A DNA stretch of 64,000 bases, taken from positions 2,666,001 to 2,730,000 of the forward strand of contig NZ_CP118610.1 in NCBI RefSeq assembly GCF_028993555.1. The letters run 5' to 3'. Position 1 is the stretch's first letter, and each line of letters begins with the position of its first letter. Below are positions 1 through 64,000 of the stretch, in pieces. The DNA is from Ensifer adhaerens. Its GTDB lineage: Bacteria; Pseudomonadota; Alphaproteobacteria; Rhizobiales; Rhizobiaceae. Under the pieces are notes generated by a model, which did no database searches, was not told the origin of the DNA, and saw only the letters and a program-made list of their open reading frames with translations. The position numbers and the translations under genes are program-made.

Positions 1-1
1 C

Positions 2-40
2 GGCCTCACACCGAATGCCAGCCTGCGCGCCGAGAAATAA
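2..40 (+). CDS. 3' end of an unidentified upstream gene (partial)
   Basis: The first 40 bases read without a stop in one plus-strand frame and end in TAA at 38-40, giving the tail GLTPNASLRAEK. This may be the C-terminus of the gene before pth. In many bacteria that neighbour is the L25 ribosomal protein gene rplY, but twelve residues are too few to recognise it. Other frames cannot be excluded. Confidence 0.3.
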   Translation, partial: GLTPNASLRAEK

Positions 41-107
41 GCGTTGACTTCCCTCGGGCACGATGATTTTGGATGGCCCCACCCCGAAATCATCGACGCG
101 TGACGAC

Positions 108-827
108 ATGCTGATCATCGTAGGGCTTGGCAATCCAGGTTCGAAATACGCCGCCAACCGGCACAACATCGGCTTCATGGCGGTCGACGTCATTCATCGC
201 CGGCACGGCTTTTCCTCCTGGTCGAAAAAGTTCAAGGCCGAGATCGCCGAGGGCGACATCGCCGGCGAACGCGTCCTGCTGATGAAGCCGCAAACCTTCA
301 TGAACCTCTCCGGCGAGTCCGTCGGCGAGGCCATGCGCTTCTACAAGCTGCAGCCGAAGGATATCACCGTCATCTATGACGAACTCGACTTGCCGGCCGC
401 CAAGGCGCGCATCAAGGTCGGCGGCGGCCATGGCGGCCACAACGGCATCAAGTCGATCGACGCCCATTGTGGCAAGGAATACCGCCGCCTGCGCCTCGGC
501 ATCGGCCATCCCGGCGTCAAGGATCTGGTGCACGCTCACGTGCTCGGCGACTTCGCCAAGGCCGACCAGACCTGGCTGGTGCCGCTGCTCGACGCCATCG
601 CCGACAATGCCGATATGCTGGTTCGGGGCGAGGACTCTCAGCTTCTGAACAAGGTCGCGCTCGCGACCGGCGGCAAGCCGGAAGTGGAGAAGGCCGAGGC
701 TCCGAAAAAGCAGGGCGCGCAATCGCACATCCATCAGGCGCGCAACTCGGCTCAGCCGAAGAAACTGCCGGCCACCGGCCCCATGGCTGACATGCTGAAG
801 AAGATGTTCGGCTCGAAGGGCGACTAG
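108..827 (+). CDS. pth: Peptidyl-tRNA hydrolase
   Basis: Hydrolyses the ester bond of peptidyl-tRNAs released early from ribosomes, recycling tRNA in the cytoplasm. The 239-residue protein opens with [10 protein letters not shown], the family signature, followed by the catalytic histidine in NRHNIGF (about residue 19). [14 protein letters not shown] and the DELDLP segment supply further substrate-contacting residues, and [11 protein letters not shown] is the second family signature. A lysine/proline-rich tail of about 45 residues extends past the core, as is usual in rhizobia. An in-frame ATG lies upstream at 63, but family alignment starts at MLIIVG, so 108 is preferred. It sits 70 bases before the next plus-strand gene and no clear terminator separates them. 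Confidence 0.95.
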
Positions 828-897
828 CTTCCCGTTTGGGGAGCGAGCACTAGTTTTCGCTCAGGTCGGCTTTGAAGACCGGCCTGGAGCACGCCCT

Positions 898-1935
898 ATG
901 AGCCACCCGGTGATTGACTGGCTTCTCGCTTCGGATCCTTCGATCCGTTGGCAAGTGATGCGCGACCTGCTGGATGCCCCGGAACCCGTGTGGAGGGCCG
1001 AGCGCGCCAAGGTGGAGACCGAAGGCTGGGGTGCCAGACTGCTTTCGTATCAGGACGACGACGGCCAATGGGCGGGCGGCGCATTCATCCCGGCGGGATT
1101 TGACGCGAACGAATGGTCAGAGCGCGGCCAGCCCTGGACCGCCACCTGCTTTTCGCTGTCGCAGCTCAGGGAATTCGGCATCGACCCGTCGTCGGATCGG
1201 GCGAGAAGGACCGTCGAACTGATCGGTGCCAACTCTCGTTGGGACGAAGGCGGTCAGCCCTATTGGAAGGGCGAAGTCGAGGAATGCATCAACGGCCGAA
1301 CCGTCGCTGACGGCGCCTATTTCGGTGTCGACATCTCACCCATCGTCGAAAGGCTCGTCACTGAACGCCAGGCCGATGGCGGTTGGAACTGCGAACGGGC
1401 GAACGGCTCGACCTGCTCCTCCTTCGCCAGCACCATCAACGTGCTCGAAGGATTGCTGGAGTTCGAAACGGCAACCGGCGGCACACCGCAGTCCAAGGCG
1501 GCACGCCGGACCGGCGAGGAGTATCTCCTCACGCGTCACCTCTTTCGCCGCCTGAGTACGGGGGAGCCCGCGAACAAGCGCTTCCTTTGCCTCTGCCATC
1601 CAAGCCGCTGGCACTACGACATCCTGCGCGCACTCGACTATTTCCGCGCGTCGCCCCTTCGGGCCGGAGCCCCGCCCGATCCGCGCCTCGGCGAGGCCAT
1701 CGACCATCTTTGCTTTCGACGCGATGAGAACGGCACCTGGCCGCTCGACTGGAGCCCGCCCGGGCGCGTGTGGTTCGATATCGATGACGCGGCCGGCGCG
1801 CCCTCGCGGTGGGTGACGCTCAAGGCGATGCGCGTGCTCAAATGGTGGAATACGTCCGCACCGGTGAGCAAGGCACCTTGGCTCCCTCCGCATCAAACGG
1901 ATTGCTGCGAACCCGAAAGAGACCTGAACGCCTAG
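898..1935 (+). CDS. Squalene-cyclase-like alpha-toroid protein of unknown function
   Basis: A soluble 345-residue protein with no signal peptide. It carries widely spaced tryptophan-rich segments resembling the QW repeats of prenyltransferase/squalene-cyclase folds: DDDGQWAGG (about residues 53-61), QADGGWNC (158-165) and ENGTWPLDW near 280. The spacing suggests an alpha/alpha toroid. The DxDD motif of class II terpene cyclases and the DDxxD motif of class I synthases are both absent, so a cyclase reaction is not supported. I recall similar proteins only as hypothetical or squalene-cyclase-like. A GGAG about nine bases before the ATG acts as ribosome site. It converges on the TetR gene, with overlapping stop codons in a shared CTAG. 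Confidence 0.75.
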   Translation: MSHPVIDWLLASDPSIRWQVMRDLLDAPEPVWRAERAKVETEGWGARLLSYQDDDGQWAGGAFIPAGFDANEWSERGQPWTATCFSLSQLREFGIDPSSDRARRTVELIGANSRWDEGGQPYWKGEVEECINGRTVADGAYFGVDISPIVERLVTERQADGGWNCERANGSTCSSFASTINVLEGLLEFETATGGTPQSKAARRTGEEYLLTRHLFRRLSTGEPANKRFLCLCHPSRWHYDILRALDYFRASPLRAGAPPDPRLGEAIDHLCFRRDENGTWPLDWSPPGRVWFDIDDAAGAPSRWVTLKAMRVLKWWNTSAPVSKAPWLPPHQTDCCEPERDLNA

Positions 1936-2561
1936 GCGGCCCTATGCGCTGCCAGAAAGATGCGCACCGCTTCCGCGGCATGGGCCTGCAGGACCGCCGG
2001 TGTCGGAATGGCGCCGTCGCCGAGCAACATGGCGTCGTTCACCGGTCCGCCCATGACCAGCCAGTTGAAGAAACCGCCGGCGGCCTGCACATCCTTGACA
2101 CGGATATCGCCCTTCTCGTCATAGCGCTTGAAGGCGGCCGCCAGCCGCCTGATCGAGCGCATCGGTCCACGCTCGTGCAAGGCTTCGCCGAGCTGCGGAA
2201 ATCGCTCGACCTCGGCAATGACCAGGCGCCGCACCTGCATCAGCCTCGGCGTCATCACGATCGTCAGCAGCTGGGTGGCATAGTCGAGCAGGAATTCTTC
2301 GATCGGCTCGTCGCCATCCGGGTCGGCGACCTGTTCCTGGAACTCATCGCCTGCCCCGCCCGTCATGCTGCGCACGACTTCCAGAAACAGCGTCTCCTTG
2401 CTCTGGAAATGGGAATAGACGGTCTGCTTCGACACCTCCGCAGTCGCCGCGATCTCATCCATGTTGGTGCCGAGAAACCCGTGTTTCAGGAAGAGATCGC
2501 TGGCTGCACCGACGATCACTTTGCGGGTGCGCTCCATGCGCGTCTTTGCGCCGTTGCTCAA
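1932..2561 (-). CDS. TetR/AcrR family transcriptional regulator
   Basis: A 209-residue regulator with an N-terminal TetR helix-turn-helix: ARKVIVG-type helix 1, then DEIAATAEVSKQTVYSHFQSK at about residues 35-55, which is the recognition region. The variable C-terminal ligand domain resembles the AefR-like group. It is transcribed away from a GFA-family gene, and the 118-bp spacer between them holds a perfect inverted repeat within a sigma-70-like promoter. Local control of the divergent gene, and probably of itself, is therefore the simplest inference. The inducer cannot be read from sequence. Its stop codon shares the palindrome CTAG with the stop of the convergent gene. Confidence 0.9.
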   Translation of the reverse strand: MSNGAKTRMERTRKVIVGAASDLFLKHGFLGTNMDEIAATAEVSKQTVYSHFQSKETLFLEVVRSMTGGAGDEFQEQVADPDGDEPIEEFLLDYATQLLTIVMTPRLMQVRRLVIAEVERFPQLGEALHERGPMRSIRRLAAAFKRYDEKGDIRVKDVQAAGGFFNWLVMGGPVNDAMLLGDGAIPTPAVLQAHAAEAVRIFLAAHRAA

Positions 2562-2621
2562 ACCTGCCTCCCCTATCCGTACGTCACCAAATCACTGGAT
2601 GCGCAGAATAGGCCAGTCGGA

Positions 2622-2651
2622 TTGACAAATCAAACTGGACGGTCCAGTCTA
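2622..2651 (+). promoter_or_regulatory. Promoter with TetR-type operator before the GFA gene
   Basis: TTGACA at 2622-2627 is a consensus -35 box. Overlapping the space where the spacer and -10 would lie is a perfect inverted repeat, ACTGGAC (2634-2640), one base, GTCCAGT (2642-2648). A bound dimer here would block polymerase. The site lies in the divergent spacer between the TetR gene and the GFA gene, so the TetR protein is the obvious candidate ligand, by inference only. Confidence 0.65.
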
Positions 2652-2679
2652 GTCAGTGAAACGAGATCGGGAGAAGGTC

Positions 2680-3234
2680 ATGGTGAAACCGCAAGCAAGA
2701 CATCGGGTTGCCGCCTGCCGATGCGGGCTGGTTGCCTTTGAAGCCGTTGGCGAACCGATCGTCGGCGCCGCCTGTTACTGCACCAGCTGCCGCACCGCCG
2801 GCGAGCGCTTCGAGGCCCTGCCCGAGGCGTCGCCGGTGCTCGAAGCCGACGGTTCGACGCGCTTCGCCCTCTACCGCAAGGACAGGATCCGCTGCATCAG
2901 GGGCAGCGAGCTGCTGCGTGAACACCGGCTGACGCCCGAGGCGCCGACACGCAGGGTGATTGCGAGTTGCTGTAACGCCGCCATGTTCCTCGAATTCAAG
3001 GGCGGTCATTGGCTGAGCGTCTACAATCAGCGTTTCGCCCAGCACGAACAACCACCACTCGAAATGCGAACGATGACGAAAGACCGCAAAGCAGGCGTCG
3101 AGTTCGCCGACACGCTACCGAGCTACAAGACGCATTCCGGCCGCTTCATGTGGCGGCTGTTGACGGCCTGGGCGGCCATGGGATTCAAGGCACCCAGGAT
3201 CGACTATGTGAAAGGCGAGGCCAATGGCACCTGA
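2680..3234 (+). CDS. GFA family (glutathione-dependent formaldehyde-activating enzyme-like) zinc protein
   Basis: A 184-residue protein of the Gfa/Mss4-like fold. Zinc-ligand cysteines are visible as CRC (residues 13-15), CYCTSC (32-37) and SCC near 100. Family members bind glutathione adducts, but most lack proven formaldehyde activity, so the exact substrate is unknown. An upstream GTG in frame at 2656 exists, but GGGAGAAGG just before the ATG at 2680 decides the start. It overlaps the next small gene by 11 bases, so the two are probably co-transcribed. The operator upstream suggests TetR-controlled, inducible expression. Confidence 0.85.
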   Translation: MVKPQARHRVAACRCGLVAFEAVGEPIVGAACYCTSCRTAGERFEALPEASPVLEADGSTRFALYRKDRIRCIRGSELLREHRLTPEAPTRRVIASCCNAAMFLEFKGGHWLSVYNQRFAQHEQPPLEMRTMTKDRKAGVEFADTLPSYKTHSGRFMWRLLTAWAAMGFKAPRIDYVKGEANGT

Positions 3235-3526
3235 AGCTGGGAAGATCGAGATCGAAAACATCGTCTCTCCCGGCCACAAACACCGCGTCGACCGGGTGAA
3301 ATACGAGGCAATGCGGGACGCCTTGCTCGCTGTGCTGCCGCGGGCCGCGCCGGGGCTGAGCGTTGCCGAAGCGAAGGAAAGGCTATTGCCACTGCTGCCG
3401 CAGAACCTTTTCCCTGCCGGCGCGAAGGCCGGCTGGTGGCTGAAGGCAGTTCAACTCGATCTAGAAGCCAAGGGCACGATCGCCCGGGTAGCGAGCAAGC
3501 CGCTTCGTCTGCACAAGAAGGCGTAA
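3224..3526 (+). CDS. Small conserved protein, DUF6958-like
   Basis: A 100-residue cytoplasmic protein without membrane segments. It contains a central amphipathic block, YEAMRDALLAVLPRAAPGLSVAEAKERLL, and a WWLKAVQLDLEAKG motif that looks like a winged-helix-type dimer element. I associate this pattern with the DUF6958 family, from memory. It overlaps the GFA gene by 11 bases in another frame, which implies translational coupling and a shared role in the TetR-controlled unit. No function can be given. Confidence 0.7.
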   Translation: MAPEAGKIEIENIVSPGHKHRVDRVKYEAMRDALLAVLPRAAPGLSVAEAKERLLPLLPQNLFPAGAKAGWWLKAVQLDLEAKGTIARVASKPLRLHKKA

Positions 3527-3569
3527 GGCAAGCCGGCGAACACCGGGCATCCTCAACGCCCGCCGCTCG

Positions 3570-3881
3570 TTATTCCTCTGGTTCGGTGGTGAAGAGCAGC
3601 GGAAAACCCGCTTCCTTGGCAAGATCGGTCGCCGCTTTGGCCTTGGTTTCCGCAATGTCGCGCACACAGACCACGACCACCGATGTGCCCATCTTGTGCG
3701 CCGTCATCATCACGCGGTAGCCGGCCTCCTCGCTCATATGGAACACGGCCTTGAGCACGCCGACGACGAACTCGCGCGGAGTGTAGTCGTCATTGAGCAG
3801 CATGACCTTGTAGAGCTTCGGCCGTTCGAGCTTCAGCTTGACCTTCACTTTGACTTTTCTGGCAACCTCGTTGTCACTCAT
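3570..3881 (-). CDS. clpS: ATP-dependent Clp protease adaptor ClpS
   Basis: Adaptor that delivers N-degron substrates to ClpA/ClpP. The 103-residue protein has the core LLNDDYTPREFVV, in which the Asn-Asp pair binds the substrate alpha-amino group, followed by VLKAVFHM and AHKMGTSVVVV, the hydrophobic pocket and ClpA-contact region. The N-terminal tail is unusually rich in alternating Lys/Val (residues 8-18). The start MSDNEV at 3881 fits family length; the longer frame upstream is non-coding. Rhizobia usually have two clpS genes, and which paralogue this is cannot be settled here. Confidence 0.9.
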   Translation of the reverse strand: MSDNEVARKVKVKVKLKLERPKLYKVMLLNDDYTPREFVVGVLKAVFHMSEEAGYRVMMTAHKMGTSVVVVCVRDIAETKAKAATDLAKEAGFPLLFTTEPEE

Positions 3882-3948
3882 CGGTACCACCCCGTTGATG
3901 ACAGAAAGAACGGCACGAGCGCCACCGCACAAGTCCTTACATCGCAAT

Positions 3949-3994
3949 CGATTTAAGGACAGAGCCATGCAGCGGATCTCAGTGCTACAGCGGA
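3949..3994 (+). repeat. Dispersed repeat, family B, degenerate or truncated copy
   Basis: CGATTTAAGGACAGAGCC followed by ATGCAGCG and GTGCTACAGCG matches the 5' half of the copy at 26900-26978. The 3' half, which forms the inner hairpin there, has diverged here. It lies in the spacer upstream of clpS. Such short palindromic elements are scattered through rhizobial genomes. Confidence 0.55.
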
Positions 3995-4075
3995 GCGAGC
4001 GTGTCTCTGAAATGGCGCACCGCCGTATGGGCACTATCCTACGGGCGAGCGCACCGATCAAGCAAAAGCCGACAC

Positions 4076-4642
4076 TCAGCTGTCGCGCCGACGGCCGACG
4101 AACATCTTCGCCTCTGGGTCACACGAACGTGCCCGCTCCAGCGCCGCCTCCGCCGTCTGCTTGCGCGCAAGTACCGCGTGGAAAAAGCAGTGCACGAAGA
4201 GCGGCGCATCCGTCCCTTCGGGCGAGCCATCGGGAGCGACGTAGAGAGCTGCGCCACCCGCCCCGACAAAGGCATCGCCGTAGGCCTTGCCGCCGGTCTC
4301 GCAGCAGGTGCTGAGAACGATCTTGCCGTCGAGCCTGGCATGCTCGGCGACCACCGCAGGCGGCAGGCTGCCCTCGATCAGCATCGACGTATCGATATCC
4401 TCGATGTAGTCACCGAAGACGAAACCGTTCTCGTCGCCGTGGCCGCAGATGACCAGATGCTGGTGCACGAGTTCGCCGCCGCCGATCAGGGTCAGGAAAT
4501 CCCCAGGTGTTCCCGGCAGGTGCAGCGTGACAACGGCGCCAAGGCTCTCCAGCATGGAGCGGATCAACAGGGCTTCCAACGTGTCGCCAATGTCGACGAC
4601 GGCCACCGGCACGCGCGGGAACATGAATTTCTGATCGATCAA
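4076..4642 (-). CDS. Uncharacterised protein with caspase-like His/Cys dyad
   Basis: A 188-residue cytoplasmic protein I cannot assign to a named family. Two motifs stand out: LVICGHGDENG (histidine at about 68) and KIVLSTCCETGG (cysteines at about 113-114). Their order and the preceding hydrophobic strands resemble the His-Gly and Cys dyad sites of clan CD peptidases such as caspase-like and CHAT proteins, though the protein is very small. Activity is inference. The TTG start at 4642 is chosen because GAGGAG lies six bases before it; an ATG at 4696 lacks a ribosome site, and another ATG at 4624 is possible. It is divergent from ychF. Confidence 0.7.
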   Translation of the reverse strand: MIDQKFMFPRVPVAVVDIGDTLEALLIRSMLESLGAVVTLHLPGTPGDFLTLIGGGELVHQHLVICGHGDENGFVFGDYIEDIDTSMLIEGSLPPAVVAEHARLDGKIVLSTCCETGGKAYGDAFVGAGGAALYVAPDGSPEGTDAPLFVHCFFHAVLARKQTAEAALERARSCDPEAKMFVGRRRDS

Positions 4643-4763
4643 TGCGGGCTCCTCAGACGTTTTGCCGCGACGAGACCGGCGGTTTTCTGAGCGCATATGC
4701 GGCCCAAATACAGCGCGTTCAACGGCGCAAGCCCCTTATTTACCGTGAACGGGGCCTCCGCCC

Positions 4764-4792
4764 TTGACCAGGAAGCGCCCTTCCCGCATAGC
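4764..4792 (+). promoter_or_regulatory. Probable sigma-70 promoter of ychF
   Basis: TTGACC at 4764-4769, a 17-base spacer, and CATAGC at 4787-4792 form a good housekeeping-type promoter, giving a leader of about 30 bases before ychF. Confidence 0.5.
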
Positions 4793-4829
4793 CACGCCAA
4801 CTGAATTTCTAGGATACGGACGAGACCCC

Positions 4830-5933
4830 ATGGGCTTCAAATGCGGTATTGTGGGACTGCCGAACGTCGGCAAGTCCACCCTCTTCAACGCGCTGACCAA
4901 GACGGCAGCCGCCCAGGCGGCCAACTACCCGTTCTGCACCATCGAGCCGAACACCGGCGAAGTGGCAGTGCCGGACCCGCGCATGCGCAAGCTCGCCGAC
5001 ATCGCCAAGTCGAAGGAAATCATCCCGACACGCATCTCCTTCGTCGATATCGCCGGCCTCGTGCGCGGCGCGTCGAAGGGCGAAGGCCTCGGCAACCAGT
5101 TCCTCGCCAACATCCGCGAGGTCGATGCCGTCGTTCACGTGCTGCGCTGCTTCGAGGATGACGACATTACCCACGTCGAGGGCCGCATCAACCCGGTCGC
5201 CGATGCCGAGACGATCGAGACCGAGCTGATGCTCGCCGACCTCGAGAGCCTGGAGCGCCGCACCGAGCAGACACGCAAGCGCGCCGTCGGCAAGGACAAG
5301 GATTCCATGGCGCAGCTTCCAATCATGGAAGCCTCGCTGAAGCTGCTGCAGGACGGCAAGCCGGTCCGCACGCTGCTTTCGACGCTCGACGCCGAAGAAC
5401 TGCGCATCCTCCAGGGCCTCAACCTCCTGACGGCGCATCCGGTGCTCTATGTCTGCAACGTCGCGGAAAGCGATGCGGTCGACGGCAACGAGCACACCCG
5501 CGCGGTCGCCGAAATGGCTAAGGCGCAAGGGGCCGAAAGCGTCGTCATTTCGGCGGCGATCGAATCCGAAGTGGCCCAGTTGCCGGAAGACGAATCCAAG
5601 GAGTTCCTGAGCGCGCTCGGCCTCGAAGAAGCCGGTCTCGACCGTCTGATCCGCGCCGGCTACAAGCTGCTCGACCTCATCACCTATTTCACCGTCGGCC
5701 CCAAGGAAACGCGCGCCTGGACGATCCAGCGCGGCACCAAGGCACCACAGGCCGCCGGCGTCATCCACACCGACTTCGAGCGCGGCTTCATCCGCGCCAA
5801 CACCATCGCCTACGAAGACTATATCGCGCTCGGTGGCGAAGTTGGCGCCAAGGAAGCCGGCAAGGCGCGCGACGAAGGCAAGGAATACGTCGTCCAGGAC
5901 GGCGACGTGATCCACTTCCGCTTCAACACGTAA
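4830..5933 (+). CDS. ychF: Redox-regulated ATPase/GTPase YchF (OBG family)
   Basis: A ribosome-associated P-loop NTPase that prefers ATP. The 367-residue protein has G1 GLPNVGKST at residues 8-16, the switch II region DIAGLVRGASKGEGLGNQFL, a coiled alpha-helical insertion in the middle, and a C-terminal TGS domain that ends in QDGDVIHFRFNT. The YchF-type start MGFKCGIVGLPNVG fixes the initiation codon; a longer frame to 4764 overlaps the promoter and is not used. The gene is monocistronic and converges with the DUF2157-like gene. Confidence 0.97.
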   Translation: MGFKCGIVGLPNVGKSTLFNALTKTAAAQAANYPFCTIEPNTGEVAVPDPRMRKLADIAKSKEIIPTRISFVDIAGLVRGASKGEGLGNQFLANIREVDAVVHVLRCFEDDDITHVEGRINPVADAETIETELMLADLESLERRTEQTRKRAVGKDKDSMAQLPIMEASLKLLQDGKPVRTLLSTLDAEELRILQGLNLLTAHPVLYVCNVAESDAVDGNEHTRAVAEMAKAQGAESVVISAAIESEVAQLPEDESKEFLSALGLEEAGLDRLIRAGYKLLDLITYFTVGPKETRAWTIQRGTKAPQAAGVIHTDFERGFIRANTIAYEDYIALGGEVGAKEAGKARDEGKEYVVQDGDVIHFRFNT

Positions 5934-5972
5934 GGTGCGAAGCGCAACCGCGCCCCATACCTGATCGAAGTT

Positions 5973-7079
5973 TCACGGCGCGGCATGCAACCGCGCCGTC
6001 ATCGTTTCCGGCAGCAGATCGATGACGATGCGGCGCAACCGCTGCCAGAAGATGCCGATGAACAGCACGGTCACGCCGACAATCGCAAAGGCGATGAAGA
6101 CGTAGCTGTCGAGCGAAGCACCGGTCTTGCTCAGCATCGTCCACACCGCGCCCCCGAGCGACAGCAGCCCTGAAGTGACGAACGCACGACGGTCGATGAC
6201 GAGCCCCACCAGCATGAAGGCCGCAACGATCAGGATCGCGGCAACCGCCTGGCCGAAGCCGGCCTGACCGTCCCACCAGCTGTCGCCGCCATTTGACAGG
6301 AAAACCAGGCCCATCAGTGCGTAGAGCAATGCAGGTGCTGCGGCCAGGTGCAGCCAGAAAGCGGTGTCGGAGCGCGCGGTCTCACGTTGTGGATCGGAAA
6401 CGTCATAGCGCATGGCGGCGGCAAAAAGCCCCAAGGCTCCAACAAGAACGGTGAGTGCGAGAAGCATGAAATGGTCTTCGTTGGCAAGGTCGATCCCGAA
6501 GATCTTCTCAAGGGCAAGAAGGATCGCGACCACGCAGATGAGCGCGATCGAAACCATCAGACCGGCCAGCGCCAGCGGTACGCGATAGCGCCAGTAGAAC
6601 AGGCCCAGCGGAACCGGGAACGCCGACAGGTAAGCGAGCGGAAAGACAAGCGGCTTCCAGGCATCGTCATGCTCGCCCACGAACCACAGTGACGTCGTCC
6701 CGACCCAGTGCACGAGCGCAATCGTCAGCGCCACTGACGGCAGTGCCAGCCGTTGGCGCCGCACCAGTATTTCGGCGAGGATGAGGATGACCGGCAGCGT
6801 TGCGAACGGACCACCGAGCCCCCAAAGGCCGATCAGCACGACAACGACGCCGATGGTGATCAGGATATCGTGAAATCCGCGCACGAACCGCGGCTGCTCG
6901 CTGTCTTCGGCTGCACGCGCATCGAGCGCAGCGTCGTGCCGTTCCGCGACGGCATCCGCCGCCGCCGGTCCGCAGATTATGCCGCGGTCCGCGAGAAACG
7001 CTTCCAGATCTCTCACCTGGCTCGCTGAGATGATCCCTTTTTCGGCTGCGCCCGCGAGCGCTCGGTTCAGTTCCGTCAC
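5973..7079 (-). CDS. Polytopic membrane protein, DUF2157-like
   Basis: A 368-residue inner-membrane protein. The N-terminal 60 residues are soluble and helical (TELNRALAGAAEKGIISASQVRDLEAFL), as in DUF2157 proteins, and are followed by roughly nine to ten hydrophobic segments between residues 75 and 350. No catalytic or transport motif is visible. A GTG at 7079 preceded by GAGGAAAG is preferred as start; the ATG at 7100 has no ribosome site. It is divergent from the MaoC pair. Function unknown. Confidence 0.75.
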   Translation of the reverse strand: MTELNRALAGAAEKGIISASQVRDLEAFLADRGIICGPAAADAVAERHDAALDARAAEDSEQPRFVRGFHDILITIGVVVVLIGLWGLGGPFATLPVILILAEILVRRQRLALPSVALTIALVHWVGTTSLWFVGEHDDAWKPLVFPLAYLSAFPVPLGLFYWRYRVPLALAGLMVSIALICVVAILLALEKIFGIDLANEDHFMLLALTVLVGALGLFAAAMRYDVSDPQRETARSDTAFWLHLAAAPALLYALMGLVFLSNGGDSWWDGQAGFGQAVAAILIVAAFMLVGLVIDRRAFVTSGLLSLGGAVWTMLSKTGASLDSYVFIAFAIVGVTVLFIGIFWQRLRRIVIDLLPETMTARLHAAP

Positions 7080-7256
7080 GAGCTTTCCTCGATGAAACAT
7101 TGGCGGATATGGCTACGTGGTTGCACGGACATGCGACAAGCGCAACCTGAAACCTTGACGGACACGCGATGCCGCCGCCGTCGCGCTCAAATGGATTCCG
7201 CTTCGAGAGATTATGCAGTAGGTAAGGCGCAGCAAATCAGACGGGACAACTCAAGC

Positions 7257-7709
7257 ATGCTGTATTTCGAGGATTTTTCCGAAGGGCGGCGTTTCGACTA
7301 CAAGCCGGTCGAGATGAAACCGGCGGAGATGATTGCCTTCGCCAGCGAATTCGACCCGCAGCCCATGCATCTCGATGAGGAAGCGGGAAAACGCAGCATT
7401 CTTGGCGGTCTTGCCGCTTCCGGCTGGCACACCAGCGCCGTCGGCATGCGCATGATGCTCGACGCCTTCATGGGCAATTCGACGTCTCAAGGGTCACCCG
7501 GCATCGACTTCATGGACTGGAGGAAGCCGGTCATATCAAGCGATATTCTCAACGGCTTCAGCCTCGTGCTCGAAGCGCGGCGGTCGAAATCGAAGCCCGA
7601 TCTCGGCATCGTCAAATTCCGCAACGAGATCACCAACCAGGTGGGTGAACCCGTGGCAGTCTCCGAATGCACCGTTCTCTTTCGCTGCCGCGAAAAGGTG
7701 CATGCCTGA
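7257..7709 (+). CDS. MaoC family dehydratase (first of pair)
   Basis: A 150-residue hot-dog fold protein. FASEFDPQPMHLDEEAG (about residues 23-39) holds the Asp and His that serve as catalytic dyad in R-specific enoyl-CoA hydratases, followed by GGLAASGWHTSAVGMRM. The real CoA substrate is unknown. The start MLYFEDFSEGRRF at 7257 fits MaoC proteins; the upstream part of the frame is low-complexity and rejected. Its TGA overlaps the ATG of the second MaoC gene, so the two are translationally coupled and may form a heterodimer. Confidence 0.85.
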   Translation: MLYFEDFSEGRRFDYKPVEMKPAEMIAFASEFDPQPMHLDEEAGKRSILGGLAASGWHTSAVGMRMMLDAFMGNSTSQGSPGIDFMDWRKPVISSDILNGFSLVLEARRSKSKPDLGIVKFRNEITNQVGEPVAVSECTVLFRCREKVHA

Positions 7710-8179
7710 TGATGACGATGGAAGAATTCTACGCCGCCAGGGCCAAGACCACCATCGGCAGCCTGACCTTTGCGGCCGAAGACATCATCCGCTTTGCCCG
7801 CAACTTCGACCCGCAGCCCTTTCATCTTGATGAGGAGGCAGCGCGGCATTCGCTGTTCGGCGGGCTGTGCGCCTCGGGCTGGCATACCTGTGCCGGATGG
7901 ATGCAATGCTTCGTCAAGTTCTGGCGAAACGAGCAGCGCCGGCTTGCCGCCGAGGGCCTGCGCGCGCCGAACCTCGGCCCCTCGCCCGGCTTCCGCGACC
8001 TCAAATGGCTGAAGCCTGTCTATGCCGGCGACACGGTCACCTACTTCGTGACCTTCCTCGAGAGCCGCACGCTTGCCTCGAAACCCGGCTGGCGGATCAA
8101 CACGATCCTGTGCGAAGGCGACAACCAGCATGGAGAGGCGGTAATCCGCTTCGAGAGCAAGGTGATCGAGTTCGTCTGA
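7709..8179 (+). CDS. MaoC family dehydratase (second of pair)
   Basis: A 156-residue paralogue of the preceding gene. It has the matching hydratase motif FARNFDPQPFHLDEEAA and GGLCASGWHTCAGWMQ, plus the C-terminal pattern LKWLKPVYAGDTVTYFV typical of MaoC/NodN-like proteins. It starts at the ATG overlapping the previous stop (ATGA-type coupling); a second ATG follows three bases later. Both copies keep the catalytic Asp/His pair, so neither looks like a degenerate partner. A role in acyl-CoA hydration is family-based inference. Confidence 0.85.
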   Translation: MMTMEEFYAARAKTTIGSLTFAAEDIIRFARNFDPQPFHLDEEAARHSLFGGLCASGWHTCAGWMQCFVKFWRNEQRRLAAEGLRAPNLGPSPGFRDLKWLKPVYAGDTVTYFVTFLESRTLASKPGWRINTILCEGDNQHGEAVIRFESKVIEFV

Positions 8180-8362
8180 CGCGGCGAGGCCGCCAGCCTT
8201 CGGCGCCACGCTTTCTTTTAGGAGGCGCCAAGGTCGCTGCAACGCAGCTCCTTAAATTCGCCGCTGACCAGGCGCAGACTTCCAGTCTGCAAGCAAGTCG
8301 CGCACCTCGGCCGCATTTCCGCGGCTTGAGGACAGCGATCCGCTCGTACCGGAGGAGCAGCC

Positions 8363-8575
8363 ATGGAGAAAACCCATGTCCGCGAACTGGCGGACGAATA
8401 TGTGCGTCTCGGCGGTCACCGTCGTGTCGTCATAGACGACAACGAGACATCGGTCAGAAGCTGGGAGGAAGAACCGCCGGAAGCCGAAAGCTTCTGGCGG
8501 AATGAAGTGGAAACACTTCCACTGGCAACACAGCGTGAAGTTCAGCTGATGTTGCGCACGATCAATCGGCTCTAG
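8363..8575 (+). CDS. Small acidic hypothetical protein
   Basis: A 70-residue protein with a strong ribosome site (GGAGGAG seven bases before the ATG), which is the main support for it. The sequence is charged and helical, with RELADEYVRLGGHRRVVIDDNETSVRSW and a Trp/Glu-rich middle. It has no cysteines, signal peptide or membrane segment. I do not recognise the family. It converges with apt. Confidence 0.6.
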   Translation: MEKTHVRELADEYVRLGGHRRVVIDDNETSVRSWEEEPPEAESFWRNEVETLPLATQREVQLMLRTINRL

Positions 8576-8629
8576 GGCGGAGACGAGAAAGGGGCGCAGC
8601 TTTCGCCCATACTCCACTCTGGTCCTTGA

Positions 8630-9172
8630 TCAATGGCCTTCGAATTCGATCAGCGTGCGGACGTTGACGCCAAGCGCTTCGAGCTTCTTGCGTCCGCCGA
8701 GTTCGGGGAGATCGATGACGAAGCAGGCGGCGACGATATCGGCGCCCATCTGCTTCAGAAGCTTGGTGGCCGCTTCCGCCGTACCGCCGGTCGCAATCAG
8801 GTCGTCGACGAGGATCACCTTCTCACCCGGCTTGATCGCGTCCTTGTGCATCTCCATCTCGTCGACGCCGTATTCCAGGCTGTAGGCGATACGCACGGTG
8901 TCGTGCGGGAGCTTGCCCTTCTTGCGGATCGGCACGAAGCCGGAAGACAGCTGGTGCGCGATCGCGCCACCGAGGATGAAACCGCGCGCTTCGATGCCGG
9001 CGATCTTGTCGATCTTCGTGCCCGCATAGGGATGCACCAGCTCATCGATCGCGCGACGGAATGCGCGCGGATTGCCGAGCAGCGTGGTGATATCGCGAAA
9101 CATCACACCCGGCTTCGGATAATCAGGAATGTTCCGGATGGCGGAGATCAGTTCCGATTGAACGGTGGTCAT
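8630..9172 (-). CDS. apt: Adenine phosphoribosyltransferase
   Basis: Salvages adenine to AMP using PRPP. The 180-residue protein opens with the APT pattern [21 protein letters not shown], has [13 protein letters not shown] in the middle, and the PRPP-binding loop [13 protein letters not shown] at about residues 117-129. The start MTTVQSEL matches family length; the 16 extra upstream codons are not conserved in character. A GC hairpin (GGGCG/CGCCC) just past the stop at about 8591-8608 could act as its terminator. The end of the window carries adenine deaminase, another adenine-consuming enzyme. Confidence 0.95.
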
Positions 9173-9366
9173 GGGCAAAAGGCCTTTGCGTCTCTTGTTA
9201 CCGCAAACCCATAACACCATCGGCCCCGTTGTCTATAACGGTTTCTTCTCGCATCGGCGGCGGGAACAATTGGCCCCCCCTGGGGGTTGATGCTACTCTA
9301 ATCGCGCGGTCGCCCGACCGGCACGCCGCGCTCTCGCATCAAGCTTTAGACAGGGAAGGAAGCACC

Positions 9367-9552
9367 ATGCGCCTGTTTGAATGCGGTTCCCTCGTCCCGG
9401 GTTGCGAATGGCACACACGCGCCGACAACGATGCCGAAATCGTTCGCCGCGTCGTCGAGCACATGCGCGAAACGCACGGCGAGACGGTCATTCGCGAAAA
9501 CATGATCGATAACATAAAGGCCCGGATCACCGACGAGTCCAAGGCGGCTTAA
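9367..9552 (+). CDS. DUF1059 family small protein
   Basis: A 61-residue cytoplasmic protein of the DUF1059 type: a short start MRLFECGSLVPGC, the C..C..W..R pattern, then EIVRRVVEHMRETHGE in the position of the family helix. The ribosome site AGGAAGGA precedes the ATG at 9367. The stop lies in the first of several near-identical 3' modules, described separately. Function unknown. Confidence 0.85.
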   Translation: MRLFECGSLVPGCEWHTRADNDAEIVRRVVEHMRETHGETVIRENMIDNIKARITDESKAA

Positions 9553-9640
9553 GCCGTCCCCATGGCGGCCTAAGCCATCCTCAAGGCGGCGTAGCCGTCC
9601 GGCCAAGAAGCGTTTGCGGACGAGGCGGCGTAGCCGTGCG
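9541..9640 (+). repeat. Tandem duplications of a gene 3' end with its stop codon
   Basis: Four near-identical units of 18-19 bases begin at 9541, 9562, 9583 and 9622. Each has a core close to AAGGCGGCNTAAGCCGTCC, and each reads as x-Ala-Ala-stop in the frame of the DUF1059 gene. Offsets of 21, 21 and 39 bases keep the frame. Inner parts such as GGCTTAAGCC are palindromic. Confidence 0.6.
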
Positions 9641-9641
9641 A

Positions 9642-10901
9642 TCAGCCCGGCTGCACCATGGCTTCGAGCCGGGCGACGAGATTTGCCCGGTCGAGATTGA
9701 AGTTGCGTTCGATCCAGAGGTTTTCCAGTTCGCCGAGGATCTCCCCCACTCTCGGGCCGGCCGGAACGCCGGCCTTCAGCACGTCTCCGCCATTCAGCGG
9801 GAAGCTCGGCCGCTTCCAGGCCTCGGCGCGCGCCAGCAGCCGGCGCAGTGCCGCGGTCTCGGACAAAAGCGCCGGGTCGCCTTCCGACTTGCGCCGCGCC
9901 GTTGCCAGCGCCAGCTGCAGCTGGACGACGATCCCCTCCACACCATGACGATAGAGCAACCGGTCGAAGGCCGTATCGACGGTGGTCGCCGGGACCGCCG
10001 GCGCCTTGGCCCAGCGGCTGAAATAGGCGGCTTCCGCCTTCGACAGACGCAGACGCTCCGCCATCGCCTCGAGCCGCTCTTCGTCCGGCGGCACGATCGC
10101 CGCCAGGCGCAGAAGCGGATCCGGTGCCCAGCCAAAGGCCCGCTCGGCGGTTACGATATCCGGGATCGCATCGATGCCCCATTTTTCCGATTCCGGCAAG
10201 ATCTCGGTCAGCACACCGGCCTGGCGCATCCACAGCAGCGCCCGGCCCGGATCGGCGGCGGAAAACAGTTTCTTCGTTTCGGCCCAGACCCGTTCGGCCG
10301 AAAGCGTCTGAAGTTTCGAGCGCGCTTTGGCGCAGGCGCGTAAGCCATCGGCATCCGGCCGGCCGTTGCCGTAGTGGGCAAAGAAGCGGAAGAAACGCAG
10401 GATGCGCAGATAGTCCTCGGCCACCCGCTCAGAGGCATCGCCGATGAAGCGCAGCGTACGCGTCTCGATGTCCGACAGCCCGCCGACATCGTCGAACACC
10501 TCGCCGCGGTCGTTAGCGTAGAGTGCGTTGATGGTGAAATCCCGCCGTTCGGCATCCGCCTTCCAGTCGGTACCGAAGGCGACTTCCGCACGGCGCCCAT
10601 CGGTCGAAACGTCACGGCGGAGCGTTGTCACCTCGTAAGGCGTCCCGTCGATGACGAGTGTCACCGTGCCGTGGTCGATGCCTGTCGGCACCACCTTGAT
10701 GCCCGCCGCCTTCGCGCGCTCGGACACTTCCTCCGGACGCCAGGTGGTCGCCATGTCGATGTCGCCGGCCGGCAGCCCCATCAGGCTGTTACGCACCGCG
10801 CCGCCGACGACCCGGACCTCGCCGCCCTCGACATTCAGGACCTCGAAAACGCGGCGGAGAGAGGGCGATGAAAACCAGCCTTCGCCGGCAACGGAAGTCA
10901 T
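9642..10901 (-). CDS. cca: CCA tRNA nucleotidyltransferase / poly(A) polymerase family
   Basis: Class II nucleotidyltransferase that adds or repairs the tRNA 3' CCA. The 419-residue protein has the active-site block RVVGGAVRNSLMGLPAGDIDMATT near residues 30-53, with the DxD metal ligands, then RRDFTINALY and the RNA-binding segment EDYLRILRFFRFFAHYG. The C-terminal half is helical. Its start overlaps the stop of the upstream NUDIX gene by four bases, so it is the last gene of a three-gene operon (DUF1285, NUDIX, cca). The CCA-adding role is favoured over poly(A) polymerase by family; this is not proven here. Confidence 0.92.
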   Translation of the reverse strand: MTSVAGEGWFSSPSLRRVFEVLNVEGGEVRVVGGAVRNSLMGLPAGDIDMATTWRPEEVSERAKAAGIKVVPTGIDHGTVTLVIDGTPYEVTTLRRDVSTDGRRAEVAFGTDWKADAERRDFTINALYANDRGEVFDDVGGLSDIETRTLRFIGDASERVAEDYLRILRFFRFFAHYGNGRPDADGLRACAKARSKLQTLSAERVWAETKKLFSAADPGRALLWMRQAGVLTEILPESEKWGIDAIPDIVTAERAFGWAPDPLLRLAAIVPPDEERLEAMAERLRLSKAEAAYFSRWAKAPAVPATTVDTAFDRLLYRHGVEGIVVQLQLALATARRKSEGDPALLSETAALRRLLARAEAWKRPSFPLNGGDVLKAGVPAGPRVGEILGELENLWIERNFNLDRANLVARLEAMVQPG

Positions 10902-11530
10902 GCATAGAGCCTTTCATAGAGCATGCGGAGAATACCGGCGGTGATACCCCAGATATTATGGTCACCATAGGGCATTCGGTAGAAATGCCGTTCCTCGCCC
11001 TGCCAATGCCCACGACCGCGGGCGTGATTGCTCGGGTTCATGAGGAAGGACAGCGGCACCTCGAAGACGCTTTCGACCTCGTCCGGATTGGCCATCAGCT
11101 CAAAGCCGGGCTTCACCACAGCCAGCACCGGGGTAATGCGAAAACCGGACATCGCCATGTAGTGCGGCAGCCGGCCTATGGTTTCGACGAAACGCGGATC
11201 GAGACCGATCTCCTCCTGCGCTTCGCGCAGTGCCGCCACTTCGACGGACCGGTCCTCGGGATCGACAGCCCCGCCGGGAAAGGCGACCTGGCCGGAATGC
11301 TTGCGCAGGCTCGCCGTGCGCTGGGTGAGGATGACGCTCGCATCATCGCCATCGTCGACGACGGGCACGAGGACTGCGGCATCCTTCAGATGCAGCGTCT
11401 CCAGATAGGGCACGATGCCCGGATTGAGCAGGAAGTCGCCATGGTCGCGCCACGAGGTTTCCACCGGCCCACCCATCTGGGTCAGCGCACGTCGACGGAA
11501 CTCGTCAGCGGAGAAGAGATGCCGGTTCAT
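10898..11530 (-). CDS. NUDIX hydrolase, CoA pyrophosphatase (NudL-like)
   Basis: A 210-residue Nudix enzyme. The NudL/UPF0035 signature LTQRTASLRKHSGQVAFPGG precedes a full Nudix box, GGAVDPEDRSVEVAALRE followed by AQEEIGL, with the metal-binding Glu residues intact. Such proteins cleave CoA and its derivatives to phosphopantetheine and 3',5'-ADP. It overlaps both neighbours by four bases (ATGA junctions), giving tight translational coupling with DUF1285 and cca. Confidence 0.9.
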   Translation of the reverse strand: MNRHLFSADEFRRRALTQMGGPVETSWRDHGDFLLNPGIVPYLETLHLKDAAVLVPVVDDGDDASVILTQRTASLRKHSGQVAFPGGAVDPEDRSVEVAALREAQEEIGLDPRFVETIGRLPHYMAMSGFRITPVLAVVKPGFELMANPDEVESVFEVPLSFLMNPSNHARGRGHWQGEERHFYRMPYGDHNIWGITAGILRMLYERLYA

Positions 11531-12150
11531 CGCGACAGCGCTTCCAGCTCTGCCACCGGCATGATCGGGAAGACGGCACCGGCGGAGCGCACGCAGAACA
11601 TCTCGGTGCCATCGACTTGAAGCGTCTCTCCGAGTTCGACGATGTCATACATGACCGGCCGCGACACCAGCGCCTCCAGGCGCCCGCGCACATGCAGATA
11701 GGGCTTCAATTCCCGGTTCTCGCCATGGATGACGAAACGCAGCGGATGCTCCGGTCCGGCTTCGACCACATCGCCGACATTGGTGCGGAATGTCAGCACC
11801 TGCCCCTCGTCCCCTTGCGTCACACTCATCTCGACGGCGACGAAGGGTGCATCGACGATGCGGATGCCGACCTTTTCCACAGGAGTCACAAGATAGGTGC
11901 GCCCGTCCTCGTCCTTGCGCAAGACGGTGGAAAACAGCCTGACCAGGGGCTGCCGGCCGATCGGCGTGCCCAGATAGAACCAGGTGCCGTCGGCGCGGAT
12001 CTCCATGTCGATGTCGCCGCAGAATGGCGGATTCCAACGGTCCACCGGCGGCAGGCCGCGCACCTTTTCGCCAGTCTGCCCCGCAGCGCGCGCGATCAGT
12101 GCCGCCAGTCCGGCGGCATCGCCGGTTTGCTGAATTTCGGCTTCTGCCAT
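11527..12150 (-). CDS. DUF1285 domain protein
   Basis: A 207-residue soluble protein of the DUF1285 family. The family core is visible: PPVDRWNPPFCGDIDMEIRADGTWFYLGTPIGRQPLVRLFSTVLRKDEDGRTYLVTPVEKVGI, followed by an all-beta C-terminal half. No catalytic residues are known for the family. It is the first gene of the DUF1285-NUDIX-cca operon and is divergent from moxR, with 171 bases between them. Function unknown. Confidence 0.88.
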   Translation of the reverse strand: MAEAEIQQTGDAAGLAALIARAAGQTGEKVRGLPPVDRWNPPFCGDIDMEIRADGTWFYLGTPIGRQPLVRLFSTVLRKDEDGRTYLVTPVEKVGIRIVDAPFVAVEMSVTQGDEGQVLTFRTNVGDVVEAGPEHPLRFVIHGENRELKPYLHVRGRLEALVSRPVMYDIVELGETLQVDGTEMFCVRSAGAVFPIMPVAELEALSR

Positions 12151-12321
12151 TGTTCCGTCCCGTTTGACCCCGATTTTCAGATCGAGACCTTTGATATCTC
12201 ACGAGATAGTGCGTCGGCGCCGACTTGTCAGCCGTCCGGCAGGGTCTAAATTGGAATTTGGCAACTGAAATCCCGGTATAGGGCGATTCGGTTTAACAAC
12301 GGGCGACCGGGGAGTACGACC

Positions 12322-13335
12322 ATGACTGTGATGAAGGGCGCGGCCGAGGCGATCGACGAGAAGGCGATTGTCGCAGCCGCCGAAAGCGCACTCGGTGAAA
12401 TCGCCCGGGTGCGCGCCGAAGTCGGCAAGGTCATCTTCGGCCAGGAAAGCGTGGTCGAGCAGACCCTGCTCGCCGTGCTCTCCGGCGGCCACGCCCTGCT
12501 CGTCGGCGTTCCCGGTCTAGCCAAGACGAAGCTCGTAGCGACGCTCGGCACCGTGCTCGGGCTTAATTCCAGTCGCGTGCAGTTCACGCCGGACCTGATG
12601 CCCTCAGACATCCTCGGCTCCGAAGTCATGGACCAGGATTCGGCCGGCCATCGCTCGTTCCGCTTCATTCCCGGCCCGATCTTTACGCAATTGCTGATGG
12701 CCGACGAAATCAACCGCGCTTCGCCGCGCACGCAATCGGCGCTGCTGCAGGCGATGCAGGAGTATCACATCACCGTGGCAGGTGCGCGCAAGGACCTGCC
12801 GGCGCCCTTCCACGTGCTTGCCACCCAGAACCCGCTGGAGCAGGAAGGCACATACCCCCTGCCCGAGGCTCAGCTCGACCGCTTCCTGATGCAGGTCGAT
12901 GTCGGCTATCCCGATTTTGCCGCCGAGCGGCAGATCCTGCTTGAGACCACAGGCGTCAGCGAAGCGACCGCCCACCCGGTCATCGATGCCGCACGGCTGC
13001 AGCAGATCCAGAGCCTCATCCGCCAGATGCCGGTCGGCGAAAAGGTGGTCGATGCGATCCTGTCGCTGGTGCGCTCCGCCCGTCCGGGCAACGGCAATGC
13101 CGCGACCGACAAGAATGTCGCCTGGGGCCCCGGGCCCCGCGCCGGCCAGGCGCTGATGCTCTGCGCTCGCGCTCGCGCGCTCTATGACGGCCGCCTGGCT
13201 CCATCGATCGATGACATCCTGGCGCTTGCCGAGCCCGTGCTTCAGCACCGCATGGCGCTCACCTTCGCTGCCCGCGCCGAAGGCATGACCGTGCGCGACG
13301 TCATCGCCGATCTGGTGAAACAGGCCAGAGGCTGA
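12322..13335 (+). CDS. MoxR family AAA+ ATPase
   Basis: A 337-residue chaperone-type AAA+ ATPase. Walker A is GVPGLAKTKL (about residues 62-71), with Ala in place of the usual Gly before Lys, as in MoxR proteins. Walker B is LLMADEINRASPRTQSALLQAMQE, sensor 1 is VLATQNPLEQEGTYPLPEAQLDRF, and the lid domain follows. Known MoxR proteins help mature or regulate partner VWA/DUF58 proteins. It leads an operon with DUF58, BatA/DUF4159 and membrane proteins (gaps of 3, -4 and 10 bases), which fits that pattern. GGAG seven bases before the ATG sets the start. Confidence 0.93.
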   Translation: MTVMKGAAEAIDEKAIVAAAESALGEIARVRAEVGKVIFGQESVVEQTLLAVLSGGHALLVGVPGLAKTKLVATLGTVLGLNSSRVQFTPDLMPSDILGSEVMDQDSAGHRSFRFIPGPIFTQLLMADEINRASPRTQSALLQAMQEYHITVAGARKDLPAPFHVLATQNPLEQEGTYPLPEAQLDRFLMQVDVGYPDFAAERQILLETTGVSEATAHPVIDAARLQQIQSLIRQMPVGEKVVDAILSLVRSARPGNGNAATDKNVAWGPGPRAGQALMLCARARALYDGRLAPSIDDILALAEPVLQHRMALTFAARAEGMTVRDVIADLVKQARG

Positions 13336-13338
13336 CGA

Positions 13339-14259
13339 ATGGCCACCGTCGGGCACATAGTCTCGCGTACTCCCGCTGGTGAAGTGCTTTCACGCGCGCA
13401 GCAGCGCGCCATGCTCGTTCCCGACTGCCTGGTCGAAGCGCGACGGATCGCCAACACCGTGATCTCCGGCTGGCATGGCCGGCGCAAGCGCGGCATCGGC
13501 GAAAATTTCTGGCAGTTCCGGCCCTATAGCGACGGCGAAAGCATGTCGCGCATCGACTGGCGCCGCTCGGCCCGCGACGACCACACCTATGTCCGCGACC
13601 GCGAATGGGAAGCAGCGCACACCATCTGGCTATGGGCGGATCTTTCCCCGTCGATGATGTACAAGTCGAAGCTCGGCGCCGTCTCCAAGGAAAGCCGCGC
13701 GCTGGTGCTGATGCTGGCGCTCGCCGAAATTCTCGCGCGCTCCGGCGAACGCATCGGTTGCCCCGGCATCATGGAGCCGATCTCGGCTCGCAACGCCGCC
13801 GAACGGCTGGCGACGGCAATCATGCTGAGCCCGCTTGCAGAGGGCCTCCCCGATACCGGGATGATCCGCAGCGCCAGCGATCTCGTGCTGATTGGCGATT
13901 TTCTCGACCCGGCGGAAAGGATCATGGACCGCCTCGGTCCGCTGGCACGACGGGGGTTGCGTGGCCACGTGGTCGAAATCGCCGACCCCGCAGAAGAGGT
14001 GTTTCCCTATAGCGGCCGGACCGAGTTCACCGATCCGGAGACCGGCGAGAAGCTGACGGCCGGCCGCGCCGAAGTTCTGCGCGAGGACTATCAGCGCGCC
14101 TATGTCAGCCGCCGTGACAGTCTGGGCGTAACCCTCCGCCACCTCGGCTGGACCTTCACCCCGCATAGAACCGACCGGCCCGCCTCCGAGGCGCTCGTCG
14201 CCGTGCACACCTATCTTTCCGGCATGCCCGGACGCGCGACGCACGGGGGCCAGCTATGA
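13339..14259 (+). CDS. DUF58 domain protein
   Basis: A 306-residue protein whose central part carries the DUF58 signature: RRKRGIGENFWQFRPYSDGESMSRIDWRRSARDDHTYVRDREWE (about residues 48-92). A VWA-like fold follows (LWADLSPSM), whose metal-site DxSxS motif is intact as DLSPS. No transmembrane segment is seen, so it is probably a cytoplasmic VWA-type partner of the upstream MoxR ATPase. It starts three bases after moxR and overlaps the following gene by four. Confidence 0.9.
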   Translation: MATVGHIVSRTPAGEVLSRAQQRAMLVPDCLVEARRIANTVISGWHGRRKRGIGENFWQFRPYSDGESMSRIDWRRSARDDHTYVRDREWEAAHTIWLWADLSPSMMYKSKLGAVSKESRALVLMLALAEILARSGERIGCPGIMEPISARNAAERLATAIMLSPLAEGLPDTGMIRSASDLVLIGDFLDPAERIMDRLGPLARRGLRGHVVEIADPAEEVFPYSGRTEFTDPETGEKLTAGRAEVLREDYQRAYVSRRDSLGVTLRHLGWTFTPHRTDRPASEALVAVHTYLSGMPGRATHGGQL

Positions 14260-17081
14260 GCGGCTTGCCCTTCCTCTTTACCAATCCCGCCATCCTCGCC
14301 GCGCTGGTGGCCCTGCCGGTCATCTGGTGGCTGCTGCGCATGACGCCGCCACGACCTGCGGCCGAAGTCTTCCCGCCGCTGCGCATCCTGGCGTCCGTCA
14401 TGAAGCGCGAGGAAACCCCGGCGCAAAGCCCCTGGTGGCTGACGCTGCTGCGCATGCTGATGGCCGCCGCGGTGATCCTGGCGATTGCCGATCCGGTGTT
14501 CAACCCGCGACAGAACACGCTTTCTCCCGCTGGCCCGCTGGCGCTCGTCATCGACAACAGCTGGGCGACGGTCTCCGACTGGGATCGGCGGGTCGAAGCC
14601 GCCAATGCGCTTATCGACGATGCGGAGGCGAAGGACCTGCCGGTATCGATCGTCTTCACCACCGACCGGCAGCACGATGCGACCCCGGCTTCCGCTGCCA
14701 GTGCGCGCGATCGCCTCGCTGCGGCGCAGCCGCAACCGCTACCAGCCGTGCGCGATCAAGCGCTCGCCGCCATGAAAGCAGCCCTCTCGGGCACGCCCCC
14801 CGGCACGCTTGCCTTCCTCAGTGATGGTATCGAGGCCGGGGACGGTCAGACGATGCGTCAGGTCACGGAGATTGGCGCTGCCAACGTCCGCCGGATCGAA
14901 GGCAATGCAGAAAGCGCCATCGCGCTCACATCCGCGACCAATGAAAACGAGGGCATGCGGGTCACGGCGTCGCGTTTGCCGCTTGGCGAACCGCGTGCCT
15001 ATTACGTCTTTGCCCGCGACGCGCGCGGCACAGCCATTGCCGAAGGCGAACTCCGCTTCGGTGCAGGCGCCACGACGGCGAATGCTCTGCTGAAAGCCCC
15101 CTTCGAACTGCGCAACGACTTCGCACGTCTGACGATCGAGGGCCAGGCGACGGCCGGCGGTATCCACCTGCTCGACGATGGCAATCGCCGTCGTCGCGTG
15201 GCGCTGCTGAGCGGCGAGGTTCACCAGTCGCAGCCGCTGCTTTCGCCGCTCTATTACATCAAGCGGGCGCTAGAACCGCATGCCGACCTGATCGAGCCGC
15301 GGGAGGAAGCAATCGGCAAGGCGATTGCCGAGCTTCTCGCTCAAAATCCGTCGATCCTTGTCATGGCCGACGTCGGCCGGTTGCCGGACGAAAGCTATCC
15401 GCTGGTCACGCGCTGGCTGGAAAATGGCGGCATGCTCGTTCGCTTTGCCGGCCCGAGACTAGCGGGTGCGCCTGCCGACGATCCGCTCGTGCCTGTCGTG
15501 CTCAGGCAGGGCGAACGGTCTCTCGACGGCGCCCTCTCCTGGTCAGAGCCGCAGCCGCTTGCCGACTATCCGTCGTCCAGCCCCTTTGCCGGCCTCGAGC
15601 ATCCGCGCGATGTCCTCGTCAAACGCCAGGTGCTGGCGCAGCCGACACCGGACCTGGCCGAACGGACCTGGGCCAACCTCGCCGACGGCACGCCGCTGGT
15701 CACGACAGCCGAACGCGGGCGGGGACGCATCGTGCTTTTCCACGTGAGCGCCGATCCGGGTTGGTCGAACCTGCCGATTTCAGGCTCCTTCGTCGACATG
15801 CTGCGCAGGTCCATTCAGCTTTCACGTGCCGGCGGCATTGCTGGCGACCAGACAAACAAGGCGCAGACCCTGCCACCCTATCGCCTGGTAAACGCCCGGG
15901 GAGAGCTGACCACGGAGACGGGCAGCGCCCGGCCGCTTGAAATCACCCCCGGAGTGGCGCCAACCGTTTCCGCAGACACACCGCCTGGCCTCTATGGCTC
16001 GGAAGAGGGTTTCGTTGCCAACAATCTTCTCCCCGACGGCGGCAGCCTCGCTCCGATCAGAGGCAATCTCGTCAGTGAACGCGCGGAAGGGCTGGAAGGC
16101 GTGCGCCCGTTCTCGATCCGGCCATATCTCTTCGGGCTTGCACTGATGCTTTTCCTGATCGACACGTTGATCGTGCTTTACATGGCGGGCGGCCTCACAG
16201 GATTGCGCCGCCGCACTGCCGGTGGCGCCGCCGCGGCAGCCGTGATTGCAACCCTTGGCCTCGCCACGCTTGGTGTTACTGCACTGGCACCCACGATTGT
16301 TCACGCGCAGGATAGTCAGCCCAGCGACGAAGAGACATTGCAACGCCTCGACACGACCCACCTTGCCTATGTCATCACCGGCGAGGCCGAGGTCGATCGA
16401 TTGTCGGAACAGGGCCTGCTCGGTCTCAGCAACTACCTGACCTATCGCACAGCCCTGGAACCGGGGGCGCCTGTCGGCGTCGATCTGGAACAGGACGAGC
16501 TGGCGTTCTATCCGATTATCTATTGGCCGGTTTCGGCCACGGCGCCGATGCCGAGCAGCAGGGTGATGAGCCGGATCGACGCCTATATGCGCAACGGTGG
16601 GACCGTCCTCTTCGACACGCGCGACCAGTTTTCATCACTCACGCCTTCGGCGGCAGGTGACAGCCCCAATGTGCAGCGCCTTCAGGAAATGCTGAACGGC
16701 CTCGACATTCCACCGCTGGAACCGGTGCCCTCCGACCACGTGCTGACAAAGGCCTTCTACCTGCTTTCGAATTTTCCTGGCCGTTATTCCGAGAGCCAGT
16801 TGTGGGTGGAAGCCGCCCCCAATGATGCCGCGGAACAGAGCAACCGGCCGGTACGCGGCGGCGACGGCGTCACGCCGATCATGATCACCGGCAACGACTT
16901 CGCCGGCGCCTGGGCTGTGGACGCCAACGGCGCGCCGCTTCTGCCGACGGTGCCGCCGGACGAAATGCAGCGCGAATATGCCTATCGGGCGGGCGTCAAC
17001 ATCATGATGTACATGCTGACCGGCAACTACAAGTCCGATCAGGTTCATGTGCCGGACCTCCTCCAGAGGCTTGGGCAGTGA
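14256..17081 (+). CDS. BatA N-terminal / DUF4159 membrane protein
   Basis: A 941-residue multidomain protein. Residues 1-80 match the aerotolerance-regulator (BatA) N-terminus, with two membrane segments (LAALVALPVIWWLL and LMAAAVILAIADPVF). A VWA-like region follows, with a degenerate metal motif DNSWAT near residue 105. A third and a fourth membrane segment lie near 630-670, and the second of these ends in a signal-like AxA (IVHAQD). The last 240 residues form a DUF4159 domain (THLAYVITG...NGGTVLFDTRDQFSS), probably periplasmic. It may be a fusion of proteins that are separate elsewhere. Envelope stress or assembly is a family-level guess. Confidence 0.88.
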   Translation: MSGLPFLFTNPAILAALVALPVIWWLLRMTPPRPAAEVFPPLRILASVMKREETPAQSPWWLTLLRMLMAAAVILAIADPVFNPRQNTLSPAGPLALVIDNSWATVSDWDRRVEAANALIDDAEAKDLPVSIVFTTDRQHDATPASAASARDRLAAAQPQPLPAVRDQALAAMKAALSGTPPGTLAFLSDGIEAGDGQTMRQVTEIGAANVRRIEGNAESAIALTSATNENEGMRVTASRLPLGEPRAYYVFARDARGTAIAEGELRFGAGATTANALLKAPFELRNDFARLTIEGQATAGGIHLLDDGNRRRRVALLSGEVHQSQPLLSPLYYIKRALEPHADLIEPREEAIGKAIAELLAQNPSILVMADVGRLPDESYPLVTRWLENGGMLVRFAGPRLAGAPADDPLVPVVLRQGERSLDGALSWSEPQPLADYPSSSPFAGLEHPRDVLVKRQVLAQPTPDLAERTWANLADGTPLVTTAERGRGRIVLFHVSADPGWSNLPISGSFVDMLRRSIQLSRAGGIAGDQTNKAQTLPPYRLVNARGELTTETGSARPLEITPGVAPTVSADTPPGLYGSEEGFVANNLLPDGGSLAPIRGNLVSERAEGLEGVRPFSIRPYLFGLALMLFLIDTLIVLYMAGGLTGLRRRTAGGAAAAAVIATLGLATLGVTALAPTIVHAQDSQPSDEETLQRLDTTHLAYVITGEAEVDRLSEQGLLGLSNYLTYRTALEPGAPVGVDLEQDELAFYPIIYWPVSATAPMPSSRVMSRIDAYMRNGGTVLFDTRDQFSSLTPSAAGDSPNVQRLQEMLNGLDIPPLEPVPSDHVLTKAFYLLSNFPGRYSESQLWVEAAPNDAAEQSNRPVRGGDGVTPIMITGNDFAGAWAVDANGAPLLPTVPPDEMQREYAYRAGVNIMMYMLTGNYKSDQVHVPDLLQRLGQ

Positions 17082-17091
17082 GGGCTGATCG

Positions 17092-19161
17092 ATGACTTAT
17101 GGTTTTGCTCCGCTGCTTCCGCTGGTGTTCTTCGTGCCGCTCCTGGTCGTCGCGGCGCTGTTGATCGCCTATGGCCTGTGGCGAAAGATACGCGGCGCCT
17201 GGCTGCGCGCCCTCGCCTTGGCCGCACTCGCCTTGGCGATTGCCAATCCGTCCATCTTCGTCGAACTGCGTGACCCGCTCTCGACAATCGTCGCAATCGT
17301 GGTTGACCGCAGCCAGAGCCAGCAGAATGGCGACCGCACCGAGCAGACCGATCGTGCGGTCGAGGGCCTGAAGGCGCGGCTGGCGGCGATACCTCTGATC
17401 GAGCCCCGCATCGTCGAGGCCAAGACCGATCCGGCGAGCGTTTCGCCGGCGACCAACCTCTTCTCCACGCTTGCAACCGCGCTCTCCGATGTTCCGCCGG
17501 CGCGCATCGGCGGCGCCATCTTCGTGACCGATGGCCAGATCCATGACGTGCCGGACGTCGCCCGCAAACTGGGCTTCGACGCCCCGGTTCACGGGCTCAT
17601 CACTGGCAAGCCTGATGAATTCGATCGGCGTGTCGAGCTCATCAACCCGCCGCGCTTCGGCATCGTCGGTGAAGAGCAGAAGCTCTCCTTCCGGGTCGTC
17701 GATGACGGTGCCGCCCCTGGCGGAACCGCGGAAGTGAGCATCCGTCTCAATGGCAATGAAATCGCCCGGGAACGGGCCGAGCCGGGCACCGACGTCCCTT
17801 TCAGCTTCAAGGTCACGCGCGGCGGCAACAACGTGCTCGAGTTCGCGGTGGATGCGGTTCCCGGAGAGGTGACCACGACCAACAACCGTGCGGTCCACGT
17901 ACTCGACGGCATTCGCGAAAACCTGCGCGTCCTGCTCGTATCCGGCGAACCTCACGCCGGTGAGCGCGCCTGGCGCAACCTGCTGAAGTCCGATGCGGCA
18001 GTCGATCTGGTGCACTTCACCATTCTGCGCCCACAGGAAAAGCAGGACGGCACCCCGATCAACGAATTGTCGCTGATCGCCTTCCCGACACGTGAACTGT
18101 TCGTCGACAAGATCAACGAGTTCGACCTGATCATCCTCGACCGCTACCAGCATCGCGGCCTGCTGCCGATCCTCTACTACGACAACATCGCGCAATATGT
18201 GGAGAATGGCGGGGCGCTGCTGATCGCCGCCGGCCCGGAACATGCCGGCGACGATTCGATCGCTGCAACGCCGCTCTCGGCGGTGCTGCCGGCCGCGCCC
18301 ACGGGTGTCATGAACGAGAAGGCCTTCTTCCCCCGCCTGTCGGAGGAGGGAAAGAAACATCCGGTCACCCGTGGCCTCGAAGGTTCCGACAGCGAACCGC
18401 CGCACTGGGGCCGCTGGTTCCGTACGGTCGATGTCGACAGGCCGCAGGGCAACACGGTGATGGAAGCGGCCGACGGCAAGCCGCTGCTTGTGCTCAACCG
18501 TGTGGGCAAGGGCCGCGTCGCCATGCTGCTCTCCGACCAGGGCTGGCTTTGGGCGCGCGGCTTCGAAGGCGGCGGTCCGCATGTCTCGCTCTATCGCCGC
18601 ACCGCCCATTGGCTGATGCAGGAACCTTCGCTCGAGGAAGAAGCGCTGACCGCGCGCGCCAGGGGCCGCACGCTGGAAATCACCCGCCAGACCATCGACG
18701 GCGACCCGGGTCCCGTTTCACTCGTCTCCCCCTCGGGTCAGAAGCAGGAAGTGAAGCTGACCGAGCGCCAGCCGGGTCTCTACTCGGCCGAACTCGCGAC
18801 GACCGAGACCGGTCTGTTCGAGATGGCCAATGGCGAACTCACCGCACTCGCCCATGTCGGCGATCCCAATGCGCCCGAGTTCAAAGCAGCGATCTCGACC
18901 GAGGACAAGCTGCGCCCGTGGGCGGAAAAGACGAAGGGACTGGTGCGGCGTCTCGCAAGCGCCGACGGCCCGCTCGATCTGCCGACGGTCCTGCCGGTCA
19001 GGGGCTCGATCCGTTCAGCCGACGATCAGCGCCTTTCCATCCGCATGACGGACGAAACCGTGTTGAAGGGCATCAACTCGCTGCCGCTGTTTACCGGGCT
19101 TCTCGGGCTTGCCGCACTGCTCTTCCTGATCTCGGCCACCTGGTATCGCGAGGGACGATGA
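17092..19161 (+). CDS. Large membrane protein with VWA/GATase-like region
   Basis: A 689-residue protein with two N-terminal membrane segments (LVFFVPLLVVAALLIAYGLW and LRALALAALALAIAN), a large extracytoplasmic region, and a C-terminal anchor LFTGLLGLAALLFLISATWY ending with a basic tail. After the second segment comes IVAIVVDRSQSQQNGDR, a VWA-type DxSxS motif. The middle (LIAAGPEHAGDDS, VLLVSGEPH) resembles class I glutamine-amidotransferase-like folds used as structural domains. It lies ten bases after the DUF4159 gene and overlaps the GNAT gene by four, so it is part of the same operon. Confidence 0.85.
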   Translation: MTYGFAPLLPLVFFVPLLVVAALLIAYGLWRKIRGAWLRALALAALALAIANPSIFVELRDPLSTIVAIVVDRSQSQQNGDRTEQTDRAVEGLKARLAAIPLIEPRIVEAKTDPASVSPATNLFSTLATALSDVPPARIGGAIFVTDGQIHDVPDVARKLGFDAPVHGLITGKPDEFDRRVELINPPRFGIVGEEQKLSFRVVDDGAAPGGTAEVSIRLNGNEIARERAEPGTDVPFSFKVTRGGNNVLEFAVDAVPGEVTTTNNRAVHVLDGIRENLRVLLVSGEPHAGERAWRNLLKSDAAVDLVHFTILRPQEKQDGTPINELSLIAFPTRELFVDKINEFDLIILDRYQHRGLLPILYYDNIAQYVENGGALLIAAGPEHAGDDSIAATPLSAVLPAAPTGVMNEKAFFPRLSEEGKKHPVTRGLEGSDSEPPHWGRWFRTVDVDRPQGNTVMEAADGKPLLVLNRVGKGRVAMLLSDQGWLWARGFEGGGPHVSLYRRTAHWLMQEPSLEEEALTARARGRTLEITRQTIDGDPGPVSLVSPSGQKQEVKLTERQPGLYSAELATTETGLFEMANGELTALAHVGDPNAPEFKAAISTEDKLRPWAEKTKGLVRRLASADGPLDLPTVLPVRGSIRSADDQRLSIRMTDETVLKGINSLPLFTGLLGLAALLFLISATWYREGR

Positions 19162-19631
19162 CCGATCAGACCGTCGTCGTCCGCGACCTTCGCGACGCAC
19201 CGCATTTCTTCGATGCAGTGGCTGACCGTATCTGGCGCGCCTGGTGGGAGCCGCATGGCTTTCCTCTGAGCCACATCACCGGTCTGCTTCAGCAAAGCCT
19301 CGCCGAAGAGGCAGAATCCCTTTGCCTGGTGGCCCATGTCGAAGATCGCTTCGTCGGCACCGCCTCGGTGATCGCCTCAGACCTTGAAGAGCGACCGGAT
19401 CTCACCCCTTGGGTGGCGGCCGTGTGGGTCGACCCGCCGTTCCGCGGCGCGGGCATCGGCGGCGACATCGTGCTCAAAGCCGCCCACGCAGCGCTCGATA
19501 CCGGCGCCGAGGCCGTTCATCTCTGCGCCCTCCCCGGCAAGCGGGCCTTTTACGAACGCCTCGGCTGGCGGCTCGACGAAAAGGACGTGGGCACGGATCG
19601 CCTCGACGTCTTCAGCATGCGCCGCGCGTGA
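19158..19631 (+). CDS. GNAT family N-acetyltransferase
   Basis: A 157-residue acetyltransferase. The acetyl-CoA motif is VWVDPPFRGAGIGGDIVLKAAHAA (about residues 88-111; the R-x-x-G-x-G loop is intact), followed by LCALPGKRAFYERLGW as motif B. The start at 19158 overlaps the stop of the preceding membrane-protein gene (ATGA), so it is co-transcribed with the MoxR-type operon. A longer upstream reading frame is a shadow of that gene. Substrate unknown. Confidence 0.88.
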   Translation: MTDQTVVVRDLRDAPHFFDAVADRIWRAWWEPHGFPLSHITGLLQQSLAEEAESLCLVAHVEDRFVGTASVIASDLEERPDLTPWVAAVWVDPPFRGAGIGGDIVLKAAHAALDTGAEAVHLCALPGKRAFYERLGWRLDEKDVGTDRLDVFSMRRA

Positions 19632-19641
19632 AGGGTTTTCG

Positions 19642-20064
19642 ATGTTCGAGGTAACGGACGCACCTCCGCCCGAAGCGCTGGAAGCGATCGGCAATGGCCT
19701 CACGGCCTTCAATGCCTCCGACGTCGGCCCTTCGGAGCGGCGACCGCTCGCCGTGCTCGTTGGCGGCCCCGAGGCGAAGGGGCAACGCGGCGGCCTGAAC
19801 GGCTACACCGGCTGGGGCTGGCTCTTCGTGCAATGGCTGTGGCTGCCGGAGGACCTTCGTGGCCAAGGCCTCGCCGGAAAGCTGCTTCAGGCGGCGGAGG
19901 ATGAGGCTCGACGCCGCGGCTGCCACAGTGCCTGGATCGACACTTTCAACCCGCAAGCCCGGCGCACCTACGAACGCCAGGGCTACGAGGCCTTCGGCGA
20001 ACTGCCGGACTTCCCTATCGGCCGCACCCGGGTCTTTCTGAAGAAGTCGTTCGTCGCCAGCTAG
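19642..20064 (+). CDS. GNAT family N-acetyltransferase
   Basis: A 140-residue acetyltransferase with FVQWLWLPEDLRGQGLAGKLLQAAEDEARRRGC as motif A, where the loop is RGQGLAG, and IDTFNPQARRTYERQGYEAFGEL as motif B. The start MFEVTDAPPPEALEAI lies ten bases after the first GNAT gene, so the two probably form the end of the same transcript. It ends two bases before the convergent third GNAT gene. Substrate unknown. Confidence 0.88.
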   Translation: MFEVTDAPPPEALEAIGNGLTAFNASDVGPSERRPLAVLVGGPEAKGQRGGLNGYTGWGWLFVQWLWLPEDLRGQGLAGKLLQAAEDEARRRGCHSAWIDTFNPQARRTYERQGYEAFGELPDFPIGRTRVFLKKSFVAS

Positions 20065-20066
20065 TC

Positions 20067-20612
20067 TCAGACCGCGAGCAGCAGATCGAGCGGCACGACG
20101 GACGCCACCGCATCATCCCGCCAGCCGATGATGCCGGCAAGGCCGGCATGCACACCCTCGGCCATCGGCACGACGAGCACCCGCGCGGGATCGACCGGCC
20201 CCGGAAATTCGAGCGCACCGTAACGCACCTTCTCGAAACCGAGCGGCTGATAATAGGGCGGATCGCCAACGAGGATCACCGCTTCCGAGCCCTTCCGCCG
20301 GGCGGCCTCGACGGCGATGCGCACGAGCTCCCGGCCGATGCCCATGTTCTTGTGCGAAGGCCGGACTGCGAGCGGCCCAAGCAGATGGCCCTTGATCGAA
20401 CCTGCCATCACAGCCGTCATCCTGACCGAAGCGATGGTCTCGCCGTTGTCGGCGCAGATGAAGGACAGCGACCGATCGTGCGGCCCCTGCTCGCGGATGC
20501 GGGCGGCCGCCCGGGCGAACCGACCGGGGCCGAAAGCTTCTTCGTTGATGATTTCGATGGCTGCGTCATGGGACGCGTCTTCGGTCAGGTAGACGAGATC
20601 GTGCTTTTTCAT
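20067..20612 (-). CDS. GNAT family N-acetyltransferase, YhbS-like
   Basis: A 181-residue enzyme of the COG3153 (YhbS) type. LLGPLAVRPSHKNMGIGRELVRIAVEAARRKG is the acetyl-CoA motif, and AVILVGDPPYYQPLGFEKVRYGALEFPGPV is the typical YhbS C-terminal block. It has no membrane segment. It converges on the preceding GNAT gene with only two bases between stops, so the two transcripts must overlap at their ends. Substrate unknown. Confidence 0.88.
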   Translation of the reverse strand: MKKHDLVYLTEDASHDAAIEIINEEAFGPGRFARAAARIREQGPHDRSLSFICADNGETIASVRMTAVMAGSIKGHLLGPLAVRPSHKNMGIGRELVRIAVEAARRKGSEAVILVGDPPYYQPLGFEKVRYGALEFPGPVDPARVLVVPMAEGVHAGLAGIIGWRDDAVASVVPLDLLLAV

Positions 20613-20871
20613 GGGATCGAGAAACCAGGCATGCGAACAGACATAGGGATGGCTTCGCCCGAGCCGGGCGTTGGCAGCATCAGCGTCGTCGCAGGTTTCC
20701 CGAGATCATCATCAGTGTGGTTTCTTCCAACACGAAAAAAAGTGTGAGATCGCCGATATCAGAAAATTGCCCGCTGTCAAAGCCTAAAACGCACTGTTCG
20801 GATTTCGCCATCTATCGGATGCCGCTGGAAACGCTATCTATGAGAGCAACGAACACGAAGGAGATCGTCCT

Positions 20872-21849
20872 ATGGGCAGGTTGGTGGACGGCGTCTGGCA
20901 GGACGTCTGGTACGATACGGTGGCAACGAATGGCCATTTCAAGCGCAGCGCCTCGCAGTTTCGCAACTGGGTCACGGCCGCCGGATCGGCTGGCCCGAGC
21001 GGGGACGCGGGCTTCAAGGCGGAGGCCGGACGCTATCACCTCTATGTCTCGCTCGCCTGTCCCTGGGCGCATCGCACGTTGATCTTCCGCAAGCTGAAGA
21101 AGCTCGAGGACATCATCTCGGTTTCCGTCGTCGATCCGTTGATGCTCGCCCAGGGCTGGGAGTTCAAGGATGGCGGCATCGGCACCGGCGACCATCTCTT
21201 CGGATCGAAGGCGCTGTGGCAGATTTATACCCGTGCCGATGCCCACTATTCCGGCCGCGTGACCGTGCCCGTCCTCTGGGACAAGCATCAGAACACCATC
21301 GTCTCGAACGAGTCCTCCGAGATCATCCGGATGTTCAATTCAGCCTTCGACGGTCTCACCGGCTCGACGACCGACTTCTACCCGGAAGGGCTGCGCGCTG
21401 AAATCGATGCGCTGAATGCCGACGTCTACAACGACGTCAACAACGGGGTTTACAAGGCCGGCTTTGCCACCACGCAGGAAGCCTACGAGGAGAGCGCCGC
21501 GGCACTCTTTTCCCGGCTCGACAAGCTGGAGGAGCGCCTTGCATCGCATCGCTACCTGACCGGAAGCCGCCTCACCGAGGCCGACTGGCGCCTGTTCACG
21601 ACGCTGGTGCGCTTCGACCCTGTCTATGTCGGCCACTTCAAGTGCAACATCCGCCGGATCGCCGACTATCCGAACCTTCAAGGGTACCTCAGGGAACTTT
21701 ACCAGGTACCGGGGGTGGCCGAGACGGTCGACATGCGCCACATCAAGGAGCACTACTATCGCAGTCACACGACCATCAATCCGACCGGTGTCGTGCCGGT
21801 GGGTCCGGTGCTCGACCTCACCTCCCCGCATGGGCGTGACGCGCTTTAA
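20872..21849 (+). CDS. Glutathione S-transferase, glutathionyl-hydroquinone reductase-like (ECM4/YqjG type)
   Basis: A 325-residue protein of the Xi-class GST family, which reduces glutathionyl-hydroquinones. The catalytic cysteine is Cys63 in SLACPWAHRTL, the class signature. WDKHQNTIVSNESSEIIRMFN follows as the glutathione-binding segment, and the C-terminal domain contains RLTEADWRLFTTLVRFDPVYVGHFKCN, also diagnostic. Length and motifs are complete. The 259-base spacer upstream holds no feature I can support. It converges with a NUDIX gene. Confidence 0.92.
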   Translation: MGRLVDGVWQDVWYDTVATNGHFKRSASQFRNWVTAAGSAGPSGDAGFKAEAGRYHLYVSLACPWAHRTLIFRKLKKLEDIISVSVVDPLMLAQGWEFKDGGIGTGDHLFGSKALWQIYTRADAHYSGRVTVPVLWDKHQNTIVSNESSEIIRMFNSAFDGLTGSTTDFYPEGLRAEIDALNADVYNDVNNGVYKAGFATTQEAYEESAAALFSRLDKLEERLASHRYLTGSRLTEADWRLFTTLVRFDPVYVGHFKCNIRRIADYPNLQGYLRELYQVPGVAETVDMRHIKEHYYRSHTTINPTGVVPVGPVLDLTSPHGRDAL

Positions 21850-21858
21850 CCAGTAGCG

Positions 21859-22368
21859 CTACCAGTAAGGGTCAAAGCCGCTGCCGCTGGCCAGTTCGGC
21901 CAGCCGGCGGCGGGTGGCCGGCGTGGTATCTTCGGGCAGGGCGTCGAGCGCAAAGAAGCCGCTTGCAGCAATTTCCAGATCCGGCGCCTTCGACGCCGTC
22001 TGCCTGACTCCGTCGCAACGGTAGAAAATCACATGGTCGCGGCGGCTCGTGCGCCTGTTGTAGTAGACCTGCACCAGAACCGGCGGCACGGTTGCCTCAA
22101 GATTGCCCTCCTCGCGGATCTCTCGCAGCAGGCCGTCAACGGAAGCCTCGTCGCGATCAAGCCCGCCGCCTGGAAGGTGCCAGCCCGGCAGATAGGAATG
22201 GCGCACGAGAAAGACCCGGCCCTCGTCATCGAAACAGGCAGCGCGAACGCCGATCGTCATGCCGCGCGCAAGAGCGTAATAAACATGCGCAAGCCGCATC
22301 AGAAGCCGGAGATACCAGCGCCGCATCTCCGGTGGCCGTTCCTCGCTCAGTCGCCTCGTCCTTCCCAT
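21859..22368 (-). CDS. NUDIX hydrolase
   Basis: A 169-residue Nudix protein. The box reads GGGLDRDEASVDGLLREI followed by REEGNL: the Glu residues that bind metal are present, but the final Gly of the consensus (ExGU) is replaced by Asn, a modest departure. A hydrophobic stretch MRLAHVYYALARG precedes the domain. The start at 22368 is uncertain, since an ATG 14 codons later is also possible. It is divergent from a metallophosphoesterase, with 70 bases between them. The substrate cannot be inferred. Confidence 0.85.
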   Translation of the reverse strand: MGRTRRLSEERPPEMRRWYLRLLMRLAHVYYALARGMTIGVRAACFDDEGRVFLVRHSYLPGWHLPGGGLDRDEASVDGLLREIREEGNLEATVPPVLVQVYYNRRTSRRDHVIFYRCDGVRQTASKAPDLEIAASGFFALDALPEDTTPATRRRLAELASGSGFDPYW

Positions 22369-22438
22369 GTTTTCGGCCCCGCGCGATTCATCGGGCGACC
22401 TGATTCCCCTGGAGCGGAATATGCGCTAGACGGGGGCG

Positions 22439-23341
22439 ATGTTCAAACTTGCCCACATCTCCGATGTCCATCTCGGGCCCCTGCCCGAGCTATCCCTCAG
22501 GGAGCTCGCGTCGAAGCGCATCACCGGTTTCGTCAACTGGCACCGCAACCGCAGCCGGCATCTCTTTACCGGCACGCTCGACACCCTGCTTGAGGATATC
22601 GAGAAGAAGGATCCTGACCATCTCGCGATGACGGGCGATCTCGTGAACCTCGCTTCATCGCGCGAAATCATCGCGGTGACCGAATGGCTGGAGGATGCCG
22701 GCAAGCCGGAGAACATTTCCATCGTGCCGGGTAACCACGACGCCTATGTGCCGGGCGCGTACGAAAAGACCACCCGCGCCTGGTATCCCTATATGCGCGG
22801 CGACGATGCGCCGGCTCACTGGCACGACCGGCATCATTGCTTTCCCTATATGCGGGTGCGCGGACCGGTCGCGTTGATCGGCTGCTCGACTGCGGTCGCG
22901 ACGCCCCCCTTTGCCGCAAGCGGCTATTTCGGCCAACGGCAGGCACGCGCAACCGTCAACATGCTGCGGGCTGCCGGCGAAGCGGGCCTCTTTCGCATCG
23001 TCATGATCCACCACCCGCCAATCCGCGGCGCGACCTCGATGCACAAGCGCATGATCGGCATTCGGCGTTTCGCCGCGACGATTTCGTCTGGCGGTGCGGA
23101 GCTCGTCATCCACGGCCACACCCATCTCAACACCGTCTACTGGCTGAAAGGCCAGAATGCACCGGTCCCGGTCGTCGGCATCGCCTCGGCCTCGCAGGGC
23201 CCGGGCGGCCACAAGCCGCCAGCAGCCTACAATCTCTTCACCGTCACCGGCGAGCCGGGTAATTGGCAGCTGACGCGCGAACGCTATGCGCTGAGCGGTG
23301 ACGCAACGACCGTGACACTCGCCGAAACGACGCGTTTCTGA
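22439..23341 (+). CDS. Calcineurin-like metallophosphoesterase
   Basis: A 300-residue protein with the full set of binuclear-metal motifs in order: HISDVHLG (residues 6-13), MTGDLVNL (about 64-71), VPGNHDAY (about 97-104), IHHPPIRG (near 186) and IHGHTHLNTVYW (near 220). No signal peptide or membrane segment is seen, so the enzyme is probably cytoplasmic. The family covers cyclic-nucleotide, lipid-precursor and nucleic-acid phosphoesterases, and the motif set alone does not choose among them. Confidence 0.92.
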   Translation: MFKLAHISDVHLGPLPELSLRELASKRITGFVNWHRNRSRHLFTGTLDTLLEDIEKKDPDHLAMTGDLVNLASSREIIAVTEWLEDAGKPENISIVPGNHDAYVPGAYEKTTRAWYPYMRGDDAPAHWHDRHHCFPYMRVRGPVALIGCSTAVATPPFAASGYFGQRQARATVNMLRAAGEAGLFRIVMIHHPPIRGATSMHKRMIGIRRFAATISSGGAELVIHGHTHLNTVYWLKGQNAPVPVVGIASASQGPGGHKPPAAYNLFTVTGEPGNWQLTRERYALSGDATTVTLAETTRF

Positions 23342-23575
23342 CGCCGTCAGGCGGCCACTTCGCAGAATAATCATCGCCCGGCGAATAATTTCCCGCATTC
23401 ATGCGTCTTACCCCAGTCGTGCGCCGCCTGCTGGTGGCGCCCTCTGTCTTCTGGCATGCTGCGTGGGTGGATCGGCCTGATGGCGGCTCACCTCCTTTCG
23501 GCGCGTCAAGGACACGCGATCATTTTGAAACGACGCGCGGGCTTTCGAGGGCGTGCGCGAAGAACGGGAGATGGC

Positions 23576-24127
23576 ATGATGTACCGGAAGAGCCTGCTTG
23601 GCGCCCTGATTGTGGCCGGCGCAACCAGCTTCATGGCGCAGGCCGTGATGGCAGCCGGCGAAGACACCAGCGAACCGCCAAAGAAGACCAAGACGACCAG
23701 CGAATGCACCGGTGGCAAGGTGTGGGACGCAAAGAAGAATTCCTGCGTCAACGCCAAGAAAAGCGATCTTAGCGACGATATCCTGTTCCAGGCCGCCCGC
23801 GAGCTCGCCTATGCCGGCCAGTACGAAAATTCCATCAGGGTGCTCGGCGCGGTCAAGGACCAGAAGAGTGCCCGCGTGCTCAACTATCTCGGTTATGCCA
23901 ACCGCAAGGCCGGCCGCATGGAACTCGGCATGCAGTATTACAAGCGCGCGCTGCAGGCCGACGAGAACTACATTCTCGCGCGCTCCTACATGGGCCAGGC
24001 GCTGATCGAACAGGGACGCGTCCAGGAGGCACGCGTGCAACTCGTCGAGATTCGCGATCGCGGCGGTGAGAACACCTGGGCCTACCGCGCTCTGCTGCAG
24101 TCGCTCGGCGGCGTCCGCCAGTACTGA
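23576..24127 (+). CDS. Secreted tetratricopeptide-repeat protein
   Basis: A 183-residue protein with an N-terminal signal peptide (KSLLGALIVAGATSFMAQAVMA, cleavage after AxA near residue 26). A disulfide-capable CTGGKVWDAKKNSC loop comes next, then two to three TPR units from about residue 75 (ARELAYAGQYENSIRVLGAV; LNYLGYANRKAGRMELGMQYYKRAL; YMGQALIEQGRVQEARVQL). The start at 23576 follows GGGAG; the ATG three bases later is equally possible. A periplasmic scaffold role is inferred. The 234 bases upstream contain no recognisable gene. Confidence 0.85.
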   Translation: MMYRKSLLGALIVAGATSFMAQAVMAAGEDTSEPPKKTKTTSECTGGKVWDAKKNSCVNAKKSDLSDDILFQAARELAYAGQYENSIRVLGAVKDQKSARVLNYLGYANRKAGRMELGMQYYKRALQADENYILARSYMGQALIEQGRVQEARVQLVEIRDRGGENTWAYRALLQSLGGVRQY

Positions 24128-24223
24128 CCACCCGGGAGCACGGGGCGGTGCCCGGCGCCGCCTCGGTGGCAGCGCCAAACTTCAGACCGCCGAGCGCGCA
24201 AGAGGCGCGCCGGCATTGGTTTT

Positions 24224-25168
24224 CTAGCCCTTTTTTGCGCCCCCGCTGGCGCCACTTGCAATGGGCGCGCCCTCGTTCTTCTTCTCCGACCATTCCGGCG
24301 GCAGACCGAGCGCGCCACCGGCGATGCCGCCGAGACCGGATCCTTTCCCGAAAACGGCGCAATCGGGATCGGTGGGCTTGCCGGTCACCGCATAGGCCAC
24401 ACTGTTCTTGACGTTCTTCATCGAAGGCAGTTCGAAATCGGATTTCATCGGGTCACCCGATTTTTCCAGCAACGCACTGAAATCGCCCGAAAAATCTCCT
24501 GCGAGCTCAAAGGCGTCGGCTGCCGTCGATGCGCGGGACCCATTGGTGAGGATGTTGGCACCGCGCGCCCACGTCAGCCCGGCGATCTGCTTGCCTCTCG
24601 CATCGAAAGCCTCCGCCTCGACGGCGAGACTTCCAAGACCGATCGGAATTCGCGGAACCGGAACGGGAGCGACCGCCGAGGTCACGGTCGACACGCCCGC
24701 AACAACGGCATTTGTCGATTTGACCTTGCTGATCACGGACCGCACGGCCATGTCCGCCGGCTTGGATATCGGCACGACATCGAATTGCGTACTCAAGGCT
24801 TCGCAGAGCGATCGGTCGATCGCCGTCGCCACCAGTTTCTTCTGCGGATCTCCGAGCTTGTCGAGATCGGCATTGGCCGCGAAGGTCGTCGGGATCACAT
24901 GCACCGTCTTTACGTTCTTGGTCGAGGCGGCATCCACCCGATACTTCGTCTTGGTCACCATCCCGTCGCTGGCGACGAAATCCTTGTAGGACGATAGTGA
25001 CCCAGTTTCCATGACCTGAGCGCTCTGGCATGCGGCAAGGCCCACAAGCAGCGGAACCACAGCACCTATGCGCATGGCCGTGGCGCCCCGCCGAAGCTGG
25101 GCTCGGCCCCATCGGCCACCCCCGATCCGTGCCGCGTTCATTCTCTCGCTACGATGCTGTCTGTTCAT
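24224..25168 (-). CDS. DUF3313-like lipoprotein
   Basis: A protein of about 314 residues. The hydrophobic stretch AVVPLLVGLAAC ends in a lipobox (LAAC), so the mature protein is probably anchored by lipid. Downstream, METGSLSSYKDFVASDGMVTKTKYRVD resembles DUF3313 lipoproteins, and the tail is Gly/Ser/Lys-rich. The start is uncertain: ATG at 25168 gives a long basic pre-region, while ATG at 25075 gives a compact signal. It is divergent from an ECF sigma/anti-sigma pair and so may be a target of that sigma factor, an inference from position only. Confidence 0.72.
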   Translation of the reverse strand: MNRQHRSERMNAARIGGGRWGRAQLRRGATAMRIGAVVPLLVGLAACQSAQVMETGSLSSYKDFVASDGMVTKTKYRVDAASTKNVKTVHVIPTTFAANADLDKLGDPQKKLVATAIDRSLCEALSTQFDVVPISKPADMAVRSVISKVKSTNAVVAGVSTVTSAVAPVPVPRIPIGLGSLAVEAEAFDARGKQIAGLTWARGANILTNGSRASTAADAFELAGDFSGDFSALLEKSGDPMKSDFELPSMKNVKNSVAYAVTGKPTDPDCAVFGKGSGLGGIAGGALGLPPEWSEKKNEGAPIASGASGGAKKG

Positions 25169-25456
25169 TGGCGTGTCCCCGACATCGACCTGCAGTTGTG
25201 CGATGAGGTCCAGCCAGATTCGGGCCGAACTTTGACGCGATCTCGGGGCGCCGGTGCAGTTTACGGTAACGAAACCCTTGGTTAACGGCCGCCGGCAAGC
25301 AAAAGCTTTTTGGGAAAAGACGCCATGAAGCAGCAGAATTTGCTTTCCGTTCCGGCGCTTCCCTTGCAGACTAAGGGGCAAATGTTTCATATCATCCGGC
25401 TCGTGCCTCGCACCGCGAATAAACGCACGATCCGGCACGTTTCATTTGGAAGAGCA

Positions 25457-25975
25457 ATGCGTCCAGCGGCAGAAACGAAGGACTTCAGACGCGACTTGGT
25501 CAGTCTCCTGCCCAAATTGCGTCGGTTCGCGATGACGCTGACGCGCAACGCCAATGATGCCGACGACCTCGTCCAGGAAGCCTGCGAGCGCGCGATTACG
25601 CGCAGCCACCTGTGGAACGGAGAAGGCCGGCTGGAAAGCTGGGTCTATGCGATGACGCGCAACCTCTGGGTCGACGAGATCCGCAAGCGCAAGGTCCGCA
25701 CCGGTAGCGGCACGGTCGATGCGCACGGTCAGGACGAACTCAGCATCGAGCCTTCGGCCGAAAAGGCCGTCTACGCCAACCAGTTGCAGAAGATGATCCT
25801 GTCGATGCCCGAAGGCCTGGCGAGCGTGTTCCTGCTGGTCAACGTCGAAGGCCACAGCTACCGCGAGACGGCCGATATCCTCGGCATTCCGATCGGCACT
25901 GTCATGAGCAGGCTGTCGACGGCGCGCCTGAGGCTCGCCGCCATGATCTCCGAGAATACCGAAAGGAGGGCCTGA
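25457..25975 (+). CDS. ECF-type RNA polymerase sigma factor
   Basis: A 172-residue sigma-70 factor of the ECF type. Region 2 is visible as FAMTLTRNANDADDLVQEACERAI followed by WVYAMTRNLWVDEIRKRK. Region 4 is MILSMPEGLASVFLLVNVEGHSYRETADILGIPIGTVMSRLSTARLRL. The start at 25457 follows GGAAGAG; longer frames upstream are not conserved in character. The anti-sigma gene begins three bases after the stop. An autoregulatory promoter is expected, but I could not identify one with confidence in the 288-base spacer. Confidence 0.93.
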   Translation: MRPAAETKDFRRDLVSLLPKLRRFAMTLTRNANDADDLVQEACERAITRSHLWNGEGRLESWVYAMTRNLWVDEIRKRKVRTGSGTVDAHGQDELSIEPSAEKAVYANQLQKMILSMPEGLASVFLLVNVEGHSYRETADILGIPIGTVMSRLSTARLRLAAMISENTERRA

Positions 25976-25978
25976 CCG

Positions 25979-26806
25979 TTGCAACAGACAAAGGGTCACG
26001 CACTCGAAGTTCGCCTATCCGCCTATATCGACGGCGAGATCGGTGAAGCGGAACGACATGAACTCGACGCGCTTCTCGCCCGCGACGACGACGCCAAGGC
26101 TTTGTTCGAAAAACTGAAAGCCGGCAGCAGCTTCGGGGATACGGCGTTTGAGGATTTTCTGCACGATCCCGTGCCGCTGGCCCTGGTGCGACAGATCAAG
26201 CAGGGTCCGGGCGTCAGCCCCAAAACCGAACGCGTGACGGCGACAGCCGCCAATGTCAGAAACGTGCGCATCTGGCCGCGCGTGCTTGCCGCATCGGTTG
26301 CACTGCTGCTGCTCGGCGGTTCGGCCGGCTTCGTCATCGGCACGGCAAACAATGTGGGCGAACCGGCAAAAGTGGCTGCGGCGCGGGGCTGGCTCGACGA
26401 TATCGCCGACTACCACCGCATCTATTCGCGCCAGAAAGAGCACCTCGTCGAGGTTCCCGCCTCCGAAGCTCCCAAGATCGAAACCTGGCTTGCGTCGAGC
26501 GTCGGCGTTCCCTTCAGGATTCCGCAGCTTGGCGGCAAGGGCCTGACCTTCGAAGGCGCCCGTCTGCTGGTGGCCAATGGCAAACCGGTGGCACAGCTCG
26601 TTTACCGCAGCACTGAGGGCGAGATCTTCGCGATCTGCTTCCTGAAGACATCGACCGGCCCGCAATCGGACGATTTTGACGAGAGCATCCGCGATGATCT
26701 CGGCATGGTCTCGTGGCAGCGAGGTGGCGCCTCCTTCGTGCTCGTCGGCCCTTCCGCCCATGTCGGGATGCAGGATATCGCCGAGGCCGCCGCCGCGACG
26801 ATCTAG
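25979..26806 (+). CDS. Anti-sigma factor (transmembrane)
   Basis: A 275-residue protein starting with TTG, preceded by GGAGGG. The N-terminal 60 residues (LSAYIDGEIGEAERHELDALLARDD) form the sigma-binding helical domain. They lack the zinc-binding H-x3-C-x2-C pattern, so it is not a ZAS-type factor. A single membrane segment, VLAASVALLLLGGSAGFVIG, spans about residues 99-118, and a periplasmic sensor domain follows. It is coupled to the ECF gene three bases upstream. The partner assignment rests on position and architecture. Confidence 0.88.
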   Translation: MQQTKGHALEVRLSAYIDGEIGEAERHELDALLARDDDAKALFEKLKAGSSFGDTAFEDFLHDPVPLALVRQIKQGPGVSPKTERVTATAANVRNVRIWPRVLAASVALLLLGGSAGFVIGTANNVGEPAKVAAARGWLDDIADYHRIYSRQKEHLVEVPASEAPKIETWLASSVGVPFRIPQLGGKGLTFEGARLLVANGKPVAQLVYRSTEGEIFAICFLKTSTGPQSDDFDESIRDDLGMVSWQRGGASFVLVGPSAHVGMQDIAEAAAATI

Positions 26807-26816
26807 GGCGATTTCA

Positions 26817-26851
26817 GGGAAGTGTGAAACGGTTTTCCGGTCGGAATTGCG
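26817..26851 (+). repeat. Dispersed repeat, family A
   Basis: GTGTGAAACGGTTTTCCGG followed by TCGGAATTGCG. It matches the copy at 59544-59580 at nearly every base apart from two extra A residues there. It lies just after the anti-sigma gene. Confidence 0.6.
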
Positions 26852-26899
26852 CCGTTTTTCAAGCGTGAGCGCTACCGCATGTTTCCTTTAATCGTAGCC

Positions 26900-26978
26900 G
26901 ATTGAAGGACAAAAACATGCAGCAATTCAAGGTGCTACAGCGACCTTTGCGCGTCTAATAAGACGCGCGGCGCTGTAG
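26900..26978 (+). repeat. Dispersed palindromic repeat, family B, complete copy
   Basis: The 3' half is a nested palindrome. Outer arms are CTACAGCG (26935-26942) and CGCTGTAG (26971-26978); inner arms are GCGCGTCT and AGACGCGC around AATA. The 5' half, with GAAGGACAAAAACATGCAGC, recurs at 3949-3994, and a diverged copy lies at 51991-52046. Confidence 0.6.
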
Positions 26979-26997
26979 TCGAATTTCAGGCATGAAA

Positions 26998-27027
26998 AAG
27001 GCCGCACCGGATTGCCGGTGCGGCCTT
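26998..27027 (-). terminator. Rho-independent terminator of leuA
   Basis: A perfect 13-bp stem (AAGGCCGCACCGG / CCGGTGCGGCCTT) with a four-base loop. On the minus strand it is followed by a run of T. It lies about 25 bases past the leuA stop. Confidence 0.9.
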
Positions 27028-27052
27028 ATCGTATATTCGCCTGAAGCGCTGA

Positions 27053-28762
27053 TCAGCCGCGCTTCATTTCCAGCACGCGGTTGGCGGCAGAAACGATCGC
27101 TTCGAGCGAGGCAGCAACGATATTGGTGTTGATGCCGGCGCCGAACAGCTTTCCGCCCGGATGCTCCATCTCGACATAGGCAATGGCCGCGGCGTTGGAG
27201 CCGTGCTGCAGCGAGTGCTCGGAGTAGTCCGCCACCGAGAGGTCGATGCCGAGATAGATCGACAGCGCGTTGATGAAGCCGTCGATCGGGCCGGTGCCCT
27301 TGCCTTCGATGCGCTTGACCTCGCCGTTGTCGGTGATCTCGGCTGCCACCACGCGCACGCCCTTGTGCTCGCCCACCGGATAGGTGTGGTGGTCGACGAA
27401 CTTGATGCGCGCGCCCGGCTGCTCGACGTAGCGCTCGATGAAGCGCTCATGGATGCGCTTGGAGGGAAGCTCCTTGCCTTCCTCGTCGGTGATGCGCTGG
27501 ATGTCCTCGCGGAACTCGACCTGCAGGTTACGCGGCAGGTTGATGCCGTAGTCTTCCTGCAGGATATAGGCGATGCCGCCCTTGCCCGACTGCGAGTTGA
27601 TGCGGATGATCGCCTCGTAGGAGCGGCCGACGTCGCGCGGATCGATCGGCAGATACGGCACTTCCCAGAGCGGCTTGTTGGCGGTCTTGATCGCCTTCAT
27701 GCCCTTGTTGATCGCGTCCTGGTGCGAACCGGAGAAGGCAGTGTAGACCAGTTCGCCGACGTAAGGGTGGCGCTCCGGAATGACCATCTGGTTGGAATAC
27801 TCGTAGACTTCCTTGATCCGCTCGATGTCGGAGCAGTCGAGCTGCGGGTCGACGCCTTGCGTGAACATGTTCAGCGCCAGGGTCACCACGTCGACATTGC
27901 CGGTGCGCTCGCCGTTGCCGAACAGCGTGCCTTCGACGCGATCGGCGCCGGCCATCAGACCCAATTCAGTGGCGGCAATGCCGGTACCGCGGTCGTTGTG
28001 CGGGTGCAGCGAGATGATCAGGCTTTCGCGATTGTCGAGGTTGCGGCACATCCATTCGATCTGGTCGGCATAGATGTTCGGCGTCGCCATCTCGACGGTC
28101 GAGGGCAGGTTCAGGATCAGCTTGTTGTCGGGCGTCGGCTTGACGATCTCGGTGACCGCGTTGCAGATCTCCAGCGCCACTTCGAGCTCGGTACCGGTGA
28201 AGCTTTCCGGCGAATATTCGAAGCGATAGCCGCCGCCGGCCTTGGCCGCCATGTCGGTGATCATCTTGGCGGCATCGGTGGCGATCTGCTTGATGCCGGC
28301 GACGTCCTTGGCGAAGACCACGCGGCGCTGCAACTCACTGGTGGAATTGTAGAAGTGCACGATCGGCTGGTGGGCGCCTTCGAGCGCTTCAAAGGTGCGG
28401 GTGATCAGCTCGGGCCGGCACTGCACCAGCACCTGCAAGGATACGTCCTTGGCGACATTGCCCTCCTCGATGCACCAGCGGGCAAAGTCGAAGTCGGTCT
28501 GCGAGGCCGAGGGGAAGCCGATCTCGATTTCCTTGAAGCCCATGTCGAGCAGCAGCTGGAACATGCGGGCCTTGCGATCGTGGCCCATCGGGTCGATCAG
28601 CGACTGGTTGCCGTCGCGCAGGTCGACCGAGCACCAGATCGGCGCCTTGGTGATCGTCTTCGACGGCCAGGTACGCTCGGTGAGCGCTATCTGCGGGTAA
28701 GGCTGATACTTAACCGCCGCTTCCGGCATGCCGTTCTTGATGGAATGGGATTTCTGGATCAT
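27053..28762 (-). CDS. leuA: 2-isopropylmalate synthase
   Basis: First committed enzyme of leucine synthesis, condensing acetyl-CoA with 2-oxoisovalerate. The 569-residue protein has the HMGL-like TIM barrel with metal/active-site motifs SVDLRDGNQSL (about residues 45-55) and SLHPHNDRGTG, and a C-terminal regulatory LeuA dimer domain (about 430-560), the usual site of leucine feedback. Its length and N-terminus (YPQIALTERTWPSKTITKAP) match the long yeast/actinobacterial LeuA type rather than the E. coli type. Upstream lies a leader with a Leu-codon-rich peptide and a GC-rich hairpin, pointing to attenuation control. Confidence 0.96.
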   Translation of the reverse strand: MIQKSHSIKNGMPEAAVKYQPYPQIALTERTWPSKTITKAPIWCSVDLRDGNQSLIDPMGHDRKARMFQLLLDMGFKEIEIGFPSASQTDFDFARWCIEEGNVAKDVSLQVLVQCRPELITRTFEALEGAHQPIVHFYNSTSELQRRVVFAKDVAGIKQIATDAAKMITDMAAKAGGGYRFEYSPESFTGTELEVALEICNAVTEIVKPTPDNKLILNLPSTVEMATPNIYADQIEWMCRNLDNRESLIISLHPHNDRGTGIAATELGLMAGADRVEGTLFGNGERTGNVDVVTLALNMFTQGVDPQLDCSDIERIKEVYEYSNQMVIPERHPYVGELVYTAFSGSHQDAINKGMKAIKTANKPLWEVPYLPIDPRDVGRSYEAIIRINSQSGKGGIAYILQEDYGINLPRNLQVEFREDIQRITDEEGKELPSKRIHERFIERYVEQPGARIKFVDHHTYPVGEHKGVRVVAAEITDNGEVKRIEGKGTGPIDGFINALSIYLGIDLSVADYSEHSLQHGSNAAAIAYVEMEHPGGKLFGAGINTNIVAASLEAIVSAANRVLEMKRG

Positions 28763-28880
28763 TGCAGCTTCTCTTCATCACTGAGCGCTCTGGCCGCATT
28801 GCCATAACCGATCGGAGACCGGATTGCGATGGCAAATGCCGCGGCGGGCGCGCCTTTGTCCTAAAACTCTATTGGGGGTC

Positions 28881-28925
28881 GAGGAGCATCCGCCGGCGTG
28901 GCTTTTCGGCCGCCGGGCGCTCCTC
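28881..28925 (-). promoter_or_regulatory. leuA leader hairpin
   Basis: A large GC-rich stem-loop between the Leu leader peptide and leuA. Outer arms are GAGGAGC and GCTCCTC, and inner GGCGG/CCGCC segments pair with one bulge. The 5' arm begins at the stop codon of the leader peptide, as expected for a ribosome-sensitive structure. It is not directly followed by a T run (TTTT comes 14 bases later), so whether it is the terminator or an alternative fold is open. Confidence 0.5.
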
Positions 28926-29049
28926 AGCGAACCCGGCAACCGCGAGTAAGGCCGAGAAGAAGAAGCGATGCGAAGGCGCGCGACGGCGCACGATTGTCAT
29001 CGTGTCCGGCGGGGATCGAGGCGATCCGATATGCGTCAGCCTTGGTCAT
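28924..29049 (-). CDS. leuL: Leucine leader peptide of leuA (attenuator)
   Basis: A 41-codon reading frame upstream of leuA that contains four consecutive leucine codons (CTT CTT CTT CTC) and a fifth two codons later: ASLLLLGLTRG. Its stop codon falls at the start of the leuA leader hairpin. The promoter at 29058-29086 places the expected transcript start at this ATG, so the message would be leaderless, as reported for rhizobial trpL. An ATG six bases upstream is in the same frame but too close to the -10. Leucine-dependent attenuation of leuA is the inference; the symbol is by analogy. Confidence 0.7.
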   Translation of the reverse strand: MTKADAYRIASIPAGHDDNRAPSRAFASLLLLGLTRGCRVR

Positions 29050-29057
29050 GGTCATTG

Positions 29058-29086
29058 GCTATACACGGCTTGCCGGAGAGGAGCAA
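29058..29086 (-). promoter_or_regulatory. Promoter of the leuL-leuA transcript
   Basis: Reading the minus strand: TTGCTC (29086-29081), a 17-base spacer, TATAGC (29063-29058), then eight bases to the leuL ATG. The same layout precedes trpL in this window. Confidence 0.6.
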
Positions 29087-29121
29087 GCGGCGCAATGCGC
29101 GAAGATCGCTCCAAAAGAAAA

Positions 29122-29146
29122 GGGCACCGGCGCGAAGCCGGTGCCC
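29122..29146 (-). terminator. Rho-independent terminator of clpP
   Basis: A 10-bp perfect stem (GGGCACCGGC / GCCGGTGCCC) with a five-base loop. On the minus strand it is followed by TTTTCTTTT. It lies about 28 bases past the clpP stop and before the leuL promoter. Confidence 0.9.
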
Positions 29147-29173
29147 TCCATACCCATTCGGCAGAGAGCGATC

Positions 29174-29761
29174 TCAGATGTCCGCAGCCGAGGAGATGAT
29201 GCGCGATACGAGACCGTAGGCCTTGGCTTCGTCTGCCGAAAGCCAGTAGTCGCGGTCCGTATCCTTGGCGATCTTTTCGACCGGCTGGCCGGTCGCATCG
29301 GCGAAGATCTTGTTCAGGCGGTCGTTCATCTTGATGATTTCGCGTGCCTGGATCTCGATGTCCGAAGCCATGCCACGGGTGCCGCCGGACGGTTGGTGCA
29401 GCAGGAAGCGGGTGTTCGGCAGGCAAATACGACGCTCCTTCGGGGCGCCGACATAGATCAGCGCGCCAGCGGAGGCGACCCAGCCGGTGCCGATGGTCCA
29501 GACCTTCGGCTTCACGAACTTGATCATGTCGTGGATGCTGTCACCCGATTCGACATGGCCGCCCGGCGAGTTGACGAAGATGCGGATGTCTTCGTCGCTG
29601 GCTGCGGCAAGCGCCACGAGCTGCGAGCAGACCTTCTGCGCCAGTTCCTGATTGATCGAGCCGTAGATGAAAATCGAACGCGACTTGAAAAGGTTCGCCT
29701 CCGTTTCCTTGCCAAGCGGCAATTCGGTCTTCTTGTCGTCCTCGTCGTCGTTGTCGTACAT
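29174..29761 (-). CDS. clpP: ATP-dependent Clp protease proteolytic subunit
   Basis: A 195-residue serine peptidase subunit that forms the Clp barrel. The catalytic triad is present: Ser97 in [11 protein letters not shown], His122 in [10 protein letters not shown] and Asp171 in [18 protein letters not shown]. The residues around the serine differ from the canonical GQAASMGA, and the N-terminus is a highly acidic stretch ([10 protein letters not shown]). This marks it as one of the accessory ClpP paralogues common in rhizobia rather than the main ClpP. It is transcribed alone, with its own terminator. Confidence 0.92.
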
Positions 29762-30000
29762 CCGTGTTTCTCCGGCGTCTCATGAAGTCTTCAGTCAAAG
29801 TCAGATAATGCGACTCGACCCCGAAGACAATGCAACAAACCGAAGCGGCGACAAAGCGGCAAGGCGCACTTCGCTTATGGTAAAAACACCTACCGCCAAA
29901 TGCCGTATAGACAGGTGGACAAAGGCCAATAAGATCAACCGCGTCAAACACTCAAGAGTGGGGCCAACCTCCCAGGCCCCGCCGATCCATGGGGACACGC

Positions 30001-30579
30001 ATGAACAGACGCATCCTGATCGCCGCCGCGGCGCTGGTGGCTTCCGCCGCACCGGCTTTTGCCCATCTCAATCCGGAAGAGCACGGCTCGTTTGCGGCCG
30101 GCTTCTCGCATCCGCTCTTCGGGCTCGACCATATCCTCGTCATGGTCGCCGTCGGGCTCTGGGCCGCCCAGATCGGCGGCCGGGCGCTCTGGATTGTGCC
30201 GACGGCCTTCGTCTCGATGATGGCGGTGGGCTTCGCGCTGGCCGTGGCCGGTGTCGGCCTGCCCTTCGTCGAGCCGGCGATCCTCGCCTCGGTCGTGGCA
30301 CTCGGCCTGCTCGTCGCCATGGCCGTGCGTCTCGACACGGCCGCATCCGCTGCCATTGTCGGCATCTTCGCCCTCTTCCATGGCCATGCCCACGGCGGCG
30401 AACTCGGCAGCGCCGGGGCGCTTTCCTTCTCGGTCGGCTTCATCCTCGCCACCGCGGCCCTTCATGCGGCAGGCATCGGCCTCGGCATCGCGCTTCAGCG
30501 CCTCTCGGGTGGTGGCGTGCTTGCCCGCATCCTCGGTGGGGTGACGGCGCTCGCCGGCGCTGCCTTGATCTTCGGCTGA
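30001..30579 (+). CDS. HupE/UreJ family metal permease
   Basis: A 192-residue integral membrane protein with a cleavable signal (IAAAALVASAAPAFA) and about six further hydrophobic segments. The family motif HPLFGLDHILVMVAVGLWA, with conserved His and Asp, follows the signal, and FHGHAHGGEL forms a second histidine cluster. HupE/UreJ proteins import nickel, or cobalt in some lineages. No urease or hydrogenase genes are near, so the metal is unassigned. I looked for a cobalamin riboswitch in the 239 bases upstream and found no convincing element. Confidence 0.88.
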   Translation: MNRRILIAAAALVASAAPAFAHLNPEEHGSFAAGFSHPLFGLDHILVMVAVGLWAAQIGGRALWIVPTAFVSMMAVGFALAVAGVGLPFVEPAILASVVALGLLVAMAVRLDTAASAAIVGIFALFHGHAHGGELGSAGALSFSVGFILATAALHAAGIGLGIALQRLSGGGVLARILGGVTALAGAALIFG

Positions 30580-30590
30580 GATCAACAGGC

Positions 30591-31112
30591 GTGCAGCACG
30601 GACGCATCATCTTTCTGAACGGCACGTCGAGTGCCGGAAAGTCCACGCTGGCAAAGGCGCTCCGGGAAATCCTCCCGGAGCCCTTCTGCTACTATGCGTC
30701 AGACCAGCTTGCCGACGCCGGATTTCGGGTGCTCAAGCGTGGCATGCACCATGGCATGCGCGGCGAACGCGCGAGGTTCTTCGACGGATTTCATCGGTCG
30801 ATTGCGGCTTTTGCCGAGGCTGGAAACGACCTGATCGTCGAGCACATCGTCGAGGAGCAAATTTGGGCAGAGGATCTCAGGATGCGAACCGCGCATCTCG
30901 ATGTCTTCTGGGTCGGTATCCATGCGCCGATCGAAGAGCTCGAGCGTCGTGAGCGCGAGCGCGGCGACCGCACCGTTGGGGAAGCGCGCTTTCACCTCAA
31001 GACGCATGACCATTGCACCTACGATTTCGAGGTGGACACGCGCGACCCGACCGATCAGGTCGCCGCGCGCATCGTTGACCATTGGCTTAAGCGCCAGTCC
31101 CTGAGGGCTTAG
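30591..31112 (+). CDS. Chloramphenicol phosphotransferase-like P-loop kinase
   Basis: A 173-residue protein starting at a GTG 12 bases after hupE. Walker A is IIFLNGTSSAGKSTLAKAL near residues 6-24. The pattern FFDGFHRSIAAFAEAGNDLIVEHIVEE matches the CPT-like family, including the acidic catalytic region, and the R-rich lid ELERRERERGDRTVGEAR is also typical. Family members phosphorylate small hydroxyl compounds, but most are not resistance genes. The substrate is unknown. It is probably co-transcribed with hupE and converges with queF. Confidence 0.82.
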   Translation: MQHGRIIFLNGTSSAGKSTLAKALREILPEPFCYYASDQLADAGFRVLKRGMHHGMRGERARFFDGFHRSIAAFAEAGNDLIVEHIVEEQIWAEDLRMRTAHLDVFWVGIHAPIEELERRERERGDRTVGEARFHLKTHDHCTYDFEVDTRDPTDQVAARIVDHWLKRQSLRA

Positions 31113-31127
31113 CGACAACCTCGCGCC

Positions 31128-31592
31128 TTAGCCGCGACCGCGATAGGTCAGCACGCCCTGATCGGGCAACCACAAGCCCTCGGGCGGCTTGCCGGTCTGC
31201 CAAAAGACGTCGATCGGAATGCCGCCGCGCGGATACCAGTAGGCGCCGATCCGGAGCCAACGCGGCGAAAGCAGCGTTACCAGCCGGCTGGCGATCTCGA
31301 TGGTGCAGTCCTCGTGGAAGGCGCCATGGTTGCGGAAGGAATGCAGGAACAGCTTCAGCGACTTCGATTCCACCAGCCACTCGTCCGGCACGTAGTCGAT
31401 GACGATGTGGGCGAAATCCGGCTGCCCGGTCATCGGGCAGAGCGAGGTGAACTCCGGTGCGGTGAAGCGCACCAGATAGTCCTTGCCCTTGTTGCCGCTC
31501 GGCACCCGCTCCAGTACCGCCTCTTCCGGGCTCTGTGGCAGGTCGACCTTCGCGCCCAATTGCGAAAGGCCGGATACGTCAGTCTTGCTCAT
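31128..31592 (-). CDS. queF: NADPH-dependent 7-cyano-7-deazaguanine reductase
   Basis: Reduces preQ0 to preQ1 in queuosine synthesis, the only known biological nitrile reduction. The 154-residue short-form protein carries the catalytic Cys in [13 protein letters not shown] and the NADPH-binding motif [16 protein letters not shown] with ESK, followed by HEDC. The start MSKTDVSGL fits family length; the track to 31637 adds 15 unconserved codons. No other queuosine gene lies in the window. Confidence 0.95.
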
Positions 31593-31728
31593 TTTCGTAT
31601 GCTCCGTCGGTCCATTTGCGTTTTGGCCGCCCGCCATGGCTTATGCGCCAGCCGGCCCCGCTCTGTTTGCGGCCCTTAAATCAGAACTGCCTCAAGAAGG
31701 AAACCTTGTCACGGTTGAAGCGCTCTCG

Positions 31729-32655
31729 TCAGTGGCGCGCCGACGTCGTCTTGACGCGCACGCCGTGCGCCTTCTCGCCCTCGGGCTCCACATGGATCGC
31801 AATTCTTGCCCCCGGATGCACATCACGTATCGCATCCTCGATCCGGTCGCAGATGTCATGCGCCTCCCCGACCGGCATCGCCTCCGGCACCACCATGTGG
31901 AAATCGACGAAAATCGCCGGACCGGCCTGGCGGGTCTTCAGATCATGCACACCGAGCGAACCCGCGGCATTGGCGGCGATCGCCTGCTTGATCGCCTCTT
32001 CCTCTTCCCCCGAAACTGCCCGGTCCATCAAGCCGTCAATCGAGCGCGAGATCACCATCCATCCCTGGAACAGGATGTTGCAGGCGACGATGACGGCAAG
32101 CAGGGGATCGAGGATCGCGTAGCCGGTGGCAATCGCAAGGACGAGACCGATGAGAACGCCGATCGAGGTGACGACATCCGACAGGATATGGTGGCCATCG
32201 GCGCTTAGCGCCGGCGAGCGATGCCTGCGGCCGGCCGTGATCAGCACATAGGCCCAGATGGCGTTGATCACACCGGCAGCGAAGTTGATCGCGAGACCAA
32301 GAGCCGGCGCTTCCATCACGACAGGCGCCATGATCGCCGGCACCGCTTCCCAGACGATCAAAAGAGCTGCAACGACGATCAGCACCCCCTCGATCACGGC
32401 CGAAAAATACTCCGCCTTGTGGTGCCCGAAGGGGTGGCCGGCATCCGCCGGTTTGGCGGCATAACCGATCATCAGATAGGCGATGACGGCAGCGATCACG
32501 TTGACCGTGGACTCGAGACCATCGGACAGAAGCGCGACCGAACCGGTGAGCCACCAGGCGAGAAGCTTCAGCCCCAGCACGGCGAGAGACAGCGGAATGC
32601 CCCAGAAGGCAAGCCGCAGGACGGTCCGGTTGTCGGATGCAGACATCTTGATCAT
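31729..32655 (-). CDS. Cation diffusion facilitator (CDF) family transporter
   Basis: A 308-residue cation/proton antiporter with six membrane segments in residues 1-210 and a cytoplasmic C-terminal ACT-like domain (VDFHMVVPEAMPVGEAHDICDRIEDAIR). The TM2 metal site reads LLSDGLESTVNV, where the family usually has DxxxD, and TM5 reads ADGHHILSDVVTS, an intact HxxxD. The altered TM2 acidic residue (Glu at +3) makes metal preference uncertain (zinc, iron, manganese or cobalt). An 11-bp tandem repeat lies nine bases before the start. Confidence 0.88.
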   Translation of the reverse strand: MIKMSASDNRTVLRLAFWGIPLSLAVLGLKLLAWWLTGSVALLSDGLESTVNVIAAVIAYLMIGYAAKPADAGHPFGHHKAEYFSAVIEGVLIVVAALLIVWEAVPAIMAPVVMEAPALGLAINFAAGVINAIWAYVLITAGRRHRSPALSADGHHILSDVVTSIGVLIGLVLAIATGYAILDPLLAVIVACNILFQGWMVISRSIDGLMDRAVSGEEEEAIKQAIAANAAGSLGVHDLKTRQAGPAIFVDFHMVVPEAMPVGEAHDICDRIEDAIRDVHPGARIAIHVEPEGEKAHGVRVKTTSARH

Positions 32656-32664
32656 TCCCTATGC

Positions 32665-32686
32665 AGATGCAAACGAGTTGCAAACG
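32665..32686 (+). repeat. 11-bp tandem repeat before the CDF gene
   Basis: AGATGCAAACG then AGTTGCAAACG, two copies with one mismatch, one helical turn apart. They sit immediately upstream of the CDF start, where a direct-repeat-binding regulator or an RNA-level element could act. Confidence 0.5.
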
Positions 32687-32706
32687 CAAGCCCATTGAAA
32701 CGCAAA

Positions 32707-32735
32707 ACCGCCCGCGCGAATTTCGCGCAGGCGGT
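32707..32735 (-). terminator. Rho-independent terminator of the DHA2 exporter gene
   Basis: Arms ACCGCC plus GCGCGAA pair with TTCGCGC plus GGCGGT around a single central base, with one internal mismatch. On the minus strand TTTTGCGTTT follows. It separates the exporter from the downstream CDF gene. Confidence 0.75.
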
Positions 32736-32771
32736 CCATGGCCAAGCATATGCTGGATTAAACGCCGCTTG

Positions 32772-34355
32772 TCAAAGCTTGGCTCGGCTGGCTCCGCCTT
32801 CTCCGCAGGCAATGACCTCCAGGGTCAACAGCTCGGCTTCGATTTCATCGCCGTCGGCGGCCTTGCTGCCCCGACCGATGAAGAGGAATACGACGGCTGC
32901 GGTCGCCACCGTGATGCCGGTCAGCAGCCAGAGCAAGGCACTGAACGCATCGCCATAGGCTTGCAGGAGCGCGGCATGCGATGTCTGCGGTGCAATTCGC
33001 GCTGCGTCCGCGAGGTTGCCGGTCACGACGCGCTGCGCCATCGCAGCGGCATTCGGACCGGCCCCGGGCCCCAGGTTCGAGGCTGTGAGCGCCGAGAGAA
33101 CTGCGGTCACGATTGCGAGCGCTACGCCCTCCCCTGCAACGCGCGTGGTGCTGAAGATCCCCGTTGCCATCCCTGCCCGTTCCTTCGGCACGACGCTGAC
33201 GGCAAGCCCGTCCATCAGCCCCCAGGGCAGGCTGATGCCAAGACCGATCAGCAACAGAGGTGCGAGCAGCACGGCCGGCTCGGAACCCACCGGAACCCGG
33301 CCCAGCCAGAGGAGCCCAACAGCCGAGATCAACAGACCCGTGCCGCAGATCGCCGCAGGCGTGAACCAGCGCGTCAAGAGGCCGGCGGCAATCGGCAAGA
33401 CCAGGAGCGGCGCGGACATGGCGATCATCATTTGCCCGCCGGCGACAGCACTCATGCCTTCGATGCCGATGAACCGCACCGGAAGCAGGATGAGCAGGAC
33501 GACGAAGCCGTAGGCCGGTGCGGCCGCAAGCAACTGCACACCGACGAAGCGTGGATAGCGAAAGAGCGTCAGATCCAGCATCGGCCGCGCGACCGAGCGT
33601 TCGATCCGCCAGAAGGCCAGAAAGAAGAGCACGGAAGCCGCGAACATGGCGATCACGAGCGGGCGGCCCCAGCCGCTTTCCGGCGCCTGCAGAATGCCGA
33701 AGGTGAGCGCAGTCAGCGCCGCGGTGAAGCTTGCAGCTCCCTTCCAGTCGAGGCCGATGGCGTCCGGATCACGCGTCTCCCGCAGGAAAACCGCGCCGAG
33801 CGCCAGTGCCAGACCGGCCAGGGCCACGACGAGCAGAAAGATCGCCGGCCACCCGAAGGCCTCGACCAGGAGGCCCGATGCGATGGGGCCGAAGGCGAGG
33901 CCCACGCCGAAACTCGCACCAACGAGGCTGAAGGCTCTCAGCCGCTCGTCTTCTTCGAACTCCTGGGCAAGCGAGGCCATGCCGCCGGAGAAGGCGGCGG
34001 CTGCCCCGGTCCCTTGAAGCGCTCGCAACACGTCGAACCAGACAATATTGCCGGAGAACGCCAGAACAGCCGAGAACAGCAGGAACGCGGCAAGACCTCC
34101 GAGGAAGACACGCTTGCGACCGAAACTGTCGGCAACGGCACCCGCCGCCATCAGCGAACTGCCGAAGGTCAGCATGAAGGCATTGGTGACCCAATTGAGC
34201 GCCACCGGATCGGCGCCGAGGCTGCGACTGATCGCCGGCAACGCCACCGCCGGTCCGGTAAAGGTGAGCGGCATCGTGGCCGCCGCGCAGCAAACCGAAA
34301 GGAGCACGAACCACCGTCCGCGCCCGTCTTTGAAATCATCTCTCATATTGTCCAT
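32772..34355 (-). CDS. MFS transporter, DHA2 (14-TM) drug exporter family
   Basis: A 527-residue proton-coupled exporter with about fourteen hydrophobic segments. WVTNAFMLTFGSSLMAAGAVADSFGRKRVFLGG holds motif A between TM2 and TM3 (ADSFGRKRV), and the motif-C-like region (FGVGLAFGPIASGLLVEAFGWPAIFLL) places it among EmrB/QacA-type exporters. The start MDNMRDDFKDGRGRWF at 34355 or 34346 fits; 56 extra codons upstream look non-coding. It is divergent from a LysR regulator, a common arrangement for efflux control. The substrate is unknown. Confidence 0.88.
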   Translation of the reverse strand: MDNMRDDFKDGRGRWFVLLSVCCAAATMPLTFTGPAVALPAISRSLGADPVALNWVTNAFMLTFGSSLMAAGAVADSFGRKRVFLGGLAAFLLFSAVLAFSGNIVWFDVLRALQGTGAAAAFSGGMASLAQEFEEDERLRAFSLVGASFGVGLAFGPIASGLLVEAFGWPAIFLLVVALAGLALALGAVFLRETRDPDAIGLDWKGAASFTAALTALTFGILQAPESGWGRPLVIAMFAASVLFFLAFWRIERSVARPMLDLTLFRYPRFVGVQLLAAAPAYGFVVLLILLPVRFIGIEGMSAVAGGQMMIAMSAPLLVLPIAAGLLTRWFTPAAICGTGLLISAVGLLWLGRVPVGSEPAVLLAPLLLIGLGISLPWGLMDGLAVSVVPKERAGMATGIFSTTRVAGEGVALAIVTAVLSALTASNLGPGAGPNAAAMAQRVVTGNLADAARIAPQTSHAALLQAYGDAFSALLWLLTGITVATAAVVFLFIGRGSKAADGDEIEAELLTLEVIACGEGGASRAKL

Positions 34356-34471
34356 CCGTTGGAACAAGGAGATACCCGCACAGGCTTCCTCAGAAACCTG
34401 CAGCTGGGCGTCCGCCACCTGGGTATCGATTGACGAATGAAGAATAGTTTCGCCATAATCGGCTGAGAACC

Positions 34472-34490
34472 ATGCCAATTGGACAGGCAT
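34472..34490 (+). promoter_or_regulatory. Candidate LysR binding site
   Basis: Inverted repeat ATGCC (34472-34476), nine bases, GGCAT (34486-34490), in the divergent spacer 33 bases before the lysR start. This is the usual place and shape of an autoregulatory LysR site. Assignment is by position only. Confidence 0.4.
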
Positions 34491-34522
34491 ACCGGAGCAT
34501 AACGCTCGAATAGGAGGCTGCA

Positions 34523-35449
34523 ATGGACCGCTTGAGCGGATTGACCGCGTTCGTGCGTACGGCCGATCTCGGCAGTTTCGTCGCGGCCGGCCGCGTGCTC
34601 GGCCTGTCCGCTTCCGCGGTCGGCAAGGCAGTCACCGCGCTCGAAAAGCAGCTCGGCGTGCGTCTGCTGCAGCGCTCGACCCGTAGTATCCGGTTGACCG
34701 AGGAGGGACGCCTCTTTCACGAGCGCTGCCGCCGGATTCTCGACGACCTGGACGATGCAGAAGCTTCATTGGCCGAGGCGGTGGCCGTTCCACGCGGACG
34801 GTTGCGCGTCAGCGTGCCGATCGTCAGCTATCATCTGCTGTTGCCGGTACTGCCGGAGTTCGTGCGACGCTATCCCGAAGTCGAGCTCGACCTCGACTTC
34901 AACGACCGCATCGTCGATCTGATCGACGAGGAAGTCGATGTCGCCATCCGCAGCGGTGTGCTGCCGGATTCGCGGCTGATGACCCGGGCGCTCAGGCCGT
35001 TCCAGCTTCTGCTCTGCGCCGCTCCGGCCTATCTCGATCGGCATGGCACCCCCGAATGCCCCCGCGATCTCGACGGGCACCATGCCATCCGCTTCCGTTT
35101 TCCCAACAGCCGGAAGCTGCAGGATTGGCCGATCGCCGTGCCCGCAGGCGGACCCGGGCCGCAGATCAAGACGGTGCTCTACAGCAACAACATGGAGGCG
35201 CTCAGTGGCGCCGTGCTCGCCGGCCTCGGCATCGGCTGCCTGCCGGATTTTCTCGCCCGCCAGCTGCTCGGCGATGGCCGGCTCCGCACGGTGCTTGATG
35301 CCTACCTCGACGCGCCCGGACAGTTCCACCTCCTCTGGCCGTCAAACCGCCACTTGTCGCCAAAGGTGCGCGTGTTCGTCGATTTCCTGAGCGAGCGGCT
35401 CTTTGCCGACCGCTGCGAGCGCACGCCAGTCGTCGACACATCTCGGTAG
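34523..35449 (+). CDS. LysR family transcriptional regulator
   Basis: A 308-residue regulator. The N-terminal winged HTH is FVRTADLGSFVAAGRVLGLSASAVGKAVTALEKQLGVRLLQRSTRSIRLTEEG (about residues 10-62), and the C-terminal substrate-binding domain starts at RGRLRVSVPIVSYHLLLPVLPEF. It belongs to the CrgA/DsdC-like subgroup by the feel of its domain sequence. It is divergent from the DHA2 exporter, which is the likely target. A strong terminator follows the gene. Confidence 0.92.
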   Translation: MDRLSGLTAFVRTADLGSFVAAGRVLGLSASAVGKAVTALEKQLGVRLLQRSTRSIRLTEEGRLFHERCRRILDDLDDAEASLAEAVAVPRGRLRVSVPIVSYHLLLPVLPEFVRRYPEVELDLDFNDRIVDLIDEEVDVAIRSGVLPDSRLMTRALRPFQLLLCAAPAYLDRHGTPECPRDLDGHHAIRFRFPNSRKLQDWPIAVPAGGPGPQIKTVLYSNNMEALSGAVLAGLGIGCLPDFLARQLLGDGRLRTVLDAYLDAPGQFHLLWPSNRHLSPKVRVFVDFLSERLFADRCERTPVVDTSR

Positions 35450-35459
35450 GAACTAAAAC

Positions 35460-35497
35460 GGGCCGCCTCCATGACGGAAGCGGCCCTTGGTTTCTTT
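35460..35497. terminator. Bidirectional terminator between lysR and trpE(G)
   Basis: Arms GGGCCGCCTCC (35460-35470) and GGAAGCGGCCC (35476-35486) pair with one mismatch around ATGAC. TTGGTTTCTTT follows on the plus strand, and CGTTTTAG follows on the minus strand. It can serve both convergent genes. Confidence 0.8.
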
Positions 35498-35552
35498 CAG
35501 ATCGTCAACTGTGTCCCCGCGCCGATATCGCCAGAACGGGACGCTCAAGCGT

Positions 35553-37742
35553 TCACGCCGCCTTGATCTTGGCGCGCTTGGCGAGATGCGCCACGACGTT
35601 CTCGATCATCCGCATGCCGGCGTCGCCGCCGAGCGTCATGATCGATTCCGGATGGAACTGCACCGCCGCCACCGGCTCCTTGGTGTGCTCGATACCCATG
35701 ATCGTGCCGTCTTCGCTTTCGGCGGTGATCATGAAATCACCAGGCAGGCTCGAAGGATCGGCAAAGATCGAGTGATAGCGACCGACGGTCACTTCCTTGC
35801 CGAGACCGGAGAAGACGATGCCCGGCTCCAGCACCCGGATGCGCGACGGCTTGCCGTGCATCGGGATGGCGAGCTGGCGGAGATCCCCACCATAGGCCTC
35901 GGCAAGCGCCTGGAGGCCCAGGCACACGCCGAAGATCGGCAGGTCGCGGGCGCGCGCCTTCTTGATCGTCGCCTTGCAGTCGAAATCTTTCGGGTTGCCG
36001 GGGCCGGGTGAAAGCACGACGAGATCCGGCTTCACCCGATCGAAGATCTCTTCGGCCACCGGCGTGCGCACCGTCGTGACGGTCGCCCCCGTCTGGCGGA
36101 AATAGTTCGCAAGCGTGTGGACGAAGCTGTCTTCGTGATCGACGAGCAGGATGTTGACGCCTGCACCGACGGCCGCCACATCGCGGCTTGCCTTGCCGGC
36201 ATTGGCGGATTTCGCATCGCGAATGGCAGCGATCATGGCGGAGGCCTTCAGTTCGGTTTCGGCTTCTTCTTCTTCGGGGCTGGAATCGTAGAGCAGCGTC
36301 GCCCCTGCCCTGACCTCGGCAATGCCGTCCTTGATCCGGATCGTGCGCAATGTCAGGCCCGTGTTCATGTCGCCGTTGAAGCCGACCATGCCGATCGCGC
36401 CACCATACCATGCGCGCGGGCTCTTCTCATGGCTTTCGATGAAGCGCATGGCCCAGAGCTTCGGCGCGCCGGTAACGGTCACGGCCCAGGCATGGCTCAA
36501 AAAGCCGTCGAAGGCGTCCATGTCATCGCGCAGGCGGCCCTCGATGTGGTCGACCGTGTGGATGAGGCGCGAATACATCTCGATCTGGCGGCGGCCGATG
36601 ACCTTGACGGAGCCCGGAACGCAGACGCGGCTCTTGTCGTTGCGGTCGACGTCCGAGCACATGGTCAGCTCGGACTCGTCCTTCTTGGAATTCAAGAGCT
36701 TCAGGATCTGCTCGCTGTCGGCGATCGGATCGTCGCCACGCTTGATCGTGCCGGAGATCGGGCAGGTCTCGATGCGGCGACCGGAAACGCGAACGAACAT
36801 TTCCGGCGAAGCGCCGACGAGATATTCCTGATTGCCGAGGTTGATGAAGAACGAATAGGGCGACGGATTGATCGCCTTCAGCCGGTTGGAGATCTCCGAC
36901 GGCTTGCTCTCGCACCGCTCGAAGAACTTCTGGCCGGGTACCACTTCGAACAGATCGCCGCGGCGGAAGCTTTCCTTCGCCTTGACGACGAGTTCGGCAT
37001 ACTCGCCGGGCCGATGGTCGCCGTGTGGCGGAATGCTGTCGACTGTCTTGAAGGGCTCGCTGGCGATCTCTTCCGCCTTGCCTTCAGTCGTCTTGCCGTC
37101 CCTGGCGAAATCGTAGCGGTCGATCCAGGCCTTGGCGGCATAGTGGTCGACGACGAGGATCTCGTCCGGCAGGAACAGCACCATGTCGCGCTGGTCGTCC
37201 GGGCGCTTCAGCTTCAGGTCGATCGCGTCGAACTGGAAGGCGAGATCGTAGCCGAAGGCGCCGTAGAGGCCTAGGCTCGCGTCCTCGGCCGAATGGAAGA
37301 GGCTGGTGACGGCGCGCAAAACGCTGAACACCGTCGGCATCTTCGAGCGCTCTTCCTCGGTGAAGACGCGGTCAGGCTGGTTGATCGTCAGATCGAGGCG
37401 ACGGCTGGTCAACACACCAAGTGTGATATCGGTAACGGACTGGAGGTGTTCGGCGATGATAGCCAGCAGCACTTCACCGCGGCCGTTATAGGCTTCGATC
37501 CAGAGCGAGCGACCGAAGGAAGAAATGCCGAGCGGCGGATCGACGACGGCCGTGTCCCAACGGGTGTAGCGGCCGGGATATTCATAGTTGGATGAAAACA
37601 CCGCACCGCGGCGTTCGTCGAGCTTGTCCACATAGCTTGCGATCGCGTCCTGATAGGAGGCTTCACGCCGCCTGCGGGTCACCACGATGCCACCCTTTGT
37701 GGTGTAGCTCTCCGAGCCGTCTTCGAGAATTACCGTTGCCAT
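35553..37742 (-). CDS. trpE(G): Fused anthranilate synthase TrpE(G)
   Basis: First step of tryptophan synthesis: chorismate plus glutamine to anthranilate. The 729-residue protein joins the TrpE domain (about residues 1-510) to the TrpG glutamine amidotransferase domain. TrpE motifs are [27 protein letters not shown] and FGYDLAFQ. In TrpG, the Cys nucleophile is in [14 protein letters not shown], with GPGNPKDFD and the His/Glu pair in [15 protein letters not shown]. This fusion is characteristic of Rhizobiales. The start [13 protein letters not shown] at 37742 fits; the longer frame runs into the attenuator. Expression is controlled by the trpL attenuator upstream. Confidence 0.97.
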
Positions 37743-37791
37743 TCGCCTCGCTCCGTATAAGCCCGGTCCTTGAGCGGCCTGAATATGAAAA

Positions 37792-37819
37792 AAGCCGCCT
37801 CGAAATCTCCGGGCGGCTT
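37792..37819 (-). terminator. trp attenuator terminator
   Basis: Stem AAGCCGCC / GGCGGCTT with a 12-base loop. On the minus strand it is followed by TTTTTT, 35 bases after the trpL stop and 50 bases before trpE(G). This is the 3:4 hairpin of the classical attenuator. Confidence 0.9.
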
Positions 37820-37854
37820 CATCTCTCAATCACGCATGACTGGTCAAGGCCGCT

Positions 37855-37899
37855 TCAGCGAGCCCACCACCAGATCGAAATGTTGCGTGCGTTTTCCAT
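37855..37899 (-). CDS. trpL: Trp leader peptide TrpL (part of the rnTrpL attenuator RNA)
   Basis: A 14-residue leader peptide, [14 protein letters not shown], with three consecutive Trp codons near its end. It closely matches the Sinorhizobium meliloti leader as I recall it ([14 protein letters not shown]). Stalling at the Trp codons controls the downstream hairpin and so trpE(G) expression. In S. meliloti the attenuated RNA (rnTrpL) and the peptide are reported to act also in trans; whether that holds here is inference. The promoter places the transcript start at this ATG, so translation is leaderless. Confidence 0.92.
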   Translation of the reverse strand: [14 protein letters not shown]

Positions 37900-37907
37900 G
37901 GGCGAAA

Positions 37908-37936
37908 GTGTTAGCGTGGGTTCCGGCCCCGCGCAA
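37908..37936 (-). promoter_or_regulatory. trpL-trpE(G) promoter
   Basis: Minus strand: TTGCGC (37936-37931), 17-base spacer, TAACAC (37913-37908), then eight bases to the trpL ATG, which fits a transcript that begins at the start codon. Confidence 0.7.
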
Positions 37937-37970
37937 GCCGGAAAACGACGGCAAACACGGCGGTTGCGGC

Positions 37971-37999
37971 AAAAAAAGAGGCGGCTCTTTCGAACCGCC
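37971..37999 (-). terminator. Rho-independent terminator of the haem receptor gene
   Basis: Stem GGCGGTTC / GAGCCGCC (one G-U pair) with a GAAA loop, followed on the minus strand by TCTTTTTTT. It lies 25 bases past the receptor stop and ends just before the trpL promoter. Confidence 0.9.
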
Positions 38000-38023
38000 C
38001 CGACTGGAGTTGAAGGTATTGTA

Positions 38024-40129
38024 TCAGAACTTCGCCTTCGCCGTAACCAGGAACGTGCGGCCGCGGCCCGTATCGATCGTGCTACCGGCAATCGTGCTCG
38101 ACGACGGCGTATAGGTCTTGTCGAAAAGGTTCGTCACCGTCGCCGTCACCTCGAAGCCATTCTCGAACTTGTAGTTCGCGAAGAGGTCGACAAGGCCATA
38201 GCCCGGAACGTTCGGCGGCGTGCGGTTGATCTCGCCGACGAATGCGCTCGACACGGCATAGAGCCGCGTGCCGACCGTCAGGCGCTGGTCGTCGAGGAAG
38301 CGGGCGCCGAGCGTCGCGCTGATGATGTTGTCAGGCAGATAGCTCTGCACGCCGAAACCGTTGACCTGCGACGGCAGGTTGCTGTCGGTGTAGGTGTAGG
38401 CCAGATCGCCGAAGACATAGCCGGCATCGTATGCCGCCTGCAGTTCAAAGCCCTGCACGGTCGAGGTGCCTGGATTGTTGACGAAGAAGATCTGGCGGCC
38501 GCCGCCGAGCAGCGCTGCGGTGATGTAGTTGTCGATGCGGTTGTGGAAGTAGTTGGCCTTCACACGCAGGCTGTCGCTGGCGTCGAGCAGACCGTCAAAG
38601 GTGAAGTTCGCGCCGATTTCCCAGCCCTTCGAGATTTCAGGCTCGAGGAACGGATTAGGGAAGAACGACTGGCCGGTCGTACCCGGGTGCGTGCCGCCGG
38701 CAAAGGTCTCGTTGACGGTCGGCGAGCGCGAGGTCTCGGCGTAGGTGACGTAGGGCTGGAACCAGTCCGTCGGATTGAGCGCGACGGTGACGCTCGGATT
38801 GAGATGGCCGTCGGACTTGTCGACCGTGTAGGGACCCGCCGGCAGGCCGATCGGGTTGCCCCGGACCACGGCGCCGGAGCCATCGAGGCTGAAGTGATCC
38901 CACCTGAGGCCGGCCGTCAGGTCGACGATGCCGTAGGTGAAGGTCGTGTTGCTGAAAACGCCGGTCGTGGCATTGGTGCCGCTGCCGTTGACGCCAGCGC
39001 CCGGCCGGGCCGTGCTGTTGATGACGTCATAGTCGTCGCGGAAGTATTCAACGCCGTAGTTCGCCCGGACGGCAACGTCGCCGAGATCGAACAGCGAGGT
39101 GTTCGAGATGTCGAAGCCCTTGCCCGTGTCGGTGATGCGGCGGCCGGCAGCCGTGCCACCACCACGAACATCGGTGTCGTACTTCATCTTAAGCCGGTTC
39201 CAATAGGCATTGGCCTTGAAGTCGATGAGTTCGTTGTCCGGCGTGTACGAATAGCTTGCCGAAGCGGTCTGGTTCTTCACGTTCTGGAAATAGGAGTTCG
39301 CGAAGAAGTCGTTGTCATAAGTGATGCCGGTGAGCTTGAAGGAATGATCCTGATCCGGGGTCACCTCGAACTTCAACAGGCCGGAAAGCAGGTCTTCCTC
39401 GGTGTAAGGCACCGTTACGCCGTTGCCGTTGTCGTAGTTGCCGGGATCAGCCTTGCTGATGCCGCCGAGCACCGAGAAGACGTCATTGAAGCGGTAGGCG
39501 CCGATCAGCGATTCCGACCAGCCGGCATCGTTGCTGCCATAGGTGGCCGAAGCGATACCGCCGTAGTTCTTCCCGTCCTGGATCAGGTCTTCGACGTCAT
39601 AGGTCCTGAAGTTCACCGAACCGGCCAGTGCACCGCCGCCGACGCCGGTGACTGCACCGCGGGTGACGTCGATCTCGGAAAGGAATGCCGGATCGAAATA
39701 GGCAAAGCCCTGCGCTTCATGGCCGGTGAAACGGAAGTTCTGGCGCACACCGTCGATCATCATGTTGACGCGGCCGGAACCCTCGAAGCCGCGGATGTTG
39801 ACGGCGACGCCCGGGTTCTGCGGGTTGTTGGCGGTCGAGGTGCCGGGAACGCCACGCAGCAGGTCGTCGGTCTCGAGACCGGATTGCAGGTCGATCTGGT
39901 CGGAGGTGACGACGCTGACCGGGGCGGCCTTGGCATAGGGGTCGGCGGTGCGCGAGCCCTTGGCAACGATCGGCGAGAGGTAGGTTTCGCCCTTCTTGGT
40001 CTCCTCGGCCTTTTTCTCTTCCGGCTTTGCCTGGGTGGTCGCGCTCTGGGCGAATGCGACGGTAGCGACTGAAATTGCAAGAGTTGTCGTGCAAGCCAAC
40101 AGGGCCTGGCGACGATGCCGGGTGAGCAT
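38024..40129 (-). CDS. shmR: TonB-dependent haem/haemoglobin receptor, ShmR-like
   Basis: A 701-residue outer-membrane receptor. It has a signal peptide (LLACTTTLAISVATVAFA), a TonB-box-like stretch before ETYLSPIVAKG, a plug domain (about residues 60-180; GVAVNIRGFEGSGRVNMMIDGVRQ) and a 22-strand barrel ending in the terminal Phe (FLVTAKAKF). The segment PTVNETFAGG..FFPNPFLEPEISKGWEIG resembles the NPDL region of haem receptors. In S. meliloti the haem receptor gene shmR lies next to trpE, and the same order here supports the symbol. The upstream palindromes are described separately. Confidence 0.88.
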   Translation of the reverse strand: MLTRHRRQALLACTTTLAISVATVAFAQSATTQAKPEEKKAEETKKGETYLSPIVAKGSRTADPYAKAAPVSVVTSDQIDLQSGLETDDLLRGVPGTSTANNPQNPGVAVNIRGFEGSGRVNMMIDGVRQNFRFTGHEAQGFAYFDPAFLSEIDVTRGAVTGVGGGALAGSVNFRTYDVEDLIQDGKNYGGIASATYGSNDAGWSESLIGAYRFNDVFSVLGGISKADPGNYDNGNGVTVPYTEEDLLSGLLKFEVTPDQDHSFKLTGITYDNDFFANSYFQNVKNQTASASYSYTPDNELIDFKANAYWNRLKMKYDTDVRGGGTAAGRRITDTGKGFDISNTSLFDLGDVAVRANYGVEYFRDDYDVINSTARPGAGVNGSGTNATTGVFSNTTFTYGIVDLTAGLRWDHFSLDGSGAVVRGNPIGLPAGPYTVDKSDGHLNPSVTVALNPTDWFQPYVTYAETSRSPTVNETFAGGTHPGTTGQSFFPNPFLEPEISKGWEIGANFTFDGLLDASDSLRVKANYFHNRIDNYITAALLGGGRQIFFVNNPGTSTVQGFELQAAYDAGYVFGDLAYTYTDSNLPSQVNGFGVQSYLPDNIISATLGARFLDDQRLTVGTRLYAVSSAFVGEINRTPPNVPGYGLVDLFANYKFENGFEVTATVTNLFDKTYTPSSSTIAGSTIDTGRGRTFLVTAKAKF

Positions 40130-40236
40130 GGACCAATCCTTTGAGGTTCGAGGCCGGGCTTGCTGTTGAGCGGCAAACTCAAGGGGCTGGCTGGGCGCGT
40201 TCTGGGCGTTGCGACATGTCGTCGCCTCATTTATGC

Positions 40237-40265
40237 CGCATAAAAAACATGAGTATCTTTGTCAA
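40237..40265 (-). promoter_or_regulatory. Probable shmR promoter
   Basis: Minus strand: TTGACA (40265-40260), 17-base spacer, TATGCG (40242-40237). The -35 lies inside the first of two adjacent palindromes, so regulator binding there would affect transcription directly. Confidence 0.5.
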
Positions 40266-40296
40266 CATACAAAGATACTCCCCACAATTTGTGGGG
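40251..40296. promoter_or_regulatory. Two abutting perfect palindromes in the shmR control region
   Basis: Palindrome 1: arms GAGTATCTTTGT (40251-40262) and ACAAAGATACTC (40269-40280), six-base spacer. Palindrome 2: CCCCACAA (40280-40287), one base, TTGTGGGG (40289-40296). They share the C at 40280. The first overlaps the shmR -35. Iron/haem regulators of rhizobia (Irr, RirA, HmuP) are candidates, but the sequence does not match consensus sites I can recall. Confidence 0.65.
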
Positions 40297-40528
40297 TCGT
40301 GCCAATTCAAGGCGTTGCCGAACTGCAACGCTTTTGCCGGAGAGTTGGAGCGGAGAAGTAAAAAGCATGCAGATTTGCGGCGGCATCCCGCTCTAATTCA
40401 TTGGAATCGGTCACGTTTATGATCTGGGCGGATTCCACCCAAATTATAGCAATCTCATGCAACCAGATCCGTTTCTGCGCGTTCCCTCCGCTCAAAGCTC
40501 GCAACGCGGGCAGTGAGAAAGGAACTGG
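40297..40528. other. Remainder of the intergenic region between shmR and the extensin-like gene
   Basis: No gene is visible. The stretch near 40381-40455 (CATCCCGCTCTAATTCATTGG, then GTCACGTTTATGATCTGG) looks like another rhizobial dispersed repeat. A shorter relative, CATTCCGCTCTAACTCA, is seen near 44570. The plus-strand promoter of the downstream gene should lie here but is not identifiable with confidence. Confidence 0.4.
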
Positions 40529-41443
40529 ATGCGTCGCTCTTTCCCATTGATCCTGCTGTCACTCCTGGTCCTCACCGGCGCCAGTCTGCCGAAATCCGGC
40601 CCCATCCCGACAGAAAAACCGCCGACGGATGCGGGAGCGGAAGAAGCTGCTCCAACACCCGACAAGAAGCCGGCGCCACCGGCGGGCGATAGCAAGGGCG
40701 CGACGGCGAAAGAGCCGACGACAGCCGACGGAAAACAGCCCGTACCGCAGGTAAAGCCGGCCGATGAAGACGAGCAATCGACAAAGGACAAGAAGCCGGC
40801 GACCGACGAAAAGGGCCAGCGTGCGGACGAGAAGAAGGATGCCAAGCCGGCGCCGATCGTCTATCCACCAGTCGAGGCCGAAAACGCTGCCGATCATGCC
40901 AAGTGCCTTACCGACCTGAAGGCGCTCGGCGCGACATTTGTCGAGGCCAAGCGCATCGACGATGGCAAGGGCTGCGGCATCGACAAGCCGCTGGAGATCA
41001 CCAGCATCCTGCCTGACGTCACGCTCGCGCCGAAGGGCCTGATGCGCTGCGAAACGGCATTGGCGCTGGCACGCTGGACGAAGGAAACTGCCCAACCGGC
41101 TGCGGAGGTCGCCTTCGACAAGAACATCAAGATCAAGGCTCTGAACCAGGCATCGACCTACATCTGCCGCCTGCGCAACAATGCAACGTCCGGCAAGATC
41201 TCCGAGCATGCCCACGGCAACGCCGTCGATATCGCGTCCTTCACTTTAAGCGACGGGACGACGATCGCCATCCAGCCGCGTGATGAGGATGGCACGATGG
41301 ACGGCGCCTTCCAGCGCGCGGTCACCGCTTCCGCCTGCCTCTACTTCAAGACCGTGCTCGATCCCGGCAGCGACGCCGCTCACGAAACTCATCTGCATCT
41401 CGACGTCATCGAGCGCCGCAACGATTATCGCTACTGCCGCTAG
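40529..41443 (+). CDS. Extensin-like (DUF/peptidase-type) secreted protein
   Basis: A 304-residue protein with an N-terminal signal (PLILLSLLVLTGASL), a low-complexity Pro/Lys/Asp-rich linker over residues 22-115, and a C-terminal extensin-like domain. That domain contains CGIDKPLEI, LNQASTYICR, ISEHAHGNAVDIASF and ETHLHLDV. The His/Asp pattern in the last two matches the LAS-type peptidoglycan metallopeptidase fold, so a periplasmic wall-processing role is plausible but inferred. AAGGA precedes the ATG by six bases. It is divergent from shmR. Confidence 0.88.
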   Translation: MRRSFPLILLSLLVLTGASLPKSGPIPTEKPPTDAGAEEAAPTPDKKPAPPAGDSKGATAKEPTTADGKQPVPQVKPADEDEQSTKDKKPATDEKGQRADEKKDAKPAPIVYPPVEAENAADHAKCLTDLKALGATFVEAKRIDDGKGCGIDKPLEITSILPDVTLAPKGLMRCETALALARWTKETAQPAAEVAFDKNIKIKALNQASTYICRLRNNATSGKISEHAHGNAVDIASFTLSDGTTIAIQPRDEDGTMDGAFQRAVTASACLYFKTVLDPGSDAAHETHLHLDVIERRNDYRYCR

Positions 41444-41472
41444 ATGCGAATTCCCCCGGCTCGGATCGACAT

Positions 41473-41937
41473 TCAATTGCCGCCATAGCCGAGGGCGACA
41501 AACTCGCCTTCAAAGCGCCCGGCCAACGCGTCGCCGTCAAGCAGGTCGGCAAGCACCACGGCCCGCGCCCTGCCCCGCCGTTCGAGCATCCGCAGAAAGC
41601 TCGGCCATTGCCCGGCATTCGCCAGCGACGACCGGGCCGCAAAGGCACCGGCAACCGGCTTTAGATAGTCCATCCGGTTGCTCTGAATCACCAGACGCGC
41701 CGCCACGCCGCTTTCGCGCAACCGCACATGCAGAAGCGACCAGGCCGAGAGGATCGTAAGCGCCGAGGCGCTGCCGCCGAACACCGTCTCGCGATGGTTG
41801 ATGTTGGGCGCCAGGGGCGCCGAAAGCAGGACATGGTCGTGCGTTACATCCTCCACCTGAACCTGCATCGCCGCCGACAGCGGGATATGAGCGTGAAGAT
41901 AGGCCTGCAAATCCTGTGGCGTCATCGCGATGTCCAT
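41473..41937 (-). CDS. YiiD_C-type hot-dog thioesterase
   Basis: A 154-residue putative thioesterase. HRETVFGGSASALTILSAWSLLHVRLRE is the family signature for the YiiD C-terminal domain, with the hot-dog helix and GGS turn. The following strand RLVIQSNRMDYLKPVAGAFAARSSL is also typical. The start at MDIAMTPQDLQAYL (41937) fits the domain; the frame upstream is not conserved. The CoA substrate is unknown. It converges with the extensin-like gene. Confidence 0.85.
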   Translation of the reverse strand: MDIAMTPQDLQAYLHAHIPLSAAMQVQVEDVTHDHVLLSAPLAPNINHRETVFGGSASALTILSAWSLLHVRLRESGVAARLVIQSNRMDYLKPVAGAFAARSSLANAGQWPSFLRMLERRGRARAVVLADLLDGDALAGRFEGEFVALGYGGN

Positions 41938-42185
41938 GGTCCCTGTTGCAGCGGCTCGTGTCCTGTTGAACGCGCAAAGGCCGCTGCAAGACGTGCAGTG
42001 GTTGCCGATCAATGCACAAGACCGCCAGTCTTGGCCAGAGCCGGGGTCACGCGTTCCTGACCTGTCGCCAGATCCCGTTGGACGCAAAGATACCGGCTCG
42101 CGCGCCTTGCAGATTGCTCCCCGGATCCCAAATAAAGGCACGAGGAAATCCACCCGTTTTGCGCCCCGTTTCAAGGAAATTTGTC

Positions 42186-42695
42186 ATGGCATTGACGATG
42201 TACCAGCTCTCCATTCCCGCACTCATTCGCGGCCTTGGTGTCCTCACCAAACTGCTCGACAAGGCCGAGGCTCACGCGCGCGACAACGGCGTCTCCCCCG
42301 ATGATCTCGTCAATGCCCGGCTCGCGCCGGACATGCTCACGCTTGCCGGCCAGGTGCAGCGCGTCAGCGATACGAGCAAGGGTCTGGTCGGTCGCCTGAC
42401 CTCGATCGAGGTGCCCCGGTTTCCCGACGAGGAAAAGACCCTGGGCGAGCTGCGCCAACGCATCGCCAACACCGTCGCTTTTCTTCAGACGGTGCGCCCT
42501 ACCGATCTTGAAGACAGCGACCGCCGTGAAGTCGTCCTCAACTTCCCGACCCTGAAGGTGACACTCACAGGCGAAGAGTATCTGTTGAGGTTCGTCCTGC
42601 CGAACTTCTATTTCCACCTGACGACGGCCTACGACATCCTGCGCCACAAAGGCGTCTCGATCGGCAAGGCCGATTTCCTCAGCCTCACGGCCTAA
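42186..42695 (+). CDS. DUF1993 family protein
   Basis: A 169-residue cytoplasmic protein of the DUF1993 family. MYQLSIPALIRGLGVLTKLLDKAEAHA opens the four-helix DinB-like bundle, and RLAPDMLTLAGQVQRVSDTSKG and NFYFHLTTAYDILRHKGV are further signatures. The fold is related to DinB/YfiT proteins, whose metal ligands are not obvious here. Function unknown. A long palindrome follows the gene and separates it from fhs. Confidence 0.9.
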   Translation: MALTMYQLSIPALIRGLGVLTKLLDKAEAHARDNGVSPDDLVNARLAPDMLTLAGQVQRVSDTSKGLVGRLTSIEVPRFPDEEKTLGELRQRIANTVAFLQTVRPTDLEDSDRREVVLNFPTLKVTLTGEEYLLRFVLPNFYFHLTTAYDILRHKGVSIGKADFLSLTA

Positions 42696-42716
42696 CTTCC
42701 GTTTCAGGAAGCAAAA

Positions 42717-42760
42717 CAAGACAACGCCGCGCATCCGGCCGGATGCGCGGCGTTGTCTTG
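42717..42760. terminator. 44-bp perfect palindrome acting as bidirectional terminator
   Basis: Arms of 22 bases without mismatch or loop; the left arm begins CAAGACAACGCCGCGCATCC and the right arm is its reverse complement. It sits between convergent DUF1993 and fhs. On the minus strand TTTTGC follows, fitting a terminator for fhs; the plus strand lacks a T run. Confidence 0.8.
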
Positions 42761-42787
42761 ACCAAGCCAGTCGAGGAGCCAAGGCGC

Positions 42788-44467
42788 CTAGAACAGGCCC
42801 TCGATATAGCCCTGCTCGTTCAGGAAGATCTTCTCCGACGACGGCACCTTGGGAAGACCGGGCATGGTCATGATCTCGCCGGTGATGACCACGATGAAGC
42901 CGGCGCCGGCCGCAAGCCTTACCTCGCGGATCGGCACCGCATGGCCCGTCGGCGCGCCGCGCAGGTTCGGATCGGTCGAGAAGGAGTATTGCGTCTTCGC
43001 CATACAGATCGGCAGGCGGCCATAGCCCTGCTCTTCCCAGGTGCGCAGCTGGTCGCGCACCGTCTTGTCGGCGATCACCTCGCTTGCGTGGTAGATGTCC
43101 TTGGCGATCGTCTCGATCTTGTGGAACAGCGACATGTCGTCAGGGTATAGCGGCGAGAACTGCGAATGGCCGGCTTCGGCGAGTTCCGCAACCCTGCGCG
43201 CCAATTCCTCGATGCCGGCCGAGCCCTGGGCCCAATGCCGGCAGAGCACGGCTTCCGCGCCAAGCGTCGCGACATAATCCTTGATCGCCTGGATCTCGGC
43301 GTCGGTATCGGAAGTGAAGTGGTTGATCGCAACGACTACCGGCACACCGAACTTCTTGACGTTCTGCACATGGCGCCCGAGGTTGGCGCAGCCCTTGCGC
43401 AGTGCCTCCAGGTTTTCCTTGCCGAGATCGTCCTTCTTGACACCGCCATTCATCTTGATGGCACGAACGGTCGCGACAAGCACAGCTGCATCCGGCTTCA
43501 GCCCCGCCTTGCGGCACTTGATGTCGAAGAATTTTTCCGCACCAAGATCGGCACCGAAACCGGCTTCGGTGACCACATAGTCGGCGAGCTTCAACGCCGT
43601 GGTCGTCGCGATCACCGAGTTGCAGCCATGGGCGATGTTGGCGAAGGGCCCGCCGTGGACGAAGGCGGGATTGTTTTCCAGCGTCTGCACCAGATTCGGC
43701 TGCATCGCATCCTTGAGTAGCACCGCCATCGCGCCATCGGCCTTGATGTCGCGGGCAAAGACCGGGGTCTTGTCGCGGCGGTAGCCGACAATGATGTTGC
43801 CGAGCCGTTGTTCGAGGTCCTTGAGATCGGTTGCCAGGCAGAGGATCGCCATGACCTCGGAGGCCACGGTTATGTCGAAACCGGTTTCGCGCGGATAGCC
43901 GTTCGCCACACCGCCGAGCGAGCCGACGATATGGCGCAGTGCCCGGTCGTTCATGTCCATCACCCGTCTCCAGGCGATGCGTCGGACATCGATATTCTGC
44001 TCATTGCTCCAATAGATATGATTGTCGATCAACGCGGCGAGCAGGTTGTGCGCCGAGGTGATCGCATGGAAATCGCCAGTGAAATGGAGGTTTATGTCCT
44101 CCATCGGCACGACCTGCGCATAACCGCCGCCGGCTGCCCCCCCTTTGACGCCGAAGCAGGGCCCGAGCGAGGCCTCGCGGATGCAGACGATCGCCTTCTT
44201 GCCGATACGGTTGAGCCCGTCGCCGAGGCCGACCGTCGTTGTCGTCTTGCCTTCGCCGGCGGGCGTCGGATTGATCGCGGTCACCAGGATCAGGTGACCA
44301 TTCTTTTTCTCGCGCTGTCGCGCAATGAAGTCGGCGCCGATCTTTGCCTTGTCGTGGCCATAGGGCAAAAGATCTTCCGCGGGAATGCCGAGTGCAGCCC
44401 CGATCTCCAGGATCGGCTTTTTCTTCGCCGCGCGGGCAATCTCGATATCGGACTTAACCTCCGTCAT
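42788..44467 (-). CDS. fhs: Formate-tetrahydrofolate ligase
   Basis: ATP-dependent synthesis of 10-formyl-THF from formate. The 559-residue enzyme has the P-loop [18 protein letters not shown] (about residues 68-85), [58 protein letters not shown] and the C-terminal [43 protein letters not shown] precedes the ATG at 44467, and the start [19 protein letters not shown] fits. The upstream extension of the frame runs through a repeat-like spacer and is rejected. Confidence 0.96.
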
Positions 44468-44596
44468 GACATGTCCCCTCCCCAGGGTCTCGTTTTCGTC
44501 CGCGCCTTCGAAGGCGCAGTTCGCGATGCCCGAGCGGGATGAGGAAACGTGCCTGCGGCTTCCGCCCGCATTCCGCTCTAACTCAATAAATCTGAA

Positions 44597-44621
44597 GGCG
44601 GCCGCCTCGATTGCGGCCACC
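44597..44621 (-). terminator. Weak terminator after the DUF2333 gene
   Basis: GGCGGCCGC (44597-44605) pairs with GCGGCCACC (44613-44621) with one mismatch. On the minus strand TTCAGATTTATT follows. The only end signal I see for the five-gene AAA+ operon. Confidence 0.45.
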
Positions 44622-44638
44622 CTCCTTGCCGTTCTGCC

Positions 44639-45865
44639 TTAGCGCGCGAGGATGTCACGCATCTCGACGATGTTGGAGCGTACTCGCAGCGTATAGAAGC
44701 CCATCGTCGCCAGATGCGTCGGCATGATCCAACCTGCTTCCTCGCCATTGGAGATGATCCATGGCTGGATGCGGAGTGCTGCGCGCAGCTGCTTGATCGT
44801 TTCCGTCCAGATCGGCAGCAGGCCGCGCTGGGCAACGACGTTGTCGAAGTCGGCGCCGGCGGCCGAGAGAATGCCGTAATAGCCGTAGAGCTGGCCATAG
44901 GCGAACCAGAAGCGGTCGTCGGCGCGCGTGTCGAACCAGCCGCCATTGTGGTTTTCCGAGCGCTCGCGCAGGATCGCCGAGGTGTTGCCAAGGTCATTGG
45001 CGACGCGGTCGAGGAACTCGACCAGGTTGTCGGAGCGGCCGTCGAAGATCGCCTCGCACTTGCTGAGCGTGGCGTTGAAGGACCTCAGATCCTTCATCGC
45101 CGCCCGATAGAAGCTCGGCGTCGGCGTTTTGGGGCCGAACGGGTTCAGGCCGAAATACCAGGTCTCCTCATCGAACTGCATGTTGCCGCGCGCGCTCTGC
45201 AGGGCGTTGTTGATGCCCGAGGTGCCACGCATACGACCGAGCGAATCGACGAGCTCCACCGACGTCCGGCGGATCGCCTGGTTGATGCCGCGCTGGAACG
45301 ACGCCTTGTTGTCGAGCCAGGGCGTGTCGTCCCAGTCGAGCCCGAAGAAGCCGAGCTTGTAAAGCAGCATCGACGAGATCCAGGCATTCTCGTTGACATT
45401 GAAATCGATCAAATCAGCCGTGACGTCGACGATCGCCGAAGTCTGGCAGACCGTGCCGGCCGGCAGCTGGACGGCGGCCAGCGCCTCCGGCGTCGATTCC
45501 ATCGGCTGCGTCGCCACGCCGGCGAGGTTATTGGCGGCACCGCCGGTCGTCGACTGACCGGTCGACGTCGTACTGGGACCGCTCATCGGCGAGCCGGCCG
45601 GCACCTTGCGTTCCGCCAGCTTGTAGCGGTCGACATAGTCTTCGTTGAAGTTCGTCCAGGCCTGGGTCTGCCAGATGAAGTAGCCGTAGAACAGGATCAG
45701 CCCGAGAAGAATGAGACCGATCGGTCCCTTGATGATCCAGCTGCGCTGCCGGTACCAGTTGCCCGCCGCGACGAAGGGCCAGAGCAGCCAGGCAACGACG
45801 AGCCCGATGCCCCGGCCGATCGCGGTAAAGACGCGCTGGAAAAACGCAACGATCGGATCGAACAT
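44639..45865 (-). CDS. DUF2333 family inner-membrane protein
   Basis: A 408-residue protein of the DUF2333 family. It is anchored by N-terminal hydrophobic segments (GLVVAWLLWPFVAAGNWY and GPIGLILLGLILFYGYFIW, residues 20-66), with a Ser/Thr/Gly linker (about 92-115) and a large C-terminal domain (WISSMLLYKLGFFGLDWDDTPWLDNKASFQRGI...) probably outside the cytoplasm. It is the last gene of the AAA+ operon, three bases after the DUF6638 gene. No enzymatic motif is visible. It is the only obvious membrane component of the set. Confidence 0.88.
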   Translation of the reverse strand: MFDPIVAFFQRVFTAIGRGIGLVVAWLLWPFVAAGNWYRQRSWIIKGPIGLILLGLILFYGYFIWQTQAWTNFNEDYVDRYKLAERKVPAGSPMSGPSTTSTGQSTTGGAANNLAGVATQPMESTPEALAAVQLPAGTVCQTSAIVDVTADLIDFNVNENAWISSMLLYKLGFFGLDWDDTPWLDNKASFQRGINQAIRRTSVELVDSLGRMRGTSGINNALQSARGNMQFDEETWYFGLNPFGPKTPTPSFYRAAMKDLRSFNATLSKCEAIFDGRSDNLVEFLDRVANDLGNTSAILRERSENHNGGWFDTRADDRFWFAYGQLYGYYGILSAAGADFDNVVAQRGLLPIWTETIKQLRAALRIQPWIISNGEEAGWIMPTHLATMGFYTLRVRSNIVEMRDILAR

Positions 45866-45868
45866 GTC

Positions 45869-47158
45869 CTATTCCTCTCTGAGGCCGTAAAGCTTGTGGC
45901 GGAAGGCCGCCTTGTCTTTGAGATATGTGCCGGTCAGCGTCGCCACAACATATTCCTTGAAACGTTCGCTGTATTGTTCGTAGGCGTCGTAGAATCCCTG
46001 CTTGTCGAAGACGAAGCGCGAGACGAAATCACGAGGCACGAGCTGCGATATCAAACGGTTGACCAGCCACTGGTCAGCGTGTGCGGGTGCCGCACGCACC
46101 AGCATGAAGCGGTTTTCCGGTGCGACATCCTGCATCTTGATCGTGCCGGTCGCCGAGATCATGCGGATCATCTCCTGCAGGAACGGGTAGGCGCCGTCCC
46201 TGGCGACCGCTGCCGCATTGCGGTGCATCCAGGTCTGCAGCCAGATCCGGTCGGCATTGGCGAGATCCGCGGCCGGGTCGGTCTCGTGGATCAGGCCGCG
46301 CACGGTCATGTCGGCGCGATGCTGGTATAGCCCGGACTCTTCCACCCAGGAGGCCTGCGGCAGCTGCAGCCGCTTGGTCGAGGCGAGGAAATCATAGATA
46401 CGCGCTGGGTCGTTGATGGCGATGTAGCTGACCTGCCAGGGCCTTGAGCGGCGGAAGCCGGGCACGGACGGGTCGCAGATGACCGTCGTCGTCTTGTCGT
46501 CCAGGAAAACGTAGACGCCGCCGAAGTGATTGGCCCAGAAGGCTTCGTGGCGGAAGACGAGCTGATCCGGGACCAGGGCGTTCTGGCGGATATCGCCGGT
46601 GAGCTTGGCGAGCTCGACCATGCGGCTGAGCATCTCGTCGTCGGCCCAGGCGGTCGGCACTTTCTTCAGCCGGTCGACCAGGCCGCGCAACTCGGCAGCC
46701 TTGCCGAGCATATCTTCTGCCGAGAGAACTCGGAACCGCACCTCGTTGATCGACAGCAGATCGTCGATGTCATCGACGATCGAAACCGAATCCTCGATCT
46801 CGCCGTAGAGCGCGTCCTTGATCGTGATCGCATTGATCGCGCGGCTGTTGGCGTTGAAGAACTCGTGCATCAGCGCCGCGGTGTTGGAGAAGCTGGTGTG
46901 CACCACCGGCAGCTCCGCCTGCTCCGGCGTCATGATGATGAAGCGGCGGTTGACCCGGTTCGGATCGAGATAGTCGCGATCCCCAAGCTCCTCGGCGATC
47001 TCGGGCGAAAAACCGGTCATGTCGATGCTGAACTTCGACAACGCCGTCGAGCGCAGTCCGAAGCCTTCGAGCGCCTTGTTGTAGCGCGCGATCAGATGCG
47101 GCTCGGCGATATCGAGCAGCCGCCCATAGATCAATTCGGCTTCAAGCAGACGTTTCAT
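45869..47158 (-). CDS. DUF6638 family protein (AAA+ operon)
   Basis: A 429-residue soluble protein that I associate with DUF6638, from memory. Features seen are a conserved-looking start MKRLLEAELIYGRLLDIAEPHLIARYNKALEGFG, a run of Ile/Asp-rich helices (GEIEDSVSIVDDIDDLL) and a C-terminal helical block ending in YLKDKAAFRHKLYGLREE. There are no membrane segments or known catalytic motifs. It lies 19 bases after the AAA+ gene and three before DUF2333. Function unknown; it probably works with the ATPase. Confidence 0.82.
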   Translation of the reverse strand: MKRLLEAELIYGRLLDIAEPHLIARYNKALEGFGLRSTALSKFSIDMTGFSPEIAEELGDRDYLDPNRVNRRFIIMTPEQAELPVVHTSFSNTAALMHEFFNANSRAINAITIKDALYGEIEDSVSIVDDIDDLLSINEVRFRVLSAEDMLGKAAELRGLVDRLKKVPTAWADDEMLSRMVELAKLTGDIRQNALVPDQLVFRHEAFWANHFGGVYVFLDDKTTTVICDPSVPGFRRSRPWQVSYIAINDPARIYDFLASTKRLQLPQASWVEESGLYQHRADMTVRGLIHETDPAADLANADRIWLQTWMHRNAAAVARDGAYPFLQEMIRMISATGTIKMQDVAPENRFMLVRAAPAHADQWLVNRLISQLVPRDFVSRFVFDKQGFYDAYEQYSERFKEYVVATLTGTYLKDKAAFRHKLYGLREE

Positions 47159-47177
47159 CGGTCAGCTCTTCTCATCA

Positions 47178-49100
47178 TCACCCCTGCCACCGGCCATCGC
47201 GTTTCATCGCCTCGATCTCGCGGATCGCCTTTTCGCGCTGGCGCTCGCGGCGGATGATGTCGGTGACGGCGGCATCGTCTGATTTGTCGGTGTAGCGGAA
47301 CTCGCTGTCGGCGTAGCGATTGATCTCCTGCAACACCATGTCGATCGTGATTGGGCCGCGCAGTGCCTCGATCATCGCCTTCTTCTCGTCGTAGCCCTTG
47401 TGCATGAACGAGCCGGCATCCTTGAACCAATCATCCGGCAATTCGACATCCATGGCCCGGAGCTTGATCGCATCGGTGATGTTCTTGATCGCCCGGCCGG
47501 TAAAGCGTGGTTCGGCCTCCTTGATCATGTGCAGGTAGGCGCCGACATCGGCAAGCGAGGCGATCGCGCCCCTCTCCTTCTCGTAGCGCTCCCAAACGGA
47601 CACGAGGCCATCCTCCTTCGGCCGCGCGTGCTCGGCATAGGACTGGGCGACCGCGCGCTTGATCTCCTGGCCCTCGAACAGCTGATGCTCGCCGAGCGGG
47701 ATCTTGTGGTTCTTGCCCACAAGCAGCGCGAAGATGTCGATATAGTCGTCTTCCGTCTGCGGCCCGTCGACCAGCCAGCGGGCGCCGGCGCGCTGGCGCA
47801 GCGCGTCATCGACATTCTCAGGATAGTTGGAGAACATGCCGAAGGTGCAGTTGCCGCGCACCACGGTCGAGGCGCCGGCGAAGCTCTCCATCAGCACCGC
47901 CGTCACTTCGTGCTGGCCGGCAGAGGCGCGATCGTCGGAACGCTTTGCAGCCACCTGGTCGACATCGTCGATCGTGCCGAAGCCGATCGCCCGCGGGTTG
48001 ATGACGTTGTTGACGAATTCCTTGCAGTTCTGCCCGGACTTGCCCTGGTAGGAGGAGATCTGGTCGACGCCGAAATTCTCGTAATGGAAGGCGTAGCCGG
48101 CGATCTCGCAATAGTCGTTGAGCATGCCGGCGAGCATCTGGATAAGGATCGTCTTGCCGGTGCCCGGCATGCCATCGCCGATGAAGGTGAAGAGAAAGCC
48201 GCCGAGTTCGACGAACGGGTTCATCTGCCGGTCGAAGTCATAGGCCATCAGCATCTTGGCAAGCTTCAGCGCCTGGTACTTGGCAATATGGTTGCCGATG
48301 ATCTCCTCGGGCTTCTTGAAGGTCATCACCAGAGGCTTGCGCTTCTGGCCAGGCGCCACGTCGAAACCGTTCAGCGTGAAATCGTCCTGATCGAGCCGGA
48401 TATGCACATTCTCGAAGCTCTGCAGACCGGTGAAACGCGCCTTGCGCGCGATCAGCCCCTCGACCGCCACCCGCGAAAAGGCGCGTGCCCGCGCCGTCAG
48501 CGCCAAGTCGTCCGGTGCCCCGGCAATGCCACGGTCGAGCGCCGACACCAGGCTCTTCAGCGCATCCTGCGGCGTGTCGAACAGGAAATCGGGCTCGACC
48601 GCATCGTCAACCGGTTCGCCTTCACCGGCAAGCGTTGAGCCGACATAGGCAGCAAGCGTGAAAGCCGCGACATAGGCAGAGGCCGAAAGCAGCGCCTTGA
48701 ACTGGTTCGCCTCGTCTCCGGCAAGCGGTGACGTCGCATTTTTCGCCTGCAACTGTTCCAGGCTCGTCTGGCGGGCAAAGACGTCGGCGACGGCGAGTGC
48801 GACCTGGATGCCGCGGCGCGTGCGGTAGAGCACCGCATGCTGGGCCGGCGACAACATCGGATCGCCCTGGCGCACCGACTGGATGGTCTTTGTCAGCTCG
48901 ACCTCGCGCGTGCGGCGCTGGCCACCGGTCGACACCGTCGACACGAAGCGGCGGCCGGTGCCGGCAAGCGCCGTGCCGGCGGCAGGATCATCGCGCTCAA
49001 GGATGATGAGCTTGGTCACCAGACCCTGCGCCACTGCCTGATGCTTGGCGATCTCGTCCTCGTGCAGCGTCGTCAGCCCCGTGTTGAGTGTCATCGTCAA
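47178..49100 (-). CDS. AAA+ ATPase of a five-gene uncharacterised operon
   Basis: A 640-residue protein. The N-terminal 240 residues hold a hydrophobic stretch (LLSASAYVAAFTLAAYVGSTL, about residues 137-157) that may associate with membrane. The AAA+ module follows: Walker A GDGMPGTGKT (308-317), Walker B IGFGTIDDVDQVA (372-384), sensor 1 GNCTFGMFSNYPENVDD (417-432) and an arginine-finger-like RQRAGARW (435-442). The C-terminal 140 residues are helical, with a KAIREIEAMKRDGRW end. I cannot place it in a named AAA+ clade. It overlaps the preceding gene by four bases. Confidence 0.88.
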   Translation of the reverse strand: MTMTLNTGLTTLHEDEIAKHQAVAQGLVTKLIILERDDPAAGTALAGTGRRFVSTVSTGGQRRTREVELTKTIQSVRQGDPMLSPAQHAVLYRTRRGIQVALAVADVFARQTSLEQLQAKNATSPLAGDEANQFKALLSASAYVAAFTLAAYVGSTLAGEGEPVDDAVEPDFLFDTPQDALKSLVSALDRGIAGAPDDLALTARARAFSRVAVEGLIARKARFTGLQSFENVHIRLDQDDFTLNGFDVAPGQKRKPLVMTFKKPEEIIGNHIAKYQALKLAKMLMAYDFDRQMNPFVELGGFLFTFIGDGMPGTGKTILIQMLAGMLNDYCEIAGYAFHYENFGVDQISSYQGKSGQNCKEFVNNVINPRAIGFGTIDDVDQVAAKRSDDRASAGQHEVTAVLMESFAGASTVVRGNCTFGMFSNYPENVDDALRQRAGARWLVDGPQTEDDYIDIFALLVGKNHKIPLGEHQLFEGQEIKRAVAQSYAEHARPKEDGLVSVWERYEKERGAIASLADVGAYLHMIKEAEPRFTGRAIKNITDAIKLRAMDVELPDDWFKDAGSFMHKGYDEKKAMIEALRGPITIDMVLQEINRYADSEFRYTDKSDDAAVTDIIRRERQREKAIREIEAMKRDGRWQG

Positions 49101-50245
49101 ACCTCGCTCACGACCTGGTTTCCGGAAATGACGTGGACCTTGTAGTCGCCAAAGACCTGCTCCGCCTCGCCGGCGGCATAGAGCGCCTGGTAGGCGTCGT
49201 GTGGCACCAGCGCATGCTTTTCGTAGGACGAGACACCCATGCGCGTCGCCTCCAGGTTGGCAGTGTCGATGTGGAATTCCTCCTGCGCCGGCGTCGATGA
49301 CCAGAAGCCGCGCTTGGCCGGGCGCTCAGACTTCGAGAAGACCTCCTGCACCGTCCAGGTCAAAAGCCAGGCATTCTCGACTTTACGCACCTTGGAGAGG
49401 ATATCGTTGATGCGCGCGTTGTTCTCGGTGATCCCGGCCGAATAGAAGGGGCCGAGCACGATGCGACGCAGCTGCTTCGGGTGCAGCTCGTCAAAATCCT
49501 TGTCGAGATTGGTGGCGATCGTCACCGGCGTCAGCGAATAGCTGCTGTTCTTGGAGGCGAAATCGTCGAAGCGGCTGGCAAGCTCGGGATTGAGCAAACC
49601 GCCGACCGGTAATGGAATCTCCACCTGCGGATTGAGCTTGCCGTCCTCGGTCACCAGCATCTCGACGATCTTTTCGGAGGAATCCTCGATCGTGGCCATG
49701 TAGACCATCGGCAGGGTATTGGCACCGTCAAAGGCGCCCCAGCTCACGATGTAATAGGGACGCATGGTCTTGGAATTGACGGCGACGCGGATGGTCTCCG
49801 GCAGGATGAAGGGCGAGAAGATCTCACCCTTGCCGATCTGCTCCAGATAAAGCCGCTCGGCCATGCGCGTCTGCAAAGCCTCGGGAAAAGCCTTCTGCCT
49901 CAGGATGAAATCGACCATTTCATCACGCAGCGCATCGGCCGAGGGAATGTCGGCGAGCCGCTTTGCGGCCGTCTGGCGATCGTTCTCCAGTTCCAGCACG
50001 TTCTGGAACACCGGAAAGCCGCTCTCGGCGCGCGAAATCCGGAACTGGTCGACAAAGCCGATCCGGTTCTCCCAGCAATCGATCGAAGCTTTCAACCTGC
50101 TGAGATAGGGAACGATCACTTCGCCGACAACGGTGTTGCGATAAAGCGGCGAGTTGCGATCGCCGAGGAAGAGTTCGAGCCCGGCGAGTGCGGCGTGGAT
50201 CGACGCGAAATACTGTGCGACAGCAGATGAAGCCGCGACTTTCAT
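49097..50245 (-). CDS. Conserved hypothetical protein (AAA+ operon)
   Basis: A 382-residue protein without signal peptide or clear membrane segment. It begins MKVAASSAVAQYFASIHAALAGLELFLGD, a helical region, and its middle (FSPFILPETIRVAVNSKTMRPYYIVSWGAFDGANTLPMVYMATIEDSS) is mixed alpha/beta. I recognise no family. It overlaps the AAA+ gene by four bases (ATGA), so the two are translationally coupled and probably interact. It lies 58 bases after the coiled-coil gene. Confidence 0.82.
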   Translation of the reverse strand: MKVAASSAVAQYFASIHAALAGLELFLGDRNSPLYRNTVVGEVIVPYLSRLKASIDCWENRIGFVDQFRISRAESGFPVFQNVLELENDRQTAAKRLADIPSADALRDEMVDFILRQKAFPEALQTRMAERLYLEQIGKGEIFSPFILPETIRVAVNSKTMRPYYIVSWGAFDGANTLPMVYMATIEDSSEKIVEMLVTEDGKLNPQVEIPLPVGGLLNPELASRFDDFASKNSSYSLTPVTIATNLDKDFDELHPKQLRRIVLGPFYSAGITENNARINDILSKVRKVENAWLLTWTVQEVFSKSERPAKRGFWSSTPAQEEFHIDTANLEATRMGVSSYEKHALVPHDAYQALYAAGEAEQVFGDYKVHVISGNQVVSEV

Positions 50246-50303
50246 GCAAATCCCCGTGGCGCGTGCCGGGCGGCAAACTCGGTTCGGATCATGCGCTGGC
50301 CGT

Positions 50304-51392
50304 TCACTGCTTCACGTAGTTGGCAGTGTTGTGCTTGTCCATGACAGCCTGGAAGCGGCGGGCAAAGGCATCGTCTGCCAGCTTCTTGCGGCGCTGGATA
50401 TCCTGCGTCGAAAGCATGTTCTTTTCATGCATTTCCAGGAGATCGCCGATGTGGCGCTGCGCTGCGGCACCGATGCCGGCCATCGTCTCTTCGGCCGCCG
50501 TATCGACCTGGCTGCCGAGCGTGTTGATCTTGTGGGCGACATCCTGCTGGGCGGCGGTCTTCAAGGAATCTTCGAGCGCCTTGTAGAGCACGATGCGTTG
50601 TTCGGTATCGATCGTCAGCTTGTTGATCAGCGTGTTCTGCGCGGCGATCTGGTTGTTGAGGGAATCGACGAAGGTCTGGAACATCGAGGTGTAGCGTTCG
50701 AGCGTCTGGCTCTCGGCGAGCAGTTCCTGCTCCTTGGCCTGCTTCTCGTTGTATTCGGTGGCAAGGGCCGAACGCTCGCCTTCAAGCTCGGTGCGGACCT
50801 TCTGCTCCGTGGAGGCGGCAATGCGGTTTTCGATGTCGAGAAGCAGCGGGTTCAGTTCCTCGATGCGTTTCTGCACGGCCTCGAGGTTTGCCATTGTGCC
50901 CTTGCGGCGCTCGATCACCTGGATCAGGCTCTGCTCCGAGGTCTTGTAGCGCTGATCGAGGATCGACTTCTGCTCCTTGAGGATGCCGACGATCATGTCG
51001 GACTTCGAAAGAAGCTCCTGCAGGTTGCCGGCCAGCGACATGTTGCGCACGCGGTCGGTGCGCATGCGTTGCATTTTCTGCTTGGAGAAGATGCCGATGA
51101 ACTTCTCGTAGCCCGTATAGTTCTTCATGCTCTCGAATTCGGAGCCGAAGACATTGGTCGCATCCTCAAGGCCGATGATCAGGTCGGCGATGTTGGCTTC
51201 CATCACCTTCTGCTGGTTGATCACGTCCTGGATACGGGCGTTCTCGATGTCGAAGTTGACGTCGCCCAGCTTGGTCTCGGCCTTGGCGAATTGCTCCAGC
51301 ACAACACCGGATTGCTCGAGCTTGCCGCGCATCTGTTCCACGACGCCCTTTGTCTTCTCGATCTCAGCGTCAAAATTCTGAAGAGTCGCCAT
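50304..51392 (-). CDS. Coiled-coil protein (first gene of AAA+ operon)
   Basis: A 362-residue protein that is almost entirely helical and heptad-rich, with Glu/Gln/Leu repeats such as LLSKSDMIVGILKEQKSILDQRYKTSEQSLIQVIERRKGTMANLEAVQKRIEELN. It has no signal peptide, membrane segment or cysteine-rich site. The C-terminal part includes HIGDLLEMHEKNMLSTQDIQRRKKLADDAFARRFQAVM. It distantly recalls TelA-like helical proteins of tellurite/stress loci, but I cannot confirm this. It heads the five-gene operon; no promoter was identified with confidence. Confidence 0.82.
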   Translation of the reverse strand: MATLQNFDAEIEKTKGVVEQMRGKLEQSGVVLEQFAKAETKLGDVNFDIENARIQDVINQQKVMEANIADLIIGLEDATNVFGSEFESMKNYTGYEKFIGIFSKQKMQRMRTDRVRNMSLAGNLQELLSKSDMIVGILKEQKSILDQRYKTSEQSLIQVIERRKGTMANLEAVQKRIEELNPLLLDIENRIAASTEQKVRTELEGERSALATEYNEKQAKEQELLAESQTLERYTSMFQTFVDSLNNQIAAQNTLINKLTIDTEQRIVLYKALEDSLKTAAQQDVAHKINTLGSQVDTAAEETMAGIGAAAQRHIGDLLEMHEKNMLSTQDIQRRKKLADDAFARRFQAVMDKHNTANYVKQ

Positions 51393-51558
51393 GTCCTGCC
51401 CCTCGATCCATCGTGGCGCGATCCGCCAGCCCAGCCGAATTATTCAGCCTTCGATTGCAGTTATATAAAGGGTGTTTATGGAAAGAGAACAAGCCTGCCG
51501 CGGCGGCTTTTTTCAATCAAACGCTGCAGCGAAGTGCTTGAGAAATCGAAGGCATTGC

Positions 51559-51945
51559 CTATTTGGCGGCCGGCGGCGCCTTGAGATAGGCGATCACGTC
51601 GGCAATCTCCTGAGGCTTCTTGAGACCGGGAAAACTCATCTTGGTCGCGCCGACCATCGCCTTGGGGCTCAAGAGATATTCGCTGAGCGTCGCCTCGTCC
51701 CAGACGTGCCCTGCGGCGCCGAAGGCCTTCATCGCTTCGGAATAGTTGTAATCCGCGACCGACGCGGCCGGCCGGCCGACGACGCCCATCAGGCTCGGGC
51801 CGACGCGGTTTGTCGGCTCGCTCGCCGTGTGACAGGTCGCGCATTTGCGGAACACCGCCGCCCCCGCGGCCGCATCGCCACCGGCCTGCGCGGCCGGCGC
51901 TCCAAGACAGAGACTGAGGAGAAAGCCGGCAACCAGACGTGACAT
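51559..51945 (-). CDS. Small soluble c-type cytochrome (class I)
   Basis: A 128-residue periplasmic cytochrome c. It has a signal peptide (LVAGFLLSLCLGAPAAQA), the haem attachment motif CATCH near residue 37, the helix GPSLMGVVGRPA, and the methionine ligand in MVGATKMSFPGLKKPQEIADVIAYLK near the C-terminus. The ATG at 51945 is preferred because GAGG lies seven bases before it; an ATG at 51957 is in frame. Redox partner unknown. Confidence 0.9.
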   Translation of the reverse strand: MSRLVAGFLLSLCLGAPAAQAGGDAAAGAAVFRKCATCHTASEPTNRVGPSLMGVVGRPAASVADYNYSEAMKAFGAAGHVWDEATLSEYLLSPKAMVGATKMSFPGLKKPQEIADVIAYLKAPPAAK

Positions 51946-51990
51946 GAAAGACCTCATGGGGAGAAGTTCGGGCACAATGGCACCGCGAAT

Positions 51991-52046
51991 GCGGCAATTC
52001 AACGGGCTGCAGCCACCTTCGCGCGCATCCTAAACGACGCGCTGCG
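51991..52046 (+). repeat. Dispersed palindromic repeat, family B, diverged copy
   Basis: GCGGCAATTCAACGGGCTGC, then AGCCACCTTCGCGCGCATCC and ACGACGCGC align with the copy at 26918-26970 with scattered mismatches. Located between the cytochrome c gene and tdk. Confidence 0.5.
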
Positions 52047-52051
52047 TGCCC

Positions 52052-52639
52052 TTACTCGCAGCGCATCAGGTCGTCCCAATGGCGCCGGCAATAGGAGACA
52101 TATTTCTCGTTGCCGCCGACATCGACCTGGGCCCCCTCGCGCACGACCTTGCCTTGACCATCGAGACGCACGACCATCGTCGCCTTGCGGCCGCAATGGC
52201 AGATGGTGCGCACTTCGCGCAGCTCGTCGGCGATCGCCAGCAGCGCCATCGAACCCGGAAACAGCTTGCCCTGAAAATCCGTGCGCAGGCCGTAGGCCAT
52301 GACCGGAATGCCCATCCGGTCGGCGACGCGGGCGAGCTGCCAGACCTGCGCCTCATTGAGAAACTGCGCCTCGTCGACGAAGACGCAGGCGATCTCGCCG
52401 GCACCATCGGAATGAAGCGTTTCGATCAGGGTGTAGATGTCGTCATCGCCATCGAACGGAATGGCGTCGGAGGCAAGACCGATGCGCGAGGAAATGCGGC
52501 CTATCCCCGCCCGGTCGTCGTGTGCTGCGATCAGCATCACCACACGCATGCCGCGCTCCTGGTAGTTGTAGGAGGCCTGCAACAGCATCGTGCTCTTGCC
52601 CGCGTTCATCGTCGCATAGCTGAAATAGAGTTTGGCCAT
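52052..52639 (-). CDS. tdk: Thymidine kinase
   Basis: Phosphorylates thymidine in salvage. The 195-residue type II enzyme has the P-loop MAKLYFSYATMNAGKSTMLL, the DEAQFL motif (FVDEAQFLNEAQVW), and the zinc-binding cysteines CHCGRKA and YCRRHW at the C-terminus. The lasso-type AIADELREVRTICHCG region is complete. The start at MAKLYFSY (52639) is usual; 25 extra codons upstream are rejected. It is divergent from choX, as in related Sinorhizobium genomes. Confidence 0.96.
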   Translation of the reverse strand: MAKLYFSYATMNAGKSTMLLQASYNYQERGMRVVMLIAAHDDRAGIGRISSRIGLASDAIPFDGDDDIYTLIETLHSDGAGEIACVFVDEAQFLNEAQVWQLARVADRMGIPVMAYGLRTDFQGKLFPGSMALLAIADELREVRTICHCGRKATMVVRLDGQGKVVREGAQVDVGGNEKYVSYCRRHWDDLMRCE

Positions 52640-52883
52640 CTTCACCGCGTCCGGTTTCCGTCTCCCGGGTAATGGCGAGCCTTGCCCCGGAAGGCCAGAG
52701 CATGTTTGCGACACCCACAGTTTTTCGCCGGACTAGACCATTTCGTGGACATTGCGACATTCAGCGTCGCATCGTGCACCCCGTTAGCATATTGACGCAA
52801 TACACTTCCTTCGACATCAAAGCGCTTGAATTCGCTATCCAATGGTGTTTGGCTAAAACAATAATAGAGGCAGGGGAACGACA

Positions 52884-53840
52884 ATGAAAAAAGGACTCTC
52901 TCTCAAACTGATGCTCGCGGGCGCCGTTTCGGTCGTCGCCCTCACCGCTCAGCAGGCTGCAGCTGCCGAGCCGGAAAGCTGTGGCACCGTCCATTTCTCC
53001 GACGTCGGCTGGACGGACATCACTGCAACCACCGCGACGGTCTCAACCGTTCTCAAGGGCCTCGGCTACCAGACGGACATCAAGGTTCTCTCGGTTCCGG
53101 TCACCTACACCTCGCTCAAGAACAAGGACATCGACGTCTTCCTCGGCAACTGGATGCCGACCCAGGAGAACGACGTGCGCCCCTATCTCGACGACAAGTC
53201 GGTCGAATCCTTCGGCCCCAATCTGGTGGGCGCCAAGTACACGCTCGCGACCAACGCCAAGGGCGCTGAGCTCGGCATCAAGGACTTCAAGGATATCGCC
53301 ACCAAGAAGGACGCGCTTGATGGCAAGATCTACGGCATCGAGCCTGGCAATGACGGCAACCGCCTGATCATCGACATGGTCGACAAGGACACCTTCAGCC
53401 TCAAGGGCTTCGAAGTGGTCGAATCCTCCGAGCAGGGCATGCTGGCGCAGGTCGCCCGTGCCGAAAAGGACGGCTCGCCGATCGTCTTCCTCGGATGGGA
53501 ACCGCATCCGATGAACGCCAACTTCAAGCTGACCTATCTTTCGGGCGGCGACGACATCTTCGGCGCCAACTTCGGCGGCGCGGAAGTCTTCACCAACGTG
53601 CGCTCCGGCTACACCACCGAGTGCCCCAACGTCGGCAAGCTGCTCACGAACCTCAAGTTCTCGCTCCAGATGGAAAACGAGATCATGGGCAAGATCCTGA
53701 ACGACGGGCAAGAGCCGGACAAGGCTGCCGAAGAGTGGCTGAAGGCCAATCCGACGGTTGTCGACCCGTGGCTTGCCGGTGTGACCGCCAAGGATGGCGG
53801 CGATGGGCTCGCCGCGGTCAAGGCCGCGCTCGGCCTCTGA
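52884..53840 (+). CDS. choX: Choline ABC transporter substrate-binding protein
   Basis: Periplasmic choline receptor of the ChoXWV system. The 318-residue protein has a signal peptide ending QAAAAEPE and the OpuAC-type fold with aromatic-rich choline pocket segments: FSDVGWTDITATTATVSTVLKGLGY, VFLGNWMPTQENDVRPYLDD and IVFLGWEPHPMNANFKLTYLSGGDD. Sequence and operon order match Sinorhizobium ChoX. A strong intercistronic terminator follows, which would favour high choX mRNA over choWV. Choline is fed to glycine betaine synthesis in rhizobia. Confidence 0.95.
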   Translation: MKKGLSLKLMLAGAVSVVALTAQQAAAAEPESCGTVHFSDVGWTDITATTATVSTVLKGLGYQTDIKVLSVPVTYTSLKNKDIDVFLGNWMPTQENDVRPYLDDKSVESFGPNLVGAKYTLATNAKGAELGIKDFKDIATKKDALDGKIYGIEPGNDGNRLIIDMVDKDTFSLKGFEVVESSEQGMLAQVARAEKDGSPIVFLGWEPHPMNANFKLTYLSGGDDIFGANFGGAEVFTNVRSGYTTECPNVGKLLTNLKFSLQMENEIMGKILNDGQEPDKAAEEWLKANPTVVDPWLAGVTAKDGGDGLAAVKAALGL

Positions 53841-53850
53841 TCGGCATCAA

Positions 53851-53875
53851 GGCGGGGAAAAACCCCGCCTTTTTT
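53851..53875 (+). terminator. Intercistronic terminator between choX and choW
   Basis: Stem GGCGGGG / CCCCGCC with an AAAAA loop followed by TTTTTT. It lies 11 bases after the choX stop, inside the operon, so it probably limits read-through and gives more receptor than transporter. Confidence 0.9.
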
Positions 53876-53923
53876 CACCGCGTCATGCGCTTCTTTTTGA
53901 CCTGACGAAACGGATCTACCTTC

Positions 53924-54769
53924 GTGGAATATCTGACCGATAACCGCATCCCCATTGGCGGCTGGGCCAAGGCGTTCGTCGACTGGCTGACGACGAACTT
54001 CGAGCTGTTCTTCGACCAGCTTGCCCGCTTCCTCTCCGGCGTTGTCGCCGTGCTGCTCTGGATTCTCCAGACCCCACACCCGCTGATCGTCGTTGCCGTG
54101 ATCACGGCCGCCGCCTGGTGGTTCCGCCGCTCGATCGGCGTCACGCTGTTCACCGGCCTCGGCCTGCTCTTGATCATCAACCAGGGCTACTGGAAGGAAA
54201 CGACGGAAACGCTGGCACTGGTGCTCGCCGCCAGCTTCGTCAGCATGGCCGTCGGCGTTCCGCTCGGCATCGCGGCTGCCCGCCGCGCCTGGGTCTATGC
54301 CATCATGCGGCCGATCCTCGACCTGATGCAGACGATCCCGACCTTCGTCTATCTGATCCCGGCGCTGATCCTCTTCGGCCTCGGCATGGTCCCGGGCCTG
54401 ATCGCAACCGTGATCTTCGCGATCCCCGCGCCGATCCGCCTCACCCGCCTCGGCATCATCTCGACGCCGCCGTCGCTGGTCGAGGCCGCCCAGGCTTTCG
54501 GCGCCACGCCTGGCCAGGTGCTGCGCAAGGTCGAACTGCCCTTCGCCATGCCGCAGATCATGGCCGGCCTCACCCAGACGATCATGCTGTCGCTGTCGAT
54601 GGTGGTGATCGCCGCCCTCGTCGGCGCCAACGGCCTCGGCGTTCCGGTTCTGCGCGCGCTGAACTCCGTGAACGTTGCCAAGGGCTTCGAAGCCGGCCTC
54701 TGCATCGTCATCCTGGCGATCATTCTCGACCGCCTTTTCCGCTCGTCCGACGAAGGAGAAGGCGCATGA
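53924..54769 (+). CDS. choW: Choline ABC transporter permease
   Basis: A 281-residue inner-membrane permease of the ProW/OpuAB family, with about six membrane segments after the N-terminus. The EAA loop is PPSLVEAAQAFGATPGQVLRKVELPFAMPQIMAG. It starts with GTG at 53924 and overlaps choV by four bases (ATGA), so permease and ATPase are translated together. Confidence 0.95.
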   Translation: MEYLTDNRIPIGGWAKAFVDWLTTNFELFFDQLARFLSGVVAVLLWILQTPHPLIVVAVITAAAWWFRRSIGVTLFTGLGLLLIINQGYWKETTETLALVLAASFVSMAVGVPLGIAAARRAWVYAIMRPILDLMQTIPTFVYLIPALILFGLGMVPGLIATVIFAIPAPIRLTRLGIISTPPSLVEAAQAFGATPGQVLRKVELPFAMPQIMAGLTQTIMLSLSMVVIAALVGANGLGVPVLRALNSVNVAKGFEAGLCIVILAIILDRLFRSSDEGEGA

Positions 54770-55815
54770 CCAACGCCGTCGTATTCAAGAACGTCGACAT
54801 CATCTTCGGCAACAACCCGCAGATCGCGCTGCAGATGGTCGACCAGGGCAAGACCCGGGACGAAATCGGCGCCGAAACCGGCCTCGTGCTTGGCGTCGCC
54901 GGCGCGTCGCTCGAAATTACCGAGGGCGAGATCCTGGTGCTGATGGGGCTTTCGGGCTCCGGCAAGTCGACCCTGCTTCGCGCCGTCAATGGCCTCGCTC
55001 CTGTGGTGCGCGGCGACGTCGAGGTGAAGACCGCAAACGGTGCGCTCAATCCCTACCGCACCAATGCGAAATCGCTGCGCGATTTCCGCATGCACACGGT
55101 CTCAATGGTGTTTCAGCAATTCGCGCTTCTGCCCTGGCGGACTGTCGCCGACAATGTCGGCTTCGGGCTTGAGCTTGCCGGCATGCCGGACGCCGAGCGC
55201 AAGGCGCGTGTCGGCGAACAGCTCGACCTCGTCAACCTGACGAAGTGGGCGGGGCGCAAGGTCAACGAGCTTTCGGGCGGCATGCAACAGCGCGTCGGCC
55301 TTGCCCGCGCCTTTGCCACCGGCGCACCGATCCTGTTGATGGACGAGCCGTTCTCGGCCCTCGATCCACTGATCCGCACCCGGCTGCAGGACGAGTTGCT
55401 CGAGTTCCAACGGCGGCTGAAGAAGACCATCATCTTCGTCAGCCACGACCTCGACGAGGCGTTCCGCATCGGCAACCGCATCGCCATCATGGAAGGCGGA
55501 CGCATCATCCAGTGCGGCACGCCGCAGGATATCGTCAAGAATCCGGCCAACCAGTATGTTGCGGATTTCGTTCAACACATGAATCCGATCACCATGCTGA
55601 CGGCAAAAGACGTGATGCAGACCGGCGTCCAGCGCGGCGCAACAGTCGCGGGCGTGACCGCCACCGCCAAGCCGACGACACCGCTCGTCGATATTCTCGA
55701 CGCCATGTCGCGCCAGCCGGGCAGCATTGGGGTCGTCGACAACGGTTCCGTCGTCGGTACCATCGACGCCCAGGATATCGTGCAAGGGTTGACGCGCCAC
55801 CGCAACAAAAGTTGA
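54766..55815 (+). CDS. choV: Choline ABC transporter ATP-binding protein
   Basis: A 349-residue ABC ATPase of the OpuAA/ProV type. Walker A is MGLSGSGKSTLLR, the signature LSGGMQQRVGLARAFA, Walker B ILLMDEPFSALDPL, and the H loop FVSHDLDEAF. After the nucleotide-binding domain comes a short C-terminal CBS-like region (PLVDILDAMSRQPGSIGVVDNGSVVGTIDAQDIVQG), a possible regulatory site in this family. It is followed by a strong terminator. Confidence 0.95.
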   Translation: MTNAVVFKNVDIIFGNNPQIALQMVDQGKTRDEIGAETGLVLGVAGASLEITEGEILVLMGLSGSGKSTLLRAVNGLAPVVRGDVEVKTANGALNPYRTNAKSLRDFRMHTVSMVFQQFALLPWRTVADNVGFGLELAGMPDAERKARVGEQLDLVNLTKWAGRKVNELSGGMQQRVGLARAFATGAPILLMDEPFSALDPLIRTRLQDELLEFQRRLKKTIIFVSHDLDEAFRIGNRIAIMEGGRIIQCGTPQDIVKNPANQYVADFVQHMNPITMLTAKDVMQTGVQRGATVAGVTATAKPTTPLVDILDAMSRQPGSIGVVDNGSVVGTIDAQDIVQGLTRHRNKS

Positions 55816-55840
55816 CGAACCCGCTCAACAAGCCAATAAA

Positions 55841-55868
55841 AGCCCGGAGGACAGCTCCGGGCTTTTTT
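55841..55868 (+). terminator. Rho-independent terminator of choXWV
   Basis: Stem AGCCCGGAG / CTCCGGGCT with a GACAG loop followed by TTTTT, 26 bases after the choV stop. Confidence 0.92.
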
Positions 55869-55910
55869 CGTTTGGGAGCAATGATAGCATGGCAGGAAAG
55901 GTTCAAGGAC

Positions 55911-56654
55911 ATGAGCGACAAGCCGAACGTTTTGCGCGACACTGACGACGAGGCCCGCACCCTCGCCCGAACCCTCTTGCGTGGGGCACGCAGTGCTTCG
56001 CTCGCGGCGATCGAGCCTGACAGCGGCGGCTTTCCCTTCGTCAGCCGCGTGCTCGTCGGCATGGATGTCGACGGCGTGCCGGTCATTCTGATCTCCAGGT
56101 TGTCGACTCACACCCAGGCGCTGCTGGCCGACGTCAGGGCCTCGCTCTTGACCGGCGAGCCCGGTAAGGGCGATCCGCTGGCGCATCCCCGCCTCACGGT
56201 GCAATGCACCGCCGAACAGGTGACGCGCGACAGCGAGGCACATGCCCGCATCCGCGAGCGATTCGTTCGCCGTCACCCGAAGTCGAAGCTTTATGTCGAT
56301 TTCCCCGATTTCGGGTTCTTCCGGCTGAAACCACTGCGCGCCAGCCTCAACGGCGGCTTCGGTCGCGCCTACGTCCTCACGGCGGAAGATCTGCTGATCG
56401 ACACGCCAGCCATCGCCTCGCTCGCCGCGAAAGAGGCCAATGCGATCGAGCACATGAACGCGGATCATTCGGACGCCGTTCAGCACTATGCGGTCAAGCT
56501 TTGCAATGCACCGGAGGGCAATTGGAAGATCGTCGGTATCGACGCCGCCGGCCTCGATCTTGCAGATGGCGATCGGCTAAAACGCCTTGAATTCCCGGCA
56601 CCTATCGAAGACAGTTCCAATTTACGGGCAATTTTGCGTGAACTTAACGGTTAA
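55911..56654 (+). CDS. HugZ-like haem-utilisation / PPOX-DUF2470 protein
   Basis: A 247-residue protein with an N-terminal pyridoxamine-5'-phosphate-oxidase-like split barrel (ARTLLRGARSASLAAIEPDSGGFPFVSRVLVGMDVDGVPVILISRLSTHTQALLAD) and a C-terminal DUF2470 domain (EHMNADHSDAVQHYA). This layout matches HugZ-type haem oxygenases, which degrade haem to release iron, although other flavin- or haem-binding roles exist. It is the second haem-linked gene in the window, 18 kb from shmR. The start at 55911 is chosen by homology; an ATG at 55881 is possible. Confidence 0.85.
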   Translation: MSDKPNVLRDTDDEARTLARTLLRGARSASLAAIEPDSGGFPFVSRVLVGMDVDGVPVILISRLSTHTQALLADVRASLLTGEPGKGDPLAHPRLTVQCTAEQVTRDSEAHARIRERFVRRHPKSKLYVDFPDFGFFRLKPLRASLNGGFGRAYVLTAEDLLIDTPAIASLAAKEANAIEHMNADHSDAVQHYAVKLCNAPEGNWKIVGIDAAGLDLADGDRLKRLEFPAPIEDSSNLRAILRELNG

Positions 56655-56701
56655 TCGCAGGAGAGCTACCCCCATTTCTTGCAGTAGGTGGTTGCCCTTT
56701 T

Positions 56702-56717
56702 ATGCATCACGACTAAT
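56702..56717 (-). promoter_or_regulatory. Candidate NolR binding site upstream of nolR
   Basis: Minus strand: ATTAG, nine bases, AT (56717-56702). This fits the NolR consensus as I recall it, (A/T)TTAG-N9-A(T/A). It lies 57 bases before the nolR start, so autorepression is likely. Confidence 0.6.
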
Positions 56718-56773
56718 TATCGTGCTTCGTCAACCATAACTACGTGTGATGTAATTTTCGCATGGAGCACGCA

Positions 56774-57118
56774 ATGCAGCCACTTTCGCCTGAAAAACAC
56801 GATGAAGCCGAGGTAGCAGCCGGTTTCCTCTCGGCCATGGCAAACCCCAAGCGCCTTCTCATCCTCGATTCCCTCGTCAAGGAAGAGATGGCAGTCGGCG
56901 CATTGGCCAACAAGGTTGGGCTGAGCCAGTCGGCTCTCTCCCAGCATCTTTCCAAGCTCCGCGCCCAGAATCTCGTCAGCACCCGCCGCGATGCGCAGAC
57001 GATCTATTATTCGAGTTCATCCGACGCAGTCATGCGGATTCTTGGCACGCTTAACCAAATCTACGGCGACGAACAGAACGTCACCGCGGAAAAGACTCCG
57101 GTCCGCAAGTCGGCCTGA
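56774..57118 (+). CDS. nolR: ArsR/SmtB family regulator NolR
   Basis: A 114-residue winged-helix repressor. The stretch AAGFLSAMANPKRLLILDSL, then VKEEMAVGALANKVGLSQSA and LSQHLSKLRAQNLVSTRRDA is nearly identical to NolR of Sinorhizobium, as I recall it; there NolR represses nodulation and many housekeeping genes. No metal-binding Cys/His cluster is present, as in NolR. GGAG seven bases before 56774 supports this start. In S. fredii the protein begins MNFRMEHTMQP; here NFR is still readable upstream, but the first ATG has slipped out of frame. No nod genes are seen in the window. Confidence 0.85.
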   Translation: MQPLSPEKHDEAEVAAGFLSAMANPKRLLILDSLVKEEMAVGALANKVGLSQSALSQHLSKLRAQNLVSTRRDAQTIYYSSSSDAVMRILGTLNQIYGDEQNVTAEKTPVRKSA

Positions 57119-57306
57119 TATTCGGTTCGCTCTGCGGACCCGTTCGAACAGCCCCACACGAGAAATCGCGCGGGGCTTATTCTTTTCCAGGGTATCGCAA
57201 CAGGTCCGCAAAAGGCGACAGCCTCCCTCCCGCCGTTTACCGGGCCTTGAGACTTCCGCGGCACCATGCGCCCCGACAGATCAGCCTGAACAGCGGACAT
57301 TAGGGA

Positions 57307-58341
57307 ATGCGTGACAGGGTCCGTTGGGGCGTTGCCGGAACCGGCACAATCGCGAACAACTTCGCATCGGATTTCCGCTTCGCCGGAAACGCGACACTTG
57401 CTGCCGTTTCCTCCCGCAGCGCCGAAAAGGCCCAGGCTTTCGCCGCCCGCCACGGCGGCATCCGCAGCTACCACGATATCCAGGCACTGGCCGATGCCGC
57501 CGATATTGATGCCATCTACATCGCCTCACCCAATGCGATGCACCGGGACCATGCCGGCCTGGCTCTTGCTGCCGGTAAGGCTGTACTGGTCGAGAAGCCG
57601 CTGACCACATCGGTCACTGACGCGCGCGCCCTTGAAGAGGCGGCCGCCGCCGGCAGCACCTTCGCGATGGAAGCGCTTTGGACCTGCTTCCTGCCAGCAA
57701 TCGCCAACGTTCGCACGCTCCTTCGCAATCAGAAGCTCGGCACCGTCAGGCATGTCCGGGCGGAACTCGCCTATGAGAAGCCTTTCGACCCAGGTAGCCG
57801 CTTCTTCGATCCGGCGCTGGGCGGCGGTTCCCTGCTTGATCTCGGCATCTATCCGATTGCGCTTTGCCTGAACCTCTTCGGTCGCCCAAAATCCATCGAT
57901 GGCACCTGGAGAAGCGCGCCCACCGGCGTCGATGTTTCGGCAGACATAAGGCTCGCCTATGCCGGCTTTGATGCCGAACTCAGCTGCGGCTTTGATCGTG
58001 ACGGCCACAACCGGTTTGTCATCGAAGGCGACCGCGGCACGCTTGTCGTCGACGCGCCGTTCCTGAAGGCAAGCCGCCTGTTCGGTGCCACCAGCGCCCC
58101 GGCGCGCAAACTGCTGGCATCGACAGGGCAAACCCTTTTCAAGGTCGCCCGGCGGCTCCGCCTGCCCGGCCTTGATCGCTTCGACCATGCGTTCCCCGGC
58201 AACGGTCTGCAATTCGAGATCGAGGCCGCCAGCGCGGCCATTCTGGAGGGTCGGCGCGAGCATGCGCTGATGCCGCTTTCCCACAGTATCGAAGCTCTGG
58301 AAATCATCGAGACGATCCGCGCCAAGGCACCCGCAAGCTGA
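57307..58341 (+). CDS. Gfo/Idh/MocA family oxidoreductase
   Basis: A 344-residue NAD(P)-dependent dehydrogenase. The Rossmann motif GVAGTGTIANNFASDF (residues 8-23) is followed by IYIASPNAMHRDHAGLALAAGKAVLVEKPL, which contains the EKP triplet that positions the nicotinamide, and the C-terminal GGGSLLDLGIYPIALCLNLFG with the catalytic D/H region. Likely substrates are sugars or inositols, but none can be named. It converges on a second Gfo/Idh/MocA gene, with 40 bases between stops. Confidence 0.9.
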   Translation: MRDRVRWGVAGTGTIANNFASDFRFAGNATLAAVSSRSAEKAQAFAARHGGIRSYHDIQALADAADIDAIYIASPNAMHRDHAGLALAAGKAVLVEKPLTTSVTDARALEEAAAAGSTFAMEALWTCFLPAIANVRTLLRNQKLGTVRHVRAELAYEKPFDPGSRFFDPALGGGSLLDLGIYPIALCLNLFGRPKSIDGTWRSAPTGVDVSADIRLAYAGFDAELSCGFDRDGHNRFVIEGDRGTLVVDAPFLKASRLFGATSAPARKLLASTGQTLFKVARRLRLPGLDRFDHAFPGNGLQFEIEAASAAILEGRREHALMPLSHSIEALEIIETIRAKAPAS

Positions 58342-58381
58342 ACGCCTGCCCCCGCCACGCTGACGGCGCCTGCGGGAACGC

Positions 58382-59518
58382 CTAGAGATCGAGCGGACGA
58401 TAGTTCCGCCAGCCGCTGTTGAGCGCGAGCACGACCTCGGTCAGATGTCGCGCTGTCGCACCGGAGAAAAATGGCGTTTCGCCCCGCGCGATCGCATCCG
58501 CCTGTACGGCGATCCCCCGCACGAAATCGATCTGCGACGGAAAGGCCGGAAGGGAGGGCCTGGACGAAGGCTTGGGGTAACGCGCCTTCGTTCCGGGATA
58601 GAGCCGGATGGGCAGCTTGCGCCCCATCTTCCACTCCAGCCAGTCGAGCCCGCGATGGACCAGCGAGCGCTTGGCGCCGAACGCCTCCACGTGAACGGGT
58701 GAGCGATTGTCCCAGAGATCGCGAACGACGATGGTCCCCTTGTCGCCGATAACAGTCAGCGACCGGTCGCGCGGCGCCGCCAGGCCGCAGGTGACACGCG
58801 CCGTGACACCCGAGCGGAAGGTCAGGCACCCCACCGAGAAATCAGGACCGAGCGCCAGCGCCTCCGTGCCTGGTCCCTTGTCCGGAAAGGTCAGGGCGGA
58901 AACCGCGCTGACTTCGGCAACCGGCCCGAAGAGCGAGACGAGCCAGCTTGCGGTATAGCCCGCATGCTCCAGCGTACAGCCCACCTCGAATTCGTGCACA
59001 CCCGGCCAGCGGGCACCCGAGCGGCTGCGCCAGTCGCGCCAGTTCGCCTTGAAGACAGGGCCATCTTCCATCTCGGCGTAAACCAGCCGCGGCGTCCCGA
59101 TCGCCCCGGCTGCAAGCAGGCTCGCACAGAGTGCCTGCGCATCGCTGAGGCCGTTGGCCGGCGCACCGGCAAGCACCAGCGCGCGCCCGCGGGCAAGTTC
59201 CGCCAGTTCACTCGCCTCCTCCACCGTCATCGCCAGCGGCTTCTCGCAATAGACGTGCTTGCCGGCGGTGAGAGCAGCGCGGTTGACGGCGTAGTGGCTT
59301 TCCGGCGTTGTCAGATTGACGACGATCGAGACGGCGGGATCGGCAAGCACCGCATCCAGCGACGCATAGGCCGAAACCTTCCAGTAGCGCGCAAAGGCGT
59401 CGAGGCGCTCCGCGTCGCGATCCCAGACGCCGACGAGCCGGAGCTGCGGATGGTTGGCAAGCGTCGTCATGTAATAGTCGGCGACAAAGCCGGTTCCGAC
59501 AAAGGCTATCCCGGTCAC
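58382..59518 (-). CDS. Gfo/Idh/MocA family oxidoreductase
   Basis: A 378-residue paralogous dehydrogenase. Rossmann motif FVGTGFVADYYMTTL (residues 5-19), NLTTPESHYAVNRAALTAGKHVYCEKPLAM with EKP, and a C-terminal domain containing HEFEVGCTLEHAGYTASWLVSLFG. It differs enough from the facing gene that the two are not recent duplicates. It lies downstream of the GH9 gene on the same strand, 114 bases away, so transcription could continue. Substrate unknown. Confidence 0.9.
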   Translation of the reverse strand: MTGIAFVGTGFVADYYMTTLANHPQLRLVGVWDRDAERLDAFARYWKVSAYASLDAVLADPAVSIVVNLTTPESHYAVNRAALTAGKHVYCEKPLAMTVEEASELAELARGRALVLAGAPANGLSDAQALCASLLAAGAIGTPRLVYAEMEDGPVFKANWRDWRSRSGARWPGVHEFEVGCTLEHAGYTASWLVSLFGPVAEVSAVSALTFPDKGPGTEALALGPDFSVGCLTFRSGVTARVTCGLAAPRDRSLTVIGDKGTIVVRDLWDNRSPVHVEAFGAKRSLVHRGLDWLEWKMGRKLPIRLYPGTKARYPKPSSRPSLPAFPSQIDFVRGIAVQADAIARGETPFFSGATARHLTEVVLALNSGWRNYRPLDL

Positions 59519-59543
59519 GCTTTCAGTCTCCTACAGCAACTCC

Positions 59544-59580
59544 GGGAAAAGTGTGAAACGGTTCTCTGGCCGGAATTGCG
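59544..59580 (+). repeat. Dispersed repeat, family A, second copy
   Basis: GGGAAAAGTGTGAAACGGTT, then CTCTGGCCGGAATTGCG. Matches 26817-26851 with two inserted bases and a few substitutions. It lies between the GH9 gene and the oxidoreductase. Confidence 0.6.
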
Positions 59581-59632
59581 TAATTTCAAACAGTTAGATT
59601 ATTTCACTGTTTCCATGACACAGTGAAATACT

Positions 59633-61885
59633 CTAGCGCGCATCGGCAAGGAATGAGGCGACATAGACGAGCGGCGCATTCCAGTTGATGGCAATTTCAT
59701 TGGACCCATAGGCCTCGATATCGTCGGCATAACATGTCTGCGGCGCACATCCCTTCAGGTGTTGCCGTGCGACGTCATCGACGAAGGTGGAATTCGGGCC
59801 GCCGGCGAGCGAACCAACCGGCGGGTTCGGCAGTTGCGGGTCACGCTGGTGCGCATACCAGCGACTATGCTGGTTCTTGGGTGCGCGCGTGCCATAGCCG
59901 GTGACGTAGGACAGCGCCATGGCATTGCGGCCGAAAATGTAATCCATGCCCTCGCGTGCGCCATCGAGAAAGCGCTTCTCGCCGGAGAGGTCGAAAGCGG
60001 CCGACAACACGATGATATTCTGCAGCATCAGCTGGTTCGAGCCCCAGTCGTAGCGCCGGCCATCCGGCCGGTAGACGACGCCGAAGGGCTCTGTCCGCTG
60101 CAACGTCAGGAAGTTCCGCGCTGCGGTAAGCACCGCGTTTCGGATCACGTCGCGCTCGTCGCCCGGCAACCCCGCGCCGTAAAGCGCCAATTGCAATCGC
60201 GCGAAGCCGGCGACATTGCGCCAGTCGAAGGCGCCACCGGGCGACAGCGCATCCGCCGTCCAAATCGGCGATGCCCGCAGCACGTAGAGATAGGCCTCGT
60301 CACCGGTCGTCAGATAAAGCTCGGTCGCCGCCCAGAAAAGTTCGTCCGCGACGCTGTCGTCGTCGTAGTCGCCGCCACCGCCAAGTCCGTCCGATTTTGG
60401 CGCGAGGAGTGCGGGATTGGCATTGGCGGCCACCCAGGCCTTGCGCGCAGCCGCGAGCAAGCGTGCCGAGAACGTCGGATTCTGATCCGCAAAAAGCCGG
60501 GCACCCTGGGCCGCGACGGCTGCTACATCGAGCGTTGCGGCTGTCGACGGGCGATAGAGCGCCCGTGGCTGCGGATCGTTGCTCGGCAGCATCGGCGCTT
60601 CGGTCCAGGCGGTGTCATGGACCTTGTGGTGCACCATGCCGGCAAGCGGCTCGCCATCCGGAACCATCATTCGCAACAGGAATTCGAGCTCCCAGCGGGC
60701 CTCGTCGAGAATGTCGGGCACGCCGTTCCCGCTTTCGGGAATGCGCGAGAGGCCGTCGCGCGTCACCGGTGAACCGGCGGCGTAGACGCGCCCGCGCTCG
60801 TAGGCGGCAAGCAGTTGCGCAGCGGACAGGGCGCCAGTCACGGCGTATTTACCGTGGTCGCCTGCGTCGTACCAACCGCCGGAAACATCCAGCCGATAGG
60901 AACAGGACCAGCCGCTGTAGAGTGCCTCGGCTTGCTTGCTGTCGAGGCACGAGACCGCCCTGTCGCCCTGGTTCGGCGCCACGCCGACATGGCCAGCAGG
61001 CCGGGCATAGGCCTTGCCGGCAATCGACGCCTTGATCTCAAGGCCGCTTCGCTGCGGGTAGAACCAGGACAGCGCATCGACGCGAAGACGATCGTAAAGA
61101 TTGTCGCCGATCGAAAAGCGATCACTCGCCCAATCGCCGGACACGAGACGATAACCATCGCCGGCCGTTGCGAAGGATGAAAAATCCGCGATCTGCGTTT
61201 CGATACCCGCCGTCGGATCGAAACCGCTTGGCTGCGTCTTGCCCTTGCCGACGACCTTGTCCCTGGCGTCGAGCAACTGGAAATCGAAGGGGCGCTTCGC
61301 ATCGGCAATGAAAGTCACGCGCTTCGGACCGCCGGTGAAGTAGCCGAGCTGATTGACGCGAATGGCAGGTCCCTCGGTCGCGCGCCTTGTGGTTTGCGAA
61401 ACGGCGCCGGTCGCGACCAGCGACACGTCGTCAAGACAGATGCGACCGGCTTCCGCACCCCCCAGCGGCAGCACAAGCTGCGCCTCATCCGGTTCGGTTG
61501 CCTCGAACTCGACGGAGAACGGGCTGCCATCCGGCGACCCCTCCGTCGTAAACTCGGCAACGGCGGTCCAGGGATCTGTGGCCTGCTGCACCCTTACCGG
61601 GATCGCGCGCACCGGCCTGGCGGCAATCCTCGCCGACAGGCGATAGATGCGCCCGGGCACCAGCTTCAAACCGTTGACCCCAATGATCTGGCCCCAGACG
61701 TCTCCCCCGCCCTGGGTCTCCACGCAGAGCCGGCCGTCCTTCCGATCGAGTGCCAACCCGTCACTCGCCCAGAACGTGTCCTGCCCATTTTCGAAATGAC
61801 CGTCGACGATCAATTCGGCAGCGACTGCCGGGCCCGGCAGGAAGAGCGCGACAATTGCCGCGTGTACTATCCCGAACCTCGACAC
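59633..61885 (-). CDS. Secreted glycoside hydrolase family 9 (endoglucanase-type)
   Basis: A 750-residue exported enzyme that should cleave beta-1,4-glucan. It has a signal peptide (IVHAAIVALFLPGPAVAA), a CBM4-type carbohydrate-binding domain (about residues 24-160), an Ig-like CelD_N domain (about 170-260; RVNQLGYFTGGPKRVTFIAD) and a GH9 (alpha/alpha)6 barrel to the end. Catalytic signatures are GGWYDAGDHGKYAV (nucleophile/base Asp pair), RDPQLPNPPVGSLAGGPNSTF and YGSNEIAINWNAPLVYVASFLAD with the acid Glu. All key residues are present. It lies divergent from a class III aminotransferase, with 274 bases between them holding no gene I can support. Confidence 0.9.
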   Translation of the reverse strand: MSRFGIVHAAIVALFLPGPAVAAELIVDGHFENGQDTFWASDGLALDRKDGRLCVETQGGGDVWGQIIGVNGLKLVPGRIYRLSARIAARPVRAIPVRVQQATDPWTAVAEFTTEGSPDGSPFSVEFEATEPDEAQLVLPLGGAEAGRICLDDVSLVATGAVSQTTRRATEGPAIRVNQLGYFTGGPKRVTFIADAKRPFDFQLLDARDKVVGKGKTQPSGFDPTAGIETQIADFSSFATAGDGYRLVSGDWASDRFSIGDNLYDRLRVDALSWFYPQRSGLEIKASIAGKAYARPAGHVGVAPNQGDRAVSCLDSKQAEALYSGWSCSYRLDVSGGWYDAGDHGKYAVTGALSAAQLLAAYERGRVYAAGSPVTRDGLSRIPESGNGVPDILDEARWELEFLLRMMVPDGEPLAGMVHHKVHDTAWTEAPMLPSNDPQPRALYRPSTAATLDVAAVAAQGARLFADQNPTFSARLLAAARKAWVAANANPALLAPKSDGLGGGGDYDDDSVADELFWAATELYLTTGDEAYLYVLRASPIWTADALSPGGAFDWRNVAGFARLQLALYGAGLPGDERDVIRNAVLTAARNFLTLQRTEPFGVVYRPDGRRYDWGSNQLMLQNIIVLSAAFDLSGEKRFLDGAREGMDYIFGRNAMALSYVTGYGTRAPKNQHSRWYAHQRDPQLPNPPVGSLAGGPNSTFVDDVARQHLKGCAPQTCYADDIEAYGSNEIAINWNAPLVYVASFLADAR

Positions 61886-62159
61886 GTCCCAGCCCCCGAT
61901 TGGTCAAGCCGGGCCGCAGGTGCAAAAGCCCAATCGCAGGCGGCCATGGACCCGGCAAGGCATGGCAACGCAGCGTTGCCGCAAACAAGTTAAGCTAGAG
62001 AAAATTTCCAGTCAGAAGACAAAAAATCGCCACCCGGAAGGCTCTCTGTGCGGAGCTTCCGAGGCTTGACGCGTCCCGGGGCGCTGATAGTTTGACCAAA
62101 GGGTAAAAAATACGGGCGGCGAGCGCCGCCTGACGAAGAACAGACCGAGGAGAACTGGA

Positions 62160-63485
62160 ATGTCGAACCGTCTCAACACCCCGAACGATTTGCGCGCCTT
62201 CTGGATGCCGTTCACAGCAAACCGGCAGTTCAAGAAGGAGCCGCGCCTGTTCGTCGGCGCCAAGGACATGTACTACACGACCCATGACGGTCGTACGGTG
62301 CTGGACGGAACGGCGGGTCTGTGGTGCGTCAACGCCGGCCATTGTCGCCCGAAGATCACCGAGGCGATCCGCGAGCAGGCGGGCGAACTCGACTATGCTC
62401 CGGCCTTCCAGCTCGGTCACCCCAAGGCCTTCGAACTGGCGAACCGCCTGGTCGACATCGCGCCCGAGGGCATGAATCACGTTCTCTACACCAACTCCGG
62501 TTCGGAATCGGTCGACACCGCACTGAAGGTGGCGCTCGCCTATCACCGCGCCAAGGGCGACGGCTCGCGCTTCCGGTTGATCGGCCGTGAGCGCGGCTAT
62601 CACGGCGTCAATTTCGGCGGCGTCTCGGTCGGCGGCATCGTTTCCAACCGCAAGATGTTCGGCACGCTTCTGACCGGCGTCGACCACATGCCGCACACGC
62701 ACCTGCCGGCGCAAAACGCCTTTACCCGCGGCGAACCGGAACATGGCGGCGATCTTGCGACCGAACTCGAACGCATCGTCACGCTGCACGACGCCTCGAC
62801 CATCGCCGCCGTGATCGTCGAACCGGTGGCCGGCTCCACCGGCGTGCTGATCCCGCCGAAGGGCTACCTGCAGAAACTACGCGAGATCTGCACCAAGCAC
62901 GGCATCCTGTTGATCTTCGATGAAGTCATCACCGGTTTCGGCCGCCTCGGCACTCCCTTTGCTGCCCAATACTTCGACGTGAAGCCCGACATCATCACCA
63001 CGGCCAAGGGCCTGACCAACGGCGTTATCCCGATGGGCGCCGTCTTCGTCACCTCCGAGATCCATGATGCCTTCATGAATGGCCCGGAGCACATGATCGA
63101 GTTCTTCCACGGCTACACCTACTCGGGCAACCCGATCGCCTCTGCCGCAGCACTGGGCACGCTCGACACCTACAAGGAAGAAGGCCTGCTCACCCGCGCC
63201 GCCGAGCTCGCTCCCTATTGGGAAGAGGGCCTGCACTCGCTGAAGAATTGCCCCAATGTCATCGACATCCGCAATCTTGGCCTGATCGGCGCGATCGAGC
63301 TGCAGCCGATCGCAGGAGAGCCGACCAAGCGCGCCTTCTCGGCCTTCCTCAAGGCCTATGAGAGCGGCCTGTTGATCCGCACCACCGGCGACATCATCGC
63401 ACTGTCACCGCCGCTGATCATCACCAAAGCCCAGATCGACGAGCTTTTCGGCAAGCTGCGCGCCGTTCTCAACAGCAACATCTGA
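62160..63485 (+). CDS. Class III aminotransferase, omega-amino acid:pyruvate type
   Basis: A 441-residue PLP enzyme. [14 protein letters not shown] (PLP-ring Asp254) and the Schiff-base lysine Lys283 in [21 protein letters not shown] are the class III signature. [19 protein letters not shown] and the overall length match omega-amino-acid (beta-alanine):pyruvate aminotransferases, though annotation among subclasses is unreliable. A weak hairpin follows the stop. Confidence 0.92.
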
Positions 63486-63508
63486 GCGGCCAAGCGCCAA
63501 CAATCTTG

Positions 63509-63536
63509 ACCCTTTCCCCGGCGACGGGGGAAGGGT
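63509..63536 (+). terminator. Weak terminator after the aminotransferase gene
   Basis: ACCCTTTCCCC pairs with GGGGGAAGGGT (one G-T pair) around a six-base loop; TACTCTTAT follows, a poor T tract. Confidence 0.5.
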
Positions 63537-63615
63537 TACTCTTATCTGCCACACCGAACCTGGGCGCGATCACACCGACCGCACCGGGCGCGCCAAAGAA
63601 AACTGGAGTTGCCTC

Positions 63616-64000
63616 ATGTCCGAAGCGCTGGAACGCTACATCGATCAGGGCGTCGGTCGGGAGCCCTCGGACATCGTCTTGAAGGGCGGGCGCTTCTTCG
63701 ACCTCGTCACCGGCGAACTCGTCGCCTCGGACATCGCAATCTCCGGTGACCGCATCGTCGGCACCTTCGGCACCTATGAAGGCCGCGAGGAGATCGACAT
63801 TACCGGTCGCATCGTCGTTCCCGGCTTCATCGACACGCATCTGCACATCGAATCCTCGCTTGTCACCCCGCACGAATTCGATCGCTGCGTCCTGCCGCTC
63901 GGCATCACCACCGTCGTCTGCGACCCGCACGAGATCGCCAACGTGCTCGGCACCGAAGGCATCCAGTTCTTCCTGGATTCGGCGCTCGAAACGATCATGG
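63616..64000 (+). CDS. ade: Adenine deaminase (5' part, runs off the window)
   Basis: The first 128 codons of a COG1001-type adenine deaminase, an amidohydrolase that converts adenine to hypoxanthine. Visible are [31 protein letters not shown] (composite beta domain), then [47 protein letters not shown], which holds the HxH metal ligands and the Glu that follows. The ATG at 63616 is preceded by GGAG 13 bases upstream, so the ribosome site is modest. The 3' end lies beyond 64000. Together with apt it handles adenine salvage. Confidence 0.93.

Follow-up and report, generated by a model that had tools for sequence, protein, structure and literature searches.

As judged by comparison of related loci, the real unit of the operon described here is a four-gene core, formed by the genes A, B, AAA (a AAA+ ATPase) and C (a DUF6638 protein), which a membrane partner joins lineage by lineage, and the junction between AAA and DUF6638 is a recurrent site of toxin and nuclease cassettes. 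We propose, tentatively and at somewhat less than an even chance, that the operon encodes a stress-inducible, membrane-linked AAA+ machine that would remodel proteins; such a machine appears to be undescribed. The features found in the window, the whole 64,000-nucleotide stretch of Ensifer adhaerens DNA analysed, are collected in Table 1.

Table 1. Features of the operon in the window.
Feature	Position	Strand	Basis
A, helical/coiled-coil protein, 362 aa, core component	50304-51392	-	ORF list
B, family-less protein, 382 aa, core component	49097-50245	-	ORF list
AAA, classical-clade AAA+ ATPase, 638-640 aa	47178-49100	-	PF00004 1.1e-10, PDB profile search, alignments A1/A4/A7
C, DUF6638 protein (PF20343), 429 aa, core component	45869-47158	-	Pfam 4.1e-75
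D, DUF2333 membrane protein (PF10095), 408 aa, lineage-specific partner	44639-45865	-	Pfam 6.4e-18
Cargo slot AAA/DUF6638, 19 bp, empty in the window	47159-47177	-	Junction comparison with relatives
Putative RpoH-like promoter signature CTTGTT-N16-CCTTTAT, 72 nt 5' of the A start codon	51465-51493	-	10/13 matches to the published RpoH1 consensus

The five genes are on the same strand, and the gaps first given for them (58, -4, 19 and 3 bases) are correct for the listed starts. The AAA ORF as listed has 640 codons and a TTG start, but the true start is more likely the ATG two codons in, at about 49094, as in the relatives of AAA; the gap between B and AAA would then be +2. Among 80 Rhizobiales loci, the best 80 of at least 556 relatives and therefore a sample that leans to Rhizobiaceae, the order A-B-AAA-DUF6638-DUF2333 on one strand was kept in 79, which argues that the block is not a chance arrangement. 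In the exception, L049, the contig stops within DUF6638. Most of these 80 loci occupy a fixed chromosomal site between tdk and fhs. An Rfam scan of positions 44000-53000 gave no match.

An early class-wide survey with one protein as query gave 3 positive genomes out of 190, one of them that of the window. A survey across the phylum covered 249 genomes; in it, AAA and DUF6638 were present in the identical 18 genomes, and A in these 18 and two more. B was found between A and AAA in all of 92 core loci, which comprise the 80 Rhizobiales loci and 12 further ones (L132-L143); L145 and L146, which lack B, AAA and DUF6638, were excluded. As the loci share kinship, counts over them are not independent. 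(C of L138 carries one stop and was omitted from alignment A5; L020 and L022 carry a stop in the AAA extension and were omitted from alignment A4 and trimmed at the stop for the tree.) Identity between the proteins of the window and those of f24-type loci, from another alphaproteobacterial family, was 47-52% for AAA, 40-43% for A, 27-30% for B and 28-32% for C. DUF2333, in contrast, was present in 53 of the 249 genomes, only 8 of which also had the ATPase, and the core occurs without it. The suggestion that the genes travel together thus holds for A, B, AAA and DUF6638, whereas that of an obligate five-part set does not, DUF2333 being separable.

The identification of the last gene as DUF2333-like was borne out by Pfam (65.2 bits against a cut-off of 22), and its reading as a membrane protein by hydrophobic stretches at residues 15-33 and 41-59. 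Cys140 and Cys270 of D were invariant in the 20 rows of its alignment. D is a member of a family that mostly occurs without the operon. Where the window has DUF2333, the f24-type operons carry DUF1523, in most cases together with an 88-aa membrane protein, and on large plasmids of Vibrio and R. leguminosarum no membrane gene was recognised next to the core. On an unrelated contig of 359 kb, DUF2333 (E 7.7e-91) again lies 5' of A, and two genomes that lack AAA and DUF6638 genome-wide and B at the locus have kept it next to a divergent A. From this gene order, DUF2333 is not a chance neighbour of the core. DUF2333 is also named, in one paper, as a neighbour in a type VI secretion (T6SS) locus of Pseudomonas fluorescens.

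The ATPase matched PF00004 with 42.5 bits (cut-off 21.2). It had been described as having intact Walker A and B motifs, sensor 1 and an arginine finger; we found Walker A, the Asn of sensor 1 and an arginine-finger region, but not a standard Walker B. In most AAA+ ATPases the second acidic residue of Walker B is Glu. In the window the motif is IDDVD, with Asp at this position, and the Asp (IDDID in relatives) was present in 23 of the 23 rows of alignment A7; in the PDB profile search the motif pairs with IDEID of VAT. Because Walker B lacks the terminal Glu, we file the ATPase as a divergent rather than a standard member of the classical clade. A Y/F-Q-G segment, which we take to be the aromatic pore loop 1, is conserved in alignment A7 and, in the PDB profile search, pairs with a YYG segment of VAT. 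The best PDB and NCBIfam matches were VAT/Cdc48 and other classical-clade AAA unfoldases, although the per-domain PDB profile matches to VAT/Cdc48 were weak (i-E 0.087 and 1.1) and the CDC48 model gave 23.6 bits against a cut-off of 802.65. Walker A, the aromatic pore loop, the sensor-1 Asn and the SRH region are common to the ATPase and to VAT/Cdc48, Afg2, Yme1, the proteasome ATPases, katanin and Vps4. Unlike unfoldases of the VAT/Cdc48 type, the ATPase has Asp in place of the Walker B Glu, fixed partners in A, B and DUF6638, and one AAA module within 640 aa, with an N-terminal part that matched no known family; neither a second AAA module nor a Cdc48-type N-domain was found by Pfam at E up to 1. 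The view that the ATPase is a motor is plausible.

A helical protein, a classical-clade ATPase and a membrane partner are also what would be expected of an ESCRT-III/Vps4-like pair, in which A would polymerise on the membrane and be disassembled by the ATPase, and Vps4 was among the PDB profile matches (E 0.007 to 0.01). The ATPase, however, has no MIT domain and A no PspA_IM30 match by Pfam, and the alignment of A with PspA was out of register (hhalign probability 2.1%); we consider this the least probable of the readings weighed here, and a very unlikely one. Slightly less improbable, yet still very unlikely, is that A is a distant relative of TelA and the operon a Ter/TelA-like system for envelope stress or toxic anions. 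TelA (PF05816) proteins resemble A in length and helical layout, and the two profiles aligned end to end and in register over 342 columns with a score of 27.2, compared with 16.8 and 19.8 for reversed controls. Nevertheless, the similarity is not significant (hhalign probability 3.4%), and PspA too scored above its reversed controls with A (23.8 against 17.3 and 18.6), so that coiled-coil composition may explain both scores. Moreover, PF05816 had no match in A at E up to 1 and none in the window's genome, which speaks against the Ter/TelA membership that the original prediction had named as a refuting finding.

Neither A nor B matched a curated family, and neither reached a Pfam cut-off. The fourth gene is DUF6638-like, as proposed (PF20343, 253.8 bits, cut-off 27). 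In PDB profile searches, A, B and DUF6638 had no match with an E value under 0.1; weak hits were SCM3 (0.23) for A, an ARF1 chain (0.72) for B and globins (0.18) for C. For S. meliloti, PMC3687685 reports one intragenic ChvI-bound fragment in SMc02733. This gene is probably B, on the very thin ground of counting genes from shmR, given as SMc02726 in PMC8343143.

The operon fits the RpoH (sigma-32) regulon by its putative promoter sequence. An RpoH-like signature precedes A in many Rhizobiaceae. With 9 or more of 13 positions matching, it was found in 46 of 79 loci, where 1.85 would be expected; six control genes gave 0 to 3 hits each, and 7 of the 46 hits look unrelated. Mesorhizobium-type loci have other promoter boxes. 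Among 10 f24-type loci the signature was found in one, and it was not found in L190, L193 or L194. A sigma-70 promoter scan at A found no site.

The AAA/DUF6638 junction exceeded 400 bp in 54 of the 92 loci, as compared to 4/92, 4/92 and 0/81 for the other internal junctions. Its cargo, which changes often, comprises DUF559 nucleases, toxin-antitoxin pairs of the ParE or PIN kind, and genes resembling AbiJ, HEPN or DUF3825, families being assigned by Pfam on one representative each; an "MqsR-like" label for the cassette of L035 was withdrawn, no Pfam family having matched it. These are the families of type II toxin-antitoxin pairs and DUF559 nucleases in general, but here they come repeatedly to one junction of a conserved operon. 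Possibly, the operon works as a modular system of immune or abortive type, in which the core would sense stress or invasion, or process the trigger, and control whichever toxin or nuclease occupies the slot, and lineages would swap cassettes as alleles, with the AAA+ core as chassis and the effector as plug-in. In accordance with this, cargo is mostly of toxin or nuclease families and lies on the operon strand in 53 of the 54 occupied slots; the slot is occupied in Rhizobiales and again, with different cargo families, in f24-type loci; cassettes were repeatedly gained, lost and swapped among close relatives (on a quick tree in which 30 of 89 inner branches have weak support); and nine genomes of the genus contain three strong DUF559 copies, two of which sit in the slot. 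On the other hand, the junction is shorter than 150 bp in 27 of the 92 loci, the window included, so that empty copies would have to be disarmed or have their effector elsewhere. In addition, toxin-antitoxin pairs are self-contained, the fixed tdk-fhs site is unlike mobile defence islands, and no PADLOC model covers A, B, C or D or the cargo that resembles AbiJ, DUF3825 or HEPN. We regard both the immune-type system and its disarmed or displaced effectors as unlikely.

It seems equally unlikely that the slot is simply a tolerated landing site for selfish toxin-antitoxin pairs and palindrome-edged DUF559 elements, in a housekeeping operon whose job has nothing to do with stress or defence. The many empty copies would suit this explanation, as would the palindromic repeat at the edges of DUF559 inserts in 11 loci; in Mantel tests, distances among DUF559 and RHH cassettes track those of the host gene (r 0.64 and 0.84), as expected of old residents. 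(In the Mantel sets for HigB (13) and ParE (14), some hits of the one toxin type fall into the set of the other.) Yet the remaining internal junctions are nearly free of inserts, and elsewhere the genus has few DUF559 copies. The slot families had zero copies elsewhere in 1.87 Mb, a figure that is biased because the query families came from the slot; the junction comparison and the DUF559 counts are independent of those queries.

In the reading that we prefer, the membrane-linked remodelling machine, the ATPase would form a ring and thread or pull protein through its pore by means of an aromatic loop, the YQG segment; Asp in place of the usual catalytic Glu might make this action slow. Since A and AAA are the best-conserved pair, A may be the main partner of the ATPase, either as a helical scaffold or as a substrate, with B and DUF6638 as faster-evolving adaptors and DUF2333 as a tether to the inner membrane. 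In stressed cells the machine would serve quality control of proteins or of the envelope, and the cassettes would be cargo taking advantage of an operon that is conserved and under stress control. If so, a membrane-linked, stress-controlled AAA+ machine would be added to rhizobial biology, and the slot would offer a clean system in which to ask why toxin and nuclease genes recur in one junction, whether by hitchhiking, by addiction or as true effectors.

The original prediction had also held that none of the genes has an assigned role. This agrees with our searches: no described system was recognised by PADLOC or in the literature searched, where DUF6638 was not mentioned. In PADLOC 2023, A, B, C and D matched no model, and the ATPase matched TRIP13 (2.9e-6) and IetA (0.036), as expected for any related AAA. 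In PHROGs, A, B, C and D gave nothing above noise and the ATPase generic matches only, and a GenBank phage set yielded short matches to the AAA domain only. The terminase model PF03237 had no match in L194 or in the V. vulnificus megaplasmid. Six scans for viral contigs returned one locus, L194, a candidate huge phage, which carries a spanin-like ORF (PHROG 1.2e-4) and also FliG, FliM, SmpB, DnaJ and deformylase genes.

The five genes of the original prediction were found as it had placed them, head to tail on one strand (see table), with the transcription order A (a 362-aa coiled-coil protein), B (a 382-aa protein), the AAA+ ATPase, C (DUF6638) and D (DUF2333). On the same strand, ORFs that we take to encode a thymidine kinase and a small cytochrome-c-like protein lie upstream and one that is presumably a formate-tetrahydrofolate ligase gene lies downstream; thymidine kinase and ligase are annotated at the equivalent places in an S. 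meliloti record (L192). The genome is of Ensifer/Sinorhizobium type: its ATPase shares 97% identity with a protein from Ensifer, and the gene is single-copy in the 7.77 Mb. Pfam searches of the five proteins matched AAA, DUF6638 and DUF2333, whereas neither A nor B reached the cut-off of any family, and NCBIfam added only weak CDC48 and PAN matches, both for the ATPase.

A scan of GTDB species genomes with the ATPase returned at least 556 relatives, the best 80 of which were taken with their flanks. Order and strand of all five genes are kept in 79 of these 80 loci; in the exception, L049, the contig runs out inside C. When 12 further loci were added to the best 80, B lay between A and the ATPase in 92 of 92 core loci (a locus-level count). 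Among 249 genomes spread across the phylum, DUF6638 was present in 18, the ATPase profile in those same 18, and A in 20, namely these 18 plus G224 and G283; DUF2333 was present in 53, 8 of them with the ATPase. In G283 and G224, a divergent A (~30% identity) is followed by DUF2333 between the thymidine kinase and ligase genes, AAA and DUF6638 being absent genome-wide and B absent from the locus. This pair may be a reduced form or a separate paralogue pair.

Other lineages carry other versions. In nine genomes of the alphaproteobacterial family f24 and in G231, A-B-AAA-DUF6638 is followed by a DUF1523-cluster protein (10/10; the DUF1523 profile was checked on one cluster member, 6.5e-68), which an 88-aa two-segment membrane protein precedes in 8 of the 10, and DUF2333 is absent genome-wide from all ten. 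Judging by its named relatives, among them Roseovarius, Sulfitobacter and Tabrizicola, f24 is probably Rhodobacteraceae. The four-gene core, followed by mfd, occurs on Vibrio replicons of ~0.9 Mb, in V. vulnificus and V. parahaemolyticus (of four such records, two were examined), and R. leguminosarum pRlX5 carries the core with no DUF2333 within the 20-kb locus. In L194, a 359-kb IMG/VR contig, DUF2333 (7.7e-91), A, B, two small ORFs, AAA and DUF6638 run in one direction. We conclude from these versions that the core is four genes, joined repeatedly by a membrane protein whose identity changes. Of the proposal that the five genes form one set, their joint occurrence was supported, whereas an obligate set of five was not. 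The hydrophobic stretches of D (residues 15-33 and 41-59), together with two invariant cysteines, suggest a possible extracytoplasmic domain.

In a PDB profile search, VAT-type Cdc48, Yme1, katanin and proteasome ATPases ranked first for the ATPase, with whole-sequence E-values of 6e-6 to 1e-2 and weak matches per domain. Its segment issYQGkS aligns to YYG in VAT; aromatic pore loops are associated with the threading of proteins. Unlike VAT, which has IDEID, the ATPase has IDDID, and this Asp for Glu, a change that often slows hydrolysis, is kept in 23 of 23 diverse ATPase rows. Compared with their f24-type counterparts, the AAA and A proteins of the window are 47-52% and 40-43% identical, more than B (27-30%) and DUF6638 (28-32%), which points to A as the putative closest partner of the motor. 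A kinship of A with TelA is hinted at by a profile alignment in register, but this alignment is below significance and a PspA alignment of A likewise exceeds its reversed controls.

Two boxes, one with CTTG and one opening with CC, are conserved 5' of A in many Rhizobiaceae loci at a spacing of 15-16 bases; the sequence between and around the boxes is variable. For RpoH1 of S. meliloti, PMC4843759 (citing Barnett 2012) gives the consensus CTTGAA-N15-16-CCTATAT, and the site in the window matches it at 10/13 positions. When CTTG and CC were required, a score of at least 9 was reached by 46 of 79 Rhizobiales loci (from the best 80 of at least 556), the expectation from shuffles being 1.85; applied to other genes, the test gave 0/80 for B, 0/80 for C and 2/79 for D, and, for the flanking genes, 0/71 (thymidine kinase), 0/56 (cytochrome gene) and 3/76 (ligase gene). 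As we read them, 39 of these matches share position and architecture and the other seven look unrelated (L013 and six Mesorhizobium-type loci); because the loci are related, the 46 are not independent events. One of 10 f24-type loci has an RpoH-like match (L136, 11/13), and L190, L193 and L194 have none upstream of A. The boxes form a candidate stress-type (RpoH-like) promoter in the window and many Rhizobiaceae. Mesorhizobium-type loci (L057, L060, L068, L070, L074 and similar) have another strongly conserved box pair 5' of A, CTTTCAATC ... CATATAT, and therefore regulation may differ there from the Ensifer type. Tentatively, the operon can be read as a predicted stress-controlled AAA+ remodelling machine, a possibility that falls somewhat short of probable: the ATPase would be the remodelling motor and helical A its partner, with two of the operon's proteins as adaptors and the membrane protein as a tether.

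Junctions longer than 400 bp were found at A/B in 4/92 loci (best 80 of at least 556, plus 12), at B/AAA in 4/92, at AAA/DUF6638 in 54/92 and at DUF6638/DUF2333 in 0/81; in the window this AAA/DUF6638 slot is empty (19 bp). The 54 inserts, whose classes were confirmed on representatives, comprise 24 DUF559, 11 ParE-like + HTH, 10 RHH + ParE, 3 Phd + PIN, one unclassified pair (L035), and one each of AbiJ_NTD4, DUF3825, a HEPN-like protein (a weak match, best E 0.0025, below cut-offs), a 120-aa membrane protein and a PLD-like gene. A GC-rich palindromic repeat, often on both sides, is held by 11 of the 24 DUF559 inserts, as if the two had moved together. Twelve slot states on the ATPase tree require at least 41 changes, of which at least 24 are between empty and full; the count may be inflated, because the tree was built quickly and 30 of its 89 inner branches are weak. 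Eight Shinella loci have DUF559, RHH-ParE, ParE-HTH and empty slots among them. Cassette and ATPase distances correlate for DUF559 (r 0.64) and RHH (r 0.84), with 0 of 2000 permutations as high, less so for ParE (0.42), and hardly for HTH (0.23) and HigB-type (0.17) genes. Some of the cassettes are therefore long-resident alleles, and others are exchanged. Nine genomes of the window's genus hold three strong DUF559 copies and one weak; two of the strong ones start 122 and 137 bp past the ATPase. The rarity of DUF559 elsewhere in the genus, and a cargo that leans towards toxins and nucleases in each of two separate families, would fit the boldest alternative, in which the slot supplies an immune-type system with its effector arm. 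We consider this unlikely, as many copies have an empty slot, the operon sits at a fixed chromosomal place and the toxin-antitoxin pairs are self-contained; a plain landing site explains most of the same facts.

Coordinates of the features discussed
Feature	Locus	Coordinates	Strand	Remark
Five-gene operon	window	44639-51392	-	
Divergent A + DUF2333 pair	L145 (G283)	7437-9719		thymidine kinase...ligase site
Divergent A + DUF2333 pair	L146 (G224)	8120-10547		thymidine kinase...ligase site
Operon with DUF2333 first	L194	2512-18262		
PLD-domain gene in slot	L055	12041-13741	-	sole insert of 54 running against operon
Palindromic-repeat DUF559 inserts	L004, L005, L007, L009, L010, L013, L033, L036, L039, L041, L051			AAA/DUF6638 slot

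No mention of DUF6638 was found in the papers searched (subscription papers, preprints and supplementary tables lay outside the search and may hold a large-scale phenotype or regulon entry), nor were the operon genes found in passages of PMC3616915, PMC3989490 and PMC8406287. DUF2333 is named in one paper, PMC5256989, where it is a neighbouring gene in a T6SS locus of P. fluorescens. Four papers name DUF1523, three DUF559 together with toxin-antitoxin, and one TelA together with XpaC and tellurite. Of the S. meliloti tags inferred for this region, SMc02733 appears once, in a ChvI binding screen (PMC3687685).

Several records deserve comment. Besides a spanin-like ORF, the L194 contig carries genes of FliG, FliM, SmpB, DnaJ and deformylase type; its source may be a phage or a reduced bacterium. 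L139, the locus of G231, which belongs to another class of the phylum, has an f24-like operon, and its AAA groups with L135 in the tree; this resemblance suggests lateral transfer. In the ATPase tree, L044, whose MAG bears the title Arenimonas, falls with Ciceribacter; it is probably a mislabelled or mixed bin. L192 (CP090106.1) and other Sinorhizobium/Shinella 'plasmid' records of 3.5-4.6 Mb have the chromosomal choline-transporter-to-ligase neighbourhood and look like mislabelled chromosomes.
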